Positions 1 through 64,000 of a stretch of 64,000 nucleotides of DNA are shown piece by piece. The notes below the pieces were generated by a model, which worked only from the letters and a program-made list of their open reading frames with translations, had not been told where the DNA came from and made no database searches. Numbering within the stretch: the stretch's first letter is position 1; every line of letters starts with the position of its first letter. This stretch comes from Pseudanabaena sp. FACHB-2040 (GTDB taxonomy: Bacteria > Cyanobacteriota > Cyanobacteriia > Phormidesmidales > Phormidesmidaceae). The stretch lies in NCBI RefSeq assembly GCF_014696715.1, contig NZ_JACJQO010000022.1, positions 310,001 to 374,000 on the forward strand, in the 5' to 3' direction. The position numbers and the translations under genes are program-made.

Positions 1-213
1 CTTTTCCATTTCAACCACGGCCACCTCAGTCACTAGGTTCACCGTGGCCGATAGCACCCCCTCGCAGCCGTTGAGCTGTTTTTCCACAGCTCGCACGCAG
101 CCAGCACACTTCATGCCGCTCACATCGAGCACCACCGTTTCTCGGGTAGGGGCATTGCTCTGACTGGAAGGCTCGGAGGTTAAGGCTTCCGTTTGGTTGG
201 GCAAAACCTGCAT
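1..213 (-). CDS. Heavy-metal P-type ATPase, N-terminal fragment (runs off the window)
   Basis: The first 71 codons can be read on the minus strand from an ATG at 211-213; the rest lies beyond base 1. After about 25 polar residues comes a heavy-metal-associated (HMA) domain with the metal-binding motif GMKCAGC, followed by a conserved-looking VRAVEKQL helix and a beta strand. In cyanobacteria such an N-terminal HMA domain usually begins a copper-transporting P-type ATPase (PacS/CtaA/CopA type) that moves Cu(I) across the plasma or thylakoid membrane. A free metallochaperone is less likely, because those start almost directly at the HMA fold and are about 65 residues in total. The catalytic domains are not visible, so metal specificity is an inference. 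Confidence 0.8.
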   Translation of the reverse strand, partial: MQVLPNQTEALTSEPSSQSNAPTRETVVLDVSGMKCAGCVRAVEKQLNGCEGVLSATVNLVTEVAVVEMEK

Positions 214-323
214 AGGGGCAAAATTGGGTAGAACCGTCTACTTCGCATCATAGAAGGAAACCCTGCGATCGCCCGGAATTTGTTTCTTTAGGCTTAATAA
301 TTTCTCTTGCCAGGAAATAAGCG

Positions 324-557
324 CTAACCCAGCTGCGAAGCGTCTACTGTGGCTTCGCCATGCCCTGGCACCCAAACCACCCAGCGGTTTTGGGGCTCTC
401 GACAAAGCAGCAAGGCTTCATCATGGCTAAAAGGGCTAATCGGGGCTGACAGCCTCACCCATTTGCCTACCTGCAAAGAACTGGCAGGCTTTGTGGCTGA
501 GCGAGATGGCTGCCACGAGGAAGAAACTGCGCTGGACTTGGAAACATTAAGCTGCAT
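324..557 (-). CDS. Small conserved cyanobacterial protein, unknown function
   Basis: A 77-residue protein. The first 25 residues are Ser-rich and variable-looking. From about residue 30 there is a compact beta-rich part with KWVRLSAPI, DEALLLC and WVVWVPGHGEATVD. This Trp-rich end resembles small uncharacterised cyanobacterial proteins that I recall ending in a WVAW-P-GE pattern; that is memory, not a search. No signal peptide or membrane segment is visible. It lies alone between the metal ATPase and the SLH gene. The plus-strand frame over the same bases reads as low-quality protein and is probably a shadow. Confidence 0.65.
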   Translation of the reverse strand: MQLNVSKSSAVSSSWQPSRSATKPASSLQVGKWVRLSAPISPFSHDEALLLCREPQNRWVVWVPGHGEATVDASQLG

Positions 558-912
558 AGACCTACTCCTGCTCAGCAGTGTAGGAGTTCCGCTGCCCCTA
601 TCATCGGGACTAGACGCTCACATACCGCTAAGCTTTAAAGACTTCTGTATATATAGATACAAAATTTAGGTACTCTTCGGCAAGCTGTCTTATTAGAACG
701 TTATATGCGGCAGTTCTAGAAGAGCAGTTTTTGGGGTTAGACCAGTGCTGGTGGAGCAAGGGATGGCGGGCGATGCCCACCTTACTGGGTACCAGTGCGA
801 TCGCCCTCGCCCCTGATACCATTTCCAGGAAAAGTGCTGCAGATAGGGGGCGCGAGGGTGGATGAGTAGCGGCTACTTAGAGAATTGGTATAGCTGGCTT
901 CTACAGCAGAAA
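558..912. other. Intergenic region, no supported gene
   Basis: About 350 bases upstream of the small minus-strand gene. It holds an AT-rich stretch near 645-665 and a short inverted repeat near 566-589 (ACTCCT ... AGGAGT) that could be promoter or leader structure. The open frames here have poor composition and no ribosome-binding site, so I call no gene. Confidence 0.5.
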
Positions 913-974
913 GGGCGAGGCATTGCGTTTAGAGCCTTGATTAAGCTATCAAGACCGTCTGCAATGCCTCGCCC
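913..974. terminator. Long hairpin downstream of the SLH gene
   Basis: Perfect 14-bp arms GGGCGAGGCATTGC (913-926) and GCAATGCCTCGCCC (961-974). The 34-nt loop holds a second hairpin (CTTGAT ... ATCAAG). It begins about 28 bases after the stop codon of the minus-strand SLH gene, and a short T run follows it on the minus strand. It is most simply a terminator, but the two-storey shape would also suit a small dispersed repeat. Confidence 0.6.
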
Positions 975-1001
975 CTAAGTTACGCAGGGCGCAAAAGTAG
1001 A

Positions 1002-2105
1002 TTAGGGACGGTTGCCGGGGGTGCGTCCGCCTTCATCATTGCTGCCGCCACGGGGGCGAGAGTTGCCGGGGTCACAGCCTTCTGCGCCGTTGCCAATGCC
1101 CTGGTTGCAGTTGCGACGACGGCCCTCGTCATCATCGTCGTCGTCATCGTCATCGTCGTCGTCCACCTCGACTGAGTTTTGGTTGGTCGTGGTGGTGGTC
1201 GTGGTGGTGTTAGTGTTGATGACGTTTGACAGGTTGGTGGAGTTGACGATGTAGGCCGACTGCACCGCTTCTACCCGACCTAGGTAAGCCAGCGACTGAT
1301 ACATAAAGCCGCAAGCTTCAGCACGGCTGACAGTTTGAGTCAGGTTGAGGGTGCGCAGCTGAGGATAGTTGACCAGGATGCCCCGCTCAACCAAAGCCGC
1401 AATGACCACCCGATGTTGAGTTGGAATGCTGCTGGCATCGGTGAAGACGCTGAGCAGCTGGTCTACCGACTGGCCTGACGATACCTGGGTAATGCCCAAG
1501 CCTCTAGCCAGTGATATCAGCATATCCAGACGAGTCAGGCTGGCATTGGGGTTGAAGGTACCGTTTGACAGGTTGATAAAGCCCATTGAGTAGGCAGATT
1601 GAATCGACTGGTAAGCCCAGTAGCTGCTAGACAGGTTGCGAATCATCACAGGCTGCCGCACAGAGGGGCGGTCAAACGCCCGCGCCACCATTGCCGCGAA
1701 CTGGGCCTGGGTCAGATTGTTGGAGGGCAAAAACGCTCCACTGGGGAAGCCTTCAACAACCTCAATAGCAGAAAGACGGTAGATGAAGTCGCTGGCCCAG
1801 TAGTTGGTGACCAGATCGGTGTAGCGTGTCTGGGAAACTGTGGTGGTCGTGGTCGTGGTGGTGCGGTTTTGCTGAATTTGAACGGCACCGCCTTCGCGAT
1901 CATCATCATCATCATCGTCGTCGTCGTCATCGTCGTCTTTTAGCAGGGACTGGTCATAGAGCCAGTCAAAGTCTTGAATGGGGCCAGACGCTTTGTCAGG
2001 TTGGGAAGATGCGATCGCAGCGGAACCCGTTAGGGCCATCGCAGTCATCAGTAAAGCGGCCAAGGAAGTGTGGCGTGTGAACCGTGCCCAGCTAGTTTGA
2101 ATCAT
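1002..2105 (-). CDS. Secreted S-layer homology (SLH) domain protein with mirrored Asp/Thr tracts
   Basis: 367 residues. A signal peptide (about residues 1-33, ending near GSAAIASS) is followed by an acidic tract of 13 Asp, a Thr tract of 8, then three SLH-like repeats over about 100-285. Each SLH repeat carries a YWA or FTDA start and a LTQAQFAAMVAR or LTRLDMLISLAR helix. After the repeats the low-complexity blocks return in reverse order: 8 Thr, then 12 Asp, then a basic Gly/Arg/Asn tail. SLH domains usually anchor proteins non-covalently to peptidoglycan-linked polymers at the cell surface. The acidic tracts could bind calcium and the Thr blocks could be glycosylated linkers; both are inference. 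The gene stands alone. Confidence 0.85.
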   Translation of the reverse strand: MIQTSWARFTRHTSLAALLMTAMALTGSAAIASSQPDKASGPIQDFDWLYDQSLLKDDDDDDDDDDDDDREGGAVQIQQNRTTTTTTTTVSQTRYTDLVTNYWASDFIYRLSAIEVVEGFPSGAFLPSNNLTQAQFAAMVARAFDRPSVRQPVMIRNLSSSYWAYQSIQSAYSMGFINLSNGTFNPNASLTRLDMLISLARGLGITQVSSGQSVDQLLSVFTDASSIPTQHRVVIAALVERGILVNYPQLRTLNLTQTVSRAEACGFMYQSLAYLGRVEAVQSAYIVNSTNLSNVINTNTTTTTTTTNQNSVEVDDDDDDDDDDDDEGRRRNCNQGIGNGAEGCDPGNSRPRGGSNDEGGRTPGNRP

Positions 2106-2300
2106 CAGTGTTCCCTATAAGTTCAGTCAAAATACGCAAAAAGTGAATGATAGAAAGCACCTGCAACCATGAGCCTCAATCTTGGCTGTGGTTTTGCCAG
2201 TTTTCCCAGCCTTACAGGAGCACTCCCAAGTTTTCACATTTCTTTAGTCGGGACGTGGGGATGCGATCGCAAGTTGCCAAGCAGCCCCGGCTTTACGCAA

Positions 2301-2335
2301 ACAAAAAGCAGATGCCGGAAATAACCAGCATCTGC
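2301..2335 (-). terminator. Rho-independent terminator of the aldehyde dehydrogenase gene
   Basis: Stem GCAGATGC (2309-2316) and GCATCTGC (2328-2335) with a 11-nt loop. On the minus strand it is followed by a run of five T, 66 bases after the aldehyde dehydrogenase stop codon. It also separates that gene from the promoter region of the SLH gene. Confidence 0.85.
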
Positions 2336-2400
2336 AAAGAAAAAGGTTCTTTAGGAACTTTATCTGCGTTTTTTTGAGAGGAAGCTTCTCAACGTCCTAT

Positions 2401-3786
2401 CTAAGAAGCGTTAATGGCTTTCTTCAGGAAATCTAGCTTCTTAGCATAGGGGGCATAGCGCCAAGTCATGTCCAGCCAAAAAGGCTTCTTCAAAACGCTC
2501 TTGTGGTGAGAAAACGTCTCAAAGCTATATTTGCCATGGTATGCGCCAATGCCGCTGTCGCCAATGCCTCCAAAGGGCATCTGCCACGCCGCTACCTGCA
2601 AAAACACGTCATTAATGCAGACCCCGCCAGAGGAGGTTTCCCCGAGCACTTTCTGCTCAATGGCCTTGTCTGGCGTGAATAGATACAGCGCCAAGGGCTT
2701 GGGCCGCTCATTGATGCGGGCGATCGCCTCATCCAGGCTGTGATAGGTCAGCACTGGCAGAATAGGGCCAAAAATTTCGTCCTCCATGACCGGGTCGTCC
2801 CAACTCACGCTGTCGAGCAGGGTGGGGGCAATGTAGCGGGTTTCGCGGTTAAACTGACCGCCGACTGCCGTCGTTCCCGATTCCAACAGGCCCACCAGTC
2901 GGTCAAACTGCCGCTCATTGACAATGCGGCTCAGGTCAGGGCTTTGAGCTGGATCGTCGCCGTAGAATGTGTTTAGCGCCTGCTTTAGCGCATCTAGCAA
3001 GGCCGGTTTGACCGACTCCTTGACCAGCAAATAGTCTGGGGCCACACAGGTCTGTCCAGCATTGACAAACTTGCCCCACACAATCCGCTTGGCTGCCGTC
3101 TCTAGCTGCTTATCCGAATCGATAATGCAGGGGCTTTTGCCGCCCAGCTCCAGCGTCACAGGTGTGAGGTGCTGGGCCGCTGCAGCCATTACCACCTTAC
3201 CGACTCGGGTGCCGCCAGTAAAAAAGATGTGGTCAAAGCGATGGGCCAGCAACTCCTGAGCCGTTTCTACCCCCCCTTCAACTACCGCAATATAAGCTGG
3301 GTCAAACGTGTCTTTGATCAGCTTGGCGACAACCTGTGAGGTGGCCGGGGCAATTTCAGAGGGCTTGACCAGGGCGCAGTTGCCAGCTGCGATCGCACCC
3401 ATTAGCGGCGAGATGACAAGCTGAAACGGGTAGTTCCAAGGGCCGAGAATTAGCACTACCCCTTTGGGTTCTGGCTGAATCCAGGCGGAGGCAGGGAGCT
3501 GGGTCAGGGTGACGCCCACTCGCTTGGGCTTGGCCCAAGATTTGAGGTGCTTGACTATAAAGTCCAGCTCACTTAGTACCCCGATCTCGAAATACGCTTC
3601 GTACTCTGGGCGACCCAGATCGGCTTTTGCGGCAGCGACAATATCGTCCTGATATTTCAAAACAGCAGCTTTGAGCCGCTTGAGCTGATCGATGCGAAAG
3701 TCAAGGGCTTTGGTCACCCCTGTCGCGAAAAAATCACGCTGGGCCTGTAGACAATCTGCGGTCGAAGGGGTTACCAAAGCAGTCAT
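2401..3786 (-). CDS. Aldehyde dehydrogenase (ALDH3-like, possibly fatty-aldehyde oxidising)
   Basis: 461 residues, full length for the family. Visible motifs are the NAD-binding FTGGTRVGK, the general-base region VTLELGGKSP with its Glu, the catalytic Cys in NAGQTCVAPDY, and EDEIFGPILPV near the cofactor site. The C-terminus PFGGIGDSGIGAYHGK with a hydrophobic tail is typical of class-3-like enzymes. These oxidise aldehydes to carboxylic acids with NAD(P). In cyanobacteria close homologues act on long-chain aldehydes from membrane lipids, which is likely here but not provable from sequence. It is transcribed alone, with its own terminator. Confidence 0.93.
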   Translation of the reverse strand: MTALVTPSTADCLQAQRDFFATGVTKALDFRIDQLKRLKAAVLKYQDDIVAAAKADLGRPEYEAYFEIGVLSELDFIVKHLKSWAKPKRVGVTLTQLPASAWIQPEPKGVVLILGPWNYPFQLVISPLMGAIAAGNCALVKPSEIAPATSQVVAKLIKDTFDPAYIAVVEGGVETAQELLAHRFDHIFFTGGTRVGKVVMAAAAQHLTPVTLELGGKSPCIIDSDKQLETAAKRIVWGKFVNAGQTCVAPDYLLVKESVKPALLDALKQALNTFYGDDPAQSPDLSRIVNERQFDRLVGLLESGTTAVGGQFNRETRYIAPTLLDSVSWDDPVMEDEIFGPILPVLTYHSLDEAIARINERPKPLALYLFTPDKAIEQKVLGETSSGGVCINDVFLQVAAWQMPFGGIGDSGIGAYHGKYSFETFSHHKSVLKKPFWLDMTWRYAPYAKKLDFLKKAINAS

Positions 3787-3923
3787 TTAGGGATCCAACT
3801 CTTCTATGTCTATCCTAATGTTTTGTAACATCTGCGGTGTTTAGGTGGGTCAATTTAATTTGTGGGAGCGTCTTCTAGGCACGAAGCTAAGGGGTAGGGG
3901 CTCAAAGCTACTGAGTCACGCCT

Positions 3924-4382
3924 CTAAGAGCCGGCGGACGATTTGGCAGGCAAAAACTGGCGCAGAATTTCACCCGGAGATCGATCCCAAGTATCGATAT
4001 GTTCGTAAATTTGGCCCTCGGGCGTGAGTCGATAGATCGAAAAGCCATTGAAGAACAGACGGGTCTGCCATGGCAATCGCAAGGTCCCCCGCACTGTCCA
4101 ATCCGCTCGGATCTGCTCAGGGGCAACAGGCTTCACGTCGTGCAAATCAAAGAACAGCTCGGTAAAAAACAGACGTCCATGAAATCGCAGGGTCCAGAAA
4201 ATGATGCGGTAATTGAATTTGCCCTTGAATTGGTTGACCGGATCTTTAAAGAGAATGTCTGAGGTATAGATATCGTAGGTAATGTCTTTTTCAAACAGAG
4301 TAGGCAGGTCAGCCCATAGGGTTTCTATCACCTGCTCGGCTGCTTTCTGACAAGCCGGAGCAAAGTCAGTAAACTCTTCCAT
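3924..4382 (-). CDS. DUF2358 family protein
   Basis: About 152 residues with an NTF2-like (SnoaL-type) look: an N-terminal helix, DITYDIYTSDILFKDPVNQFKG, then alternating beta strands up to HIDTWDRSP. DUF2358 proteins are common in cyanobacteria and plants, and their function is unknown. The open frame could begin five codons earlier at 4397, but the ATG at 4382 has a good Shine-Dalgarno (GGGAGGG) six bases upstream and leaves space before the divergent gene, so I prefer it. No signal peptide or membrane segment is seen. Confidence 0.85.
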   Translation of the reverse strand: MEEFTDFAPACQKAAEQVIETLWADLPTLFEKDITYDIYTSDILFKDPVNQFKGKFNYRIIFWTLRFHGRLFFTELFFDLHDVKPVAPEQIRADWTVRGTLRLPWQTRLFFNGFSIYRLTPEGQIYEHIDTWDRSPGEILRQFLPAKSSAGS

Positions 4383-4403
4383 AGACCCTCCCTGCAAAAT
4401 TCC

Positions 4404-4934
4404 ATGATTCGTCTGCTTTTTGGCCTGTTGCTGGCTGTTGTTTTAACCCTGGGAGGCTGGCTCACCCCCATTGCTCCCGCTTACGCTAACTCGGAACCTA
4501 TGTTTTTAGCTGCTCTACCTGGACTCAGTGGATTTTTCGCCGGACAGCGCCCTACCAACCTGGGCGTAAAAGCTGGCAAACTTGCCCCCTGCCCTAATTC
4601 ACCCAACTGTGTGGTGAGCCAGGGCGCGCAGAATGGAGAAAATGCGATCGCACCTATCCCCTTCACCACCGACCCAGCCACCGCCCTAGCTACGCTCAAA
4701 ACGGTGGTCAAATCCCAGCCTCGTACCGAAATTATTCAAGCGAGCGACGACTATCTCTATGCCGAGTTCTCTAGCCAACTCATGGGCTTTGTAGACGACG
4801 TAGAGTTTTACATCGATCCAGCAGAATCAGTGATCCATGTCCGGTCGGCCTCCCGCATGGGCCAGTCGGATTTGGGCGTCAACCGCAAGCGCATCGAGAC
4901 CCTCCGGGCCGAGTTTACGGCTGCCCAGGCTTAA
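4404..4934 (+). CDS. DUF1499 family exported protein
   Basis: 176 residues. A hydrophobic signal segment (MIRLLFGLLLAVVLTLGGWL) ends near the AYA at residues 25-28. The mature part holds the DUF1499 hallmark CPNSPNCVVSQ with two Cys, then DDYLYAEFSSQLMGFVDDVEFY and a C-terminal SRMGQSDLGVNRKRIE. Molecular function is unknown. It starts 21 bases from the divergent DUF2358 start, so its promoter must overlap that gene. No good ribosome-binding site is visible. Confidence 0.9.
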   Translation: MIRLLFGLLLAVVLTLGGWLTPIAPAYANSEPMFLAALPGLSGFFAGQRPTNLGVKAGKLAPCPNSPNCVVSQGAQNGENAIAPIPFTTDPATALATLKTVVKSQPRTEIIQASDDYLYAEFSSQLMGFVDDVEFYIDPAESVIHVRSASRMGQSDLGVNRKRIETLRAEFTAAQA

Positions 4935-4952
4935 CCGCCTTGACATCACTGT

Positions 4953-4980
4953 GTAGAGACGTGGTTAACCACGTCTCTAC
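4953..4980. repeat. Perfect 28-bp palindrome of the GTAGAGACG type
   Basis: Two 14-base arms, GTAGAGACGTGGTT and its exact reverse complement, meet without a spacer, 18 bases after the DUF1499 stop. Palindromes with a GTAGAGACG core recur between genes in many cyanobacterial genomes (general recollection). A related copy lies at 6994-7037 after gnd. It may also act as a transcription terminator. Confidence 0.8.
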
Positions 4981-5008
4981 GTCCTCAAAAAAGATCAAAA
5001 TTTCTGGC

Positions 5009-5119
5009 TCAGCTGCCAAATCCAGCCAAAACCAGCAGCACCGCTCCACCGACTGCTAGTAAAGACAGCACAGCTCCAGCATTCCAGCTTCCTTTCCAGG
5101 AATAGTTTTTGTCAGGCAC
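5009..5119 (-). CDS. Putative 36-residue membrane microprotein
   Basis: Starting at a GTG (5117-5119), the frame reads MPDKNYSWKGSWNAG followed by a 20-residue hydrophobic Ala/Val/Leu stretch and FGS. That is a polar N-terminus and one membrane span, a common design for cyanobacterial small membrane proteins. A purine-rich GAGGAG lies about nine bases before the GTG. I do not recognise the family. The combination of a start, a plausible ribosome-binding site and an amphiphilic product supports a real gene, but its small size makes a chance frame possible. Confidence 0.5.
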   Translation of the reverse strand: MPDKNYSWKGSWNAGAVLSLLAVGGAVLLVLAGFGS

Positions 5120-5541
5120 GATCGCTTCTCCTCAGGGCTACTTTATCTGATTGCGCTGCCTTCATTGTGCCACTCCTGCCTAGTCTGGGCTGAGAGGGGA
5201 ATCTCTGGCAAACCCTTAGGCTGCTAAACGCTATAACCACAGATCTGAGCGATCCCCTTTAGGGCTGATTGTGCCCGGAAATCTGCCAAATTGTAGAGAA
5301 CGATACGTTTTGGCCCCTCTCGCCTAAAGAAAACCTTTGACAGATTCGGGAAACCAAAAAAGTTGACTACTCTTTTGACATAGCCCTTAATAATAACCGC
5401 CCTACTGAAGCATTCCTTGTCCAAGTCCATACCTGGAGATTTGCTTAGAGGGAAGCTCCAGATCCCGAAGTGGACTTGTAAAGCTGGTTCTGCAGACGTC
5501 TGCTCCCATCCGCTAACCGCGTAGTTAATCGAGAGAATTTT
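5120..5541. other. Intergenic region upstream of gnd
   Basis: About 420 bases. A 68-codon minus-strand frame at 5224-5430 has no convincing ribosome-binding site and no recognisable family, so I do not call it. The last 100 bases presumably carry the gnd promoter; no clear -35/-10 pair is seen. Confidence 0.5.
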
Positions 5542-6966
5542 ATGGCACAGAGTTTTGGTGTAATTGGACTGGCCGTCATGGGCGAAAACCTGGCGCTTAA
5601 CGTTGAGCGCAACGGGTTTCCTGTGGCTGTCTACAATCGCTCCCCGGAAAAAACCCAGGCCTTCATGCAGGAGCGCGCCCCCGGTAAAAACGTCCAGGCC
5701 ACCTATTCCCTAGAGGAGTTTGTGGGGGCACTAGAGCGACCCCGCCGCATTCTGGTGATGGTCAAAGCAGGCAAACCCGTTGATGCTGTCATCGCTCAGC
5801 TACGGCCCCTGCTGCAGGAAGACGACATGATCATCGACGGCGGCAACTCTCTTTATGAAGACACTGAGCGCCGCGTAAGCGAACTAGAATCCACCGGACT
5901 CAGCTACATTGGCATGGGTGTCAGTGGTGGCGAAGAGGGCGCATTAAATGGCCCCAGCCTGATGCCCGGCGGCACCAAAGCTGCCTATGACTCAATTGAG
6001 CCCATCGTCACCAAGATTGCAGCTCAGGTCGATGACGGCCCCTGCGTGACCTACATCGGTCCCGGCGGCTCAGGGCACTATGTCAAAATGGTGCACAACG
6101 GCATTGAATACGGCGACATGCAGCTAATTGCCGAAGCCTACGACCTGCTGAAAAACGTTCTGGGGCTCAACCATACCCAGCTCCATGAAGTCTTTGCCGA
6201 GTGGAACACCACTGACGAGCTCGACTCTTACCTAATTGAGATTACGGCAGACATTTTCACTAAGATTGACGAGGAGACAAGCAAACCCATCGTCGAGCTG
6301 ATCGTAGATGCGGCAGGGCAAAAGGGCACCGGTCGCTGGACTGTCATGAGCGCGCTGGAGATGGGTGTTAGCATTCCCACCATCATTGCTGCCGTCAACT
6401 CCCGGATCATGTCTTCTATCAAGGAGGAGCGGGTCGCAGCTTCCAAACAGCTCACTGGCCCCTCGGCTCGATTTGATGGCGACACTCAGGCGTTTGTAAA
6501 TAAGATTCGCGATGCCCTTTACTGCTCCAAAATCTGCTCCTATGCCCAGGGCATGGCGCTGATTGGCGCTGCTTCTAAGAGCTTCAACTATGACCTAGAC
6601 CTAGGCGAGATTGCTCGTATCTGGAAGGGTGGCTGCATTATCCGAGCTCGGTTCTTGAACAAGATCAAGCATGCCTACGATGAAAACGGTAGTCTGGCCA
6701 ACCTGTTGCTAGCGCCCGAGTTTAAGCAGACGATTTTAGACCGGCAGGAATCCTGGCGCGAAGTCATCGCGATGGCCGCTAAGCTTGGCATCCCTGTGCC
6801 TGCTTTTAGCGCCTCGCTAGACTACTTCGACAGCTACCGACGCGATCGCCTGCCCCAAAACCTCACCCAGGCTCAGCGAGATTACTTCGGTGCTCACACC
6901 TACGAGCGGGTGGATAAGGCGGGCACCTTCCACACCGAGTGGATGAAAGAAGCGGCAAAGGTGTAA
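5542..6966 (+). CDS. gnd: 6-phosphogluconate dehydrogenase, decarboxylating
   Basis: 474 residues, the usual length. The N-terminal Rossmann motif is GLAVMGENLALNVERNGF, with a following NRSPEK loop that suits NADP. The substrate-binding region GGSGHYVKMVHNGIEYGDM carries the catalytic Lys. The C-terminal all-helical domain ends with the substrate-reaching tail. The enzyme oxidises 6-phosphogluconate to ribulose-5-phosphate and CO2, yielding NADPH in the oxidative pentose phosphate pathway, the main route for dark glycogen breakdown in cyanobacteria. It is transcribed alone; zwf and opcA are not in the window. Confidence 0.98.
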   Translation: MAQSFGVIGLAVMGENLALNVERNGFPVAVYNRSPEKTQAFMQERAPGKNVQATYSLEEFVGALERPRRILVMVKAGKPVDAVIAQLRPLLQEDDMIIDGGNSLYEDTERRVSELESTGLSYIGMGVSGGEEGALNGPSLMPGGTKAAYDSIEPIVTKIAAQVDDGPCVTYIGPGGSGHYVKMVHNGIEYGDMQLIAEAYDLLKNVLGLNHTQLHEVFAEWNTTDELDSYLIEITADIFTKIDEETSKPIVELIVDAAGQKGTGRWTVMSALEMGVSIPTIIAAVNSRIMSSIKEERVAASKQLTGPSARFDGDTQAFVNKIRDALYCSKICSYAQGMALIGAASKSFNYDLDLGEIARIWKGGCIIRARFLNKIKHAYDENGSLANLLLAPEFKQTILDRQESWREVIAMAAKLGIPVPAFSASLDYFDSYRRDRLPQNLTQAQRDYFGAHTYERVDKAGTFHTEWMKEAAKV

Positions 6967-6993
6967 TCGAACCTAGTCTGCTGATCAAGACCA

Positions 6994-7037
6994 AATCCCC
7001 CGTAGAAACGTCACCAATCGTGTCTCTACGGGGGATT
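6994..7037. terminator. Hairpin between gnd and the muramidase gene, related to the GTAGAGACG palindrome
   Basis: Arms AATCCCCCGTAG (6994-7005) and CTACGGGGGATT (7026-7037) pair perfectly, with further partial pairing inside over a GTAGAAACG / GTCTCTAC core. It sits 28 bases after gnd and 35 before the end of the convergent gene, so it could stop transcription from both sides. There is no long T run. Confidence 0.65.
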
Positions 7038-7071
7038 GCATTAGTGCTCAAGATTTTCTCAAGCAATTTTT

Positions 7072-7863
7072 TCAGGAGCGACCTGGATCAAAGGGAAAGG
7101 TCGCTCCTGTTTGATTGAGCTCCTCTTCCAGCATGGCGCTGTAAATCTGAGGCAGGTAGCTGCTCATGCTGTTGGTTTCAATGCCATAGCCTAGGCTAGT
7201 CCAAGTGCCGGAGAGCATGTATAGCACTTCGTCTAAACGGTCCTGCCGCAGCATCTCTGAAATATCGACGCCCCAGGCTGAGGGATCGCTCAGCCAGCTA
7301 TGCACCACGGCATCCTGGTATTCGGGCTGAAAGCTGTATTCACGCCAAACATCGAACCAGGCGGGCGGATTGGGATGGTATTCTTCTGCTTTGGCTTCCC
7401 ACGTAGTCGTGAGAAACTGGTAGCGCCCTGCAGCTGTTGTACAGTCTCCAACATTAGGGCCTGCCACAATTTCGACACAGATATCAGGGTGCCGGCTGAG
7501 ATCTTCTGCAAGTTTGCCGCCGTAAAGCAGCCGGTAGGGTTCATCCATGTTGGACTCAGAGGCTGATATCGTTCGCATCAGAGCCCGGATGTGGGGATCG
7601 CCGCCTCGCATGACCAACGGCTCCGGATATTCGACCCAACTAGCTTGCTCTGGTTGGCCTACTCGCTCTGGCAAAGGCGCGTTTTGAATAAACCAGGCAG
7701 TCAGCAACAGCAAAAACGCCGTTACGGGTAAAGCAGCATAGTTTGAAGATTCGGCAGACCGGGACTTAACTCGGCGTTGCGGTTGCTGTCGCGGTTGCTG
7801 TCGCGGCGACTGCCGCAGTCGCTTTCGCCGTCGCGGTTGCTTGTCTTTAGGCAACGAAGTCAC
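7072..7863 (-). CDS. Membrane-anchored lysozyme-like muramidase (GH104-like)
   Basis: 263 residues. The N-terminus is very basic (a run rich in Arg and Gln, residues 8-38), followed by one membrane span (about 44-62). The catalytic part starts near residue 88 with RALMRTISASESN, whose Glu is the likely catalytic acid, then YRLLYGGKLAEDLSRHPD and the conserved AAGRYQFLTTTW. This resembles lambda-endolysin-type lytic transglycosylases that cleave the peptidoglycan glycan strand. The predicted topology puts the enzyme in the periplasm with a basic cytoplasmic tail. The start is a GTG; the Arg-rich part is encoded by short imperfect repeats, so the exact start is uncertain. Confidence 0.8.
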   Translation of the reverse strand: MTSLPKDKQPRRRKRLRQSPRQQPRQQPQRRVKSRSAESSNYAALPVTAFLLLLTAWFIQNAPLPERVGQPEQASWVEYPEPLVMRGGDPHIRALMRTISASESNMDEPYRLLYGGKLAEDLSRHPDICVEIVAGPNVGDCTTAAGRYQFLTTTWEAKAEEYHPNPPAWFDVWREYSFQPEYQDAVVHSWLSDPSAWGVDISEMLRQDRLDEVLYMLSGTWTSLGYGIETNSMSSYLPQIYSAMLEEELNQTGATFPFDPGRS

Positions 7864-7929
7864 AGGAGATAGCCGTCAATCTGTCAAAAGCAATAGCAGC
7901 CTGCGGCTATGTTAACTCACGAATCGAGA

Positions 7930-8826
7930 TTATGTTTTGAAGAAGGATTTCAATTCCTGCCAGACTGGGTGCGATCGCTTTGGTCCAGCAGGCTGAGTCA
8001 AAACGCCATGACGCGGGCTAAACAGCAGCGCCAGCGTAAACAGAGACGAAACTACCAGCACAATCGCCGGGCCTGAGGGCAGGTTGAACCAATAGCTCAA
8101 ATACATGCCGCTGATGCTAGAAAAAACGCCGATCCCGGCCCCCACAAACATAACCTGATGCAGCCGGGGCACCAGCAGATAGGCGGTGGCACCTGGCGTA
8201 ATTAGCAAAGAGAGTACGAGCACTACCCCAACCGCCTTGAGGCTGGCCACTACGGTTAGGGCAATCAGCGCCATCAGGCCGAAGTTGAGCAGGTTTACCG
8301 GCAGCCCTACGGCTTCGGCTCCCTGGGGGTCGAAGGTGTAAAACAGCAGCTCTTTGTACAGCAAAAAGACTACAGCTAGGGCCACCCCAGCAATGATGGC
8401 CGTATCTCGCAGGTCGCTGCCGGTGACGCCCAAAATATTGCCAAACAAGAAGTGATTGAGGTCAATCTTGTTGTTTCTCTGGATAGCCGTGATCAGGGTA
8501 ATGCCCAGAGCAAAGAAGGCAGAGAGCACAATGCCCATTGCTGCGTCTTCTTTAATGGGGCTGCGCGTGCGGATCCAGCCAATGACCAGGGTGCTAGAGA
8601 TACCGGCGATAAAGGCACCGACAAAAATATTGGCTCCCAGGAGAAATGCGATCGCAAGCCCTGGCAGCACCGAATGGCTAATTGCATCTCCCAGCAGCGC
8701 CAGCCGCTGCACCATGAGATAGCTACCTACCACCGCGCAGACCACGCCCACTAGCACCGCCACCAGCAGCGCCCGCTGCATAAAGCCATACTGCAGCGGT
8801 TCGATCAGGGCATTAAAAAAATCCAT
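7930..8826 (-). CDS. mntB: Metal ABC transporter permease (Mn/Zn type)
   Basis: 298 residues with about eight to nine hydrophobic segments, typical of the ABC-3 family (MntB/ZnuB/SitC). Family features include GSYLMVQRLALLGDAISHSVLPG near residues 34-58 and the later LLITPGATAYLL. It forms the membrane channel of a divalent metal importer. The gene follows the ATPase gene with a 14-base gap on the minus strand; the binding-protein gene is divergent. The Mn assignment comes from the cyanobacterial MntABC system; Zn cannot be excluded from sequence alone. Confidence 0.9.
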   Translation of the reverse strand: MDFFNALIEPLQYGFMQRALLVAVLVGVVCAVVGSYLMVQRLALLGDAISHSVLPGLAIAFLLGANIFVGAFIAGISSTLVIGWIRTRSPIKEDAAMGIVLSAFFALGITLITAIQRNNKIDLNHFLFGNILGVTGSDLRDTAIIAGVALAVVFLLYKELLFYTFDPQGAEAVGLPVNLLNFGLMALIALTVVASLKAVGVVLVLSLLITPGATAYLLVPRLHQVMFVGAGIGVFSSISGMYLSYWFNLPSGPAIVLVVSSLFTLALLFSPRHGVLTQPAGPKRSHPVWQELKSFFKT

Positions 8827-8840
8827 GTCTACAGCAATTC

Positions 8841-9638
8841 CTAGGCGGCATAGAAGTTTACTTGACCACCATAGGCCCGGCTGAGGTTGTCCCGGTTCAA
8901 GACGCGCTCACGTGGGCCACTGGCCACGAGTTCTCGGTTTAGCAAGATCAGGTTGTCGAAGTGGGTAATCGACTCGCCCAGGTCGTGATTGACCACCAGC
9001 ACCAGCTTGCCCTCATTAGCCAACGACCGAAAAATTTGAAACAGCACCGTCTCGGTCTTTTGATCGACGCCCACAAACGGCTCGTCAAAGCAAAAGATAT
9101 CGGCCTCCTGCGCCAAAGACCGGGCCAAAAAGACCCGTTGCTGCTGCCCACCCGAGAGCTGGCCGATGGGGCGATCGCGAAACTCAGCCATACCTACTCG
9201 TTCTAAGGCGGCTTCAGCTTTGCGGCGGCTGGCCGTTGAGAAGCGGCGGAAGAATCCAGCCTGCCGCACCCGGCCCATCATCACCACATCCCAAACAGTG
9301 GCGGGGTAGAGCCAGTCAATCTGGCTGCGCTGGGGCACGTAGGCAATGCGATCGCGCTTGTCTGCAAGCACCTCCTGCCCATAAAGCACCGAACCCTGAG
9401 TCACCGGCACTAAGCCCAGCATGGCTTTTAGCAATGTGCTTTTACCGGCTCCGTTGGGGCCGATCAGCCCTGTTAACCGCCCTGGCTGCACCGACACCGA
9501 CACATCCTCAAGTGCCTTGACCTGCCGGTACTGCACGCTGACGTGATTCACCTGAATCGGCTGCACAGAAGTTTCATAGGCACGCACCAGCCGTAGGTTA
9601 GGGGTGTTGGAGGTGTAGGACCAGTTAGAGTCAGTCAT
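8841..9638 (-). CDS. mntA: Metal ABC transporter ATPase (Mn/Zn type)
   Basis: 265 residues. The Walker A motif is GPNGAGKSTLLK, the signature LSGGQQQRVFLARSL and the Walker B IFCFDEPFVGVD, followed by the switch His in VVNHD. An unusual N-terminal extension of about 25 residues precedes the nucleotide-binding fold. It powers the permease encoded just downstream. The ATG at 9638 lies 94 bases from the divergent binding-protein gene, so both units share the control region at 9639-9732. Confidence 0.92.
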   Translation of the reverse strand: MTDSNWSYTSNTPNLRLVRAYETSVQPIQVNHVSVQYRQVKALEDVSVSVQPGRLTGLIGPNGAGKSTLLKAMLGLVPVTQGSVLYGQEVLADKRDRIAYVPQRSQIDWLYPATVWDVVMMGRVRQAGFFRRFSTASRRKAEAALERVGMAEFRDRPIGQLSGGQQQRVFLARSLAQEADIFCFDEPFVGVDQKTETVLFQIFRSLANEGKLVLVVNHDLGESITHFDNLILLNRELVASGPRERVLNRDNLSRAYGGQVNFYAA

Positions 9639-9653
9639 GGGAAGGCTTCCATC

Positions 9654-9719
9654 GAAAAATGAAAGAATTATGAAACGAATACGGATAGTGTAGCCTGAAA
9701 AATGAAACGATTATGAAAC
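9654..9719. promoter_or_regulatory. Two 23-bp direct repeats in the shared importer control region
   Basis: Copies at 9654-9676 and 9697-9719 match at 21 of 23 positions and are 43 bases apart. Each contains two ATGAAA hexamers whose starts are 11 bases apart, about one helical turn. This spacing is typical of OmpR/PhoB-type response regulators. Cyanobacterial mntCAB is known to be repressed by the OmpR-type regulator ManR when Mn is sufficient, so these may be ManR sites. The second copy ends only 13 bases before the plus-strand start codon, which fits repression. Confidence 0.65.
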
Positions 9720-9732
9720 TATTTCACCGCAA

Positions 9733-10692
9733 ATGCTGAAGAACGCCCTCCGTCGCCAGTTGTGGCTTGGCACCGCCGCCGCTCTAGCCCTGGGGATAAG
9801 TAGTTGTGATACTCCTGGTGCAGGCCCAGCGCCAACAGATGAGCTGCAGGTCGTAGCTACCAGCACGATTCTGGCAGATCTGACGGCTCAGGTCGGCGGC
9901 GATGCCATCCAGCTCACCAGCCTGCTCAACCCTGGTGACGATCCCCATGTATATGAGCCTGTCCCTCAAGACACGGTGGCTATCGAGGAAGCCAACCTAA
10001 TTTTCTACAACGGCTACAACTTAGAGCCGGGCCTGATCCGGCTGATTGCAGGAGCTGGGGCCGAAGAACGGGCAGTGGCCGTCGGTGAAGTGGTTGACCC
10101 GCTAGATTTTGAATACCAGGGGCAGATCGAGCCTGATCCCCATGTATGGGGGGACGTGGCTAATGCGATCGCAATGACCAACGCCATTCGCGATGCCCTG
10201 ATTGAACTGTCTCCAGAAAACGAAAGTCTCTTCACTGAAAATGCCCGCCAGCTCACCGAGCAGCTAGCCACCCTAGATAGCTGGGTCGCTGAGCAGATTG
10301 CTACCATCCCGGCCGACCAGCGCCAGCTAGTCACCACTCACGACGCCTTTCAGTACTATGCCAACGCTTATGGGCTGACCGTGGCAGGCACCCTAATTGG
10401 CATCAGCACCGAGGAGCAGCCCAGCGCTCAAACAGTGAGCCAGCTAGTGCAGGCGATCCGAGCCGTTGGCGTGCCCACCATCTTTGCCGAAACCACAATC
10501 AACCCAGCCCTTATCCAAACCGTGGCCGAAGAAGCAGGCATTAATCTAGCCGACGATGAGCTGTACTCTGACTCCATCGGTGCACCCAACAGCAATGGTG
10601 ACAGCTATATCAATATGATTGCGGCGAATACGTGTGCGATCGCAACTGCCCTTGACGGCACCTGCACCCCTTTTGAGCAGGGAGATCCATAA
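9733..10692 (+). CDS. mntC: Metal ABC transporter substrate-binding lipoprotein (Mn/Zn type)
   Basis: 319 residues. A lipoprotein signal ends at LGISSC (Cys near residue 25). The A-1 cluster fold shows metal ligands in DPHVYEPVP (His), DPHVWGD (His), EETTIN-like IFAETTINP (Glu) and YSDSIG (Asp). This His-His-Glu-Asp set is that of MntC/PsaA-type proteins, and the His-rich loop common in Zn-binding ZnuA is absent, which favours Mn. It captures metal in the periplasm for the divergent permease/ATPase pair. Mn supply matters for photosystem II. No clear ribosome-binding site precedes the ATG. Confidence 0.92.
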   Translation: MLKNALRRQLWLGTAAALALGISSCDTPGAGPAPTDELQVVATSTILADLTAQVGGDAIQLTSLLNPGDDPHVYEPVPQDTVAIEEANLIFYNGYNLEPGLIRLIAGAGAEERAVAVGEVVDPLDFEYQGQIEPDPHVWGDVANAIAMTNAIRDALIELSPENESLFTENARQLTEQLATLDSWVAEQIATIPADQRQLVTTHDAFQYYANAYGLTVAGTLIGISTEEQPSAQTVSQLVQAIRAVGVPTIFAETTINPALIQTVAEEAGINLADDELYSDSIGAPNSNGDSYINMIAANTCAIATALDGTCTPFEQGDP

Positions 10693-10740
10693 CCAGCATG
10701 CGATTATGGGAAACATCTTGCTACCCTTTCCACCGTTCCC

Positions 10741-11595
10741 ATGCAGCTCAGTGTGATCATCCCCTGCTGGAATGCTGAAGCCACGATTGCCCAACAGCTA
10801 GAGGCCCTGCGCCAGCAGCACTGGTCAGAACCTTGGGAAATTATTGTGGCCGATAACGGTTCGACCGATGCCACCCAAGCCGTGGTTCAGCGCTATCAAG
10901 ACCTGCTGCCCCACCTGCGGTTGGTTAGTGCTGTAGGCAAACAAAGTGCCGCGTTTGCCCGCAATGTGGGAGCCCGGGCCGCCGCCGCCCCCCTGCTGGC
11001 CTTTTGCGACGCTGATGACGAAGTGGGCGAAGGCTGGGTCGCCGCCATTGGCACAGCCTTAAAGCAGCATAACTTTGTCGCCTCCCGGTTCGAGCACCGC
11101 AAGCTCAATGCGCCTCATCTACTCCAGTTTCGCCGCCCCAACCAGGCCAAAGGGCTAATGCAACATCCTTTTTTGCCCCATGCTGGAGCTTGCGGTCTAG
11201 GCATTCAGCGAGCCCTGCATGAGCAAATTGGCGGCTTTGACGAAGCCATCCGCTTTTTAGAAGACAACGACTACTGCTGGAGACTGCAGCTAGCAGGCGT
11301 CTCCCTCCAGTTTGTGGCCGAGGCTGTAGTCCACATCCGCTACCGAGAAACCCTCTTCGCCTCGTTTTTTCAGGCCCAACAGTGGGGCGAGTGCAGCGTT
11401 TTACTCTACCGTCGCTTTTTGCCCCAGGGCTATCCCCCCTTTACCTGGAAAGACGGCTGGCAGGAATGGTTCGCCCTGGCTAAGCGCCTTCTCAAGGTGC
11501 GCTCGAAAGGCACTCTAGCAAAGTGGCTGCGCGATTTGGGCTGGCGCATCGGCCGGGTTAAAGGAGCCTTTAAGTACCGTATTTTTGCCCTCTAG
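10741..11595 (+). CDS. Family 2 glycosyltransferase
   Basis: 284 residues. GT-A fold hallmarks are the N-terminal LSVIIPCWNAEATI, DNGSTDATQ near residue 40, the metal-binding AFCDADDEVG and the acceptor-side GGFDEAIRFLEDNDYCWRL. It should move a sugar from a nucleotide donor to a glycan, lipid or other acceptor; the substrate cannot be read from sequence. No transmembrane segment is visible. Only 15 bases separate it from the PIG-L deacetylase gene, so the two are probably co-transcribed and may act on the same N-acetylated glycoconjugate. Confidence 0.88.
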   Translation: MQLSVIIPCWNAEATIAQQLEALRQQHWSEPWEIIVADNGSTDATQAVVQRYQDLLPHLRLVSAVGKQSAAFARNVGARAAAAPLLAFCDADDEVGEGWVAAIGTALKQHNFVASRFEHRKLNAPHLLQFRRPNQAKGLMQHPFLPHAGACGLGIQRALHEQIGGFDEAIRFLEDNDYCWRLQLAGVSLQFVAEAVVHIRYRETLFASFFQAQQWGECSVLLYRRFLPQGYPPFTWKDGWQEWFALAKRLLKVRSKGTLAKWLRDLGWRIGRVKGAFKYRIFAL

Positions 11596-11610
11596 CGCCA
11601 CCGAACGACT

Positions 11611-12417
11611 ATGTTCACTTCACAGCACCCACTCCGACAGCGCCTCCATGCCTTCAGGCAGCAACGACAGCGCCAATTCCGGGCATTTCGTCTCATCCGT
11701 CAGCTCTACCAGCAGAGCCAGGTCAAGCAGGTAACCGCTGCCCCGGCCCTCATCGTTGCACCGCACCCCGACGACGAGACGTTGGGCTGTGGCGGCCTGA
11801 TTGCCCTCAAGTGCCAGCAGGGTGCTGGGGTAAAAGTAGTTATTCTCACCGATGGCCGGGCTTCTCACGCCAACCATCCCCACTTACCGACCGAGCAGCT
11901 GGTCGCCATCCGCCAACAGGAAGCGGCTCAGGCCCTAGCCATTCTCGGCGTGCCTCCTGAAGATCTGCACTTTCTCAATCAGCCTGACCAAGGAACAGCC
12001 ACTCTGCCCCCAGAGCAGCATCAGGCAGTGCTCGCCCAGCTCGTGAACCTGCTCCAGACATTTCGCCCCCAGGAGGTCTATGTGACTTACCGCCGAGATG
12101 TCCACCCAGACCACGAGGCAACGTATCGGCTGATTAAGGCGGCCATAACCCAGACGCAGCGGCCTGTCGACCTGTATGAATACCCGATTTACACGCTCTG
12201 GCGACCCTGGCTTTTAGACCTGAAAGCAGAGGGCATAGGCACCTGTCAGCGGATCTCCATTCACTCAGTGCTACGGCAGAAGCAGCAGGCAATTCGGGTA
12301 TATCGATCGCAATATCAGCCTATTCCCCCTGATCAGAAAGCAGCCTTACCCGCAGGCTTCATCTACAGGTTCATGCGCCCCTACGAGCTTTTCTTTAAAG
12401 CTGAGCCAGAGAGCTGA
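11611..12417 (+). CDS. PIG-L (LmbE) family deacetylase
   Basis: 268 residues. The zinc-binding motif is APHPDDETLGCGG near residue 50, and the later conserved HPDHEATYRLIKAA supplies the second His. PIG-L enzymes remove N-acetyl groups from N-acetylglucosamine-containing lipids and small thiols. The basic N-terminus (residues 1-35) lacks a signal peptide. It pairs with the GT2 gene immediately upstream, which suggests a two-step modification of one glycoconjugate. The substrate is unknown. Confidence 0.9.
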   Translation: MFTSQHPLRQRLHAFRQQRQRQFRAFRLIRQLYQQSQVKQVTAAPALIVAPHPDDETLGCGGLIALKCQQGAGVKVVILTDGRASHANHPHLPTEQLVAIRQQEAAQALAILGVPPEDLHFLNQPDQGTATLPPEQHQAVLAQLVNLLQTFRPQEVYVTYRRDVHPDHEATYRLIKAAITQTQRPVDLYEYPIYTLWRPWLLDLKAEGIGTCQRISIHSVLRQKQQAIRVYRSQYQPIPPDQKAALPAGFIYRFMRPYELFFKAEPES

Positions 12418-12574
12418 TTCAACCTAACTTCGGCTTTGTAGGTCGGTGTCAAGCGCAGCGCGAGCCAACATTCCCATGCGCCTAGCAAAGATGAATACGC
12501 TTGCTTTACCTATGCCACGAAAATAATCCTGTGTTGGCCTGATTGGAAGCAGCGGCAGAGCTACTAAGAAGAAT

Positions 12575-12593
12575 GCCCAGGCAGAGCCTGGGC
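12575..12593. terminator. Hairpin between convergent PIG-L and msrA genes
   Basis: Perfect 8-bp stem GCCCAGGC / GCCTGGGC with a 3-nt AGA loop, placed between two convergent genes. There is no strong T run on either strand, so it is a probable bidirectional terminator rather than a certain one. Confidence 0.6.
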
Positions 12594-12633
12594 ACTAGGT
12601 TAGGTGAAGCTTATTTGCTAGAAGGGCTAGCGC

Positions 12634-13293
12634 TTAGCTCTCTACCACCAGGCCAATGGGGCAGGACACATTAGTGCCGCCCATGCCGCAGTAGCCGCCA
12701 GGATTCTTCGCCAGGTACTGCTGGTGATAAGCTTCGGCATAGTAAAATTCCGGCGCATCCAAGATTTCAGTCGTAATCTCGCCATAGCCCGACTGGCTCA
12801 GGGCTTCTTGATACGCATTGCGGGAAGCTTCGGCCTGCTGCCGCTGTGCCTCTGAGTAGACATAGACGCCAGAGCGATACTGGGTGCCAACATCATTCCC
12901 CTGACGCATGCTCTGAGTGGGGTCGTGGTTTTCCCAGAAGACTTTAAGAATTTGCTCATAGCTAATCACAGCTGGATCAAACACCACCAGCACGACTTCG
13001 TTATGACCGGTTCTGCCAGAGCAAACTTCCTGATAGGTAGGGTTGGGAGTGTGGCCCGCAGCATAGCCCACCGCTGTAGTAAAAACGCCATTCTGCTGCC
13101 AGAACTTGCGCTCAACTCCCCAAAAGCAGCCCATACCGAACAGAGCCGTTTCCATGCCTGCCGGAAAAGGTGGCTGCAGTGGGTTGCCGTTCACGTAGTG
13201 CTTTTCAGGAACAGACATTTTTTCAGTCCGTCCGGGGAGCGCTTCGTTGGCAGACGGAATGGAGAGCTTTTTGCCAAAGCCAAATAAAACCAT
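12634..13293 (-). CDS. msrA: Peptide methionine-S-sulfoxide reductase
   Basis: 219 residues. The catalytic motif [13 protein letters not shown] carries the active Cys. It is followed by [21 protein letters not shown] and the conserved TGHNEVV, and the C-terminal [13 protein letters not shown] supplies the resolving Cys. The enzyme reduces methionine-S-sulfoxide in proteins with thioredoxin, repairing oxidative damage. A roughly 45-residue N-terminal extension precedes the core and is often present in cyanobacterial MsrA. It lies downstream of upp on the same strand, but a 213-base gap with a hairpin suggests independent expression. Confidence 0.97.
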
Positions 13294-13332
13294 GAGGCGT
13301 AACCCCGTATTTGAGAGAACTTTTAGAAGGCA

Positions 13333-13360
13333 CTTGCTTTACCTTTCATCATAAAGCAAG
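13333..13360 (-). terminator. Hairpin between upp and msrA
   Basis: Perfect 9-bp stem CTTGCTTTA / TAAAGCAAG with a 10-nt loop, 40 bases upstream of the msrA start on the minus strand. It could end the URC/upp transcript or form part of the msrA leader. No T run follows. Confidence 0.4.
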
Positions 13361-13506
13361 CCCCTAGGGAGTATAGATGAGGAAATCCTGAGTATTAGGA
13401 ACGGTTTTCCTGAAACGAAGCCAACAATTCCTGCTTCTCCCTCTACCTTGCCGCGACAGTACCGTGTTTTCATGGCAGAGGAATCTCTCCTCCCTTTCTC
13501 TCAGCG

Positions 13507-14142
13507 CTACTTTGTCCCAAACAGCCGATCCCCTGCATCCCCCAGCCCCGGCAAAATATAGCCGTGACTGTCGAGCTTTTCATCCACTGCTGCTGTGTAG
13601 AGGGGCACATCGGGGTGCTCAGAGTGAAATCGCTCTACCCCTTCTGGAGCCGCTAGCAGGCAGAGAAAGCGGATGGAATGGGGAGCCGCCTGCTTGAGCT
13701 GATGGACGGCTGCGATCGCAGTATTGCCTGTCGCAATCATCGGGTCCACGATCAGCACATCTCGCTCCTCTAAGTCGTCAGGCACTTTGAAGTAGTACTC
13801 AATTACATTTAGCGTCTGCGGGTCGCGATAGAGGCCAATGTGCCCCACCCGCGCCGAAGGAATCAGCTCCAAAATGCCGTCTAAGATGCCCTGCCCTGCC
13901 CGCATGATCGAAACGACTACCAGCTTTTTCTCGGGAGCCAGCACCGGAGCCTGCATGGTGGCCATCGGCGTTTCAATAGTCTCTAGCTTGAGCGGCAGAT
14001 CCCGCGTAATTTCGTAAGCCAGCAGCATACTGATCTCCCTCAATAGGGAGCGAAACTTGGCAGTGCTGGTGGTGGCCCGGCGCATCAGGGTCAGCTTGTG
14101 CTGCACCAGGGGGTGGTTGATGATGTGGACCTCGTTGGGCAT
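13507..14142 (-). CDS. upp: Uracil phosphoribosyltransferase
   Basis: 211 residues, the normal length. Markers are the N-terminal [28 protein letters not shown] and the PRPP-binding loop [11 protein letters not shown], with the uracil-binding [17 protein letters not shown] at the C-terminus. The enzyme joins uracil to PRPP to give UMP. Beyond salvage, uracil phosphoribosyltransferase activity (URC6) is part of the yeast-type URC degradation route, and here upp follows URC1 and URC4 genes on the same strand, 180 bases downstream. Confidence 0.97.
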
Positions 14143-14322
14143 GGGAGTTGGGGGTGAAGGGGCGGGAGGGTGGAGGGTAAGGAGGTTGGGGAGACGTGAG
14201 GATGCAGAGAAATAAGGGAGGTGAGGAGGATAGGGGAGGTGGGGTTAGGAGAATAGTAGGGTGGTTCTAAAGTTCCTCCTATCCCGCCCACTCATCCACC
14301 CGTCTACCCACCTCCCCTGCTA
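14143..14322. repeat. Purine/pyrimidine-skewed spacer with a long inverted repeat
   Basis: The plus strand is G-rich for its first half and C-rich near the end. AGGGGAGGTGGG (14232-14243) and CCCACCTCCCCT (14307-14318) are perfect 12-base inverted arms. The CACTCATCCACCC-type wording near 14290 recurs in other spacers of the window (35200-35300, 45472-45512, 59450-59490). No gene is seen. Confidence 0.6.
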
Positions 14323-15600
14323 TCAAAACACCGTACCATCACTAGCAAGCTGAATCGGCGGAGGCCCGCTGGGGCGTTTGACAGCGGCGATTTGGCGTCC
14401 GGCGGTCCAGGTGCCGCCTTGGAGAACTTTGGCTAGGGGGAGTTCGGTTGAGGAGAGGCTTAACTGCTGGCGGAGGGTCTCTGCTAGCTGGTCTAGCAGG
14501 ATCACGGTTAGGGCGCGCCACTCTACGATCAGGGAGGAGTCGGGGGGGTGGGGTTGGGTGAGGACGGCGGCGTGCTGGGGCTGTAGCACCTCTAGGTCAA
14601 TAAAGAGGCCACCGTTGCGGTATTCGGCTAGGCCGGTTAGTGCATCGAGTCCGGTGATCGTCAGGCCCAGCGCCTGAAGAGGTTCCAAAAGAGAGTAGGT
14701 GAGCCACTGGGAGAGCTTATGAAAGGGCACGAGCTGACTGCCAAGCCCGGTATTGGGCAGTTTGGGATGGGGCCAGACATCTCCCAGAGAAACGCCCTCC
14801 AGCGTGACGCGCCCTGGCCAAATGTCTCCTAGTCCCTGCAAAATGGCTTGAAGAATAGCGCTGGCGGGCAGCTGGTCGGCTTCAGCCTGGGTCAGCAGAT
14901 AGTCTACTAAGTGCCCTGGTCTGGGCAGGTCAGCCCCAAACAGGTGGGGGGACTTGCTCAGGGCATAGCCCAGCTTTTGTAGCAGGGTAACTCGTCCCTC
15001 AACACCTACTAATGGATTCTGGTCGCTGACCTGAAATGCTGTTGCCAAATCTTCGGCCGTTAGCTGGGTGAGGCCAGGGGCATCGGCCTGCCAGGGTTGG
15101 TGAGGCTGGCTGGAGAAAAGGCCCGCTTTAAAGCAGTGGAAGCTTGCGATCGCAAGCCCCTCTGACCGTTGAAACACCTGCTTTGTCTCTGGCTCGACAT
15201 ATTGCCACTGAGCCCCCGCCCCCGCATCAAGCAGAACGCTGGTCACCGCCAGATCAAACAGGGTTCTGGCCCGCTCTAAAGGTTCCATAGCGGACAGTTC
15301 AGGTTCCAGCAGCGTCAGGCGAGACTCGCCGTTCACCTCAAAGTGTCGCCAGCGGGAGTGAAAGGGCACCGCTAGATCAGGGTAATGCGTCCGGATCACC
15401 TCAAGGACGTAATCTGCTGCCTGGGGCAGCTTCGTCAGGTCTACTGCAAAGTGGTCAAGCTGCCGCTGGCAGGCCAGGTCAAACAGAATTTGGCTGCGAT
15501 CGCGAATGGCCTGAGGCGTTTGTAGGTAGGCGATGGTCGTCAATGGGTCTTCGGGGATCATCGCGTCTTTTTTCGGCACCCTCTGCATAGATTTACTCAA
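14323..15600 (-). CDS. URC4/Urg3-like protein (DUF1688)
   Basis: 425 residues. It matches what I know of DUF1688: an N-terminal YLQTPQAIRDRSQILFDLA segment, HYPDLAVPFHSRWRHFEVNG, then a long mostly helical body ending with FIDLEVL and SLIVEWRALTVILLDQLAE. URC4 is needed in yeast for uracil catabolism; its biochemical step is not settled. The frame begins with a TTG at 15600 preceded by GAGG at five bases, and overlaps the URC1 stop by eight bases, suggesting translational coupling. An ATG at 15588 is the alternative start. Confidence 0.82.
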   Translation of the reverse strand: MSKSMQRVPKKDAMIPEDPLTTIAYLQTPQAIRDRSQILFDLACQRQLDHFAVDLTKLPQAADYVLEVIRTHYPDLAVPFHSRWRHFEVNGESRLTLLEPELSAMEPLERARTLFDLAVTSVLLDAGAGAQWQYVEPETKQVFQRSEGLAIASFHCFKAGLFSSQPHQPWQADAPGLTQLTAEDLATAFQVSDQNPLVGVEGRVTLLQKLGYALSKSPHLFGADLPRPGHLVDYLLTQAEADQLPASAILQAILQGLGDIWPGRVTLEGVSLGDVWPHPKLPNTGLGSQLVPFHKLSQWLTYSLLEPLQALGLTITGLDALTGLAEYRNGGLFIDLEVLQPQHAAVLTQPHPPDSSLIVEWRALTVILLDQLAETLRQQLSLSSTELPLAKVLQGGTWTAGRQIAAVKRPSGPPPIQLASDGTVF

Positions 15601-16903
15601 CCAGACCTCGGCCTTTAATCAGGGCCAAGTCCTCTTCAGAGAGTGGCCCCTCGCCCGTGTAGTAGCCTGCCGCTTTTTTGGCCTCAATTTCCACCCGCGC
15701 ATCTGCCGGAATCAGATCATCGGGAATCGGCACCCGCTCAACAATCTCAATGCCTGATTTAGTAATGGCGTTGTACTTCATGTCGCTCATGGAAACAAAG
15801 CGGTCGATACGGGTAATGCCTAGCCAATGCAGCACATCCGGCATCAGCTCTTGGAACCGCATATCCTGAACTCCTGCCACACATTCGGTGCGGGCAAAGT
15901 AAGCATCGGCCCGATCGCCGCCTTCCTGCCGTTTGCGAGCGTTATAGACCAAAAATTTAGTCACTTCTCCTAGAGCCCGCCCTTCTTTGCGGAAGTAGAC
16001 GATTACCCCAGCTCCGCCCGCCTGGGCCGTTTCAATGCAGGCCTCAATGCCGTGAACCAAATAAGGGCGGCAGGTGCAGATGTCAGAGCCAAACACATCC
16101 GAACCGTTGCACTCATCGTGGACCCGCACCGCTAGCGGGCGATTGGGGTCGGTAATGGCAGCCACATCGCCCAGCATGTAGACAGTAATGCCGCCGATTG
16201 GCGGCAGAAATACCTTGAGGTCAGGCCGAGTCACTAGTTCAGGGAACATGCCGCCAGTCTGCTCAAACAGAGCGTAGCGCAGGTCTTCCTCACTGGCCCC
16301 TAGACGCTCAGCCACTCCCGGCAGATACCAGACTGGCTCAATTGCAGCCTTGGTCACAACCAGGTCGCCCCCCGGCTTCATGATCTTGCCGTCTTCCTGC
16401 AAGCGCCCCGCTCGCACCGCTTCGTTTAGCTCTGGCATCTGGATGTGGGCATTGGTGACGGCAATCGTGGGCCGAATGTCAAACCCCTGGGCCAGCAGCG
16501 GCTGATACACCTCCCCGACCACCGCGCCAAAGGGATCGAGCGAGACAATTTTTTCCGCATCGCCCCAGCTAGGGAAAGGGCCGATTGGAATTGCCGGTGC
16601 AGTGTTGGTCAGATCTGGCCGATGGTCGGGCTGCAAAACGCCGCTGGCCACAGCCAGCGCCCGATACACTGCGTAGGAACCGGAGTGAGTACCGATAGCG
16701 TTGCGATGTTTGGGGTCGCTCACTGTCGCCACAATCGGTCCCCGTTCTAGCGGGTCGGCTTGGCCCCACTGAATCGGCAATACCTGGGTGCCAGACCGGC
16801 TGGGGTGAGACGTCAGCATGATATGCCGTCGCTTGCCGTTGGCCCGGCTGCTTGGGGTTAGGCCATTTATAGGAGCATTCGTGGAATCGGTGAGATCGGT
16901 CAT
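15593..16903 (-). CDS. URC1-like GTP cyclohydrolase II family protein
   Basis: About 436 residues. The C-terminal half is a GTP cyclohydrolase II fold: VRVHDECNGSDVFGSDICTC keeps the three zinc-binding Cys, followed by GGAGVIVYFRKEGRALGEV. The N-terminal 200 residues are not the DHBP synthase part of RibBA; with the URC4 neighbour this marks URC1 rather than riboflavin synthesis. URC1 is proposed to open the ring of a uracil-derived nucleotide. An ATG at 16903 with AGGG upstream is preferred over an earlier start at 16960. Confidence 0.82.
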   Translation of the reverse strand: MTDLTDSTNAPINGLTPSSRANGKRRHIMLTSHPSRSGTQVLPIQWGQADPLERGPIVATVSDPKHRNAIGTHSGSYAVYRALAVASGVLQPDHRPDLTNTAPAIPIGPFPSWGDAEKIVSLDPFGAVVGEVYQPLLAQGFDIRPTIAVTNAHIQMPELNEAVRAGRLQEDGKIMKPGGDLVVTKAAIEPVWYLPGVAERLGASEEDLRYALFEQTGGMFPELVTRPDLKVFLPPIGGITVYMLGDVAAITDPNRPLAVRVHDECNGSDVFGSDICTCRPYLVHGIEACIETAQAGGAGVIVYFRKEGRALGEVTKFLVYNARKRQEGGDRADAYFARTECVAGVQDMRFQELMPDVLHWLGITRIDRFVSMSDMKYNAITKSGIEIVERVPIPDDLIPADARVEIEAKKAAGYYTGEGPLSEEDLALIKGRGLVE

Positions 16904-16961
16904 AGATGCCCTACCGGTAATTAGTTGAAGAGGTGAGCAAACCCAAGTTGAAACACCCAAT

Positions 16962-17001
16962 GTAGCTTCTAAGCTGCCTACCTGCTGTACCTAGAAGCTA
17001 C
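16962..17001. promoter_or_regulatory. Inverted repeat upstream of the URC cluster
   Basis: Perfect 10-base arms GTAGCTTCTA (16962-16971) and TAGAAGCTAC (16992-17001) with a 20-nt spacer, about 60 bases upstream of the URC1 start. It could be an operator or a leader hairpin. It lies between divergent genes, so either could be its target. Confidence 0.5.
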
Positions 17002-17100
17002 TAATTTCCCATACTGCTAGGGTCGGAACAAGTTAGAAGGGTTACAGACGAAAATTCCGTAATAGCAATAGACGCAGGAAGGGCGCAGAATCGTGCCAAC

Positions 17101-17973
17101 ATGGTTAAATACAAGTGCCCTCTTCAGGACCGAGACGCTGTGATGCTCAGTACTCGGCATTCTCCCAAAGAGATTGTCGATCGTTCTCTTCAAACCTGCC
17201 AACAGGCTCTACGCCGTACCGTAGGCCCCTCACTGTCAGCGGTTTCATGGAAAAAAGTTGCTCCCTTCTGGGGCTTGGGGCTTGCTAGTCTGGCACTGTC
17301 TCTGGTCAACGGCCCCCTGGTGATCTCTTTAGGTACTGGGCTGGTGACCTATCAGCAGCTCAGCCAGCTCACTCCGGAGCAGTGGCAACAGCTGGCCCAG
17401 TGGTTGCAAAAGCAGCGTGCCGCTTCTCTCTCAACCCGCAATAAGACTCTTCTGCTCAGCGGCACCGCGTTGGCTGCCACCTACCTGACTACAGCCATCT
17501 GGAGCGAGACTCATCAGGCCTCGGTTGCGATCGCACTTGGCAGCCAAAGCCTCCTCACCCTAGCGCTCCTAGCCTGGCTGCTGCGCTCCGCTCCCAGCCC
17601 CTCCCCTCCTCAGCCCCCCCAATCCCTCCAGCCCGATACCCTAGAATCTTTACTGGCAGAGCTGACTCACCCAGATCCGCTGCGACGGCTGGTGCGGGTG
17701 CGGCAGCTGACCCGGCTAGTCACCCCAGCGGCCGCTCAAGCAGGCTATCTCGATAGCGGTGCGGTGACGGTGCGATCGCATCTAATCGACTGCTTTCACC
17801 TAATGCTCTCGCAGGAAAGCGAACCCCTCGTCAGAACAGCCCTGCGAGAAGGCTTGCAGCATCTACGTCAACCCGCCCAACTGCCTGAGGGCGCACCGCC
17901 TTTGCCATCTTCAAAAGAAATGAAGCAAACCAGCCGAGTGCGCCGTCCCATAGTGGAATATATAGAACCGTAG
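17101..17973 (+). CDS. Hypothetical membrane protein with an armadillo/HEAT-like C-terminus
   Basis: 290 residues. Two or three hydrophobic segments near residues 52-78, 120-137 and 145-160 suggest a membrane hairpin region. A Pro/Ser linker (about 164-180) leads to a helical C-terminal domain, DTLESLLAELTHPDPLRRLVRVRQLTRL, that looks like a HEAT-type repeat. I do not recognise a named family. The gene ends 18 bases before thyX and may be co-transcribed with it. An internal ATG at 17143 is an equally possible start. Confidence 0.7.
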   Translation: MVKYKCPLQDRDAVMLSTRHSPKEIVDRSLQTCQQALRRTVGPSLSAVSWKKVAPFWGLGLASLALSLVNGPLVISLGTGLVTYQQLSQLTPEQWQQLAQWLQKQRAASLSTRNKTLLLSGTALAATYLTTAIWSETHQASVAIALGSQSLLTLALLAWLLRSAPSPSPPQPPQSLQPDTLESLLAELTHPDPLRRLVRVRQLTRLVTPAAAQAGYLDSGAVTVRSHLIDCFHLMLSQESEPLVRTALREGLQHLRQPAQLPEGAPPLPSSKEMKQTSRVRRPIVEYIEP

Positions 17974-17991
17974 TCCTGAAAATCTCTGAAG

Positions 17992-20046
17992 ATGGATCGC
18001 TTCACCGTCGAGGTCATTTCCCAGACCCCCAACCCCCAGCAGACCATTTACGCCGCCATGCACCAGGACTACGCCGAAGGCTTCGTAGTCCATGATCGCG
18101 ATCATTGGCCTAGCGAAGAACGTTGCGGAGAAATTATTGTCACCAGCCTGCTCAAAGGTGGACGAGGCCACTATGGCCCTCTAGAGCATCCTCAAATCGT
18201 TCTCAATGTCGGCTGGTTTCCCCACTCCTGCATGCAGCAGATTCGGACTCATCGCGTCGGCGTGAGCTTTGATGTGCAATGTCTGGCTGGAGATACTGAA
18301 GTTACCTTTGTCCAAGCCTCTGGCAGCTTGAGAAAAATTAAAATCGCCGAACTATACGACTTGTGGGCTAACGGGGAAAAAGCCAGCCGAGAGCGCAAAA
18401 TTCTCGGTCGTAACGGTGAGCCACTCGGAAACTATCGCCGCAGCTGCAAAACCCGCTTCAAGAAGATGCGTCTGAGAGTTCTTAATGAAGAAACAGGCGT
18501 TTTTGAGATTGGTCACATTCAGGATGTGATGTGTAGCGGTGCGCAACCGGTTTACCGACTGACCCTCGCCGACGGTAAAACGCTCGACTGCACCACCAAC
18601 CATCGTCTTTACACCTCTCAGGGTTGGCAACGGATGGGAGAAGCCCTTGGGCTGGTTACTGGTACTGATAATCAGGTGTTGGCCATTACCCAAGACTGCG
18701 AGTTAATGACCAATGGTGTAGTTCGGCCCAAGGCCCTCTACAGTCAAAAAAACTGGCTAGCAGCACAGATTAACCAGGGCTCAACAGCCCAGCAGATTGC
18801 TCAGCAGTGCAGTTGTTCTGCCGAAGTAATTCGATACTGGGCCAGGCAGTTTCAGCTCTCTCTACCTTCTAGTCGCCACCTAGGATTGAAAACTATTGCC
18901 GGCACTGGTCTTTATCGTGACAAGATCTGGCTTCAGAATCAGCTTGCCCAGGGGTTACATGCTGACGAAATCGCTGCTCTGGCGGGCTGTTCGGTTGAGT
19001 CAGTGAAAAAGTGGGCCTACGCCTACGGGTTAGAGCTAAATAAGCGTCCCCCAGGCTCCGAAAGTCCCTGGAATAGAGGTACTAAGGGGTATAGCCTAAA
19101 TCTTTCCAAAGAAAGCCTAGAGAAGCGTCGCATCAATGCCAAAACCTTCACTAAACGAGGGGCTGAATCTAACTTTTGGAAGGGAGGTACTTCCACAGAA
19201 CGGGAGTTGATTGGGGCTTGGACTCGCCAGGTAGCACCTCAGGTTCATGCTAGGTTCAACTACATCTGCCAGGGCTGTGGAGAACAGGGTAGTAATCTCC
19301 ACGCTCACCATCTAGTGCCTGTGTTTGCCGATGAGTCCTTGGCTTACGAGTTTGAAAATCTCGTTTCTCTTTGTCGCCAATGTCACGAGTATATTCACCA
19401 CAAGAATTTAGAAGCCGAATTTGCGGCAGATTTTCGGCCGATTACCGAACCCCAATTTTGGGCCGCTAAACCCAAGCCTGCAGGGCGCAAGCTGCAAGCC
19501 CATCCTGTTAAGGTTGTTGGAGTCGAATACCTGGGCGTGCAAACTACCTACGATTTAGAGGTTGCAGGACGTTGGCACAACTTTGTGGCCAATGGCGTTG
19601 TTGTTCATAACTCCTTTCGATATACGGGGCAAAGAATCTTAGACGTTGTAGACGGCAAACACGAGGTCGAAGAAGTCTTTTACCTACGGCCTTTAGGCTT
19701 CTACACAGATCGTCAGGGCAAGAAATACGAATACACCGAAGCTCAACGCAATAACGATATCGCCTGGTGTTTAGAAGCCAGCCGTCGCTATAAGGAACGC
19801 ATTGAGCAGGGCTTTGCGGAAGAACATGCGCGGGGACTCATTCCGTTTGACATTCGCCAGCACTGGGTGATGTCTGCTAATGTGCGATCGCTCATGCACC
19901 TGCTTGACCTGCGCTGGAAAGCCGATGCCCAGCTTGAGGCTCAAAAAATGTGCGAGGTCATCTGGCCACACTTCCAGGCATGGGTGCCTGCTGTTGCTGC
20001 CTGGTACGAAGAAAATCGCCTGAAAAAGGCTCGTCTAGCCCCCTAG
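17992..20046 (+). CDS. thyX: Flavin-dependent thymidylate synthase ThyX interrupted by an intein
   Basis: 684 codons, of which 240 form the host protein: residues 1-96 and 541-684. The N-extein ends RTHRVGVSFDVQ and the C-extein begins SFRYTGQR; joined, they restore the conserved ThyX THR...S...SFRY active-site region. ThyX makes dTMP from dUMP using FAD, NADPH and methylene-tetrahydrofolate, replacing ThyA. The C-extein keeps RYKERIEQGF and HWVMSANVRSLMHLLDLR, typical of the family. An uninterrupted protein of about 240 residues is normal length. Activity requires splicing, since the insertion splits the catalytic motif. Confidence 0.95.
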   Translation: MDRFTVEVISQTPNPQQTIYAAMHQDYAEGFVVHDRDHWPSEERCGEIIVTSLLKGGRGHYGPLEHPQIVLNVGWFPHSCMQQIRTHRVGVSFDVQCLAGDTEVTFVQASGSLRKIKIAELYDLWANGEKASRERKILGRNGEPLGNYRRSCKTRFKKMRLRVLNEETGVFEIGHIQDVMCSGAQPVYRLTLADGKTLDCTTNHRLYTSQGWQRMGEALGLVTGTDNQVLAITQDCELMTNGVVRPKALYSQKNWLAAQINQGSTAQQIAQQCSCSAEVIRYWARQFQLSLPSSRHLGLKTIAGTGLYRDKIWLQNQLAQGLHADEIAALAGCSVESVKKWAYAYGLELNKRPPGSESPWNRGTKGYSLNLSKESLEKRRINAKTFTKRGAESNFWKGGTSTERELIGAWTRQVAPQVHARFNYICQGCGEQGSNLHAHHLVPVFADESLAYEFENLVSLCRQCHEYIHHKNLEAEFAADFRPITEPQFWAAKPKPAGRKLQAHPVKVVGVEYLGVQTTYDLEVAGRWHNFVANGVVVHNSFRYTGQRILDVVDGKHEVEEVFYLRPLGFYTDRQGKKYEYTEAQRNNDIAWCLEASRRYKERIEQGFAEEHARGLIPFDIRQHWVMSANVRSLMHLLDLRWKADAQLEAQKMCEVIWPHFQAWVPAVAAWYEENRLKKARLAP
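18280..19611 (+). mobile_element. Intein in ThyX with HNH endonuclease domain and two HTH-like segments
   Basis: 444 residues between Gln96 and Ser541. It begins CLAGDTEV (block A, nucleophile Cys) and has a block-B-like TLDCTTNHRLYTSQGW with the TxxH pattern. It ends with a block-F-like TTYDLEVAGRWHNFVANG and VVVHN before the +1 Ser. All catalytic splicing residues are present, so splicing is likely. In the middle are two similar helix-turn-helix-like stretches (near protein residues 250-285 and 320-350) and an HNH nuclease signature, YICQGCGEQGS...HAHHLVPV...NLVSLCRQCHEYIHH, with two CxxC pairs. Most ThyX-type inteins carry LAGLIDADG enzymes in my recollection, making the HNH variant notable. 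Confidence 0.92.
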
Positions 20047-20050
20047 CAAA

Positions 20051-20941
20051 TTACCCGCATCGCCGCGTCTGAGAAATACGCAGCACCATCTGATCAATGG
20101 CCTGCAGCATGACCGGGCCGGATTGTCCGGGCTGGTTGATGACGATGCTGAAGGCAACCATGCCGTAGTCGGCGTTGCTGACGTAGCCAGAGAGCGCTCT
20201 GACTCCCTGCAATGTCCCTGTTTTGGCTCGCACCTGTCCCACTAGCGGCGTGGCTCGAAAGCGATTGCGCAGCGTCCCGTTGACGCCGCTAAGGGGCATC
20301 GAGTAGTAAAACAGGGGGGCATTTTCGTGGGTATACATGGCCTTTAGCAAGGTCACCAAGGCGGCGGGCTGCACCCGGTTTTGGCGCGATAGCCCTGAGC
20401 CGTCTACCTGCCAGTAGCTGTCTGGGTTTACGCCCAGGGGAACCAGGGCCTGCTGCACTGCGTGTTGCCCGCCAATATGACGCAGCAGTGCATCGGCTGA
20501 ATTGTTATTGCTTTCACGGTTGACCTGATCTAGCCACGGCTTGAGTTGCCCTACCTGCTGAGGGTCGCGCTGGGCCACAATTTGCAGAGCGGCGGCCGAG
20601 GTCAGTAGCTTTAGGGTAGAGGCCGGAATTAGTGGAGTTTGGGCATTGCGAGCGTAGAAAGGCGTCGCCTCATCTGTAGGCTCAACCACGATGCCCCACT
20701 GGGCGCTGGCGAATTGGGGCTGACTTGCGATCGCATCCAGCGCTGCCCCCAATTCCCTCGCACAAAATCCCCCAGCCTGCGCCACGACCTCGCGTTCCGA
20801 CTCGCGCCCTGAGCTATCCCTTTGAAACAGTTCGGGGCTAGAAGCAGAGGCACTAGCAGCACTAGCCACCATTACCATCAGCGCCCCCACAGAAACAGCA
20901 AAACGGCGTCCCCAGTCTAGGGAAGAGTGCTTAAGTTTCAC
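20051..20941 (-). CDS. D-alanyl-D-alanine carboxypeptidase, S13 (PBP4-like)
   Basis: About 296 residues with a signal peptide (hydrophobic VSVGALMVMVASAAS). The three penicillin-binding motifs are present: SxxK in PASTLKLL, SxN in SNNNSADALL, and KTG in AKTGTLQG. S13 enzymes trim or cleave peptidoglycan cross-links in the periplasm. It is much shorter than E. coli DacB (about 477 residues), so the extra domains inserted between SxxK and SxN are mostly absent. The open frame reaches a TTG at 20959; a GTG at 20941 with AAGGA upstream looks better. It faces thyX with a four-base gap. Confidence 0.9.
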   Translation of the reverse strand: MKLKHSSLDWGRRFAVSVGALMVMVASAASASASSPELFQRDSSGRESEREVVAQAGGFCARELGAALDAIASQPQFASAQWGIVVEPTDEATPFYARNAQTPLIPASTLKLLTSAAALQIVAQRDPQQVGQLKPWLDQVNRESNNNSADALLRHIGGQHAVQQALVPLGVNPDSYWQVDGSGLSRQNRVQPAALVTLLKAMYTHENAPLFYYSMPLSGVNGTLRNRFRATPLVGQVRAKTGTLQGVRALSGYVSNADYGMVAFSIVINQPGQSGPVMLQAIDQMVLRISQTRRCG

Positions 20942-21336
20942 AAAATACCATCCTTGCAATGCGTGTAGCTCCAGTTAAGCCCCATCCCAGAATCGCGGGA
21001 GACAGCTTACCCAAATTGTTTCATAAGCTCACTTCAAAAGGACCGTAGGCAGGCAAGGGCAGTTCCCGGCCAGCAGTCAGTCCTGAGATAGCACCTGCAG
21101 AAAGCAGCATATCACGAAGAATCAAGAATGATTATCACTCCCAAAAACGAGGCGAATCGGCTCTAAAAACCGTGATTTCACCAGTTCTGGTCTAACGGCA
21201 AGAGGGCTTATGCTCATCCGGTAAAGGTGGCACACTAGAAGCAGCATTTTTCCTCGGTCTCGATGGCAATAACATTGGAAGTGGTCTATCACAGCCCGCC
21301 TGAAAGATCGGCTGGCTCGGTTGTGGCAGCAGGCGA
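20942..21336. other. Intergenic region with a Fur-like half site
   Basis: About 390 bases between divergent genes. AATGATTATCA at 21127-21137 matches the right half of the Fur consensus, but only four of seven positions fit on the left. Otherwise I see only assumed promoter sequence and no supported gene. Confidence 0.4.
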
Positions 21337-22275
21337 GTGAAGCAGTCAGCAGCCATCGACTCAGGCAAGCGGTTACCCCGCTGGAAAAGGATGCTAGCCA
21401 TCTTCAGCCTCCTTGGTTTTACCTACGCCTCAACCTGCTTTTTCCTGCTTGTTCGGCAACGCCACCTAATCTATCGGCCTAAACCTGAGCTTTCGATGGT
21501 GCCAGGGGCAGCGGCCTTTAACATGCCCTATGAAGACGTGTGGGTACCGATTGCCGGTTCTCAGGGGCTACACGGCTGGTGGATTCCGGCGGCCTCTCCT
21601 CAAGAGGGCTTCTCGGTTCTGGCTAATGAACCGGCCCAAGTTCTCCCCTCGGCCAAGGTCATGCTGTATCTCTGCGGGGTGGGCCGCAATATGGGCGACT
21701 ACAACTATCTGGCGAGAGCGGCAGCATTTCGGCAGCTGGGGTTTTCGGTACTGGTGTTTGACTACCGGGGTCATGGGCGTAGTGAGGGCAGCTTCCCCAG
21801 CGAAGATCAAGTGTATGCAGATAGCCAAGCAGCCTGGGACTACCTGCATCAGGTTCGCGGCTTTGCCCCCGACCAGATTGTGATCTATGGGGAATCGCTA
21901 GGGGGTGCGATCGCACTCGATCTTGCCCTAAAGCAGTCTGAAGCAGGTGGATTAATTATGCAAAGCTCGTTTACTTCAATGACTGAAGTTATTCAACACA
22001 GGCCCCTGCTCAAGTTCCTCCCCATCGACTGGCTTCTAACCGAACAATTCAGCTCACTCGCCAAGATTCAATCGCTGCAAATGCCGGTTCTATTTCTGCA
22101 CGGCACCGACGATTCTGTAGTTCCAGCTGAGATGAGCCAACAGCTATATGCAGCGGCCCCTGAACCCAAGCAGCTATTTCTCATCACCCAGGCTGACCAC
22201 GTCAGAATTTATCAGCCGGGAGAGCGGTCATACCTAAAAGCGATCTCAAGCTTTATTGAGTCTTTACCGCGATAG
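21337..22275 (+). CDS. Alpha/beta hydrolase, membrane-anchored
   Basis: 312 residues. An N-terminal hydrophobic segment (about 19-40) suggests a signal anchor. The fold shows VFDYRGHGRSEG, the nucleophile elbow IYGESLGGAIA with Ser, the acid in FLHGTDDSVVP and the His in QADHVRIY. This BEM46/YfhR-like arrangement is found in serine esterases or peptidases of unknown substrate. It starts with a GTG at 21337; an ATG at 21391 lies just before the membrane segment and is a possible alternative. Confidence 0.85.
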   Translation: MKQSAAIDSGKRLPRWKRMLAIFSLLGFTYASTCFFLLVRQRHLIYRPKPELSMVPGAAAFNMPYEDVWVPIAGSQGLHGWWIPAASPQEGFSVLANEPAQVLPSAKVMLYLCGVGRNMGDYNYLARAAAFRQLGFSVLVFDYRGHGRSEGSFPSEDQVYADSQAAWDYLHQVRGFAPDQIVIYGESLGGAIALDLALKQSEAGGLIMQSSFTSMTEVIQHRPLLKFLPIDWLLTEQFSSLAKIQSLQMPVLFLHGTDDSVVPAEMSQQLYAAAPEPKQLFLITQADHVRIYQPGERSYLKAISSFIESLPR

Positions 22276-22436
22276 GTGAGAAGTCAGTCAAAGCGCTTAG
22301 ACAGCGGTTTCATAGGCCGGGAACCTTAAATAGATACCCCTTGAGCTAATTTTCTACAGTTCGAAATAGAAGGCCCCCTGAAGTCGATTGGTGCTGATCG
22401 CCAATCTCCTGGCCCATAACCTTTTCGTAGATCTTT

Positions 22437-24143
22437 ATGACCGCTATCAACGAGCTTTTTCTCTACTCAACTTTGGCGCGCTTCAGCCTGCTCAAAAAGA
22501 GCTACATCGCCAAAATTATGCTGGTGGCCTTTCTAGGTACCCACGTTCCTCTGCTGGCCCTAATGCTGAGTTTTGTTCTCTCCAACGCCTACTCCTGGGA
22601 GACAGCGGTGCGAGTGCTGGTCACTGCGCTACTGGCAACTCTGGTGGGAACAGCCATCACCCTCTGGGCGCTTCACACTTTGCTAGCGCCGGTCATTTTA
22701 ACCTCAGGAGCACTGCAGAACTATCTTGATACCAAAACCTTGCCTGACCTGCCGACAGACTTTACCGATGAGGCGGGCAAGCTGATGGCCAACACTTCGC
22801 AGACGCTGCACAAGCTAGATGAGCTGATTCACTACATCAGCAATTATGACAACCTCACAGGGCTGCCCAACCGAGATTTATTTTGCGATCGCATCCATCA
22901 GGCCCTAGCCGAACCGCAAAACAACCAGCGCGTGATAGCCGTTCTGCTGGTAGCCATGGATGACTTTACTAGCATGAGCCACGCTTGGCAGACCGAAACC
23001 GCAAATGCACTGCTGCGGCAAGTGGCTCAGCGGGTAACAACCTGCCTTTCTCCAACCGGCTATCTGGCTCGATTGAGTGGCGATGAGTTTGCGATCGCGC
23101 TGACAGACATTCCCACCTTCGAGACGATCACAAAGCTCTCCCAACTGCTGCTGGCTACTCTGGCAAAGCCCTTCTGTGTAGAGGGCAAGCTCATTCACCT
23201 CACTGCCAGTATCGGCATCACCCTCAGCGCCCTAAACGAGTACACTGGTATCGATCAGCTGCTGCAGCAGGCCCACATGGCCCTACACACCGCTAAAGCG
23301 CAAGGCCGTAGCCAGTACCGATTTTACTCCCCCGAGACAACCGCTCGGCTGCAGCAACGCATAGCCCTGGAAAACGAACTGCACAAAGCCCTTGAACACA
23401 ACGAAATGCAGGTTTATTACCAGCCCCTAATCGATCTAGAAAGCGGCCAAATCACTGCGGTGGAAGCGCTGCTGCGCTGGCAACACCCCACCCTAGGGAT
23501 GGTTTCTCCGGCCACGTTTATTCCCATTGCTGAGGCCAACGGCCTAATTGTGCCGCTGGGAGAATGGATCTTGCGGACAGCCTGCACCCAAAACCGAGCT
23601 TGGCAGCGGGCCGGCCTGCCCTCCATACGCATGTCGGTAAACCTGTCTGCCCGACAATTTGAGCAGCCCGATCTGGTAGACATTGTCGGGCAAATCTTGG
23701 CAGAAACCGGGCTCCACCCCGATTACCTGGAGCTAGAAGTGACGGAAAGCGCGTTGATGAACGATATGCTGAACTCCGTCAAAACGCTAGAGCAACTGAA
23801 AACGCTGGGCATCGTCCTGGCGCTAGACGACTTTGGCACCGGCTACTCTTCCCTAAACTATCTGAAGCAGTTTCCGGTGAACATGCTCAAAATCGATCGC
23901 TCCTTTGTGCAGGATGTGACCTCAAATCCAGACAGCGCAGCGGTTGCCAATGCCATCATTGCCTTAGCCAAGAGTCTGCGCCTGAAGATTACAGCAGAGG
24001 GCATCGAAACCCAAGAACAGTTCGACTACCTCAAGCTGCAAGGATGCGATGAGGGGCAAGGATTTTACTTTGCCCGTCCAACCCCTGCTGAAGCCTGCAC
24101 CCAGCGGCTCATGCTAGGCTCTAAGCAGCTTCAGGTCGCTTGA
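22437..24143 (+). CDS. Membrane GGDEF-EAL protein, probably a c-di-GMP phosphodiesterase
   Basis: 568 residues. Two membrane spans (about 29-50 and 58-82) lead to a GGDEF-like domain (about 140-300) and an EAL domain (about 315-560). The EAL part keeps its key residues: VEALLRW, VNLSARQF, LEVTESALM, DDFGTGYSSL, MLKIDRSFV, AEGIE and GQGFYF, so c-di-GMP hydrolysis is likely. The GGDEF part is degenerate: SGDEF for GGDEF, and the Mg/substrate region reads VAMDDFTSMSHAW, missing the usual Asp and Asn. It may be a regulatory GTP-binding or dead domain. A weak HAMP-like linker lies between. Confidence 0.92.
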   Translation: MTAINELFLYSTLARFSLLKKSYIAKIMLVAFLGTHVPLLALMLSFVLSNAYSWETAVRVLVTALLATLVGTAITLWALHTLLAPVILTSGALQNYLDTKTLPDLPTDFTDEAGKLMANTSQTLHKLDELIHYISNYDNLTGLPNRDLFCDRIHQALAEPQNNQRVIAVLLVAMDDFTSMSHAWQTETANALLRQVAQRVTTCLSPTGYLARLSGDEFAIALTDIPTFETITKLSQLLLATLAKPFCVEGKLIHLTASIGITLSALNEYTGIDQLLQQAHMALHTAKAQGRSQYRFYSPETTARLQQRIALENELHKALEHNEMQVYYQPLIDLESGQITAVEALLRWQHPTLGMVSPATFIPIAEANGLIVPLGEWILRTACTQNRAWQRAGLPSIRMSVNLSARQFEQPDLVDIVGQILAETGLHPDYLELEVTESALMNDMLNSVKTLEQLKTLGIVLALDDFGTGYSSLNYLKQFPVNMLKIDRSFVQDVTSNPDSAAVANAIIALAKSLRLKITAEGIETQEQFDYLKLQGCDEGQGFYFARPTPAEACTQRLMLGSKQLQVA

Positions 24144-24234
24144 GAAAGCAGCCCTGGCAGTCTAGTGTTATCCGCGAACACCTCAAGCATCAGCGGCATG
24201 CTAGGCTGCCAGCGACTGTCTCAATGAGCTGAGT

Positions 24235-24870
24235 ATGGTGTTTCTATCGGGCTGGTTAACGGTTCTTGTCGTAGGCTTGATCGCCGTCATCACCCCCGGC
24301 CCCGACTTTGTGCTCACACTGCGGAGCAGCCTGACCCATTCTCGGCAGGCAGGTATCTACACTGCTATCGGGATCGGCGCAGGCAACCTGGTTCACGCCA
24401 CCTACTCACTCATTGGCATTGGGGCCATCGTCTCCCAATCCATTCTGCTGTTTAACCTACTCAAGGGGTTGGGGGCAGCTTATCTGATATACGTAGGCAT
24501 CAAATCCTTACGAGCCCAAAAAACCGCAGTGGGTATAGGAACTGTCCGCTCTAGCCGCAGCATTAGTCGGAAAGCAGCTTTTCGGATTGGCTTTTTCGGC
24601 AACTTGCTCAACCCCAAGGCGACTCTGTTTTTCCTGGCGTTGTTTACACAAATTGTTCAACCCGCTACTCCGGTCTTGGTTCAGGCTGCTTATGGAATTG
24701 CGATCGCAGCCTTAGCCCTCATCTGGTTCACGCTAGTTGCCGTCTGGATCTCGCAGGCAGGCATCAAGGCACGGCTAGAAGCTTGCTCCCATTGGCTAGA
24801 GCGCTTGGCAGGAGTAGTCTTAGTCACCTTTGGCGTACGGCTGGCGGTGGCTGAACTTAATCAGCAATAG
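24235..24870 (+). CDS. LysE/RhtB family amino-acid exporter
   Basis: 211 residues with about six hydrophobic segments. The family motif ITPGPDFVLTLRSSL lies in the first span and GFFGNLLNPKATLFFLALF in the middle. These proteins export amino acids or related compounds in exchange for protons; the substrate cannot be told. Its last 14 bases overlap the convergent lipoprotein gene. Confidence 0.93.
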   Translation: MVFLSGWLTVLVVGLIAVITPGPDFVLTLRSSLTHSRQAGIYTAIGIGAGNLVHATYSLIGIGAIVSQSILLFNLLKGLGAAYLIYVGIKSLRAQKTAVGIGTVRSSRSISRKAAFRIGFFGNLLNPKATLFFLALFTQIVQPATPVLVQAAYGIAIAALALIWFTLVAVWISQAGIKARLEACSHWLERLAGVVLVTFGVRLAVAELNQQ

Positions 24871-25429
24871 GTTGGGCAGCCGCGATTACCTGTTCTTTGC
24901 CGGGTCCATAGGTTAGCTCTAGGGTCTGCTCGCTGGCAGCAGCTTTGGTGGCTGTGCGATAGACTCGCTCATTGGTTGGCAGGGTGCGGCGCTGGCCGTC
25001 GTGGTCAAAGGTAATGGCGTAGTCTACGGACTTCAGCAGTTGGGGATCGGTGCGAAGTTCGGCAGTGAACTGCTTGCCCGATTCCAGCTCATCAGCGGTG
25101 GGGCGAGGGGGCAGTTCTGGCCACCACAGCCCCTTATCATCGGGGCCGGTGACAGCGAGATCGGGCTCTACCCCATCGCGGTTGACCAGCGAAGTCGAGG
25201 CAAATTTCTGCCGCCGAATGGTTTGAGCCCTATCAAAGCTCCTGGCATACTCGACTTGCCAGGTATAGGTCACCGTTGCTGTGGCTTCGTAGGTTTCGGT
25301 GGTGATGTCTGCGCCTGTGGGCAGCCGGGTTGCTGCTTCTTGACAACCAGCCAGGCTCGTTACGGCTATGCCTGCTAGGCCAGCAACTAACCAGGGAGCA
25401 GACAATCTTTTCATTTTCAATGCCCGCAT
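24857..25429 (-). CDS. Hypothetical lipoprotein
   Basis: 190 residues. A lipoprotein signal with lipobox LAGC (Cys near residue 29) starts a mature domain with beta-rich patterns such as ATATVTYTWQVEYARSFDR and SVDYAITFDHDGQRR. I do not recognise the family. It ends convergently with the LysE gene, overlapping by 14 bases, and stands alone on its strand. Confidence 0.8.
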   Translation of the reverse strand: MRALKMKRLSAPWLVAGLAGIAVTSLAGCQEAATRLPTGADITTETYEATATVTYTWQVEYARSFDRAQTIRRQKFASTSLVNRDGVEPDLAVTGPDDKGLWWPELPPRPTADELESGKQFTAELRTDPQLLKSVDYAITFDHDGQRRTLPTNERVYRTATKAAASEQTLELTYGPGKEQVIAAAQPIAD

Positions 25430-25922
25430 AGGTAGTGATGAAGCTCGACGACAAATCGCTTCTGCACTTTAACAGAACCGCCAGCCCGAACTGCTGTTGG
25501 CTCACTGCAGATGACGTTCATTAAGCAGTGTTAGGTTCCTGCTAACAACAGCTAACCTGCCCGGGCAGCGGATTGTTTCGCACCCCAGAACTAGCCCTGT
25601 GCGTCCGGTGTTTTCCGCAGGTGGGTTCTGGGTATGCTCACGTCCATAGACTACGAGCTTTACTACGGCTTTACGTCGGTTGGTTTGGAAATAGTTAAGA
25701 CAGGGCAATGTTCTTCATGCACGGTTAAGAGCAGTAGTACGATGGCATCGGTTGGCTTATTCGACCAAGGGTTATAAACCAACCCCTTCAGGCCGTTGAC
25801 ATCGTCTAGGCTGTTGACATCGTCACACGCTGGCAGAGAGCCCTGCTTTCGGCAGTGTTTCTACCGAGTATGGACCCTGAATAGCCCCCCTAGGTGACCC
25901 TCTCGTAATAAGAGCATCACAG
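25430..25922. other. Intergenic region upstream of the type I secretion genes
   Basis: Nearly 500 bases without a supported gene. It contains the 18-bp tandem repeat at 25791-25826. A minus-strand frame at 25502-25708 has poor composition and no ribosome-binding site. The promoter of the ABC gene should lie within the last 150 bases, but no clear -10 is seen. Confidence 0.5.
25791..25826. repeat. 18-bp tandem direct repeat
   Basis: Two adjacent copies, both GGC(C/T)GTTGACATCGTC plus two bases, at 25791-25808 and 25809-25826. Each holds a TTGACA hexamer, but no -10 box lies at the right distance. It is about 100 bases upstream of the ABC transporter start and may be a regulator site. Confidence 0.55.
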
Positions 25923-28904
25923 ATGACTCAAACGCCCCTTCCCCTGCAACAAACTGTTGCATCATTGCCCCCCTTTGATCGGCTGCCTGAAGCTGCGGTC
26001 AACCAACTGTTGCAAACGGCGCAGCCCTATAAATATCGAATTGGCCAGCCCATATTGCGTCGAGAAGTGCTCTCTCAGCAGGTAATTTTACTGCTGGAGG
26101 GGCATGCCCGCCTGCTGGGCTACGACCCCCGCGACCAAAAGCCGATTACGCTGCAGCGTCTGGGGCGGGGCGAACTCCTAGGCGTTGCCAGCCTGATTCG
26201 AGGCAACTCCTGCGAGACGGTGATTGCTTCGACAGAAGTTTTGGCGCTGACGCTGCCAGCTTACACTTTCCTACAGTTTCTCAAGGACTATCCTGAGTTT
26301 GGGCGGGCAATCTGCGATCGCATTCACCTAATCGAAGCCTTTGACTTGGTCAGCCAGCACTCCCAAGACCAAGCCTTTGATGCTGGCAATCTTAAGGCCA
26401 AGGCCCATATTGTCTGTGAAGAGGGCACCGTAGTCACCCTGCCCTACGGCAAGAGCAGCCTCAATCACCTCGATCCGCGCCTCACCTGGATTCTCAGCGG
26501 CGGCAACGTGCTGAATGTGCTCGGCGGCAGTGCGATCGCACTCCAGTCCGGCCAGAATACCTTAGATGTTCTCAGCCCCCAGGGAGCCAGGCTGGTCGGC
26601 CTGAGCCAAGAAGCCCTGAGCCAGACATTGCAGGTTGCACCTACGCCCAGCCCAATAAGCAACGGCTTACGGCTAGATCCCGCAGCCATTCCCTATGCCC
26701 CCGACGAGTTGCCGGAAGGCACGCTCAAAGACAGCGATCCCAAAGGCGATACCAGCCGCAAATATCCCTTTGCTAAGGGGCGCGGTGAGGTAGATGGAGC
26801 CCTGGCCTGCTTCGACATGCTCAGCCAGTTCTACAAAATGCCCTTCCGGCGAGACGTGATTCGGCGCATTCTAGTCAACCAAAAGGACCGCACTGGGCAA
26901 CTGTCTTTGCCCCTCTGCGGATCGATGGCTGAAATGGTGGGCCTGCGAACTCAGCTGGTCAAAGTTCCGACCAGCGCCTTCAAGCGCCTCAGAACGCCAG
27001 CTCTAATTCGCTGGCAAGAAAGCTTTGCGGTTATCTACGAAACCTCTGAGAAAACCTTTATCCTGGGCGATCCGGAAGTCGGCCTGATTCGCCGCACTCC
27101 GGCCAGCTTTGAAGATGCTTGGGACAACGGCGGCGAAGTGCTGCTGTTAGAGGCCACCAAAGAAACGCCCAAACAGCGCTTTGGCCTGCAGTGGTTTCTG
27201 CCCTCGCTAAAGCAGTACCGCTGGGTGCTGGCCGAGGTACTGATCGCCTCTTTCTTTGTGCAGCTCTTTGGCCTGGTCAATCCCCTAATGGTGCAGGTGA
27301 TCATCGACAAGGTGATCTCTCAAAACAGCATCGACACGCTGCAGGTGCTGGGCATTTTCCTAGTAATTGTGGCGATCTTTGAAGCCATTCTTACCAGCCT
27401 ACGAACGTACCTGTTTGTCGATACCACCAACCGGATCGACATGGCCCTAGGCTCTGCCATCATCGACCACCTGCTGCGGCTGCCCCTGCGCTACTTCGAC
27501 AAGCGCCCGGTGGGCGAGCTCTCCAGCCGCATCAACGAGCTGGAAAACATTCGCCAGTTTCTCACCGGCACGGCCCTAACCGTGGTGCTAGATGCGGTTT
27601 TCTCCGTGCTCTACATCGTGGTTATGTTTATCTACAGCTGGGTGCTCACCCTGGTTGCCCTGTCCACCATTCCGCTGTTTGTGCTGCTGACTGTACTGGT
27701 TGCGCCGATTGTGCGCCAGCAGCTCCGTGTCAAAGCCGAGCGCAACGCCGAAACCCAGTCCCTGCTGGTGGAATCGCTCTCCGGCATTCAAACCGTTAAG
27801 GCCCAAAATATCGAGCTTAAGACCCGCTGGAAGTGGCAGGAGCGCTACGCCCAGTACGTCAGTGCCGGATTTAACACGGTGCTGACCTCTACCACGGCCG
27901 GGTCGGCTAGCAACTTCCTCAACAAGATCTCAGGGCTGCTAGTGCTGTGGGTGGGAGCGTATCTGGTGCTGCAGGGCGAGCTGAGCCTAGGCCAGCTAAT
28001 TGCCTTCCGCATCATTGCTGGTTACGTGACTGCGCCCGTTTTGCGCTTAGCTCAGCTCTGGCAAAACTTCCAGGAGACGGCCCTGTCTCTGGAGCGCCTT
28101 AGCGACATTATCGACCACCCCCAAGAGGCCGACGAAGCCGACCAAAACCAGATTCCCATGCCAGAAGTTAGGGGGAACGTCAGATATGAAAATATCGCCT
28201 TCCGCTTCGCCGCCTCTGGGCCGCTGCAGCTGGTCAATATTAACCTGGAGTTTGCCCACGGCCAGTTTGTCGGGGTAGTGGGCCAGAGTGGTTCGGGTAA
28301 GAGTACTTTGATGAAGCTGCTGCCCCGGCTCTACGAACCCGACTCGGGCCGGATTTTGATCGACAACTACGACATCAGCAAGGTCGAGCTTTACTCCCTG
28401 CGCCGCCAGATCGGCATTGTGCCTCAGGACAGCCTACTGTTTGACGGCACCATTCAGGAAAACATTGCCCTGACCAACCCCGATGCTAATGCTGAGAGCA
28501 TTATCGAAGCGGCCACCACTGCCTGTGCCCACGACTTCATTATGGATTTGCCTTTGGGCTACAACACCCGCGTTGGTGAACGAGGGTCGAGCCTATCGGG
28601 GGGTCAGCGGCAGCGGATTGCCATTGCCCGTACCATTCTGCAAAACCCTCGCCTGCTGATTCTAGACGAGGCTACCAGTGCCCTCGACTACGATACCGAG
28701 CACCAGGTTTCGATGAATCTGAAGCGATGGGCCCAGGGCCGTACAGTATTCCTGATTACTCACCGGCTCAACACAATTCAGCAGGCCGATGTCATTCTGG
28801 TGATGGACCAAGGTTCTGCCGTAGAGCAGGGCACCCACGCTGAACTGATGGCGCTCCAGGGCCGCTACTACTGTCTCTATCAGCAACAATCCAGTGCGCT
28901 TTGA
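25923..28904 (+). CDS. Type I secretion ABC transporter with N-terminal cyclic-nucleotide-like domain
   Basis: 993 residues. Domains in order: a Crp-like cyclic-nucleotide-binding fold (about 15-130), a C39-peptidase-like domain (about 275-420), six membrane spans (about 435-720) and a nucleotide-binding domain. The ATPase has Walker A GQSGSGKST near residue 785, the signature LSGGQRQR and Walker B LLILDEATSALD. In the C39-like region the catalytic Cys of the usual DCG motif is missing (VDGALACF), so it probably recognises substrate rather than cleaving a leader, as in HlyB. With the HlyD gene 12 bases downstream it should export a protein through a TolC-like outer-membrane channel. No RTX substrate gene is nearby. 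Confidence 0.93.
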   Translation: MTQTPLPLQQTVASLPPFDRLPEAAVNQLLQTAQPYKYRIGQPILRREVLSQQVILLLEGHARLLGYDPRDQKPITLQRLGRGELLGVASLIRGNSCETVIASTEVLALTLPAYTFLQFLKDYPEFGRAICDRIHLIEAFDLVSQHSQDQAFDAGNLKAKAHIVCEEGTVVTLPYGKSSLNHLDPRLTWILSGGNVLNVLGGSAIALQSGQNTLDVLSPQGARLVGLSQEALSQTLQVAPTPSPISNGLRLDPAAIPYAPDELPEGTLKDSDPKGDTSRKYPFAKGRGEVDGALACFDMLSQFYKMPFRRDVIRRILVNQKDRTGQLSLPLCGSMAEMVGLRTQLVKVPTSAFKRLRTPALIRWQESFAVIYETSEKTFILGDPEVGLIRRTPASFEDAWDNGGEVLLLEATKETPKQRFGLQWFLPSLKQYRWVLAEVLIASFFVQLFGLVNPLMVQVIIDKVISQNSIDTLQVLGIFLVIVAIFEAILTSLRTYLFVDTTNRIDMALGSAIIDHLLRLPLRYFDKRPVGELSSRINELENIRQFLTGTALTVVLDAVFSVLYIVVMFIYSWVLTLVALSTIPLFVLLTVLVAPIVRQQLRVKAERNAETQSLLVESLSGIQTVKAQNIELKTRWKWQERYAQYVSAGFNTVLTSTTAGSASNFLNKISGLLVLWVGAYLVLQGELSLGQLIAFRIIAGYVTAPVLRLAQLWQNFQETALSLERLSDIIDHPQEADEADQNQIPMPEVRGNVRYENIAFRFAASGPLQLVNINLEFAHGQFVGVVGQSGSGKSTLMKLLPRLYEPDSGRILIDNYDISKVELYSLRRQIGIVPQDSLLFDGTIQENIALTNPDANAESIIEAATTACAHDFIMDLPLGYNTRVGERGSSLSGGQRQRIAIARTILQNPRLLILDEATSALDYDTEHQVSMNLKRWAQGRTVFLITHRLNTIQQADVILVMDQGSAVEQGTHAELMALQGRYYCLYQQQSSAL

Positions 28905-28916
28905 GGACTTTTCGGC

Positions 28917-30452
28917 ATGATTCGAATTAATGGCGCTCGCCCCGATGCGTCTGCGAATGGTCAGAAGAATGGCAGTGCTAATGGCGATCTCGTCATTAAC
29001 AGCCAGCCTTCTCGGGGTCAAGAAACCTTTGATAAGCCCGTTATTTTGCGCCAGTCACCCCACTGGTCTAGGGCGGTAGTCTGGGGCATCATGGGCGTTA
29101 CGGCAGCGACTTTGGGCTGGGCCTGCGTGGCTCAGATTGAGCAGGCAGTACCGGCCCAGGGCAAGCTAGAACCCGAAGGCATTGTGCAGCCAGTACAGGC
29201 TCCCGTCGGCGGAGTGATCCAGGCAGTTCACGTGAGCGAAGGACAGGCCGTTGAGGCGGGACAGGTTTTGGTTAGCCTCGACCCGCAGACGACCCAGGCG
29301 CAGCTAGCCTCTCTGCAGCAGATCCGCAACAAGCTGCTGGAGGAAAACGCCTACTACCGGGCCCAGCAGTCCAACAATCCGGGGGCACCGATGCCAGCTG
29401 ACCTCTCTCCCGGCATTGCCCAGCTCACAGGTAATCGGGCTGCTCTCTTAGCCGAAAACGCGCTTTACCGAGCTCAGCTCGGCGGCGACTACACAGGAGC
29501 CTCTCTCTCACCGGATGAGCAGCAGCGGTTGAGTACTTCCCTAGATGGCCTCAACTCTCGGCTCAGCATTGCCCAGCTAGAAGTAGACCAGCTAGAGCGC
29601 CAGCTCACCCAGGTTAGAGAGCAGCTGGCTAACGCTCGCCAGGCCCTCCAGGTGCAGCAGGACATTTTGGTGCGAATTCAGCCACTCTACGCCAAGGGTG
29701 CGATCGCACAAATTCCCTACCTGCAGCAAGAGCAGGAGGTCAACAACCGCCAGAGCGAAGTCAATCGCTTGGTGGAAGAGGAGCAGCGGATCGACCTAGC
29801 CATCGTCCAGGCCGAAGAGAAGGCTTACAACACTTTGGTGACCTCTCAAGAGGATATCCAAGCCAAGATCGCCCAAAACACGACCCAGATTGCCAACATC
29901 GAAAGCCAGCTGACTAAAACAGCGCTGGAGAATGAAAAGCAGCTGCAGGAAGTCAGCAGCCAGATCGCTCAGCTAGAGCAAACCCTGCTCTACCAGGAGC
30001 TGCGGGCCCCGGTGAGTGGCACCGTGTTTAACCTCAAGGCCAATAAAGCCGGGTATGTGGCCAACTCTACCGAGCCAATTCTAGAGATCGTGCCCGGAGA
30101 TTCGCTGGTAGCGCGGGTCTTTATCACCAACCGCGACATTGGCTTTATCCATACCGGCATGCCCGTTGATGTCAGGATAGACTCCTTCCCCTACAGTGAG
30201 TATGGCGACGTCAAAGGCACTGTGGTTAAGATCGCCTCCGACGCGCTGCCCCCAGATCAGGTACACCCCTTCTATCGCTTTCCGGTCGAGGTTGAGCTAG
30301 AGCGGCAGGCGCTTGCGCCTGAGGGCGATGCCCTACAGCTGCAGTCAGGCATGTCCATCAGTGCCAACATCCGGACGCGCAAGCGCTCGGTGATTTCCAT
30401 CGTGACTGACCTGTTCGTTCGGAAGATCGACAGTCTGCAGTCAGGCGGTTAA
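28917..30452 (+). CDS. HlyD family periplasmic adaptor (type I secretion)
   Basis: 511 residues. A polar N-terminus of about 50 residues precedes one membrane span (about 60-80). The HlyD shape follows: a lipoyl-like half (PVQAPVGGVIQAVHVSEGQAVEAGQ), two long coiled coils (about 125-340, rich in Gln and Leu), the second lipoyl half (LRAPVSGTVFNLKANKAGY) and a beta-barrel end. It links the inner-membrane ABC transporter to the outer-membrane channel. It begins 12 bases after the ABC gene and is surely co-transcribed. The TolC partner must be elsewhere. Confidence 0.94.
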   Translation: MIRINGARPDASANGQKNGSANGDLVINSQPSRGQETFDKPVILRQSPHWSRAVVWGIMGVTAATLGWACVAQIEQAVPAQGKLEPEGIVQPVQAPVGGVIQAVHVSEGQAVEAGQVLVSLDPQTTQAQLASLQQIRNKLLEENAYYRAQQSNNPGAPMPADLSPGIAQLTGNRAALLAENALYRAQLGGDYTGASLSPDEQQRLSTSLDGLNSRLSIAQLEVDQLERQLTQVREQLANARQALQVQQDILVRIQPLYAKGAIAQIPYLQQEQEVNNRQSEVNRLVEEEQRIDLAIVQAEEKAYNTLVTSQEDIQAKIAQNTTQIANIESQLTKTALENEKQLQEVSSQIAQLEQTLLYQELRAPVSGTVFNLKANKAGYVANSTEPILEIVPGDSLVARVFITNRDIGFIHTGMPVDVRIDSFPYSEYGDVKGTVVKIASDALPPDQVHPFYRFPVEVELERQALAPEGDALQLQSGMSISANIRTRKRSVISIVTDLFVRKIDSLQSGG

Positions 30453-30467
30453 AAGTAGGGTAAAAAC

Positions 30468-30556
30468 GGAAGCGGAGGGATTTGAACCCTCGAGGGGAGG
30501 TTTACTCCCCTACCTCCTTAGCAGGGAGGCGCTTTCAACCTCTCAGCCACGCTTCC
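30468..30556 (-). tRNA. tRNA-Ser (GCT)
   Basis: A full cloverleaf of 89 nt on the minus strand. The acceptor arms are GGAAGCG and CGCTTCC, the anticodon loop CTGCTAA gives GCT, a long class-II variable arm has a 7-bp stem, and the T-loop is GGTTCAAATCC. It reads AGC/AGU codons. No CCA is encoded. It is 15 bases after the HlyD stop on the opposite strand. Confidence 0.97.
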
Positions 30557-30638
30557 AGAAAGGCTTTAGTTAGTTTAGCAGGGTCTAGCCCTGCTAAACC
30601 ACTATTTGGGGCTTTAAATATTTCAGGGGCTGATTTGG

Positions 30639-30761
30639 CTAGCGGCGGGAGGTTGCGATCGCAGGCTCAAAGTCCAGCGCCTCGCTGCGCTTGCAGGCAA
30701 TGTAGCTGAGAATCGCGCCGTAGATCGCCTTACTATTCCCTAGAGAGGTTCTACCAAACAA
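30639..30761 (-). CDS. Possible 40-residue protein, or a remnant
   Basis: A minus-strand frame begins at a TTG (30759-30761) preceded by a strong GGAGGAG seven bases away. It reads FGRTSLGNSKAIYGAILSYI, then CKRSEALDFEPAIATSRR. The middle looks like real protein, with a plausible amphipathic helix, but I recognise no family. It may be a genuine small gene or a decayed end of a longer one. A short competing ATG frame of eight codons overlaps its ribosome-binding site. Confidence 0.3.
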   Translation of the reverse strand: MFGRTSLGNSKAIYGAILSYIACKRSEALDFEPAIATSRR

Positions 30762-30858
30762 AGCCCTGCTCCTCCATTAGCAGGAGGGTGTCGCCCGTTC
30801 AAGTTTCTATCCTGCAAGCAGGCCCCATAGCCAGAAAAGCTAGCAAGAGAGAACCCCT

Positions 30859-31992
30859 ATGACTGCCGTTCAACCCTCCTCTCAAAACAACGGTCGCAAG
30901 ATCCGCTACGCCGTTGTTGGCCTGGGCTGGTTTGCCCAGGAAGCCGCTTTGCCCGCCTTTGTCAATGCTGAAAACTCAGAACTGGTCGCCCTCGTTTCCG
31001 ACGACCCCACCAAGCTCAAAGAACTGAGCCAGCACTACGGCATCCAGCACACCTACTCTTACGAAGAGTATGAAGACTGCCTCACCAGCGGCGAAATTGA
31101 TGCTGTTTATATCGCTCTGCCCAACCACCTACACTGCGAATACACAGTGCGGGCAGCCAATCAGTCTATTCATGTGCTGTGCGAAAAGCCGATGGCCGTC
31201 ACTGAAGACGAGTGTGAGCAGATGATTCGTGCTTGCGACAGCAACGGGGTGAAGCTGATGATCGCCTACCGACTACACCTAGAGCCTGCCAACTTGGCTG
31301 CGGTGGAAGTTGTGCAGTCGGGCCAGATTGGCGAACCGCGCGTCTTTAACTCGATGTTTTCTCAACAGGTGGAAGCCGGCAATATTCGCATGCGACAGGC
31401 CACAGGCGGCGGCACGCTAGACGATATCGGCATCTACTGCATTAATGCGGCTCGCTACCTGTTCCAGGATGAGCCAATAGAGGTCTTTGCAGCGGCTGCC
31501 AGCAAAGAAGAACCTCGCTTCTCTGAAGTAGAGGAGATGGCCAGTGCGATTATGCGGTTCCCGAATGAGCGGTTGGCTAGCTTCACCGTCAGCTTTGGGG
31601 CTGCCTCTACGTCTACTTATCAAGTCGTGGGCACCGAAGGCGATCTGCGCCTGGACCAGGCTTACAGCTGGCAGGGCGAGATTAAGCATTACCTAACCGT
31701 AGGCGGCGAGCAGCAGGAAAAGAGCTTTTCTGACCACGACCAGCTAGCGGCTGAGTTTACCTATTTCTCAGACTGCATTCTGCAAGACAAGGCTCCAGAA
31801 CCCTCTGGTGCGGAAGGACTGATCGACGTGCGCATCATTCGAGCGCTGTATCGGTCGATTGATCAGGGTGTGCCGGTGCAGATTGAACATAGCGGCAGAA
31901 GCGAACGGCCCACTTCCCAACAGGCCATCAAGCGGCCACCCTCTCAAGGCTCCCCCGACCTGATCCACGCCGCCAGCCCTGGCGGTCAATAA
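30859..31992 (+). CDS. Gfo/Idh/MocA family oxidoreductase
   Basis: 377 residues. The Rossmann motif is VVGLGWFAQEAALPAF, the catalytic-region EKP motif reads HVLCEKPMAVT near residue 115, and TGGGTLDDIGIYCINAARYL lies in the C-terminal sheet domain. These enzymes use tightly or loosely bound NAD(P) to interconvert sugars or related compounds; glucose-fructose oxidoreductase-like proteins are the nearest style. The C-terminal 40 residues are polar and probably disordered. The PEBP gene follows with an 18-base gap. Confidence 0.92.
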   Translation: MTAVQPSSQNNGRKIRYAVVGLGWFAQEAALPAFVNAENSELVALVSDDPTKLKELSQHYGIQHTYSYEEYEDCLTSGEIDAVYIALPNHLHCEYTVRAANQSIHVLCEKPMAVTEDECEQMIRACDSNGVKLMIAYRLHLEPANLAAVEVVQSGQIGEPRVFNSMFSQQVEAGNIRMRQATGGGTLDDIGIYCINAARYLFQDEPIEVFAAAASKEEPRFSEVEEMASAIMRFPNERLASFTVSFGAASTSTYQVVGTEGDLRLDQAYSWQGEIKHYLTVGGEQQEKSFSDHDQLAAEFTYFSDCILQDKAPEPSGAEGLIDVRIIRALYRSIDQGVPVQIEHSGRSERPTSQQAIKRPPSQGSPDLIHAASPGGQ

Positions 31993-32010
31993 ACGGTTGA
32001 GTTTAAACCT

Positions 32011-32478
32011 ATGGCAATGCACTTGCACAGCCCCGAATTTTCAACGGGGGGCTATATTCCGTTCAAATACACCTGCGATGGCGACGACCTCTCGCCGCCC
32101 CTCACCTGGGACAGCCCACCCGAAGGCACCCAGAGCTTTGCCCTGATCGTCAACGACCACGACGCGCCCGATGGCCACTTTACCCACTGGCTGGTCTACA
32201 ACTTGCCCGACCACCTACGGGAACTGCCAGAGGGGTGGGGCAACCACGACAGGCTGCCAGACGGCATCAAGCAGGGCAAAAATGACTTTGGCAACTTGGG
32301 CTTTGGCGGCCCCTGCCCTCCAGAGGGCACTCACCGCTACTTTTTCAAGCTCCATGCCCTCGATCAGCCGGTCGATTTGCCTTCTGGAGCGACCAAGGAA
32401 GACCTAAAGCAGGCGATGGAAGGTCACGTGCTCTCTTCGGTAGAGCTGATGGGCCGCTACGGCAAAGCCGAGTTTTAG
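32011..32478 (+). CDS. YbhB/YbcL family PEBP-like protein
   Basis: 155 residues. The phosphatidylethanolamine-binding-protein fold shows FKYTCDGDDLSPPLTW, the anion-site motif DHDAPDGHFTHWLVYNLP, GGPCPPEGTHRYFFKLHALD and the C-terminal helix. The function of bacterial members is poorly defined. It probably forms a two-gene unit with the oxidoreductase. Confidence 0.95.
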   Translation: MAMHLHSPEFSTGGYIPFKYTCDGDDLSPPLTWDSPPEGTQSFALIVNDHDAPDGHFTHWLVYNLPDHLRELPEGWGNHDRLPDGIKQGKNDFGNLGFGGPCPPEGTHRYFFKLHALDQPVDLPSGATKEDLKQAMEGHVLSSVELMGRYGKAEF

Positions 32479-32499
32479 GGCCGTAAATCCTTCCCCAGC

Positions 32500-32604
32500 C
32501 CAGTAGGGTGCGTTGTCGCCTCGGTGCAACGTACCGACTTGCTAATAAGAGTAATTTTTGGTGAGACTTGGTGCGTTGCGCGTTGCGATCGCAAACCCTA
32601 CTGG
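32500..32604. repeat. Inverted-repeat-bounded element of about 105 bp
   Basis: Terminal 9-base arms CCAGTAGGG (32500-32508) and CCCTACTGG (32596-32604) enclose two GGTGCGTTG-like motifs and a HIP1 octamer. GTAGGGTGCGTT-type sequences are dispersed in many cyanobacterial genomes. This looks like one small non-coding copy. Confidence 0.55.
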
Positions 32605-32816
32605 CCTAACATTTATCGCGGTTTCAAATTCCTCATGGGACGAGTTTTGATCTTTCCTGTCCCTTTCCAAGCGGGGAATGGTGGAGCAGCTTTGCCTTAA
32701 GAATTCGAAAGCACCAAAACTCATTAGATCAACCAATTCTAAAATTGTTGCCAACCCTTATTAATTCAATCTCTATGGTTGAAGTTCCTAAGCGGTTCTG
32801 ATACTTTGGGTAATTG
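32605..32816. other. Intergenic region, presumed promoter of the 77-residue gene
   Basis: The minus-strand frame at 32542-32754 has no ribosome-binding site and overlaps the repeat, so I reject it. A plausible plus-strand -10-like GATACT near 32800 would start a transcript close to the structured region, but no good -35 is seen. Confidence 0.4.
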
Positions 32817-32970
32817 CAAGGCTTACGAGCCTAGCGGGAGGAAAGAGTATTGCGAGTACTCAATCCCCCCTAACGTCCCAACTTATCACCGGTAAGCTGA
32901 CACGCTAGGCTCAATTTTAAGGGCCAGCGTCTCTTTTGCCTACCGAAGGGGCGCTAGCAGCTAAGCCTTG
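32817..32970 (+). ncRNA. Structured leader RNA upstream of the 77-residue gene
   Basis: Four nested helices can be drawn. P1 is CAAGGCTTA (32817-32825) with TAAGCCTTG (32962-32970). P2 is GAGCCTAGCG (32827-32836) with CGCTAGGCTC (32903-32912). Inside P2 is a hairpin GAGTA/TACTC (32845-32861). P4 is AGCGTCT (32926-32932) with GGGCGCT (32949-32955), using two G-U pairs. Together they form a three-way junction. GCTTAC (32821-32826) can instead pair with GTAAGC (32892-32897), which excludes P1. Such a switch, 31 bases before a start codon, suits a riboswitch or protein-binding leader. It matches no RNA family I can recall. Confidence 0.6.
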
Positions 32971-33001
32971 TTTTCCTTCAACACCGCAAGGTAGGTAAAA
33001 C

Positions 33002-33235
33002 ATGACGACTTCATTAAACCTGGACATCCTCCGGGCAATTCCTTCTGGCAATCAAGAAAAGATCAAGCACATCCTGATGGGTGATTATGAGGCAATCCTC
33101 AGCACTCAAGATTTTCTAGCCACAGTTAAGTACGCTGACAAAAAATTCTGGAGTGACCCACAACCCATAGGCACCACTGGAGAATATATCAGCGTTCTAA
33201 TTAGAAGAAGCGCTTCTAAGCCAGCTTCAAATTAG
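33002..33235 (+). CDS. Small protein of unknown function (77 residues)
   Basis: Reads MTTSLNLDILRAIPSGNQ at the start, then an IKHILMGDYEAILSTQDFL helix region, VKYADKKFWSDPQPIG and a beta-like EYISVLIRR end. It is soluble-looking with no signal peptide, and I recognise no family. AGGTAGG lies about eight bases before the ATG. The structured leader in front and a strong terminator just behind define a one-gene transcription unit, which makes a real and regulated gene very likely. Confidence 0.8.
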   Translation: MTTSLNLDILRAIPSGNQEKIKHILMGDYEAILSTQDFLATVKYADKKFWSDPQPIGTTGEYISVLIRRSASKPASN

Positions 33236-33265
33236 CCTTCCAAAACTTAACTTAAAAAGCTAGAG

Positions 33266-33296
33266 CCTCTTCCGAAATCCTTTGGAAGGGGTTTTT
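33266..33296 (+). terminator. Rho-independent terminator of the 77-residue gene
   Basis: Stem CCTCTTCC (33266-33273) with GGAAGGGG (33284-33291), one G-U pair, a 10-nt loop and TTTTT directly after. It lies 30 bases past the stop codon. Confidence 0.93.
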
Positions 33297-33477
33297 GTCG
33301 CTCCAATGCTCCGATTGGAATGCACCCCAAAGGCTCCGCCGCCTCAAATTTCGCTATTCTCTGCTCCAGGTGTTTTTTGAGGGGTGCGATCGCAACTACC
33401 AATTACATCCCAACAACAGGAGGCAGCGCAATAGTAGAAATACAGGAGGTGGAGCTGTCGAGTAAAGACCCCACTGT

Positions 33478-34533
33478 TTAGGGTTTAGGCTGCCGCAAGC
33501 AAGCCACGACTTGATCTGTGAAAGTATCAATAGAGTTCCGGGCTTTAGCTACTTGGTAACCCAGTTCTGCGCGCCTGCTCGCTTCTTCTGGATGATTTAG
33601 CAGGTAGGTAATCGCTTTCTTTAATCCATCTACATCCCCAGGCTTAACAGTTAGCACTATTTCTGGATCAAGGTAGGCGGCCAACCCTTCAGTTTCAGTG
33701 GCAATGATGGGCCGCCTGCAAGCCATCGCTTCTAAAAGAGACGACACCCCAGAGGCATATTTGCTTTCAAAGGTGCTGACAACGACAATGTCTGCATCTC
33801 GGTAAAGCTGAACCAATTCATGCCAGGGATAAAATTGACGAGTCATATTAGCCGGCAACACATCAGGAAAAGCACGTTGCAACTGCTGTGCGTATTTAGA
33901 GAAACCACTGATCCGAACATCAACATCCATATCTTCAGTTGCAGCAGCGATAAGCCGGTAGTCTCGGTTCTCCAAACCTACGCTAGTGATTAAAGGCCGC
34001 TTTTTATCAGCAGTAGGGGCTCCAGGGGTAAAAAAGTTAAGATCGACCTTATCCCAAATGAAGCGAACGCGAGATTCAGGCAGATTTAGGTACTTGCACA
34101 AGAAATCCTTCTGGTAGAGAGAGCAAACCAGAAACAAATCCGTAGCCTGAAGAACTCGCAGCAACTTAAGCGAGAGACGGCCTCTAGGACGGTCAATATT
34201 GTGGGCAAAAGTTACGATGCGAGGGCGGTTCTGCTTGGCTGCGAAGAAAGCAGCCATTGGAATACCGATATCCTCTCCGGGACAGTAAATGACATCGTTC
34301 TCATCAAGCTGAGATAAGAGATTTCGGGCAAACCTCCAGTCTTCAGGGCTACCCGCTGTTAAAGATAAAAATTTGTCTTGAAAACTAGGCGCTTTAAAAG
34401 GCGCGCTCGGAATGGAAGCCCCCATCTTTTGCCTGATTACACACAAATCTGTCCTTGGGCGCTTTCCTAGCTCCGATTCCTCGCAAATTTTGTCAAAATC
34501 TTGCTGATTCCTAACGGCAATATAACAAGTCAT
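33478..34533 (-). CDS. Family 4 glycosyltransferase
   Basis: About 351 residues of GT-B fold. The donor-binding half shows PLITSVGLENRDYRLIAAA, the acceptor-side YCPGEDIGIP and FAHNIDRPRGR, and the conserved STFESKYASGVSSLLEAMAC-like EX7E region near residue 275. A retaining GT4 activity is expected; donor and acceptor are unknown. The frame extends to a TTG at 34569, but the ATG at 34533 is the likelier start. It lies alone and its codon use and AT-rich flank are slightly unlike its neighbours, which might mean recent acquisition. Confidence 0.85.
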   Translation of the reverse strand: MTCYIAVRNQQDFDKICEESELGKRPRTDLCVIRQKMGASIPSAPFKAPSFQDKFLSLTAGSPEDWRFARNLLSQLDENDVIYCPGEDIGIPMAAFFAAKQNRPRIVTFAHNIDRPRGRLSLKLLRVLQATDLFLVCSLYQKDFLCKYLNLPESRVRFIWDKVDLNFFTPGAPTADKKRPLITSVGLENRDYRLIAAATEDMDVDVRISGFSKYAQQLQRAFPDVLPANMTRQFYPWHELVQLYRDADIVVVSTFESKYASGVSSLLEAMACRRPIIATETEGLAAYLDPEIVLTVKPGDVDGLKKAITYLLNHPEEASRRAELGYQVAKARNSIDTFTDQVVACLRQPKP

Positions 34534-34894
34534 GCTTTTTCTGCTTATAACATTAATTTTTATTAGCAACTATTTACTAGATGCGACTTCTCATATAAAA
34601 ATCATAAACTTTACAAACTAGTAGAGTTTTTAGGCTCGATAAAGTGAGCTTCTAGTAGATAAAGATTTACCTTCATACGACGGCAGTAGGTTGTGAGTTA
34701 ACTCCGCAAGCTGAATTAGACAGCCTGTACACCCTAATTCGTCGACTCATCCATCAATACCGGTTCTTTTCCCTCGCTCTAGTGCTCTGCGTACAGTGCA
34801 CTTCAGAGGTTCCGCCGCTTGAGCCAGCAACGGCAGACCTATCCAGAAGGGTTCCCAGGCAAAACCTGATGGCGCTAGGCGAATACCCTTAAAG
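34534..34894. other. Intergenic region, AT-rich then mixed
   Basis: Upstream of the GT4 gene. The first 120 bases are AT-rich with CTAGTAG repeated twice. A plus-strand frame of about 65 codons ending near 34890 reads protein-like but has no start codon, so I call no gene. Confidence 0.4.
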
Positions 34895-34936
34895 AAAGCG
34901 AAGACCCCTTCTCAATGAGAAAGGGTCTTCGCTTTT
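34895..34936 (-). terminator. Strong hairpin terminator after the tRNA pair
   Basis: A 12-bp stem (AAGCGAAGACCC with GGGTCTTCGCTT) extended by an inner CTTCTC/GAGAAAG pairing. On the minus strand it follows tRNA-Thr and is succeeded by a T-rich stretch. T residues on the plus side make it potentially bidirectional. Confidence 0.88.
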
Positions 34937-34940
34937 TAAG

Positions 34941-35012
34941 AGCCCGTGACGAGGATTGAACTCGTGACCTCACCCTTACCAAGGGTGTGCTCTACCACTG
35001 AGCCACACGGGC
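34941..35012 (-). tRNA. tRNA-Thr (GGT)
   Basis: 72-nt cloverleaf on the minus strand. Acceptor GCCCGTG/CACGGGC, D-loop GCTCAGTGGTAGAGC, anticodon loop TTGGTAA (GGT), T-arm ending GTTCAATCC. No CCA encoded. It is ten bases downstream of tRNA-Tyr and shares its transcript. Confidence 0.97.
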
Positions 35013-35022
35013 GTTGCGTGGA

Positions 35023-35104
35023 TGGGCCGGGCTGGATTTGAACCAGCGTAGGCGTAGCCAGCGGATTTACAGTCCGCCCCCATTAACCGCTCGGGCACCG
35101 ACCC
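35023..35104 (-). tRNA. tRNA-Tyr (GTA)
   Basis: 82-nt class-II cloverleaf on the minus strand. Acceptor GGGTCGG/CCGGCCC with one G-T pair, anticodon loop CTGTAAA (GTA), an extended variable arm, and T-loop GGTTCAAATCC. The Tyr-Thr order on one transcript is a common cyanobacterial arrangement. Confidence 0.97.
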
Positions 35105-35281
35105 ACTCCGTCCACGATTAGTAATCGTAGCACAGGATGCACTTTGTTTTTGACATCACAAAAAGAAAATTGGATTTTTTTTGAATCCAGCACATAAAAG
35201 GGATGGATGAGTGGATGAGTGAGGGAAAGAACAGGCTCAGACCATTCTCCATCCCTCTCCACCCGCTTCCCCTCCACCTGT

Positions 35282-36241
35282 CTACCCATTCCCCTCAAAC
35301 TTCTCATAGGCCGCCACAATCCGCTGCACTAGCGGATGGCGGACTACATCGGCCTGACTGAGCTTGCAGAAGGAAATTCCCTCGACGTTGTTGAGAATCT
35401 TTTGAGCCACGTCGAGCCCTGAGGATTGGTTGAACGGTAGGTCGGTTTGGGTGGTGTCGCCTGTGACCACCATGCGCGACTGGAAGCCCAATCGGGTCAG
35501 CACCATTTTCATCTGGGCTGGAGTGGTGTTTTGCGCCTCATCCAGGATGACAAAAGCATTGCTGAGGGTGCGGCCTCGCATATAGGCTAAGGGGGCTACC
35601 TCAATCACGCCGCGCTCCATTAGATTGGGGATCTTCTCAGGGTCGATCACCTCATGGAGGGCATCGTAGAGGGGGCGCAGATAGGGGTTGACCTTCTGCT
35701 GCAGGTCGCCGGGCAAAAAGCCCAGCCGTTCCCCCGCTTCAACGGCAGGACGGGTTAAAATCAACCGCTCATACTCGTTGTTTAGGAGCGCCTGAGCCCC
35801 CACCATCGCCGCCAAAAAGGTCTTGCCAGTGCCCGCTGGGCCAGAGCAGAAGATTAGGTCTTGCGATCGCAACGCCTTAATATACTGCCGCTGCCGGAAC
35901 GTTTTAGCCCGAATGATCTCGCCCCGCCGCGTGCGCACGACAACGCTCTGCTGGATGTCCTGCAGTTCATCGAGCTGGTTCGTATCGAGGGCATGGCGAA
36001 CCGTCATGATGTCGGCGCTAGTCACGATCTGGCCCTGGCCCCACAGCGGCTCCAAGGCCCCGACAATGCGACGGGCTAGCTCAGCACCGTTTTCGGTGCC
36101 AGAAATGACTAACTCCTTGCCCCGCAGGGCCAAATTGGCTCCAGTCTGACGGGCAAGGAGTTTGAAGTTTTCGTCTTGATGGCCGGAAAGTGCGATCGCG
36201 CTTTCCGTACTGGGCATCTCAATCCGCAAAAGATGTGACAT
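35282..36241 (-). CDS. phoH: PhoH family ATPase
   Basis: About 319 residues. Walker A is CSGPAGTGKTFLA, Walker B FVILDEAQN, and the family signature VVTGDTTQTDLP follows. PhoH-like proteins are putative ATP-dependent RNA enzymes; their function in cyanobacteria is unproven. The frame can begin at a TTG (36265), but an ATG at 36241 with AAGGCG upstream is better. It is the third gene of rpsP-khpA-phoH, with a gap of about 57 bases, an order often seen in cyanobacteria. Confidence 0.93.
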   Translation of the reverse strand: MSHLLRIEMPSTESAIALSGHQDENFKLLARQTGANLALRGKELVISGTENGAELARRIVGALEPLWGQGQIVTSADIMTVRHALDTNQLDELQDIQQSVVVRTRRGEIIRAKTFRQRQYIKALRSQDLIFCSGPAGTGKTFLAAMVGAQALLNNEYERLILTRPAVEAGERLGFLPGDLQQKVNPYLRPLYDALHEVIDPEKIPNLMERGVIEVAPLAYMRGRTLSNAFVILDEAQNTTPAQMKMVLTRLGFQSRMVVTGDTTQTDLPFNQSSGLDVAQKILNNVEGISFCKLSQADVVRHPLVQRIVAAYEKFEGNG

Positions 36242-36298
36242 ATTAGACGCCTTGCTGAACGGCAAGGCTAATAGCTCAACCGCCGGTCAAGCACTCAA

Positions 36299-36649
36299 TT
36301 ATCGCTGCCGCCCACGAGGACGGGGAGGAGGGCTCCGGTCAGGAGAACGAGAAGGCCGACCATTGCCTTCATGCTCGCCTGTTGCGTGGTGTTCAGGTTC
36401 CCCATACACGTCAAGATGGGCAGACCAGTCCACCAGCTTTGCCGTTGCTTCCACCACCGTTCGGATGGCTTGAATATTGCGTCCGCCCCGCCCAAACACG
36501 CGGCCCCGATCCTCCTCCTTAAAGGCAACCCGAATCCAAACCTTAGAGCGGTTTGGGATCAGCTCACAGTCAAGACTGAGCGCTTCTGGCGACTCTAGGA
36601 AAGGGCCTATCAAGAACCGGACAAGCCCAACAAAATCCGGGCTACTCAT
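36299..36649 (-). CDS. khpA: KH-domain RNA-binding protein
   Basis: 116 residues. A KH fold with the GxxG loop in VFGRGGRNIQAIRTVVEA follows a strand region IRVAFKEEDRG. The last 30 residues are Arg/Pro/Gly-rich and disordered, an RNA-friendly tail. KhpA proteins bind RNA and influence translation and division in other bacteria. It lies 56 bases downstream of rpsP, the usual neighbour. Confidence 0.92.
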   Translation of the reverse strand: MSSPDFVGLVRFLIGPFLESPEALSLDCELIPNRSKVWIRVAFKEEDRGRVFGRGGRNIQAIRTVVEATAKLVDWSAHLDVYGEPEHHATGEHEGNGRPSRSPDRSPPPRPRGRQR

Positions 36650-36705
36650 CGCACTTGCAATCTAATGAGGGGGCAGGTTGATCAGACGGTTGACTAGACA
36701 GGTGA

Positions 36706-36960
36706 TCAGGACTCAGTCTTGATCTGCTCGAAGACGTTGGCTTTTTGAAGGATGTGCTGCACAGTCTTAGTCGGCTGAGCACCGTTATTCAACCACTTAA
36801 TGATAGCGGGCACTTCCAGACGAGTTTCGTCGGTGCGGGGGTTGTAGTAACCCAGCTCTTCTAGGGGCCGACCGTCCCGGCGGGCATTGTTTTGCATAGC
36901 TACAATCCGGTAGCTAACTTCCCGCTTTTTCCCAAACCGCTTCAGGCGCAACTTAATCAT
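36706..36960 (-). CDS. rpsP: 30S ribosomal protein S16
   Basis: 84 residues, of normal size. It begins [20 protein letters not shown] and continues with [19 protein letters not shown], the S16 signature. It stabilises the 16S rRNA 5' domain of the small subunit. First gene of the rpsP-khpA-phoH unit. Confidence 0.98.
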
Positions 36961-37010
36961 AGACGTGTAACAAGCAACTCTTTAATGTTCGCAAAGGAGT
37001 GACAAGACAA

Positions 37011-37044
37011 TAAGCTGCATCCCAACAGGTTGGCCGCAGCTTTA
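37011..37044 (-). promoter_or_regulatory. Hairpin in the rpsP leader
   Basis: TAAGCTGC (37011-37018) pairs with GCAGCTTTA (37036-37044, one bulge), and inside CCAAC pairs with GTTGG around a 2-nt tip. It sits about 50 bases upstream of the rpsP start. It could be a ribosomal-protein autoregulatory site; on the plus strand a T run follows 7 bases later, so a terminator is the alternative. Confidence 0.4.
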
Positions 37045-37197
37045 GCCACAAGTTTTTTATTTTAGCACCAAAGACTAAGGAAACTGCCAGAGAATCTGAC
37101 TGCTCTAGCTCTAGAAGCTATCTAAAGAAGGCATCTTGCAGTGAGCTATCCAACCCTTCTGCCCTCTGCCTTCCATCTTCTGCTTTTTCCCTAAACG

Positions 37198-37329
37198 CTA
37201 GTCTTCGTGCTCATCATAAGGATCAGCCAATTCACGCGAGGGTGGGCCGAAAGAGGTGTATACCGCCATCACAGTGGCAGCAACTAAGACCGTACCCACA
37301 GAAATGATAAGAACTGTTGCAGGCTCCAT
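37198..37329 (-). CDS. psbN: Photosystem II protein PsbN
   Basis: 43 residues from an ATG at 37327-37329: [15 protein letters not shown], one membrane span, then [20 protein letters not shown]. The FGPPS-EL-DP ending is diagnostic. PsbN is needed for assembly of photosystem II rather than being a lasting subunit. It is divergent from psbH, 75 bases between starts, as in most cyanobacteria. Confidence 0.97.
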
Positions 37330-37361
37330 GCTTTTTCTCAGAATGGATATCCCCTACATCC

Positions 37362-37367
37362 TATAAT
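37362..37367 (+). promoter_or_regulatory. Probable psbH -10 box
   Basis: A consensus TATAAT lies 37 bases before the psbH start codon. A clear -35 at the right spacing is not visible, as is common in cyanobacterial promoters. Confidence 0.5.
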
Positions 37368-37404
37368 ATTACGGATTATTAAAGTGCTTTTCACAGGGAG
37401 ACCC

Positions 37405-37608
37405 ATGGCACAGCGGACTCGGTTGGGCGATATCCTCAAGCCCCTCAACTCGGAATACGGTAAAGTCTCGCCGGGTTGGGGCACCACCCCCCTGATGGCT
37501 GTCTTTATCGGCCTGTTCTTTGTGTTCCTGCTGATCATCCTTCAGCTATACAACTCCTCCATCGTTTTGGAGAGCTTTGATGTGGACTGGCGCAGCCTAG
37601 GTAGATAA
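37405..37608 (+). CDS. psbH: Photosystem II phosphoprotein PsbH
   Basis: 67 residues beginning [20 protein letters not shown], then a Thr/Pro turn and a single span [17 protein letters not shown], and a DVDWRSLGR end. PsbH is a small membrane subunit that supports QB-site function. The frame runs seven codons further upstream, but GGGAG before this ATG fixes the start. Confidence 0.97.
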
Positions 37609-37714
37609 ATTCTCAGCTGCCCTTTAATAAGCCACTTCAGGCTGTTGGAATCAGGCTTACAGGCTGTAGGCGGATACCAGCAGCCTTTTTGCGAGGCTTT
37701 TAATACTTGGTTAG

Positions 37715-37765
37715 AGACCGGTGTAAGCGGGAGGTGGCGATCTACACTGGTAAAGTCACCGGTCT
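37715..37765. promoter_or_regulatory. Inverted repeat upstream of tatA
   Basis: Perfect 9-base arms AGACCGGTG (37715-37723) and CACCGGTCT (37757-37765), with a further GTGTA/TACAC pairing partly inside. It lies 53 bases before the tatA start and may be a leader hairpin or operator. Confidence 0.4.
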
Positions 37766-37818
37766 GCTGTCGTTAAATCAGGCAACCTGCCGAAGCTTGA
37801 CCATTACAGGAGAGACGC

Positions 37819-38163
37819 ATGAATATTTTTGGGATTGGACTACCGGAGATGGCGCTGATTTTGGTGCTGGCGCTGCTGGTGTTTGGCCCGAAAAAGCTGC
37901 CTGAAATCGGTCGCAGCCTGGGCGAAGCAATTCGCGGTTTTCAGAAGGCATCTAAGGAATTTGAGGATGAGTTTAAGAAAGAAGCCGAGCAAATCCAGAA
38001 GGGCGTCACTGAACCGATGAAAGCCTCTCTGGAAAAGCCTGAGCCCAGAGCCCTCTCCTCCCAGCCCGCAGCCACAGTAGCCCCAGCCGAAGCCAAAGAG
38101 GAAGCGCTAGAGGCTGAGCTGATAGAAGATGAAAAAGCGGCTGAAAACAGTCAGACTGCTTAA
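37819..38163 (+). CDS. tatA: Sec-independent translocase protein TatA/E
   Basis: 114 residues. A membrane span followed by the family's [20 protein letters not shown] amphipathic helix, then a charged, disordered tail. TatA forms the pore of the twin-arginine system that exports folded proteins to the thylakoid lumen and periplasm. GGAGAG precedes the ATG. pth follows 81 bases downstream. Confidence 0.96.
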
Positions 38164-38244
38164 TTCATCAGGGCGTTTGGCCCGCTTTAGTGATTGAGCA
38201 TTTAGCAAGTAAGTATCTAGAGCATTCTCACAGTTCGTCGAAGT

Positions 38245-38871
38245 ATGGTCGACACCCCTGTTCCCAATCTGGTGGTGCCCCGCTTAATTGTGGGGCTAGG
38301 CAATCCGGGTGATAAATACGCGGGCACTCGCCACAATATTGGCTTTGAAATTTTAGAGGCTCTGTCGAAGCGGTGGCAGATTTCCCTGAAGGAAGACCGC
38401 AGGTTTCAGGGAGCGTATGGCGATGGTTTGGCCCCTGGTAATGCTAAGGTCAGCCTGCTCAAGCCCTCGACCTATATGAATCGCTCTGGTCAGTCCATGC
38501 GCTCGGTCATTGACTGGTTCAAGATTGCGCCTGAGTCAGTGCTGGTAATTTACGACGATATGGATTTGCCCATTGGCAAACTGCGCCTGCGTCTATCTGG
38601 TTCTGCCGGGGGGCACAACGGCATGAAGTCGGCGATTGCCCACCTAAGCACCCAGGAATTTCCCCGTCTGCGCGTCGGCATTGGCAGCACAAACAAGACA
38701 GGCGACCGCGACAGCGCTGTAGTCTCCCACGTGTTGGGCAAATTTTCCCCTACCGAACGTCAGCAGATGGATGCCGTGGTGTATGAAGCGGCTAAAGCCA
38801 TTGAGATGAGTCTCAAAGAAGGCGTCGAAAAGGCGATGAGCCTGTATAACGGGCGCGAGATTACGGTGTAG
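38245..38871 (+). CDS. pth: Peptidyl-tRNA hydrolase
   Basis: 208 residues. VGLGNPGDKYAGTRHNIGFE carries the catalytic His, followed by LLKPSTYMNRSGQS, YDDMDLPIGKLRLR and GGHNGMKSAI. It frees tRNA from prematurely released peptidyl-tRNA. It follows tatA in what is likely one transcript. Confidence 0.98.
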   Translation: MVDTPVPNLVVPRLIVGLGNPGDKYAGTRHNIGFEILEALSKRWQISLKEDRRFQGAYGDGLAPGNAKVSLLKPSTYMNRSGQSMRSVIDWFKIAPESVLVIYDDMDLPIGKLRLRLSGSAGGHNGMKSAIAHLSTQEFPRLRVGIGSTNKTGDRDSAVVSHVLGKFSPTERQQMDAVVYEAAKAIEMSLKEGVEKAMSLYNGREITV

Positions 38872-38972
38872 CTAGAGCTAGCCTCAAAGGAAAACCCTTA
38901 GAAAAAATTGGGGCAGTTCTCAGCAGCAGAAGTATGGGCTGTGTGGTTGCATGCAGTCTGTCTGCCTGTAGT

Positions 38973-39650
38973 TTATTGAGGAGCCTCGCCATCTCCCGTC
39001 TCTTCTGGAGCCAGCACGGTTAGCGATTCCACAATCTGTACTGCTTCTTCGGGGGAAATGTCCTGGCAGGGAGGCTGGTCAGGAAAGGTGCTGTTGATAT
39101 AGCTGGCTCCGATCAGGCGGTATGCCCCAGACGTGGCCACAAGCCAGTCGGTGTAAAGCTGGGGGTCGGGGAATTGCGATCGCAACTCCCCATCCTCGTA
39201 CAGCCCATAATTCAGGCCATAACTTTGGTCAGCAAACAGGGGCGGATCGATTGGCAACCGGTTCTCAGTAACCGGCACATCCCCAATGCGGCTGGCCGCA
39301 AATTCTATGGCAAAGCAGCGGTTAGCGCCGTCTCGGTAAACAATGGCATAGGCAGCGCCTTCATCCAACTCGTTGCCAGCAACAGACCTACCTCGAATAT
39401 CTACCACCGAGAACGTGGGCGGCACCTGGCCAGGGGCGACAACTTGCACTCCCAAAGCATTGAGTTGACTAGTCTGCTCAGGCGTAAGCTGAGCTAAAAA
39501 AGCCCCTTGCGGCGGCGGGGGCGGCGGCAAGGCAGCTTCAGGTTCTCCCAACGGAGCTGTAGCCTGATCAGAAGGATTAGGAGAACCCTCACAGGCTCCT
39601 AAGAGAAAAGTCAACCCTATAACAACGCCGATCCCACGCAACTGTCCCAT
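38973..39650 (-). CDS. Hypothetical lipoprotein
   Basis: 225 residues. A lipobox LLGAC ends the signal (Cys about residue 20). A Pro-rich stretch (about 41-48) leads to a domain with SVVDIRGRSVAGNELDEGAAY, three scattered Cys and a SPEEAVQIVESLTVL end. No known family. It stands alone on the minus strand. Confidence 0.78.
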   Translation of the reverse strand: MGQLRGIGVVIGLTFLLGACEGSPNPSDQATAPLGEPEAALPPPPPPQGAFLAQLTPEQTSQLNALGVQVVAPGQVPPTFSVVDIRGRSVAGNELDEGAAYAIVYRDGANRCFAIEFAASRIGDVPVTENRLPIDPPLFADQSYGLNYGLYEDGELRSQFPDPQLYTDWLVATSGAYRLIGASYINSTFPDQPPCQDISPEEAVQIVESLTVLAPEETGDGEAPQ

Positions 39651-39776
39651 ACGGTATCCGCAGTACTCACCTCTCTAACGCTACACCGCTAGGGGGCAGG
39701 GGGAGACGCGCAGAGGGGGAAACGCGGGAAGACAGGGAGGGGGGAAAGAGTATAACAAGTCCCGCGTCCTCCTGTC

Positions 39777-40232
39777 CTAATACGGCCTACCGTCCTTGTG
39801 TGTAATCACCCAACCACTCGGGCTGGCGGTAGCCTGCAGATCATCATCGGGGTAGTGGACCTGGTCGTTGGGGGTGCGATCGCCAATTTCCAAATACAGG
39901 GCTGGGGCGCTGAAACGGTTTACTAGCTGGTGGCCGTTGGCTTGATCGGCTGGGAACCCGGCCATTGCGCCTGCCGTTAGTATTTGTTCGCCCTCATCGG
40001 TCACTAGGGTTAAACGGCCCGAAATCACGTAAACAAATTCGTCCTGCTTTTCGTGCCAGTGGCGCAGTGCAGAGGCGCTGCCGGGAGCCAGCGTGACCAG
40101 GTTAACGCCGAAGTTCCGCAGTCCGGCAGCATCTCCCACCCGCTGTTTGACCCGTCCGGCTATCAATGCCTTAAACGGGTCTGGGTAAACGGTGCCGGTG
40201 TGCTGGGGAACGGCCTGTAGGTCGATAATCAT
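39777..40232 (-). CDS. Cupin domain protein
   Basis: 151 residues. The cupin motif reads RHWHEKQDEFVYVISGRLTLV, giving two His and Glu as metal ligands, and the second cupin motif includes NGHQLVN with a third His. A metal-binding role is likely; the substrate is unknown. The 110-base spacer before it is purine-rich. Confidence 0.9.
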   Translation of the reverse strand: MIIDLQAVPQHTGTVYPDPFKALIAGRVKQRVGDAAGLRNFGVNLVTLAPGSASALRHWHEKQDEFVYVISGRLTLVTDEGEQILTAGAMAGFPADQANGHQLVNRFSAPALYLEIGDRTPNDQVHYPDDDLQATASPSGWVITHKDGRPY

Positions 40233-40419
40233 GACGGGTCCTGCTTGAGAAAACGGAGTAGAAGTAATTTAGCTGCTTCGCTAAAGAGGATCTATCGGCA
40301 GCTTAAATAACTGCTGAGGGCAATGCCTTAAACGTCTGAATAGTCTAGATTGCGACAGCTCAGTACGGCGGAAGCTGGCATACTAGACGGCATCAGCGCT
40401 CTGATCAGGCGTTCTAGAT

Positions 40420-41262
40420 ATGCTGCAGCGATTTTGGCGGAGCTGGCGTTACCGTTTTCTCGCGATTTGGGTGGCTATCGGCATAGGTCTCCTATCTTCG
40501 ATTGCGGCTTCGGCGGAGGTGGACCGTTTTTTTTCAGAAGATCAGATCGAAGCCTACCAGCTAACTCGTCTTTCCCTGGCTGATGAGGTAATTCTGGGCC
40601 AGGTGATCGATGCCCAGATAAAGCAGGAAGGATTGGCCTTCTACACTGGTAGCTCCAACCTTTCAGACTTTGTCGTTGGGGTGGGGCAGCGTTTGGCCGC
40701 CGCTTGTGACGGGCGGGCCATGCCCTATACGTTTCAAGTTTTGGAAGACGAAGGCATTAACGCCTTTGCCACTGTAGGCGGCTTTGTTTACATCAATTTA
40801 GGGCTGATTCGTGCGGCTGAAAACGAAGCGGAACTAGCCTTTGTGCTGGCCCATGAGATCGGCCACATAGTCGGGCGACACGGAGTCCACCAGCTCTGGC
40901 AGGAGCTAACGGCCCAAGCGCTGGCCCAAAGCCAATCCGAAAAGCGCCAAACGATCGTCGATGCTGGGAGCCGATTGAGACGGCTATCGCGCAGCTTACT
41001 CGATGAGTATGATGCCGACAAACTTGGTTTTCAATGTCTAGATCAAGCAGGGTACGCCCAATCTGGCGTGGTGACCATCCTACGCAAAATTATCGCAGAC
41101 GAGAGATCTGCTGCAGAGCTGGCCAGCCTCCATCCTTTTCTGGAGCGCCGAGTCGAGCAACTGGCTCATCTGCTGGCATCGGTGGCACATCCGGAGATAG
41201 GGGACGGTCTGAATCAGCTAGATTACGAAGCTCACATTTGGCCGCTGATTCGGTCTCTATAG
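40420..41262 (+). CDS. M48 family metalloprotease (first of two)
   Basis: 280 residues with a signal-type N-terminus (about 1-32). The zinc motif is LAHEIGHIVGRHG and the third ligand sits in LLDEYDADKLGF. This BepA/Loi-like shape suggests a periplasmic or membrane-attached quality-control protease. It is followed by a second M48 gene. Confidence 0.92.
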   Translation: MLQRFWRSWRYRFLAIWVAIGIGLLSSIAASAEVDRFFSEDQIEAYQLTRLSLADEVILGQVIDAQIKQEGLAFYTGSSNLSDFVVGVGQRLAAACDGRAMPYTFQVLEDEGINAFATVGGFVYINLGLIRAAENEAELAFVLAHEIGHIVGRHGVHQLWQELTAQALAQSQSEKRQTIVDAGSRLRRLSRSLLDEYDADKLGFQCLDQAGYAQSGVVTILRKIIADERSAAELASLHPFLERRVEQLAHLLASVAHPEIGDGLNQLDYEAHIWPLIRSL

Positions 41263-41422
41263 GTCTATTTGGACAGCGTTTCAGGTAGCCTGCTCCTAGA
41301 TAATGCCTCCTCAGCAAAAAGACTGCACCTTCGAGGACTGACTATATCCCTCAAGCGCTAGATACCTCTTCCTTGGCTGTTTCAGCATTCTGAAAATAGC
41401 GGTTCGTCAGGAAGGGGGAAAT

Positions 41423-42382
41423 ATGGTTTGGGTCAGCAATCATCTATTTTGGCCAGCAAAGCAGCAGGCAGGCTGTGGTGCTGGTCAGCGAACACCTCAA
41501 AGATCGGTTCTTTGTGCGATCGCAAGCGGTCTTTGTCTAGGCATTTTAGGAACCGTTCTACCTGCCGCAGCCCTGACCCTGCCAGTAGAGGCTGACTCTC
41601 AAGCTGCCCCTGCTGATAGTGACGGCCTTAGCCCCAGCATTACTGCTGTCTTGCACAATGTTGTGCGCTATGTGCAGGTAGGAGACATCTTTGATCAGGA
41701 GGAGGTTGAGATCGGGCAGCAAATCAATCAGAGGCTGTTGACTTACCCATATTCCCGCTATGAGGAAAGCGTAGTTAACCAATACGTTGATCGGGTAGGA
41801 CAGGACCTAGTTGCAGTCAGCCACCCCCGTGAGATTCCCTACACCTTTCAAGTTTTAGAAAGCGATCGCATTGATGCTTTCTCGATACCAGGGGGCTTTA
41901 TCTATGTCACGACGGGTCTGCTGCAGACCCTCGAAAATGAAGCTCAACTAGCTGCCGTCTTATCTCACGAAATTGCTCACGTTAATCAACGGCACAACAT
42001 TCAAACATTGAAGCGCTGGGCCGTAGACCAAGGTACTGCTGAAGCTGCCAGTGTTGACTCAAGTGCCTTAGCTGATATTGGTTATCAGATAGCAGTTAGC
42101 CAGCCCCGCAGCCGCGAGTTTGAGTCTGAAGCTGATCGCTTTGGGCTCAGCATTTTGAGAAACGCTGGATACCCTCAGACGGCCTTTATCACTTTGCTTG
42201 AGCAGCTGGTAGAGGCCCCCGGATCTTCCGAATTTTTGTCTGACTCTTCAAGTCAGCAAAATCGCATCACGGCTTTAAGAAGGCAGATTCAGCCAACAGC
42301 AGGAACCCCTTATCTGGGCTTGAATTTAATCGAGTACCAGCAAAGAATGCTGCCTTTGGTTAGAAGCGGTCAATCGTTTTGA
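41423..42382 (+). CDS. M48 family metalloprotease (second of two)
   Basis: 319 residues, signal-type N-terminus (hydrophobic about 29-50). The zinc motif is LSHEIAHVNQRHN, and the third ligand is in SREFESEADRFGLSILRNAGY. A good GAAGGGGGAAAT ribosome-binding region precedes the ATG. It resembles the preceding gene, so a tandem duplication with divergence is probable. Confidence 0.92.
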   Translation: MVWVSNHLFWPAKQQAGCGAGQRTPQRSVLCAIASGLCLGILGTVLPAAALTLPVEADSQAAPADSDGLSPSITAVLHNVVRYVQVGDIFDQEEVEIGQQINQRLLTYPYSRYEESVVNQYVDRVGQDLVAVSHPREIPYTFQVLESDRIDAFSIPGGFIYVTTGLLQTLENEAQLAAVLSHEIAHVNQRHNIQTLKRWAVDQGTAEAASVDSSALADIGYQIAVSQPRSREFESEADRFGLSILRNAGYPQTAFITLLEQLVEAPGSSEFLSDSSSQQNRITALRRQIQPTAGTPYLGLNLIEYQQRMLPLVRSGQSF

Positions 42383-42563
42383 GCCGTTTGCGGTCTATCT
42401 CAATGCCTACCTTTAAACGGAGAAGATATTCCCTCGATCGGGGGAAGGCTAAAGTACGTTGTTTTGGCACTATAGATACAGATTGACGCTGCAAAACGCT
42501 TTTAGTTTAAGTTCAAGTTTTGTAGCCCTTCTACTGTTGTAATCTTTTTGGAGATAATACAGT

Positions 42564-43139
42564 ATGGCTACTGGAAATTATCAATATCAGCACGCGGTTG
42601 GCTTGTTTTCATCCCATCGCGACGCAGAAATCGCCCTACACCAGCTAAGAGATGCTGGTTTTAACATGGACAAGATTTCTGTCGTATCCCGCACCGAGGG
42701 CGGCAATGGCTCCCACAACGGCCCTAATGCAGATAAGAGCGATCAGATCGCAGGCGGGGCTGGAGCCGGAGCCACTGCAGGGGCCGCTACCGGTGGACTC
42801 ATGGGCTTAATTGGCAGCCTGGGTGTATTGGCCATTCCTGGAATCGGGCCTGCTGCTGAAGTCGGGATCATCTTAGCTAACACGCTGCTAGGCGGCGGTA
42901 TTGGTGCTGCTGGTGGTGGTCTGATCGGCGCTCTGGTTGGCTGGGGTGTGCCCGAAGATCAGGCAAATTACTACAACGATCGGGTGACTCAGCATGGCGA
43001 CTACCTGATTTTGGTCGAAGGAACCGAGCAGGACATGCGCAATGCTCAATCTGTTCTTAGCAACTACGGCATTCGCGACTGGAATATCTACGGTTCGGCC
43101 GGTGCTCAAACCGCAGCAGGCATGCCCAAAAGCTTCTAG
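42564..43139 (+). CDS. Glycine-zipper general-stress-type protein
   Basis: 191 residues. The start, HAVGLFSSHRDAEIALHQLRDAGF, resembles the YflT/general stress 17M N-terminal fold. A Gly/Ala-rich middle (about 66-130) could be a glycine-zipper membrane segment, and the C-terminal HGDYLILVEGTEQDMRNAQS repeats the alpha-beta pattern. The function is unknown; stress-related membrane proteins of this kind occur widely. Confidence 0.8.
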   Translation: MATGNYQYQHAVGLFSSHRDAEIALHQLRDAGFNMDKISVVSRTEGGNGSHNGPNADKSDQIAGGAGAGATAGAATGGLMGLIGSLGVLAIPGIGPAAEVGIILANTLLGGGIGAAGGGLIGALVGWGVPEDQANYYNDRVTQHGDYLILVEGTEQDMRNAQSVLSNYGIRDWNIYGSAGAQTAAGMPKSF

Positions 43140-43181
43140 GACATTCAACTTAGGGGCACTAACCCAGTAATTTAGATTCTT

Positions 43182-43206
43182 AGGGCTCTCATATGAGAGC
43201 CCTTTC
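43182..43206 (+). terminator. Terminator after the glycine-zipper gene
   Basis: GGGCTCTC (43183-43190) and GAGAGCCC (43195-43202) flank a 4-nt ATAT loop, followed by TTT. It is 43 bases after the stop codon. Confidence 0.78.
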
Positions 43207-43378
43207 ACGTGTTGTGCCAAATTTCTAGGCTACCTGGAGTAATTCCTAGGCGGGAGGGATTTGCTTTACCGTAAGTTAATAAAGTGAGGAGTCTGGTTTT
43301 GGCCCACTCTTTGTTAATTCGACCCAGTACCCTAAAACTCCTTGATGTAGGGCATTTCACCTCGGCAGGCGGTAGGCA

Positions 43379-45379
43379 ATGTCTTTTGACTCATTTTCCC
43401 TGGCTTTGATTACCCCTGAACAGGTTTTGGAGTTGGTGGGTGCGATCGCAAGCCGCATCAAACCTGCGTTAGATCTGGAGGCTCTGCTCCAGAATACGGC
43501 TGATGCTGTTAGAGACTTGTTGCAAACCGATCGGGTACTGGTCTACCGTTTTCTGCCCGAGGGCGATGCGGTAATCGCCGTAGAGTCAGTAGGGCCAGAA
43601 TGGCAACCCCTGCTAGGGCAGCTGATCTACGATCCCTGCTTTGCTGCTGGATGGGTTGAGCACTATCGGCAGGGCCGAATTTGCGTCATCCCCGATGTGC
43701 AAAATAGTGCCCTCCTGGCTTGTCATCGAGAACTCCTAATCCGGGTGCAGGTGCAGGCTAACCTAGTCGTGCCCGTTTTGGCGGAAGACAGCTTGTGGGC
43801 GCTGCTGATCGTTCATCACTGCCGCAGTCCTAGGCCGTGGCAGTCTGTGGAGATCGAGCTAGTGCGGCAGGTCGCTCTGCAGCTAGGATCAGCCGTTAGC
43901 CAGGTAGAGCTGCGGCAGCAGTTCCGCAATATTGCAGACAGTTTGCCTGGCGTGATTTACCGATATCTCCAGCATCCAGACGGGCAGGAAGAATTTACCT
44001 ACATCAGCGCCAACAGTGTTGATCTTTGGGAAGCCACGGCTGAAGACATCAAGCAAGTCCCCTCGACGGTTTGGCAGCAGGTTCACCCCGAGGATCGGCT
44101 TGGGCTACAAGAGTCAATTCAGCGTAGCATTGAGCTCGATCAGCCCCGGCTTTGGACATGGGAATGGCGCATTATCACGCCTTCCGGCGTTTTGAAGTGG
44201 CTAGAGGGGCGGGCTCACGGAGAGGTCGCTCCCAACGGGAGCATTACCTGGGACGGTGTCATTATCGATATCAGCCAGCGCAAGTGGGTCGAAGCCGCCC
44301 TGCGGCAGCGGGCCGATCAGGAAGAGCTGCTGCGCCGCATTACAATTCGTCTGCGCGAGTCGCTAGATCTGACTCAAGTCTTGGCAACCACTGTTACCGA
44401 GGTGCAGCAGACTCTGCAGGCCGACCGGGTCTTGATTGTAAGGCTTACCGATGGCTTAGGAGAGGTGATCCAAGCGGCGGTGCTGCCGCCCTTCTCACCC
44501 ATTGAGCCGCAGCAGTGGCCCCAGGAATGCCTCCCAGAAGACTGGTATGAGTTCTACCGGCAGAGCCAGCCGCGCATTGTGCCAGATATTTATACCGATG
44601 GCCGGGGAGCCTGCATGGTGGAATTTCTCCATGCTCTAGAAGTTAAGTCAAAGGTCGTCGCTCCCATCGTTCAGAGCCGTAGAGACGAGTCTCATCTGGT
44701 TTGGGGCCTGCTGATTGTTCATGCCTGCAGCGACTATCGCCAGTGGCAACCGGCTGAGGCCGAGCTGCTCCAGCAGATTGCTAACCAGCTTGCGATCGCA
44801 ATTCAGCAGTCAGAGCTTTACCAGCGGCTACAGCAGGCCAATCAAGAACTAGAGCAAATCTCCACCACCGACTCTCTCACCCAGCTCGCCAACCGTCGCC
44901 GCTTTGATGAATACCTGCGGCGGGAGTGGCAGCGGCTAGCCCGCGAGCAGGCCCCTATTGCCCTAATTCTTTGCGATGTCGACTATTTCAAGCTCTATAA
45001 CGACACCTACGGACACTCTGCGGGCGACGCCTGCCTGACCCAAATTGCCCAAGCCATCAGCCAGGCGATCAAGCGCCCCAGTGACTTGGCTGCCCGGTAT
45101 GGGGGAGAAGAGTTTGCCGTTGTTCTGCCCAATACGCATCAATCGGGTGCCCTAAAAATTGCCCAAGCGATTCGTCGCCGTCTAGCCCGCCTGCAAATTC
45201 CCCATGCAGCCTCTCCAGTACAGGCCCAGATTACCCTCAGCTTTGGCATTGCTGTCGCGGCTATGCCCCCCGTCGCCACCGCCCCACAGATCCTGATTGA
45301 AGCTGCCGATCAGGCCCTTTACCAGGCCAAAGCCGAGGGCCGCAATCGCTACAGCGTGGCCCCACCCATCTCACCCTAA
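43379..45379 (+). CDS. GAF-PAS-GAF diguanylate cyclase
   Basis: 666 residues. GAF (about 20-170), PAS (about 180-310), a second GAF (about 320-480) and an intact GGDEF domain (about 500-660). The active site is RYGGEEF, the Mg/substrate region CDVDYFKLYNDTYGHSAGD is complete, and an RPSD inhibitory-site candidate lies five residues before GGEEF. It should make c-di-GMP in response to light or ligands; no bilin-binding Cys can be confirmed without alignment. Confidence 0.94.
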   Translation: MSFDSFSLALITPEQVLELVGAIASRIKPALDLEALLQNTADAVRDLLQTDRVLVYRFLPEGDAVIAVESVGPEWQPLLGQLIYDPCFAAGWVEHYRQGRICVIPDVQNSALLACHRELLIRVQVQANLVVPVLAEDSLWALLIVHHCRSPRPWQSVEIELVRQVALQLGSAVSQVELRQQFRNIADSLPGVIYRYLQHPDGQEEFTYISANSVDLWEATAEDIKQVPSTVWQQVHPEDRLGLQESIQRSIELDQPRLWTWEWRIITPSGVLKWLEGRAHGEVAPNGSITWDGVIIDISQRKWVEAALRQRADQEELLRRITIRLRESLDLTQVLATTVTEVQQTLQADRVLIVRLTDGLGEVIQAAVLPPFSPIEPQQWPQECLPEDWYEFYRQSQPRIVPDIYTDGRGACMVEFLHALEVKSKVVAPIVQSRRDESHLVWGLLIVHACSDYRQWQPAEAELLQQIANQLAIAIQQSELYQRLQQANQELEQISTTDSLTQLANRRRFDEYLRREWQRLAREQAPIALILCDVDYFKLYNDTYGHSAGDACLTQIAQAISQAIKRPSDLAARYGGEEFAVVLPNTHQSGALKIAQAIRRRLARLQIPHAASPVQAQITLSFGIAVAAMPPVATAPQILIEAADQALYQAKAEGRNRYSVAPPISP

Positions 45380-45471
45380 AGCAGAAGCTTTAAAGCCGAG
45401 GCCTCAAAGTAGAGGTACTCAGTAGCGGATCAAGGGAGGCAGCCCTCTATGGAAACCGAAGCCCTTCTCAC

Positions 45472-45512
45472 ACCCATACACCCTTCACCCTTCACCCATC
45501 TACCCCACCTAC
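45472..45512. repeat. Degenerate heptamer repeat (STRR-like)
   Basis: Successive units ACCCATA, ACCCTTC, ACCCTTC, ACCCATC and TACCCC run through the convergent spacer into the uppS stop codon. Short tandem heptamers of this kind are known as STRR in cyanobacteria; this one is imperfect. Confidence 0.5.
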
Positions 45513-46264
45513 GACTTCACCTTCCCAAACCGGCGATCACGCTGCTGGTAGGCATACACGGCCTGGTGAAACTCGGAGGCATCAAAGTCTGGCCAGAGGG
45601 TTTCGGTGACGTAGATCTCGGCATAAGCTAGCTGCCACAGCAGAAAATTGCTAATTCGCAGTTCTCCGCTGGTGCGGATCAGCAGGTCGGGATCACAGAT
45701 GTCGGCTGTATAGAGATGTTGAGAAAAAAGATCTTCAGTAATGTCTTCGGGGGCCAGGTGGCCTTGCTGGATCTGGGTTGCGATCGCACGGCAGGCCTGC
45801 ACAATCTCCTGTCGCCCCCCGTAATTTGTTGCGATCGTAAAGCTGATCCCCGAATTTTCCTTGGTTTGGGTCACGGCATAGTCGATCTCTGCCTGCAAGG
45901 ACTCCGGCAACGCCGTCAGGTTGCCCACAAAGCGAATGCGGACATCCTCTGTCATCATTTCTGCTAGCTCTTGCCGCAGCACCCGCTCAAACAGCGTCAT
46001 CAAAAAATCGACCTCTTCCAGCGGGCGGCCCCAGTTCTCGGTAGAAAAGGCGTAGGCGGTCAGGGCCTCGATACCCCAGTCACGGCAGCAGCGCAGCAGT
46101 TTTTTAAGCGTGTCTACACCCCGACGGTGACCCATAATCCGAGGCAGCCCCCGGCGCTTAGCCCAGCGACCATTGCCGTCCATGATGACAGCAACATGCT
46201 TAGGCAGGCGCTCCCGACTTAAGTCAGCAGGCAGCTCATAGTGAACAGTAGGCTTGGCGGTCAT
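45509..46264 (-). CDS. uppS: Isoprenyl transferase (undecaprenyl pyrophosphate synthase)
   Basis: 251 residues. [19 protein letters not shown] holds the catalytic Asp, followed by GHRRGVDTL and the C-terminal [19 protein letters not shown]. It makes the lipid carrier for peptidoglycan and glycan synthesis. Its start overlaps the cdaA stop by four bases (ATGA), showing co-transcription with cdaA. Confidence 0.97.
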
Positions 46265-47181
46265 TTCTTCTCCCGAGAAGCCGACGACGGCAGGCGAAAC
46301 AGGCGTTTCAATACAGACAGTCCCTGAAGGCCCAATCGCCTCCCCAGACTTCGGAGCGTCGGGGCCACAGCCTCACGCTCCACAGCCATTGAAAATTTAG
46401 CCCGCAGAATTTCCCTTAACCGGCTGCTAGTTAGGGGCCGGTTTAACATTCCCCGTTCTGCCAGCGAAATAGAGCCCGTCTCTTCTGATACCACAACACA
46501 GATACAATGCTCTACCCGTTCTGTAATTCCCATCGCCGCCCGGTGCCGAGTGCCTAGCTGACGTGAAGCCGATCGTTCCGAGATCGGCAAAATCACGCCT
46601 GCCGCCATAACCCGCGATCCCCGAATCAAGACAGCGCCATCGTGGAGCAAGGTAGTGGTTTGAAAAATAGTCTGCAGCAGTTCTCGAGACACTTCTGAAT
46701 TGAGGCGCACCCCCGGTACCGAAAAGTCCCGTTCATCAATCGGCTTGTCTGTTTCTAAAATGAGCAGCGCTCCCGTGCGGTTCTGGGACAGCTCTTTGAC
46801 CGCATCCACAATCTCATCAATTACGCTGTCCGGCTGAGGCGGCGCTTCACGCGGCGGATTTAGCAGCTGCCAGAGGCGACCTTGCCCAATCTGCTCCAGC
46901 AGCCGCCGAAACTCTCCCTGCAGCATAAAGGCCATCGCCACTGCCGATCCGACCACCAGCTTATCCAGCACAAAGCCCAATAGCTGCAGCCCAATAGCCT
47001 TGCTGAGGGCGGCCGCCAACATCAGAAAGATCAGGCCGCGCACCATCCACAAAGTTCGACGCTCGCCAATAATGACCAGCACCATGTAGGTCAGTAACAG
47101 CACGAGGCCAATATCTAGGGCTGGAAGCAGGAAAAACCGAACCCTATCGAGGTTTGCCAGCCATTGCTCCCAGAAATTCAT
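46261..47181 (-). CDS. cdaA: Diadenylate cyclase CdaA
   Basis: 306 residues. Three membrane spans in the first about 90 residues lead to a DAC domain with [14 protein letters not shown] and [15 protein letters not shown], the DGA and RHR motifs needed for catalysis. It makes c-di-AMP, which in cyanobacteria affects potassium, osmotic and day-night responses. It is upstream of uppS and downstream of lysA on the minus strand, a frequent cyanobacterial order. Confidence 0.97.
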
Positions 47182-47308
47182 GAAAATCTATCTTCTGGTG
47201 CCCAAAAACAGCCCATCTTGCCAACATCACAGCGGATTGCAATTGGCAACGTCTACATCAGCCCAGTCAGCTGAGTCCCTTACCGGCACCTTGAGGGGCA
47301 TCAGACCC

Positions 47309-47336
47309 AGGGGAGCCCGGTTGAACAGGTTCCCCT
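47309..47336 (-). terminator. Hairpin between lysA and cdaA
   Basis: AGGGGAGCC (47309-47317) with GGTTCCCCT (47328-47336), one G-U pair, 10-nt loop. No T run, so it may be a partial terminator or processing site in the lysA-cdaA-uppS transcript. Confidence 0.4.
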
Positions 47337-47349
47337 AGCTAGAGCCTAA

Positions 47350-48741
47350 CTAAGGCTTTAAGGTTTCTGGTAAGCAGTCCTGCCGCAGCAGATCCTGGAG
47401 AGTTTCCCGCTGAATAATCAAATGGGCCTCTCCGGCATTAACCAGCACCGCCGCCGGACGGGGGACACGATTGTAGTTTGACGCCATGCTGTAATTGTAG
47501 GCACCTGTCGCAGGGATCACGACTACTTCCCCAGTTTCCAGGGCAGGTAATTGAGCGTCTTTGATCAGAATGTCGCCCGATTCGCAGTGTTTTCCGGCCA
47601 GCGTTAGCGTTTCACTGAGTGGGGCCGACATGCGGCTAGCGGCCAAAGCCCGGTAGACCGACTGGTAGGTAATGGGCCGAGGGTTGTCAGACATACCCCC
47701 ATCCACCGAAACATAGGTGCGCAGCCCTGGAATGTGCTTTTGGCTGCCCACCGTGTAAGCAGTTACGCAGGCCGAACCGATCAAGGAGCGCCCTGGCTCA
47801 CAGAGCAGCTTGGGCAGAGGCAGCTGATGCGCCTGACAGGCTGCAATTACGCCTTCACAAACAGTCTTGACCCACGTATCGATGCTGGGGGGATCGTCCG
47901 ACTCGGTGTAGCGAATGCCTAAGCCACCGCCAACATCTAGCTCACTTAAAGACAGGCCGTATTGCTGGGCTTTGACCAGCCACTGCACCATGACGTCTCC
48001 CAGGTCAGTGTGGGGATTTAGCTCAAAAATTTGAGAGCCGATATGAGCATGGATGCCGAGGCAGGCTAGGCCAGGCTGCTGACTCAGAAACTCAAAAACG
48101 GCCTCAACCTGGTCGGGATCAAAGCCAAATTTGCTGTCTAGGTGGCCGGTGCGAATGTATTCGTGTGTGTGGCACTCAATTCCCGGCGTCAGCCGCAGCA
48201 GGATCTCAATGGGATCTGCTTGGGCCGCTACAAGATCAGCCAGAGTCCGTAGCTCAAACCAGTTATCTACCACGATGCGACAGCGGGCATCGACCGCCAT
48301 CTGCAGTTCTTCGGTGGATTTGTTGTTGCCGTGGAAGTAAATCTGGTTGGCAGGCACCCCGGCCTGTAGGGCCGTATAGAGTTCTCCAGCAGAGACAACA
48401 TCAATTCCTAGGCCCTCAGAGGCTGCGATCGCACACACCGCCAAGCAGTTCCAGGCTTTTGAAGCATAGAGCACCAGCGCCTCGCCAGAATAGTACCGGG
48501 CAAACGCCTCACGATACTGCCGGCAAGCCGTTCTCAGACTGTGCTCGTCTAGAACATAGAGCGGTGAACCAAAGCGCTGCACCAGATCCACCACATCGCA
48601 GCCCCCCACCTCTAGGTGGTCTTTCGCATTGGCCTGGGCCGTGAGGGGAAGCAGAGACTGGTTTGGAGAGCTTGTAGAGTCAGCGCCGCTCAAGTATTGA
48701 CGGCTGGAATTTTGCACATCTGCCGGGAAAGTAGAAACCAT
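47350..48741 (-). CDS. lysA: Diaminopimelate decarboxylase
   Basis: 463 residues. PLP-lysine region VLYASKAWNCLAV, GHLDSKFGFDP, HAHIGSQIFE, LDVGGGLGI, CEPGRSLIG and the substrate-side CESGDIL all fit LysA. It makes L-lysine from meso-DAP, whose precursor also feeds peptidoglycan. The about 30-residue polar N-terminus is an extension. A 168-base gap with a hairpin separates it from cdaA. Confidence 0.97.
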   Translation of the reverse strand: MVSTFPADVQNSSRQYLSGADSTSSPNQSLLPLTAQANAKDHLEVGGCDVVDLVQRFGSPLYVLDEHSLRTACRQYREAFARYYSGEALVLYASKAWNCLAVCAIAASEGLGIDVVSAGELYTALQAGVPANQIYFHGNNKSTEELQMAVDARCRIVVDNWFELRTLADLVAAQADPIEILLRLTPGIECHTHEYIRTGHLDSKFGFDPDQVEAVFEFLSQQPGLACLGIHAHIGSQIFELNPHTDLGDVMVQWLVKAQQYGLSLSELDVGGGLGIRYTESDDPPSIDTWVKTVCEGVIAACQAHQLPLPKLLCEPGRSLIGSACVTAYTVGSQKHIPGLRTYVSVDGGMSDNPRPITYQSVYRALAASRMSAPLSETLTLAGKHCESGDILIKDAQLPALETGEVVVIPATGAYNYSMASNYNRVPRPAAVLVNAGEAHLIIQRETLQDLLRQDCLPETLKP

Positions 48742-48826
48742 CAGAACTCTTCAAAAAATACGCAGGGGTGAGCAGGAGGATGTATCAACGAACGAGTGCC
48801 GGGCCGCGATAGGCAAATCGCCCTAA

Positions 48827-48840
48827 TGTACCAGTGTACA
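48827..48840. promoter_or_regulatory. LexA-box-like palindrome between lysA and rimI
   Basis: TGTAC-CAGT-GTACA has perfect 5-base arms and the GTAC-N4-GTAC core seen in cyanobacterial LexA sites. The outer bases differ from the consensus I recall. It is 32 bases before the rimI start. Confidence 0.4.
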
Positions 48841-48871
48841 ATTGAGGGCTGTATATCCAGAGGCTTTGGCC

Positions 48872-49510
48872 ATGGTTTTAGCGGGCGCACTCTTCTGCCA
48901 TTCTCCCTCCATAGAGGATCTGCCCGCTATCGTCAGCCTAGATCAGCGCTGCTTGGGCGGGCTGTGGTCTGAGAACGGGTACCGCCGTGAAATGGACAGC
49001 CCCAACAGCCTTTTTCGCGTCCTCTCCACCGTAGATCCGGCACCCTCCCCGGGGCCATCGACGCCATCAATAATTGGTATTGGTTGCCTTTGGGCCATCC
49101 TCGACGAGGCCCACATTACCATTTTGGGCATCGATCCCCTATATCAGGGGCAGGGGTTGGGGCAGTGGCTGCTGCTGCACCTGCTGCAGGCCGCTCACCA
49201 CCAGCAGCTACAGCACGCCACCTTAGAAGTGAGAGCCAGCAATACCCCAGCCCAAAAGTTATACCAAAAGTTTGGCTTTCAGCAGGTGGGCTGCCGCCGT
49301 CGATACTACTCTGATGGGGAAGATGCGCTTTTACTGTGGCGTAGTGGATTACAAAACACAGACTTTTTGCAGCAGTTAATCCAGTGGCAGGCCCCTATCG
49401 TGATCCGGCTGCGCCACCAAGGATGGCACGTTGACGATGAGATCTGTAACGATGGGAACTGTTCGGAAAACCGAATGATTAAGAACTTGAATAGTTTTGA
49501 CAAAAATTAA
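48872..49510 (+). CDS. rimI: Ribosomal-protein-alanine N-acetyltransferase (GNAT)
   Basis: About 212 residues. The acetyl-CoA motif reads LGIDPLYQGQGLGQWLLLHLL, followed by LEVRASNTPAQKLYQKFGF and RRRYYSDGEDALLLWR, which is RimI-like. It acetylates N-termini, classically of S18. A further about 50 C-terminal residues are extra. The frame reaches a TTG at 48842; the ATG at 48872 with AGAGG is preferred. Confidence 0.9.
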   Translation: MVLAGALFCHSPSIEDLPAIVSLDQRCLGGLWSENGYRREMDSPNSLFRVLSTVDPAPSPGPSTPSIIGIGCLWAILDEAHITILGIDPLYQGQGLGQWLLLHLLQAAHHQQLQHATLEVRASNTPAQKLYQKFGFQQVGCRRRYYSDGEDALLLWRSGLQNTDFLQQLIQWQAPIVIRLRHQGWHVDDEICNDGNCSENRMIKNLNSFDKN

Positions 49511-49679
49511 TCTTTAATGCGCCTCGGGATGCTTGACAAAGCATGATCCTGGCTTTTCTTTTGATCGGTTAAAGCAGATTTTTACTACGAAAATTCCGCT
49601 GTTTGGTGGGGCACAGTTCACAAAAATCACTGTGCTAGAATCAGCTTATTCGGCACGCACCAGGTGATAAGTTACCGTC

Positions 49680-52157
49680 ATGTTTGAACGCTTCACGGAA
49701 AAGGCCATTAAGGTCATCATGCTGGCCCAAGAGGAGGCTCGCCGACTGGGCCACAATTTTGTGGGCACCGAGCAGATCCTCCTGGGGCTGATTGGGGAAG
49801 GCACTGGCGTTGCAGCCAAGGTCCTTAAATCAATGGGCGTCAACCTGAAAGATGCTCGGATCGAAGTCGAAAAGATTATCGGTCGGGGATCAGGTTTTGT
49901 CGCTGTTGAAATTCCCTTTACACCCCGCGCCAAGCGTGTCCTAGAGCTATCCCTCGAAGAGGCTCGCCAACTAGGGCACAACTACATCGGCACCGAGCAC
50001 CTGCTGTTAGGACTTATCCGCGAAGGCGAGGGGGTCGCGGCCCGCGTGCTGGAGAACCTGGGCGTTGACCTATCTAAGGTACGCACTCAAGTCATTCGGA
50101 TGTTGGGTGAAACGGCTGAGGTTTCGGCTGGTGGCAGCCAAGGCCGCACCAAGACCCCAACGCTGGATGAGTTTGGTTCAAACCTGACCCAGATGGCAAC
50201 CGAGGGCAAGCTTGACCCGGTGGTGGGCCGTCAGAAAGAAATTGAGCGTGTCATCCAAATCTTGGGCCGCCGCACCAAAAACAACCCGGTGCTAATTGGT
50301 GAGCCTGGGGTGGGTAAGACCGCCATTGCTGAGGGTCTAGCCCAGCGCATTGCTAACAACGATGTGCCCGATATCCTCGAAGAGCGCCGCGTGGTCACCC
50401 TCGACATTGGTCTGCTAGTAGCAGGTACCAAGTACCGGGGTGAATTTGAGGAGCGTCTTAAGAAAATCATGGATGAAATCCGCTCTGCCGGAAACGTCAT
50501 CTTGGTGATCGACGAAGTACATACCCTCATTGGGGCAGGTGCTGCTGAAGGCGCTATCGACGCTGCTAACATCCTCAAGCCCGCTCTGGCTAGAGGTGAG
50601 CTGCAGTGCATCGGGGCCACGACCCTAGACGAGTACCGCAAGCACATCGAGCGCGATGCTGCCCTGGAGCGCCGTTTCCAGCCCGTCATGGTCGGCGAAC
50701 CTAGCGTTGATGAGACTATCGAGATTCTGCATGGGCTGCGCGAGCGCTACGAGCAGCACCACAAGCTGAAAATCTCTGATGAAGCGCTAGAGGCCGCGGC
50801 TCGGCTCTCCGACCGCTACATCTCCGACCGGTTCCTGCCAGACAAAGCCATCGACTTAATTGACGAGGCTGGGTCTCGCGTTCGCCTGATTAACTCCCAG
50901 CTGCCCCCTGCAGCTAAGGAACTCGATCGAGAGCTGCGCCAGGTGCTCAAAGATAAGGACAACGCCGTTCGCTCCCAGGACTTTGATCGGGCTGGAGAAC
51001 TGCGCGATCGCGAGATGGAGATCAAGGCCGAAATCCGCTCCATTGCTCAGAACAAGAAGACCTCGGACGAAGCTGAGGGCAATGATTCTACCTCGCCGGT
51101 TGTCGGTGAAGAGGATATCGCTCACATTGTCGCTTCCTGGACAGGCGTGCCGGTCAACAAGCTGACTGAGTCCGAATCTGAGAAGCTGCTGCACATGGAA
51201 GACACCCTGCACCAGCGCCTAATTGGTCAAGATGAAGCGGTTAAAGCGATTTCTCGCGCTATCCGTCGGGCCAGAGTGGGTCTGAAGAACCCCAACCGAC
51301 CGATTGCGAGCTTTATCTTCTCTGGTCCTACCGGGGTGGGTAAGACAGAACTCGCTAAGTCCCTAGCTGCCTACTTCTTCGGTTCTGAAGAAGCCATGAT
51401 CCGGCTAGACATGTCCGAGTTTATGGAGCGCCATACGGTCTCCAAGCTGATCGGTTCGCCTCCGGGCTACGTCGGCTACAACGAGGGCGGTCAGCTCACC
51501 GAAGCTGTGCGTCGTCGGCCTTACACTGTGGTTCTCTTTGACGAGATCGAGAAAGCCCACCCCGACGTCTTCAACATGCTGCTGCAAATCCTGGAAGACG
51601 GTCGCCTGACCGATGCTAAGGGTCGCACGGTGGACTTTAAGAACACCCTGCTGATTATGACCTCCAACATCGGCTCCAAGGTGATTGAGAAAGGCGGCGG
51701 CGGCCTCGGCTTCGACTTTGAGCAAGATCAGGCCGAGTCTCAGTACAACCGCATCCGCTCTCTGGTGAACGAGGAACTGAAGCAGTACTTCCGCCCAGAA
51801 TTCCTCAACCGGCTTGACGAGATTATCGTCTTCCGCCAGCTCACCAAGGACGAGGTCAAGGAAATCTCCGACATTCTGCTGAAGGAGGTCTTCCGCCGAT
51901 TGACCGAGCAAGACATCACCCTTACTGTCACTGAGCGGTTCAAGGACCGCCTAGTAGAGGAAGGCTACAACCCCAGCTACGGAGCTCGACCATTACGCCG
52001 AGCCATCATGCGTCTGCTGGAAGATAGCCTGGCCGAAGAGATTCTCTCTGGCCGCATCAAGGGGGGTGACACTGCTGTAGTAGATGTCGACGAAGAGGGT
52101 AAGGTCGTTGTTCAGTACGGTGAGCGCAGAGAACTGCTGCCTCAAACTGCTGAATAA
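49680..52157 (+). CDS. clpC: ClpC AAA+ chaperone
   Basis: 825 residues. An N-terminal double Clp repeat ([11 protein letters not shown]...), the first AAA domain with [13 protein letters not shown] and the second with [13 protein letters not shown], separated by a UVR-containing middle domain ([16 protein letters not shown]). It unfolds proteins for the ClpP/R protease and is essential in cyanobacteria. A likely -10 TAGAAT lies about 40 bases upstream of the ATG. The next element is a strong terminator. Confidence 0.98.
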
Positions 52158-52187
52158 GTTCTCACCCTGACGCTAAGCGAATAGTTG

Positions 52188-52221
52188 ATAGGGGCACCTC
52201 TACAAGGTGCCCCTATTTTTT
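52188..52221 (+). terminator. Rho-independent terminator of clpC
   Basis: Perfect 12-bp stem ATAGGGGCACCT / AGGTGCCCCTAT with a 5-nt loop and a run of six T, 30 bases after the stop. Confidence 0.96.
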
Positions 52222-52401
52222 GCCGATTTCAGCACAGCTGTTGGGAATGTTCTTCCTACTCAGCTAGCTATCCGCCATCTGAGAATTCTGTTAACTTTCA
52301 TCAACAGACTGGCCGCTAAGGAGCCTGGAACGTAACGCAGTTTGAGATAATTATTAGAAACATTGCTGATTGTTGATATTCAGGTTGGGAGAATAAGCGG
52401 C

Positions 52402-52842
52402 ATGGGTCTCATTAAGAATATCTTTGGTGCAATTTTTGGGGTGCTGGGCGGTGTCTTTGGTGCGATCGCAGGTGTCTTTGGCATCGGCAAAAAATCGGAG
52501 TACTTCCTAGAACTTGATGAAGCAGCCGACAACGTCAAGGCAGCGATTGAGGCGGCTCCTAAAGCCGTTGAAAAAGCCTTGTCTGCTGCTGGCAGTTCCA
52601 CTGCTGATAACAAGGCTGACAAAACCGAAAAGGCTCCAGTCGCAGCCAAGAAGGCTCCAGCCAAGCCTAAAGTTGAGAAGACCAAGCCTGCTCCGGCTCC
52701 CGTCGCCGCCCCTGAGCCTGCGGTAATCAACTTTGCTACCGAGTATCTGGGGAGCTCTGGCAGCAGCGGACGTCGTCGTCCTGGTCCTAGCCTCTCGCCG
52801 TTTATGGATTTGGCTCGCCAGGTCAAGGCTCCGGCCAAGTAA
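52402..52842 (+). CDS. Small protein with an amphipathic Gly/Phe helix
   Basis: 146 residues. The first 30 alternate Gly, Phe and Ile (MGLIKNIFGAIFGVLGGVFG), which may lie along a membrane, followed by KKSEYFLELDEA, an Ala/Lys/Pro-rich linker (about 60-105) and a basic GRRRPGPSLSPF end. I recall similar cyanobacterial proteins but no function. An ATG at 52402 with GGGAGA is preferred over a TTG at 52363. Confidence 0.75.
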   Translation: MGLIKNIFGAIFGVLGGVFGAIAGVFGIGKKSEYFLELDEAADNVKAAIEAAPKAVEKALSAAGSSTADNKADKTEKAPVAAKKAPAKPKVEKTKPAPAPVAAPEPAVINFATEYLGSSGSSGRRRPGPSLSPFMDLARQVKAPAK

Positions 52843-52877
52843 AAAATCTCTAAAAATTCATTGATCGGTCAATACGT

Positions 52878-52907
52878 CCCTTGCGCCAATGGGTGCAAGG
52901 GATTACT
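52878..52907. terminator. Hairpin between convergent genes
   Basis: CCCTTGC (52878-52884) pairs with GCAAGGG (52895-52901), with a weak T stretch after it. It serves the end of the plus-strand gene and overlaps the 3' end of the minus-strand one. Confidence 0.6.
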
Positions 52908-53997
52908 TTGTCTGGGCCGAGGCTCGCAGGAAGCAGAGGCCGCTGTAGAGATGAAAGGCTCCATCCCACGGAGACGGGGCCTTGCGAGATAGATCTAGGT
53001 GGGTAGGCAATGAGGGCAACAGGTTCAGATATTCCAGGGCAGATTTGCCAAAGCCCGTGAAGTCTGACCAGCAGGGGCCAATGATGTGTTGGGCTAGAAT
53101 CTGTTTCAAGCTATCCCAGGCAAAGCGAGCAATCGGCGGGGCAGGTCTGTCCGGGTTCGCGATCTCTCCCAGGGCAATGCTTTGGCGGTAGTTATAGGTG
53201 CGATCGCACAGCCGCAGCACACAGCCTCGCTGCAGCAAATGCAGGTCAACAACCTCGGCAAAGTCCTGCGTCACCTCCTTACGCTTGAGTTTGCCCCACG
53301 GCCCTAAGTCCACCACCGACTCCATAATCGGCACCTGACCCACGACCCACTGACTCACCTCAGCCCAATCAAAGGCAATGTTGCCCAACTGCCCAGCATC
53401 GTTTTGACAGACCAGCTGTACCTGGGGCTGCAACGCCTGCACATACTGCACTCGAAACACCTGCAGCGTCTGGATTGGCTGAACAGGAGCCCAAAAAGCC
53501 GGAGTCTGACGATTCACCAATTCCTGGCAAAAATACTGCAACTCTCCAGCGTTGCCAACCCGATAAAGTCGCCAGTACTGCCCAGGCAGCAACAGGCGGG
53601 CCGTATAAACATCCACCTTCATCACTTGAGAGAGCCCCTGTATGGCAGCCTCCCGGGCGAGGCCGTGAGCCGGCTCCAACACCAGTAGAGCCGAGGCTTC
53701 TGCACCAGGCTGAGTGCGGGCCTGCTCTAGCAGGTGCTCCCGCCGGCGAGACTGTTCATTCTGCACCCGTTGGATACCCTGGCGAGCTTGGGTCATCAGC
53801 TTAGCGTTTGTTACCTTTTGCAGCAGCTGTAAGTAGGCTGGTTCTGCCCGTTGCAGATCACCAGTTGCTTCCCAGTAGCGGGCCAGCGCTAGCTTTAGCC
53901 AAGGATCGCGCGGCTTTTCCTGTTTCCATGCCTGCAGTAGCCGCCCCGCCTTGGAAAAGTTTCGTTCTTCTAACGCTGTAATAACCAGATCAAACAT
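52903..53997 (-). CDS. TPR-like protein of unknown function
   Basis: 364 residues. The first 60 residues show TPR-type helices (AGRLLQAWKQEKPRDPWLKL, ATGDLQRAEPAYLQLLQK). A linker and a beta-rich body with three or more Trp follow. Cyanobacterial homologues are annotated hypothetical in my memory. sbcD begins further upstream on the same strand with a 43-base gap. Confidence 0.75.
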   Translation of the reverse strand: MFDLVITALEERNFSKAGRLLQAWKQEKPRDPWLKLALARYWEATGDLQRAEPAYLQLLQKVTNAKLMTQARQGIQRVQNEQSRRREHLLEQARTQPGAEASALLVLEPAHGLAREAAIQGLSQVMKVDVYTARLLLPGQYWRLYRVGNAGELQYFCQELVNRQTPAFWAPVQPIQTLQVFRVQYVQALQPQVQLVCQNDAGQLGNIAFDWAEVSQWVVGQVPIMESVVDLGPWGKLKRKEVTQDFAEVVDLHLLQRGCVLRLCDRTYNYRQSIALGEIANPDRPAPPIARFAWDSLKQILAQHIIGPCWSDFTGFGKSALEYLNLLPSLPTHLDLSRKAPSPWDGAFHLYSGLCFLRASAQTK

Positions 53998-54040
53998 GGT
54001 GTGAATATAAACAGGGTATGATGCTGCCCTTTTTAAAGCC

Positions 54041-55345
54041 TTAGAGCAGCCGTAACTGCCGAGAGTCGTCCACCGAGTCTGGAGCAGAGGGTACCGTCTC
54101 CACCTCTGTGTCCATCTCCCAAAGATCGTCCGGGTCGGCCGACAAAAGCCCTTGGGCTGCCTCTACTAGAGCAGGGGCGATCTCAGCCAAGTCTTCCCGT
54201 GTCCCAAGATATGCCTGCAGCGCAGACATGGGTTCCAAGGTGTTCTCAGTTCCTAGAGCAGGGAGCCTCGGCCTCGATAGCTGACTCACCAGCTCCGGAT
54301 GCAGAGTGTAGGTATGGGCCGCCTGCAGCGCCACGTCTAGAACACTGCTCTCCAGCTGATCAAGTTGATCAGGGCGAATTTTGTAGCTGAGCCGCACGAC
54401 CGCTGCTTCGATTTCGCTGGCGGCAATTGCCTGCAGCAGAGCAGCCTGAGGCTCGGCAGCAGCTGACACATCGACCGAGAGCGTGCGAAAGGGCCGCACC
54501 GGCAGGGGGCAAAACTCGGCCTTAACCTCGCCCCGCGCTAGCTCCACTAAGACATACCCCTTATCTTCGTGCTCTTCGCTAAAGTCCACCCGCTCAATGC
54601 TGCCAGGATAGAGCGTCAAGGGCTGTTCACACAGAATCTGGTGGCGGTGGACGTGGCCCAAGGCCACATAGTCGAAGCAGGAGCGGGTCAGCAACGCCAT
54701 CGGCACGGTAAAGCCTCGGCCTGCTGCCAAAAACCGCTCCGCCCCAAAACTGGCGGTATCGGTCATAACATGGGCCAAGAGAATGGTCGGCAAATCTGGG
54801 TCAAGCCGCCGAACTTCGCCCTCTAGGGCAACCCGCAGCCGGTCTACCAGCAGTTGGTTCACCTCAGCCATCGATAGCCCCTCGGTTTCGGGGCGAGTCA
54901 GTAGGGTCGAGCGGGTCAGCCACGGCAGTGTCACCACCTGCACTGGGCCACGCTGGGTTTCAATTCGGTGAGTCTCTAGGCGATCGCCCACCACTACCCC
55001 CGGCACCCCCAAGGTGCGATAGATACAGAGGCTGGCTCCGCCCTGTCCTTGGGCATGCTGATCGTGGTTGCCTACCAGCAGCACCGTAGGAATCTGGGCA
55101 TCAGCTAAACGGCGAAACTGTCCAGCAAAAGCCTGCTGCACCAGCGGCGGCGGGGTCGCATCGGGAAAGGCATCACCACCGAACAGCACCAGGTCCACTG
55201 GCTCTGCCAAAGCCCGATCAATGCAGCGCCCTAGCGTCGCCACAAAATCCTCCAAGCGCGTGTTAAGCCCCGTCTCTGGATTGAGCCGACCGTGGGAAAA
55301 CCCGCTGCCCATGTGAATATCTGACAGGTGCAACAGTCGGATCAT
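54041..55345 (-). CDS. sbcD: SbcD-type DNA exonuclease
   Basis: About 434 residues. Metallophosphoesterase motifs are LHLSDIHMG, LVLFGGDAFPD, LLVGNHDQ, ILLAHVMTD and ALGHVHRHQ. SbcD with SbcC cuts hairpins and DNA ends; the SbcC gene is not in the window. The C-terminal 100 residues are divergent. An ATG at 55345 with a perfect GGAGG is chosen over the frame start at 55432. Confidence 0.9.
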   Translation of the reverse strand: MIRLLHLSDIHMGSGFSHGRLNPETGLNTRLEDFVATLGRCIDRALAEPVDLVLFGGDAFPDATPPPLVQQAFAGQFRRLADAQIPTVLLVGNHDQHAQGQGGASLCIYRTLGVPGVVVGDRLETHRIETQRGPVQVVTLPWLTRSTLLTRPETEGLSMAEVNQLLVDRLRVALEGEVRRLDPDLPTILLAHVMTDTASFGAERFLAAGRGFTVPMALLTRSCFDYVALGHVHRHQILCEQPLTLYPGSIERVDFSEEHEDKGYVLVELARGEVKAEFCPLPVRPFRTLSVDVSAAAEPQAALLQAIAASEIEAAVVRLSYKIRPDQLDQLESSVLDVALQAAHTYTLHPELVSQLSRPRLPALGTENTLEPMSALQAYLGTREDLAEIAPALVEAAQGLLSADPDDLWEMDTEVETVPSAPDSVDDSRQLRLL

Positions 55346-55483
55346 GGTGCCTCCTTCAAACCTGGCCTCACAGCCGAGAAATGCTCTCACCGTAGCACTC
55401 TTACAGCTTATAGCCTTTCCTAGGTATCGCAATTGCCGCTGGCCTATATGGCACCTGTGCAGCCAACCTTCTGAGGCAAAAGG

Positions 55484-58400
55484 TCAAGAAGCCGCCTTTA
55501 GAAAGGGGCGAAGCAGCTCCACAATGCTGTCAAAGCGAAACTCGTAAAGCAGCGGCTGCAGAAGATGGGCGATGGCTAGCCCCTCTAAGGGCAAATTCTG
55601 GAGCAGCTGCCTGACCTGGCTATCATCACAGCAGAGCGCGGCGTAATGGAGTGCCTGCAGCCAATCAGGAGGCTGTTGCGGCAGCAAATCTGCCAGGGCA
55701 GTTTGAGACACTGGATGGATCTGGGACTGCTCGTAGGGGTAGTTAAGACAGAGGTGCTTGCCCAGCAGTTGAAAAAGCCGCTGTCGGCAGAGAGGCTTGA
55801 GCACAATATCATCGCAGCCTGCCGCCAAGCTCTGAGCCGTCTCATCTTCTAGGGTGCCGGCTGTTAGAACGATGATGCAGGTCCGGTTGAGCGGTTCCTC
55901 CCTGCTCTGGGCCATAGCCTGCTCTAGCTGACGAATACGGCGAATCGCCTCATATCCATCCACGACTGGCATTCGCAGGTCCATCCAGACCAGCTCGGGC
56001 CGCCACTGCTGCCAGATCTCAACCGCTTCCTGGCCATTGGCGGCCTCTCTGACGGGCCACTGTAAAGGGCTCAGCAGCTTGGCCAGCACCTTCCGGTTAG
56101 TAGGCACATCATCCACGATTAAAGTCCTGCAGACCACCTGCCCTCGCAGGATCTTGACAATGCTATCGGGCGTAGGCATCGGAGCCCATTGGGTGGGCAG
56201 GCAGCGCACAGGGATCTCTAGTGCAAAGACAGAGCCTTGGCCGAGCTGACTTTGCACCATAATATGGCCCCCCATCAGCTCGGTGTAGCGGCGGCTGATG
56301 GTTAGACCCAGGCCCGTTCCTTCGGAGAGGGCAGGCTGATGTGAGATCTGGCTGAAGGGCTCAAAGATATCTTTAAGGTCAGGTTCCGCTATGCCGATGC
56401 CCGTATCCACGATTTCAAAGCGCAGCCAGCTAGGGTCTAGGGAGTTGGAGCTGAAGGTCAGTGGCAGGGGCGAACAGGAGCAGCGCAGCTTTACCCAGCC
56501 GCTTTGGGTGAACTTAATGGCATTGCCTAAAAGGTTGATCAGAATTTGTCTCAGCTTGCATTGGTCTACCTCAATGCAGGCCGGTAAATCAGGCGCGATC
56601 TCGAGCTGTAGCTGTAGCCCTTTCGTAGCTGCCTGTCCCTGAAGCATCTTCTCTAAAGCGCTTAGAAATGGGATCAGGTGAAGTTTTTGGGGGTGGAGCG
56701 TAACCTGGTTAGCCTCAATTTTGGCAACGTGAAGCACGTCGTTGATCAACGACAGCAGATGGTCGCCACTTTGTAAGATGGTGCTGAGCGTTTCTTGGTA
56801 GAAGAGCGTCAGGTTAGGATCTTGCTGCAGCACTTGAGTAAAGCCCAGGATGATGTTTAGCGGAGTGCGCAGCTCATGGCTCATATTGGCCAAAAAGGCA
56901 CTCTTGGCTCGGTTAGCAGCATCAGCAGCTTCTTTGGCGCGGGTCAGATCCAGTTCGGCCTGCTTGCGATCGCACACATCCACAATTACCCCAATCACAT
57001 AGAGCGGCTCATGGGGCTCGCTATAAAAGGTCTGGCCCCGTTCCTCGACCCACTTATAGGTGCCATCGCGGCAGCGAAACCGGTACTCAACGCGGTAAGC
57101 GGACTTGGCATGAGCATCGTTATCGACAACTTTTTGAAACGCGGGCCGGTCATCAGGATGAACCAATTCCGCAAACTCAACCACTCCCTGGGGCATCTCC
57201 TCTGCCCGGTAGCCAAACATCTCCTCAGTATTGGGGCCCCAGAGGTCACGATTGGCCACAATGTCAAATTCAAACAGCACCTGACCACTGGCCTGACCCC
57301 CCATCTCGTAGCGGCGTCGCCAGGTAGCTAGCTCCTGTAGATACAGACGTTGCTGAGTTGCTGCCTGCTGTCGTTCAACCTCAATGCGTTGGCGTTCGGC
57401 CTCAGCCTGCTTGCGCTCGCGAATGTCTTCAACAATTGCCAGATCAGAGGCAATCGATCCGTCTAGCTCCCTCAGGCAAGACAGCGTTACCTGAACCCAG
57501 ACAGGCGTGCCATCTTTGTGCAAATACCGCTTCTCTAGGACTAAGAAAGGGGCTTCGCCGGTAGCCATCCGCCGGATGTCTTGAGTGTACTTGCCTAGAT
57601 CATCCGGGTGGGTGACCTCCTGATGGCGCTTCTCAAGCAGTTCAGCTTCCGTGTACCCCAGCAGTTCGCAGAACTGACGATTGACCTGAATAAACTGGCC
57701 ACTGGTGTCGGCCTGGTTGATGCCAACCGGCGCATTTTCCACAATGGCCTGGTAGCGCGACTCGCTGCGGGCCAAAGTCTGCCGCAGCTGCCTCTGGTGG
57801 TAGCTCAGCTGGCACAGCTCTAGCGTTTGCTCCAGAACTGTCTGCTCTAGGCTGTAGCGGCTTTGAAGATACTCATGGGGATCCCAAAGGGTCTGAACCT
57901 GCGATCGCAACAGCACCCCACAGAACTGCCCCTGGGCTGTGATCACGACCATGAAAGGAGCAGACGCCATGCGATCGCAAGCCACCTGCAGCGAATCGTC
58001 TAGCGCTAGCGTTCCGGGTAGGGGCGTGAGCAGATCCGCTGCGGTCATCTGCTCCCAGCCTGGCTGAGCGGTCATCACTCGCAACACATCCGCTGGGGTC
58101 ACCCAGCCCAGGGGAGCGCGGCTGGCCGTAGAAACCACCACCCTCGGTAAACCCATTTTTTGAGCCAGGGCTTGAACAGACGTTTCGGGCGACACTTCCA
58201 GACCCGGCGACAGGCTGACATCTCGCACCCGCACCCGGCCAAGCAAGGTCTCTGGGGAGAAAAGCTGCCGTAGATCGTCTGCCAGCAACAGCCCGATGGC
58301 TTGGCCCTGGTCATCGATCACCGGCAGCGGACACTGCCGCAACAGATCTCGCTGCCGCAGCAGAGCCGACAGATCAGCCAGCTGCTCTAAGGTAATTGGG

Positions 58401-58651
58401 GCCACCGGCTGGTAAATATTAGCCACGGAACTCTGGCGATCTACTGCACCGCTCGCCAGAGCCTGCACAATGGCCTGGCTAGTGACTACCCCCAGCACCT
58501 GATCATCTTGTAGCACCCCCAACGGGTTGGCCGGAGCAGATAGCAGGGTCTGGAGTGCGATCGCAATCGAACTCCGGCAAGACACACATTGGAGTCCACG
58601 GGCCCGGATCTGCTCGATCAGAACCTCAGCCAAAATAGATGGCAACAGCAT
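55484..58651 (-). CDS. CBS-PAS hybrid sensor histidine kinase
   Basis: 1055 residues. Two CBS pairs (about 1-130 and 140-265), two PAS domains (about 295-415 and 440-570), a HisKA dimer with LANMSHELRTP (His592), a GHKL ATPase domain (N-box LLGNAIKFT, G-boxes DTGIGI and GTGLGL), a receiver with VWMDLRMPVVDG (Asp891) and a C-terminal helical part. CBS domains bind adenine nucleotides, so the sensor may read energy state; PAS domains may add another signal. No partner regulator gene is next to it. Confidence 0.93.
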   Translation of the reverse strand: MLLPSILAEVLIEQIRARGLQCVSCRSSIAIALQTLLSAPANPLGVLQDDQVLGVVTSQAIVQALASGAVDRQSSVANIYQPVAPITLEQLADLSALLRQRDLLRQCPLPVIDDQGQAIGLLLADDLRQLFSPETLLGRVRVRDVSLSPGLEVSPETSVQALAQKMGLPRVVVSTASRAPLGWVTPADVLRVMTAQPGWEQMTAADLLTPLPGTLALDDSLQVACDRMASAPFMVVITAQGQFCGVLLRSQVQTLWDPHEYLQSRYSLEQTVLEQTLELCQLSYHQRQLRQTLARSESRYQAIVENAPVGINQADTSGQFIQVNRQFCELLGYTEAELLEKRHQEVTHPDDLGKYTQDIRRMATGEAPFLVLEKRYLHKDGTPVWVQVTLSCLRELDGSIASDLAIVEDIRERKQAEAERQRIEVERQQAATQQRLYLQELATWRRRYEMGGQASGQVLFEFDIVANRDLWGPNTEEMFGYRAEEMPQGVVEFAELVHPDDRPAFQKVVDNDAHAKSAYRVEYRFRCRDGTYKWVEERGQTFYSEPHEPLYVIGVIVDVCDRKQAELDLTRAKEAADAANRAKSAFLANMSHELRTPLNIILGFTQVLQQDPNLTLFYQETLSTILQSGDHLLSLINDVLHVAKIEANQVTLHPQKLHLIPFLSALEKMLQGQAATKGLQLQLEIAPDLPACIEVDQCKLRQILINLLGNAIKFTQSGWVKLRCSCSPLPLTFSSNSLDPSWLRFEIVDTGIGIAEPDLKDIFEPFSQISHQPALSEGTGLGLTISRRYTELMGGHIMVQSQLGQGSVFALEIPVRCLPTQWAPMPTPDSIVKILRGQVVCRTLIVDDVPTNRKVLAKLLSPLQWPVREAANGQEAVEIWQQWRPELVWMDLRMPVVDGYEAIRRIRQLEQAMAQSREEPLNRTCIIVLTAGTLEDETAQSLAAGCDDIVLKPLCRQRLFQLLGKHLCLNYPYEQSQIHPVSQTALADLLPQQPPDWLQALHYAALCCDDSQVRQLLQNLPLEGLAIAHLLQPLLYEFRFDSIVELLRPFLKAAS

Positions 58652-58764
58652 CAGTTGGAGAAAACCAGTTGAAGAAAATCAGGTAGAAAAAGACCTCTGT
58701 AGCTAGTCCTTTACTCCACAGAATGCCCAAACTCGGCTCGCCCCTATCGCTTAGGCTAGCAGGA

Positions 58765-59349
58765 CTAGGGTGCTGTCTGGCCGCCCAGTTGCTCTAGCAA
58801 AAGCGGCAAATCTTCCTTCAGGAAAATGGCCATCTGCCCAGAGTAAGTGACCCCCGCCTGATCCGAATCGAGTTCTAGCCAGTAAGCATAGCGATCGCCT
58901 TGGCGCACCTCCCCCTGCTGCCGCAGGTTAGGGTTTTCTAGTGGAGCCCCATCGGCATCGGGATAGCTGTAAACGGGCAGCGCTCGACGGTAATCGGCAT
59001 AGATCTCTGTTCCATAAATCGCCCGCAGAGACTCTTCCATGCGATTGCCATCAAGACCATTGATCAGATCAAACAGGCTAAACCGCTCAGTGCGAATGAT
59101 ATTGCCGCTTACCCCAGGAGCTACCCCACTGACCGGAAAGATCGAAGCCTGAAAACCAAACCGCTGCGCCGGAGTATCAACGCGGTTAACCCGCAGCCGT
59201 TCCCCTGGGCCTGGCCGCAGTGTCGGATTAGCCTGAATCCACTCCTCTACAGAGCGCACCAGCTCACCCGGCAACGCATATCCAGGCTGTCCTACCCCCC
59301 AAGCAGCCAAACTCAGGCAAAGTCCCAGCCAGAAAGTCTTTTGCATCAT
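58765..59349 (-). CDS. Hypothetical secreted protein
   Basis: 194 residues with a signal peptide (MMQKTFWLGLCLSLAAWGV...). The mature part shows RPGPGERLRVNRVDTPAQRF and a beta-rich SGQMAIFLKEDLPLLLEQLG end. I recognise no family. It stands alone between the kinase and ilvA. Confidence 0.75.
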   Translation of the reverse strand: MMQKTFWLGLCLSLAAWGVGQPGYALPGELVRSVEEWIQANPTLRPGPGERLRVNRVDTPAQRFGFQASIFPVSGVAPGVSGNIIRTERFSLFDLINGLDGNRMEESLRAIYGTEIYADYRRALPVYSYPDADGAPLENPNLRQQGEVRQGDRYAYWLELDSDQAGVTYSGQMAIFLKEDLPLLLEQLGGQTAP

Positions 59350-59500
59350 TATCCCTGTGGCGGCCCCTGCCGCATTCCGTGAACGCCCCTTAAATTAATG
59401 CCACGTCAAACCGAAATTGTCATGGCTTGCAATAAGGATGATACAAAGCTCACCCCATCAGTCACCCATCCACCCCCTACTTATCACCCATGCACCAGGA

Positions 59501-61045
59501 CTAGCCCAAGAAAAGTCTATAGGCAGGATTCTTGTTCTCATCCCAGTAGGGATAACCTAGAGTATCTAAAAATGCCTGCCACTCAGCCATTTCATGGGGC
59601 GGCACCTGAATGCCGGTTACAATGCGCCCATGATCAGAGCCATTGTTGCGGTAATGAAACAGACTGATGTTCCAGTCCGGGCTCATAGAGTTAACAAATT
59701 TCATCAGGGCACCGGGCCGCTCTGGGAACTCAAAGCGATAGAGCAGCTCGTCGTGGGCCAGCGGAGACTTACCGCCAACCAGATGCCGCAGGTGCAGCTT
59801 GGTCAACTCATCATCGGTTAAATCTAAGGTGCGAAAGCCGTTAGATTCAAAGTTTTGGGCAGTTCTTAGGGCATCTTCGCGGTCCTGAATCTGTAGCCCA
59901 ACAAAGATATGCGCCTCTTTTTCGTCTGCAATGCGGTAGTTAAACTCAGTCAGGTTGCGTTTGCCAATGCACTCACAGAATTTCTTGAGGCTGCCCGGCT
60001 CCTCAGGAATCGTCACTGCAAAGATGGCTTCTCGCCGCTCTCCTAGCTCAGCCCGCTCGGCGACAAACCGCAGCCGATCGAAATTCATGTTGGCCCCGCA
60101 GGCCACGGCGACTAGGGTTTGATCCTGAATGTTTTCTCGCTCTACGTAGGCTTTGGCCCCGGCGATGGCCAGTGCGCCTGCCGGTTCTAGAATCGAGCGG
60201 GTATCTTCAAAGACGTCTTTGATCGCCGCACAGATGTCGTCTGTCCCCACCAGAATGACGTCGTCTACGTACTGCTGGCACAGCCGGAAAGTTTCTTCGC
60301 CCACCTGACGCACTGCCACCCCATCCGCAAACAACCCTACATGATCCAGCCGCACGCGCTCACCGGCTTTGAGAGAACGGGACATGGCATCGGCCTCGAT
60401 TGGCTCTACCCCAATAATTTTGATCTCAGGCCGCAGCCGCTTCACGTAAGCAGCGATGCCCGAGATTAGGCCGCCGCCGCCAATGGCCACAAAAATGGCG
60501 TGAATGGGCGGCTGGCACTGGCGCAAAATCTCCATGCCGATCGTGCCCTGTCCAGCAATCACGTCAGGATCGTCAAAGGGGTGGATAAAGGTGAGCCCTT
60601 TTTCAGCTTCGAGTTCACGGGCGTGGAGGTAGGCATCGTCGTAAGCTTCACCGTGCAGCACCACCTCACCCCCCAGAGCCCGAACGGCATCGACCTTGAC
60701 CTGGGGCGTGGTCGTAGGCATGACAATGATGGCGCGAGTACCGAGCTGACGTGCCCCCAGAGCAACGCCCTGGGCATGGTTGCCTGCAGAAGAGGCAATC
60801 ACGCCTAGAGCCAATAGATCAGGTGGGAGCTGGGCCATTTTGTTGTAGGCTCCCCGCAGCTTGAAGGAGAAGACAGACTGCATGTCCTCTCGCTTCAGCA
60901 ATAGCCTGTTGTTGAGCCGGGCAGACAGATTAGGAGCCAGGTCTAGTGGCGTTTCTTGAGCCACATCATAAACTCGGGCCGTGAGAATTCTTTCCAGGTA
61001 GTCGCAGTGCATGGGCGAGGAGGGTGCAATGGCCGCATAAACCAT
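59501..61045 (-). CDS. ilvA: Threonine ammonia-lyase, biosynthetic
   Basis: 514 residues with a PLP-lysine site SVFSFKLRGAYNKM, the phosphate loop GGGGLISG, and two C-terminal ACT-like regions starting near residues 335 and 425. It begins the isoleucine pathway and is feedback-regulated through those regions. No ilv genes are adjacent. Confidence 0.96.
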   Translation of the reverse strand: MVYAAIAPSSPMHCDYLERILTARVYDVAQETPLDLAPNLSARLNNRLLLKREDMQSVFSFKLRGAYNKMAQLPPDLLALGVIASSAGNHAQGVALGARQLGTRAIIVMPTTTPQVKVDAVRALGGEVVLHGEAYDDAYLHARELEAEKGLTFIHPFDDPDVIAGQGTIGMEILRQCQPPIHAIFVAIGGGGLISGIAAYVKRLRPEIKIIGVEPIEADAMSRSLKAGERVRLDHVGLFADGVAVRQVGEETFRLCQQYVDDVILVGTDDICAAIKDVFEDTRSILEPAGALAIAGAKAYVERENIQDQTLVAVACGANMNFDRLRFVAERAELGERREAIFAVTIPEEPGSLKKFCECIGKRNLTEFNYRIADEKEAHIFVGLQIQDREDALRTAQNFESNGFRTLDLTDDELTKLHLRHLVGGKSPLAHDELLYRFEFPERPGALMKFVNSMSPDWNISLFHYRNNGSDHGRIVTGIQVPPHEMAEWQAFLDTLGYPYWDENKNPAYRLFLG

Positions 61046-61332
61046 AATTCTACGGCACTTAGATCTGAGTAGAGGTCAGTCAACTGCGTCTGCCATTAAA
61101 GGTGTAGGTAGATTTGCCGAAAGGGTAAACATTAACTATTTGTAAACTCCTTCCGGAACACGGAATTGATCAGCAGAGAACTCTATTTAACGGCATTGCA
61201 ATTCCCCTTTATTTGCAGACGTATGAACTCCACCGTGATCTTCACAACAGAGCAATCTACAAAACATTTGTCAAGCGGTTCAGCCGTTTCTGCAGCTGAC
61301 CCTGATGGAATTTATAGGGGAAGGGGAATTCT
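61046..61332. other. Divergent intergenic region
   Basis: About 290 bases between ilvA and the hypothetical plus-strand gene, AT-rich, holding both promoters. No repeats or genes found. Confidence 0.5.
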
Positions 61333-62124
61333 ATGCCTATAAGATTTGTGCTATTCCCAACGGCTATGTTTACTTCGAACGTTCTCGTTCAACCTACGAT
61401 CGCACAAGCACCCACTCCCGCAGCCCGCGTTGGACTGGAAAATCCCTGGATGATGTCATCCGGGCTGCTGACCATGCTGCTTCTGGGGCTGGGAGCCTAT
61501 TCTCATTTCCAACAGACCCGTATTCAAAAGCGACTAAAGTTCGAAGAATATAAAAACCAAGAACTGCAAAAGAAGGTTCAAAGGGCACTCAAAACCATCA
61601 CCAAGATGGAGAAAAACCCTGACCTAATCCACTCGCGGGAGTTTAACCTGGACTACCTGCGGATGCGCATGGAGGAAGAGCTGTTTCACTTCTCTATCGT
61701 TAACCAGGTCAAGATTAAGGTTAAACAAAAGATTAGCGTGGCGCTGCGCCCCAACCAGGCAGAGGCCGGCTTAATTGGTGTTGCCAGCAAACCTCGCGCT
61801 GTCGATGAGATCTTTGATGTAGAATACGCCCTAAACGACGAACCGGGCGCTAAAAAGCGAGTTTTGTATCGCATTCAGATCCGCCTCGCGAAACTGCCAA
61901 CCCAAGCCACCTCGGCCACAATTAGCCAGCTAATTGAGTGCATTGAAACCTTCCTCAGTCCAGAAGGTGAAAACCAGAACTGGCAGCCCACCATTCAAGG
62001 CCGCATCGCCTATATGCATTGGGACCAGAAAGCAAAACCTACTCCGCTGCTGGTGATCGAGCAGTCCAGCGATGGCGTCAACGTCACGCTGCGGAGCAAA
62101 AACCGCATGGAAACTGCCTCATAA
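61333..62124 (+). CDS. Hypothetical membrane-anchored protein
   Basis: 263 residues. Two hydrophobic parts (about 3-25, likely a signal, and 40-58) followed by a coiled coil (about 62-90) and a soluble domain with FNLDYLRMRMEEELFHFSIVN. Strong AAGGGG six bases before the ATG. Homologues seem cyanobacterial; the function is unknown. Confidence 0.75.
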   Translation: MPIRFVLFPTAMFTSNVLVQPTIAQAPTPAARVGLENPWMMSSGLLTMLLLGLGAYSHFQQTRIQKRLKFEEYKNQELQKKVQRALKTITKMEKNPDLIHSREFNLDYLRMRMEEELFHFSIVNQVKIKVKQKISVALRPNQAEAGLIGVASKPRAVDEIFDVEYALNDEPGAKKRVLYRIQIRLAKLPTQATSATISQLIECIETFLSPEGENQNWQPTIQGRIAYMHWDQKAKPTPLLVIEQSSDGVNVTLRSKNRMETAS

Positions 62125-62228
62125 TCAGGCTCCTATCGAAGGAGCGGAGGAGGGTCTTCTCCCTCCCCTCTCCTCCTTTCTCCTCTCTTCTTCCTCTTAT
62201 CTCTCCTCTAAACTAGCCCCCAGCTCTC

Positions 62229-63488
62229 TCAGCTCAGGCTCAGCGTTACCGTGGCAGGCTGGGAGTGCCCTGCCAAAGCGGCACGAGCATCGGCCATATC
62301 AGAAATCGCCGCATCCTGGATCTGCTCACGTAGGTTTGGAATAACTGCCAGAGCACGTGTCCAGTCGGGGATCTGGGTGCCGGTGGGATCGTTTAGATAC
62401 TGCTCCCCAGAGTGCAGAATTACCCGCTCAAAGCACTCTAGAGTGACCTCCTCAGCATGCCGGTCGTAGACCAGGTTGTTAAACCGGGCATCGACAAAAA
62501 ACTGGCGCGCCAGGTTTTGGGCCTCTCGACGATATTTCACTCGCAGTGCTCGAATGTGGTCAGGGCCAATCACCACCTGTTCGGTTTCAGTCAGCGTCCG
62601 CAGGATGGACTGAAGGATGTCGCGGCACATCTTTTGCAGACCCTGATCGACTGCGGTGCCAATGGCCTGATGCTTGTGCTCAAATAGGCCCAGATCCACC
62701 TGGGCCACCCGCTTGAGCGCTACATTGCGATAGACCTCGGCCAGCAGTCCCACCTCTAGCCCCCAGTTGGCCGGAATGCGGGTGGTTAGAGCCAGATCGC
62801 TGGTCAGGGCAAACTCACCGGAGAGGGGGTAGCGGTAAGCATCTAGGTAGCGCAAATAGTCGCGGTAGCCAAACAGCTCCATTAAAGACGTGACCAGGGG
62901 CGTGACAAACAGCCGTGTGACCCGCCCGTGCATGCTGCGAGGCGTTTCTCCCAAACGGGCGTAGTAGGCTTTGCTGAAGGCAATACCAAACTCCCGCTCC
63001 AGGATAGGATAGAGCAGCTTCAGTGGGTAGGAGCGATCGTAGGTTGTGATGTCGGCGTCGTGAAGTGCGATCGCAACCGCATCCAGCGTGGCCACTCCCA
63101 GGCCCATCCAAACCGCCCGACCTTTGCCGCGAAACTGCAGCAGATCCAGTCCCCGCTCCTGCAAATCTTGAAGAATCTGCGTAATCCGGGGGCCATTTTC
63201 CCAAAGGACAAAGGTGGGTTGGGGCAGGGGCTCAAAAAACTGCACCGCTTTGACGTACTGCTCCCAGGTGTCAGCGTAAAGACAAATAACGACGTTGTTG
63301 ACAAAGGCACACTGGCTCAATTGATCTCGGATCAGCGTTAATGCAGGTCGCTCTAGCTCTTCATAAAGCGAGGGAATTAAAACTGCCGTCGGTTGGGTCT
63401 GGCTCAGCTCGGTCAAACGAGCTTCTAGCTGCTCCAAATCACAGCCGAGATCGTGGATAGTTGTGATGAGCTCCTGCTTGTAATCCAT
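62229..63488 (-). CDS. GpgS-like glycosyltransferase
   Basis: 419 residues. The GT-A part has AVLIPSLYEELERPAL, GKGRAVWMGLG, and ALHDADITTYD with a DxD metal motif, followed by MHGRVTRLFVTPLV. This matches glucosyl-3-phosphoglycerate synthase-like enzymes, which make the precursor of glucosylglycerate, a compatible solute. The partner phosphatase is not visible here, so the product is inferred. Confidence 0.82.
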   Translation of the reverse strand: MDYKQELITTIHDLGCDLEQLEARLTELSQTQPTAVLIPSLYEELERPALTLIRDQLSQCAFVNNVVICLYADTWEQYVKAVQFFEPLPQPTFVLWENGPRITQILQDLQERGLDLLQFRGKGRAVWMGLGVATLDAVAIALHDADITTYDRSYPLKLLYPILEREFGIAFSKAYYARLGETPRSMHGRVTRLFVTPLVTSLMELFGYRDYLRYLDAYRYPLSGEFALTSDLALTTRIPANWGLEVGLLAEVYRNVALKRVAQVDLGLFEHKHQAIGTAVDQGLQKMCRDILQSILRTLTETEQVVIGPDHIRALRVKYRREAQNLARQFFVDARFNNLVYDRHAEEVTLECFERVILHSGEQYLNDPTGTQIPDWTRALAVIPNLREQIQDAAISDMADARAALAGHSQPATVTLSLS

Positions 63489-63602
63489 TCAAATGTATCC
63501 CCTAACAGCGATCTCATCATAAAGAGATGCTGCCCCTTTTAGATGTCTGAATGGCTACTTAAGCAGCCCAACTCTCTACGAGCCCAGCCCCCGCTAGGAA
63601 GA
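63489..63602. other. Short intergenic region
   Basis: Upstream of the GpgS-like gene; probably its promoter. Confidence 0.4.
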
Positions 63603-63644
63603 TAAAAGCGCAGCAGATCAGGTCTTCGCCTAATCTGCTGCGCT
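63603..63644 (-). terminator. Terminator of the sigma factor gene
   Basis: Perfect 12-bp arms AGCGCAGCAGAT / ATCTGCTGCGCT with an inner 3-bp AGG/CCT step, and a TTTT run on the minus strand. Confidence 0.92.
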
Positions 63645-63702
63645 AACCAAAAGGAAAATGCAGCCAGCTACTTGTTAGGAAATTAAACGAGACCTGCAAG
63701 CA

Positions 63703-64000
63703 TTACTTCAACCACCCTTTTAATCGGGCAGCAACCTGAGGCCGACGCAGCTTTCGCATGGCCTTGGTTTGAATTTGGCGCACCCGCTCACGGGACAGGT
63801 TAAACATGCCCCCGACTTCCTCTAGAGTATGGGTTTCACCCGTCGCTAATCCATAGCGCAAGGTGATGATATCTTTTTCCCGTTCGGTCAACACTTCTGC
63901 CAAGACACTGGAAATCTCCTGGCGCATCATTGTCTCACTAATTTTCGACTCAGGAGACTGAGTATTGCTATCTTCGAGCAGCTCCATCAGCTCCGTGTCT
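63703..64000 (-). CDS. Group 2 sigma-70 factor, C-terminal part (runs off the window)
   Basis: 99 residues visible. Region 4 reads VLTEREKDIITLRYGL, then LEEVGGMFNLSRERVRQIQ, the -35-binding helix-turn-helix, ending KLRRPQVAARLKGWLK. The RQIQTKAMRKL-type ending differs from primary SigA (RQIEAKALRKL) and suits a group-2 factor such as SigC, SigB or SigD. The rest of the gene lies beyond base 64000. Confidence 0.92.
   Translation of the reverse strand, partial: DTELMELLEDSNTQSPESKISETMMRQEISSVLAEVLTEREKDIITLRYGLATGETHTLEEVGGMFNLSRERVRQIQTKAMRKLRRPQVAARLKGWLK

Follow-up and report, generated by a model that had tools for sequence, protein, structure and literature searches.

The regulatory RNAs nearest in kind to the element described here are the glutamine riboswitches of the glnA (RF01739) and Downstream-peptide (RF01704) classes. 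These occur as 5' leaders in cyanobacteria, and Downstream-peptide RNAs precede cyanobacterial ORFs of 17-100 residues without a known family (PMC2864571). The RNA analyzed in this study differs from the glutamine riboswitches in its larger multi-helix fold, its copy number of up to 60 per genome, the association with another protein family, and the lack of an Rfam match to either class. In kind, not in family, it also resembles riboswitches masking a ribosome-binding site (RBS), in which a P1-closed domain is followed by an SD hairpin upstream of the gene; unlike them, its copies precede paralogues of one or two unannotated families and not metabolic genes.

Many ribosomal proteins bind their own leader and limit their own translation, and the autogenous leaders of ribosomal-protein operons are structured leaders tied to one protein family. 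The RNA described here differs in being present in dozens of copies and in preceding other proteins in one distant genome, designated G054. Type I toxin-antitoxin mRNAs are structured, SD-masked mRNAs of small proteins found in many copies, and the usual type I toxins are small and hydrophobic; in contrast, the protein encoded behind the new leader is hydrophilic and conserved. The omega RNA of TnpB elements is a dispersed, multi-copy, transposon-linked RNA tied to an ORF, whereas the new RNA lies 5' of its ORF and carries a promoter-like box and an SD mask. A literature search revealed no description that we recognized as this RNA; a paper on 224 candidate RNAs might hold one.

The window, i.e., the whole stretch of 64,000 nucleotides analyzed here, corresponds to contig positions 310001-374000 of Pseudanabaena sp. 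FACHB-2040, the genome of which comprises 6.28 Mb in 44 contigs. It contains one copy of a real, covarying leader-RNA family that is absent from Rfam and has an unusual copy number and gene context. We consider it likely that this copy is a cis-acting regulatory leader of a family outside Rfam, with its own promoter-like box and a hairpin over the RBS of a small gene. The features of the locus, all on the plus strand, are as follows.

32779-32807, plus strand: promoter-like box in a conserved alignment block, TTGAAG (32779-32784) and TACTTT (32802-32807) separated by 17 nt.
32815-33001, plus strand: structured leader RNA, matched by model R1 at 32815-33004, with no Rfam match and with covariation in 22 leaders.
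32817-32825, plus strand: 5' strand of P1, pairing with 32962-32970 (9 bp).
32827-32836, plus strand: 5' strand of P2, forming either a long P2 with 32903-32912 (10 bp) or a short P2' (32831-32834 with 32954-32957).
32836-32870, plus strand: P3 hairpin in two stacked parts, with both-side changes in 8 of 11 pairs and 89-91% of cells paired.
32882-32896, plus strand: P4 inner hairpin, CUUA/UAAG, with both-side changes in two of four pairs and 96.6% of cells paired.
32926-32955, plus strand: P6 hairpin of the minimum-energy fold, 32926-32935 with 32946-32955.
32962-32970, plus strand: 3' strand of P1; six conserved columns of this helix are paired in all 22 leaders, three of them with both-side changes.
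32970-33001, plus strand: P7 hairpin over the ribosome-binding region in the window fold, GUUUUCCUU with AAGG and AAAAC.
33002-33235, plus strand: 77-residue ORF of family 1, with 33 matches in its own genome, under purifying selection and without a match to a known family.
33262-33295, plus strand: terminator-like hairpin 3' of the gene (-20.6 kcal/mol, z -3.11) with a T-rich 3' side.

The window copy of the leader is approximately 190 bases long (32815-33004) and comprises six or seven helices. R1, a covariance model of groups A-C, matched the window leader with an E-value of 4.9e-33, the window leader itself being among the sequences from which R1 was built, and the window fold outperformed 199 of 200 shuffled sequences (z -3.89). 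An earlier note on this DNA had described a 9-bp closing stem, two further hairpins, and an RNA ending 31 nt before the start codon of a 77-residue gene; all of these are present, with the start codon of a 77-codon ORF at 33002, 31 nt after P1. Its 10-bp P2 was also found, but this helix is only one of two near-equal, overlapping conserved pairings. The same note had proposed an alternative pairing of 32821-32826 with 32892-32897. The two segments are complementary, but the pairing is not conserved: no compensatory change was found in 22 relatives, and 61.4% of cells were paired vs. a shuffle mean of 60.4%, a value attained by 172 of 500 shuffles.

The element starts earlier than had been supposed, as the promoter-like box belongs to it and between-copy similarity starts near 32773. 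The strong terminator reported behind the gene is borne out by the stable hairpin listed above, but a rule-based terminator scan after the window gene found none; moreover, this hairpin lies outside the homologous unit, since the resemblance among copies mostly breaks off at the stop codon. On the minus strand, a promoter-like word was observed at 32942-32914, with its -10 overlapping the conserved P5 loop (two antisense promoter-like sites in the region vs. 0.8 expected).

Conservation of the structure was assessed in 22 of the 49 leaders available (5 of subfamily A, 6 of B, and 38 of C), namely the window leader with four more of A, four of B, and 13 of C; in group C, 38 of 43 leaders had been kept, three with an insert and two without a recognized start being left out. 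The fold comprising P1, P2', P3, P4, and P5 showed both-side changes in 21 of 34 pairs (109 cells), with 91.2% of cells paired. None of 500 shuffles reached these values and slid versions of the fold gave at most 14 both-side cells vs. 109. In the count of further pair types, the fold did not exceed the shuffles (174 of 500). Many compensatory changes, by which the earlier note had proposed to judge the element, were thereby found, three of the six conserved P1 pairs among them; P1 exchanges were of the types A-U/G-C and A-U/C-G. Long P2 and P2'/P5 use common bases and both score well. Taken alone, P2' had 100% of cells paired and both-side changes in two of four pairs, and long P2 had 91.5% and two of eight pairs. 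The fold with long P2 showed both-side changes in 18 of 33 pairs (97 cells), a pair count reached by one of 500 shuffles, and its further pair types were likewise not above shuffles. As judged from the alignment, both pairings may be real and exchanging, or one may be an echo of the other.

In the sister groups D and E, which were folded separately, 35 of 43 leaders were kept (eight had no recognized start) and 17 of the 35 were aligned. Both-side changes were found in 14 of 25 predicted pairs. An alignment of 77 matches to R2, the covariance model of these groups, showed both-side changes in 24 of 25 pairs and in 348 cells, compared with 106.8 in shuffles, and the counterpart of P6 covaried in four of four modeled pairs; the alignment was produced by fitting to the model and includes two rows from the reverse strand. 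None of 500 shuffles equaled it on any measure, and slid versions gave at most 78 cells vs. 348. R1 detected 8 of 15 group D/E loci tested (E 4.8e-10 to 0.039), which supports a common descent of the subfamilies. An extra stretch of about 100 nt between P5 and P6 was seen in L067, L068, and L089, all in genome G022 (L089 is from Oscillatoria sp. CS-180).

No Rfam family matched the window leader, either at gathering scores or, in a scan of 6 kb of sequence, at E-values up to 1, an outcome that the earlier note had named as support for a new element; across several thresholds, the gathering score was reached by no leader scanned. A truncated snoRNA hit at the 5' border of the isolated 241 nt (E 6.4), RF00043 in L137 (28.1 bits vs. 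a gathering score of 55, E 0.82), and RF01791 in the L149 leader (E 7.2) were regarded as chance matches. In some group E leaders, part of the sequence resembles the cobalamin B12 box. RF01739, RF01704, and RF00174 were absent from the window and L149 leaders up to E 10 and from ten loci up to E 5, in line with the dissimilarity to glutamine riboswitches noted earlier. These scans, in which neither class appeared, make it barely credible that the leader is a divergent known riboswitch, e.g., of the glutamine (glnA, Downstream-peptide) or cobalamin class, even though Downstream-peptide RNAs also precede small cyanobacterial ORFs (PMC2864571).

Between P1 and the start codon, the RNA folds into a hairpin that covers an SD-like site, and the sequence of this hairpin differs by subfamily: GUUUUC/GAAAAC in group C, UUCUGGUUUCC/GGAGACCAGAA in groups D/E, and GGGAUUCC/GGAAUCCC in a further subfamily. 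In the window genome, these tails could be folded for 52 of 55 ORF-linked leaders, three having no start codon by the rule used. Compared with shuffled tails they folded more stably, with a mean z of -2.75 and 28 of 52 ahead of every one of 50 shuffles; the SD-like word was at least 75% paired in all 50 leaders having one. When whole leaders were folded, the mean unpaired probability of the SD was 0.34, 0.22, 0.19, and 0.08 in groups C, A, B, and E, respectively, the SD being mostly masked with or without forced P1. Forcing P1 led to more SD exposure in 31 of 38 leaders of C, 5 of 5 of A, 2 of 4 of B, and 13 of 32 of E (of the 35 D/E leaders, two were deliberately omitted and one lacked an SD word).

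The SD hairpin also takes up bases from the 3' strand of P1, which suggests competition between the two helices in the modeled folds. The overlap of P1 and SD-hairpin bases (10.19 vs. 10.72 in shuffled tails) and the number of words that the 5' strand of P1 has in common with the SD region (4.71 vs. 4.41) were not above control, with such mimicry reaching p 0.05 in 2 of 52 leaders. From the folding models, we infer that P1 and the SD hairpin may constitute a switch.

The downstream ORF was analyzed in 56 pairs of copies, taken from the same genome or from different ones. In the 54 computable pairs, dN/dS ranged from 0.02 to 0.30, which indicates that the ORF is a working gene under purifying selection; the lowest dS among the 56 pairs was 0.147. 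The predicted structure is beta-alpha-beta-beta (pLDDT 78.9, pTM 0.60). Fold searches gave a best Foldseek E-value of 0.25 and a best VIA-align Z of 3.9 over 50 residues, and no RNA-binding fold was recognized among the results; the PAH regulatory domain, MinE, and the papillomavirus E2 DNA-binding domain led the fold lists with insignificant scores. When the window protein and 70 relatives were compared with five libraries, no match was found at E < 0.01. LexA DNA-binding (Pfam; 3 of 70 relatives, E 0.037), Cmr1 (PADLOC; 1 of 70, E 0.017), and the best hits in NCBIfam (E 0.057), PHROGs (E 0.046), and PDB sequences (E 0.26) were not accepted as matches. At two positions, the family-1 ORFs of L086 and L114-L117 are enlarged in frame by about 8-20 residues, which gives the impression that small repeats had been inserted.

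A structured leader, a masked SD, and many copies could also characterize a type I toxin-antitoxin-like locus, in which a structured, translation-blocked mRNA for a toxic peptide is paired with an antisense partner, and one weak antisense promoter-like word is present in the window. However, the family is hydrophilic (mean GRAVY -0.30, range -0.67 to -0.01 in 70 members), its proteins have 77 or more residues, and a 19-residue stretch at 1.6 or more occurs in one of the 70 members; we regard a toxin-antitoxin function as very improbable.

The window protein matched 33 times within its own genome, and 34 of 59 genomes, its own included, contained matches; the leader DNA was found at four places in its own genome (the window included) and at one in a congener. 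The covariance models gave 21 matches (R1, one being a weak reverse-strand echo) and 41 matches (R2) in the same genome, i.e., 60 loci after removal of the echo and one overlap. That the window element is one of 60 genomic copies was missing from the earlier note. A family-1 ORF lies within 900 nt downstream in 55 of the 60 copies and upstream in one, the profile used for this count including members of the same genome, and this linkage agrees with the cis-regulatory role that the note had assigned to the leader.

Five copies (L190-L193 and L320) have no ORF and appear decayed or solitary. L190 (C5:545554-545744) retains an intact SD hairpin in the absence of a family-1 ORF; an intact copy lies about 0.6 kb upstream of it in the same orientation. 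In G045, L350 (1659-1817) is a lone RNA copy without an ORF, followed by terminator-like sequence, and is perhaps a free RNA. These ORF-less copies argue against the interpretation of the RNA as a cis-acting leader.

Among relatives, R2 found matches in 36 of 59 genomes at E 0.01 and in 71 of 291 genomes sampled across the class at E 1e-4; R1 had hits in 18 of 59 genomes when E 0.1 was allowed, weak ones among them, and in 16 of 291 at E 1e-4. Copy counts in these large searches are lower bounds because few candidates per genome were scored. Named relatives include Leptolyngbya, Nodosilinea, Halomicronema, Adonisia, and Oscillatoria sp. CS-180. The family protein occurs on eight plasmid records, all of Nostocales, and no R1 or R2 match was found on the four of these plasmids examined. 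No phage record with the family protein was found, and viral contigs gave no match by the protein or by one RNA pattern.

In an all-against-all blastn comparison of 41 copies, the homologous unit started about 460-540 nt before the stop codon, and among the 120 longest of 258 alignments it ended near the stop codon in many; some pairs could be aligned farther, by as much as 114-162 nt on the downstream side or 660 nt on the upstream side. At the start of the unit is a promoter-like block, TTGAAC or TTGACG followed after 17-18 nt by TAnnnT. The pattern TTGAnn-N16-19-TAnnnT was present within 90 nt upstream of 43 of the 60 genomic copies, compared with 1.9 expected by shuffling. In L194, the promoter block is doubled in tandem just upstream of the RNA (TACGGTTGAACTGCTCGAT).

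The 60 copies on many contigs, the decayed copies, and the sharp unit edges in many pairs would also be compatible with a dispersed mobile unit, in which the RNA and the small ORF spread as a non-autonomous element and the RNA serves mobility. For 23 matches in Leptolyngbya sp. PCC 7375 and Adonisia turfae, 20 regions were fetched; 12 of them formed six pairs with common flanks on at least one side, while the other eight copies had no flank-sharing partner among the regions fetched, as a mobile unit might. Two partnerless copies were searched for an empty site in PCC 7375. One gave none, and the second site looks like a deletion because the last 23 nt of the ORF are kept. Since most copies are old, as the lowest dS implies, and under purifying selection, unalignable flanks are expected and do not prove transposition. 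Furthermore, no terminal repeats, recombinase, or target duplication were seen, no viral or phage copy was found, and the protein family shows no nuclease or transposase homology. The mobile-element interpretation is weaker than that of a cis-regulatory leader, and we consider it improbable.

In G054, the RNA precedes other genes. R2 found 34 copies in this genome at E 0.001; ORF1 (about 125 residues) lies within 1 kb after the RNA in 22 of them and ORF2 (about 108 residues) after 6 of the other 12, so that one or the other stands behind 28 of 34 copies and six copies have neither. The loci with ORF1 or ORF2 are L252-L280 and L334-L348. ORF1 had 47 matches in G054, whereas the other 58 genomes gave no match at E 0.001. 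No model match lies upstream of 25 of the 47 ORF1 copies; three of these 25 leaders were read and looked similar to the RNA by eye. ORF2 matched HTH_36 at E 0.0002, below the curated cut-off. Profile comparison of ORF1 with family 1 revealed no homology (E 0.21), and the family-1 profile found nothing among the ORFs behind the 12 non-ORF1 copies. In G058, G051, and G049, the ORFs read behind the copies (18 of 30 loci) appeared by eye to be diverged family-1 members, and in G211 the ORF behind the RNA belongs to family 1 by profile (E 3.1e-12).

These data bear on autogenous control, in which each small protein would bind its own leader and limit its own translation. The near one-to-one link between the RNA and family 1 in the window genome (55 of 60) is what such control would produce, and the protein, which is small, hydrophilic, and basic-ended, would suit an RNA-binding role. 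Against this, the RNA in G054 precedes ORF1 and ORF2, neither of which shows detectable homology to family 1; on four Nostocales plasmids, genes of family 1 stand without an R1 or R2 match; and no RNA-binding fold was recognized. We therefore regard autogenous control as unlikely. The occurrence of the RNA before other families in G054 makes a commonly sensed factor more plausible than regulation of each gene by its own protein. It is possible, but we hold it to be somewhat short of an even chance, that the leader represents a new riboswitch-like class, amplified to approximately 60 copies in a single 6.3-Mb genome, through which one intracellular signal would set the output of dozens of paralogous small-protein genes in a filamentous cyanobacterium, and which in another lineage also stands before at least one unrelated multi-copy family.

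The interpretation of the RNA as a leader is supported by comparison of its copies, which have a conserved, covarying structure, a promoter-like box, a masked start region, and a close association with one small-protein family; translational cis-regulation is the best-supported reading of the sequence data. Most likely, the family represents a new class of cis-acting leader that would control the translation of dozens of paralogous small genes. In the mechanism we propose, the leader would be transcribed from its own conserved promoter-like box, and the transcript would fold into a P1-closed multi-helix domain and, at its end, into a hairpin that covers the ribosome-binding site of the downstream gene. 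Binding of a trans-acting factor (a metabolite, an ion, or a protein) to P1-P6 may then change access to the start site, and in this way one signal could jointly set how strongly dozens of paralogues are translated.

About a quarter of the class genomes sampled carry this structured leader absent from Rfam, some of them in dozens of copies, and the leaders stand before protein families without annotation. The covariance models allow existing cyanobacterial transcriptome data to be re-read. If the RNA is a regulator, a single sensor copied before dozens of paralogues would represent an unusual regulatory logic, and its trigger would give a first handle on the role of these proteins.
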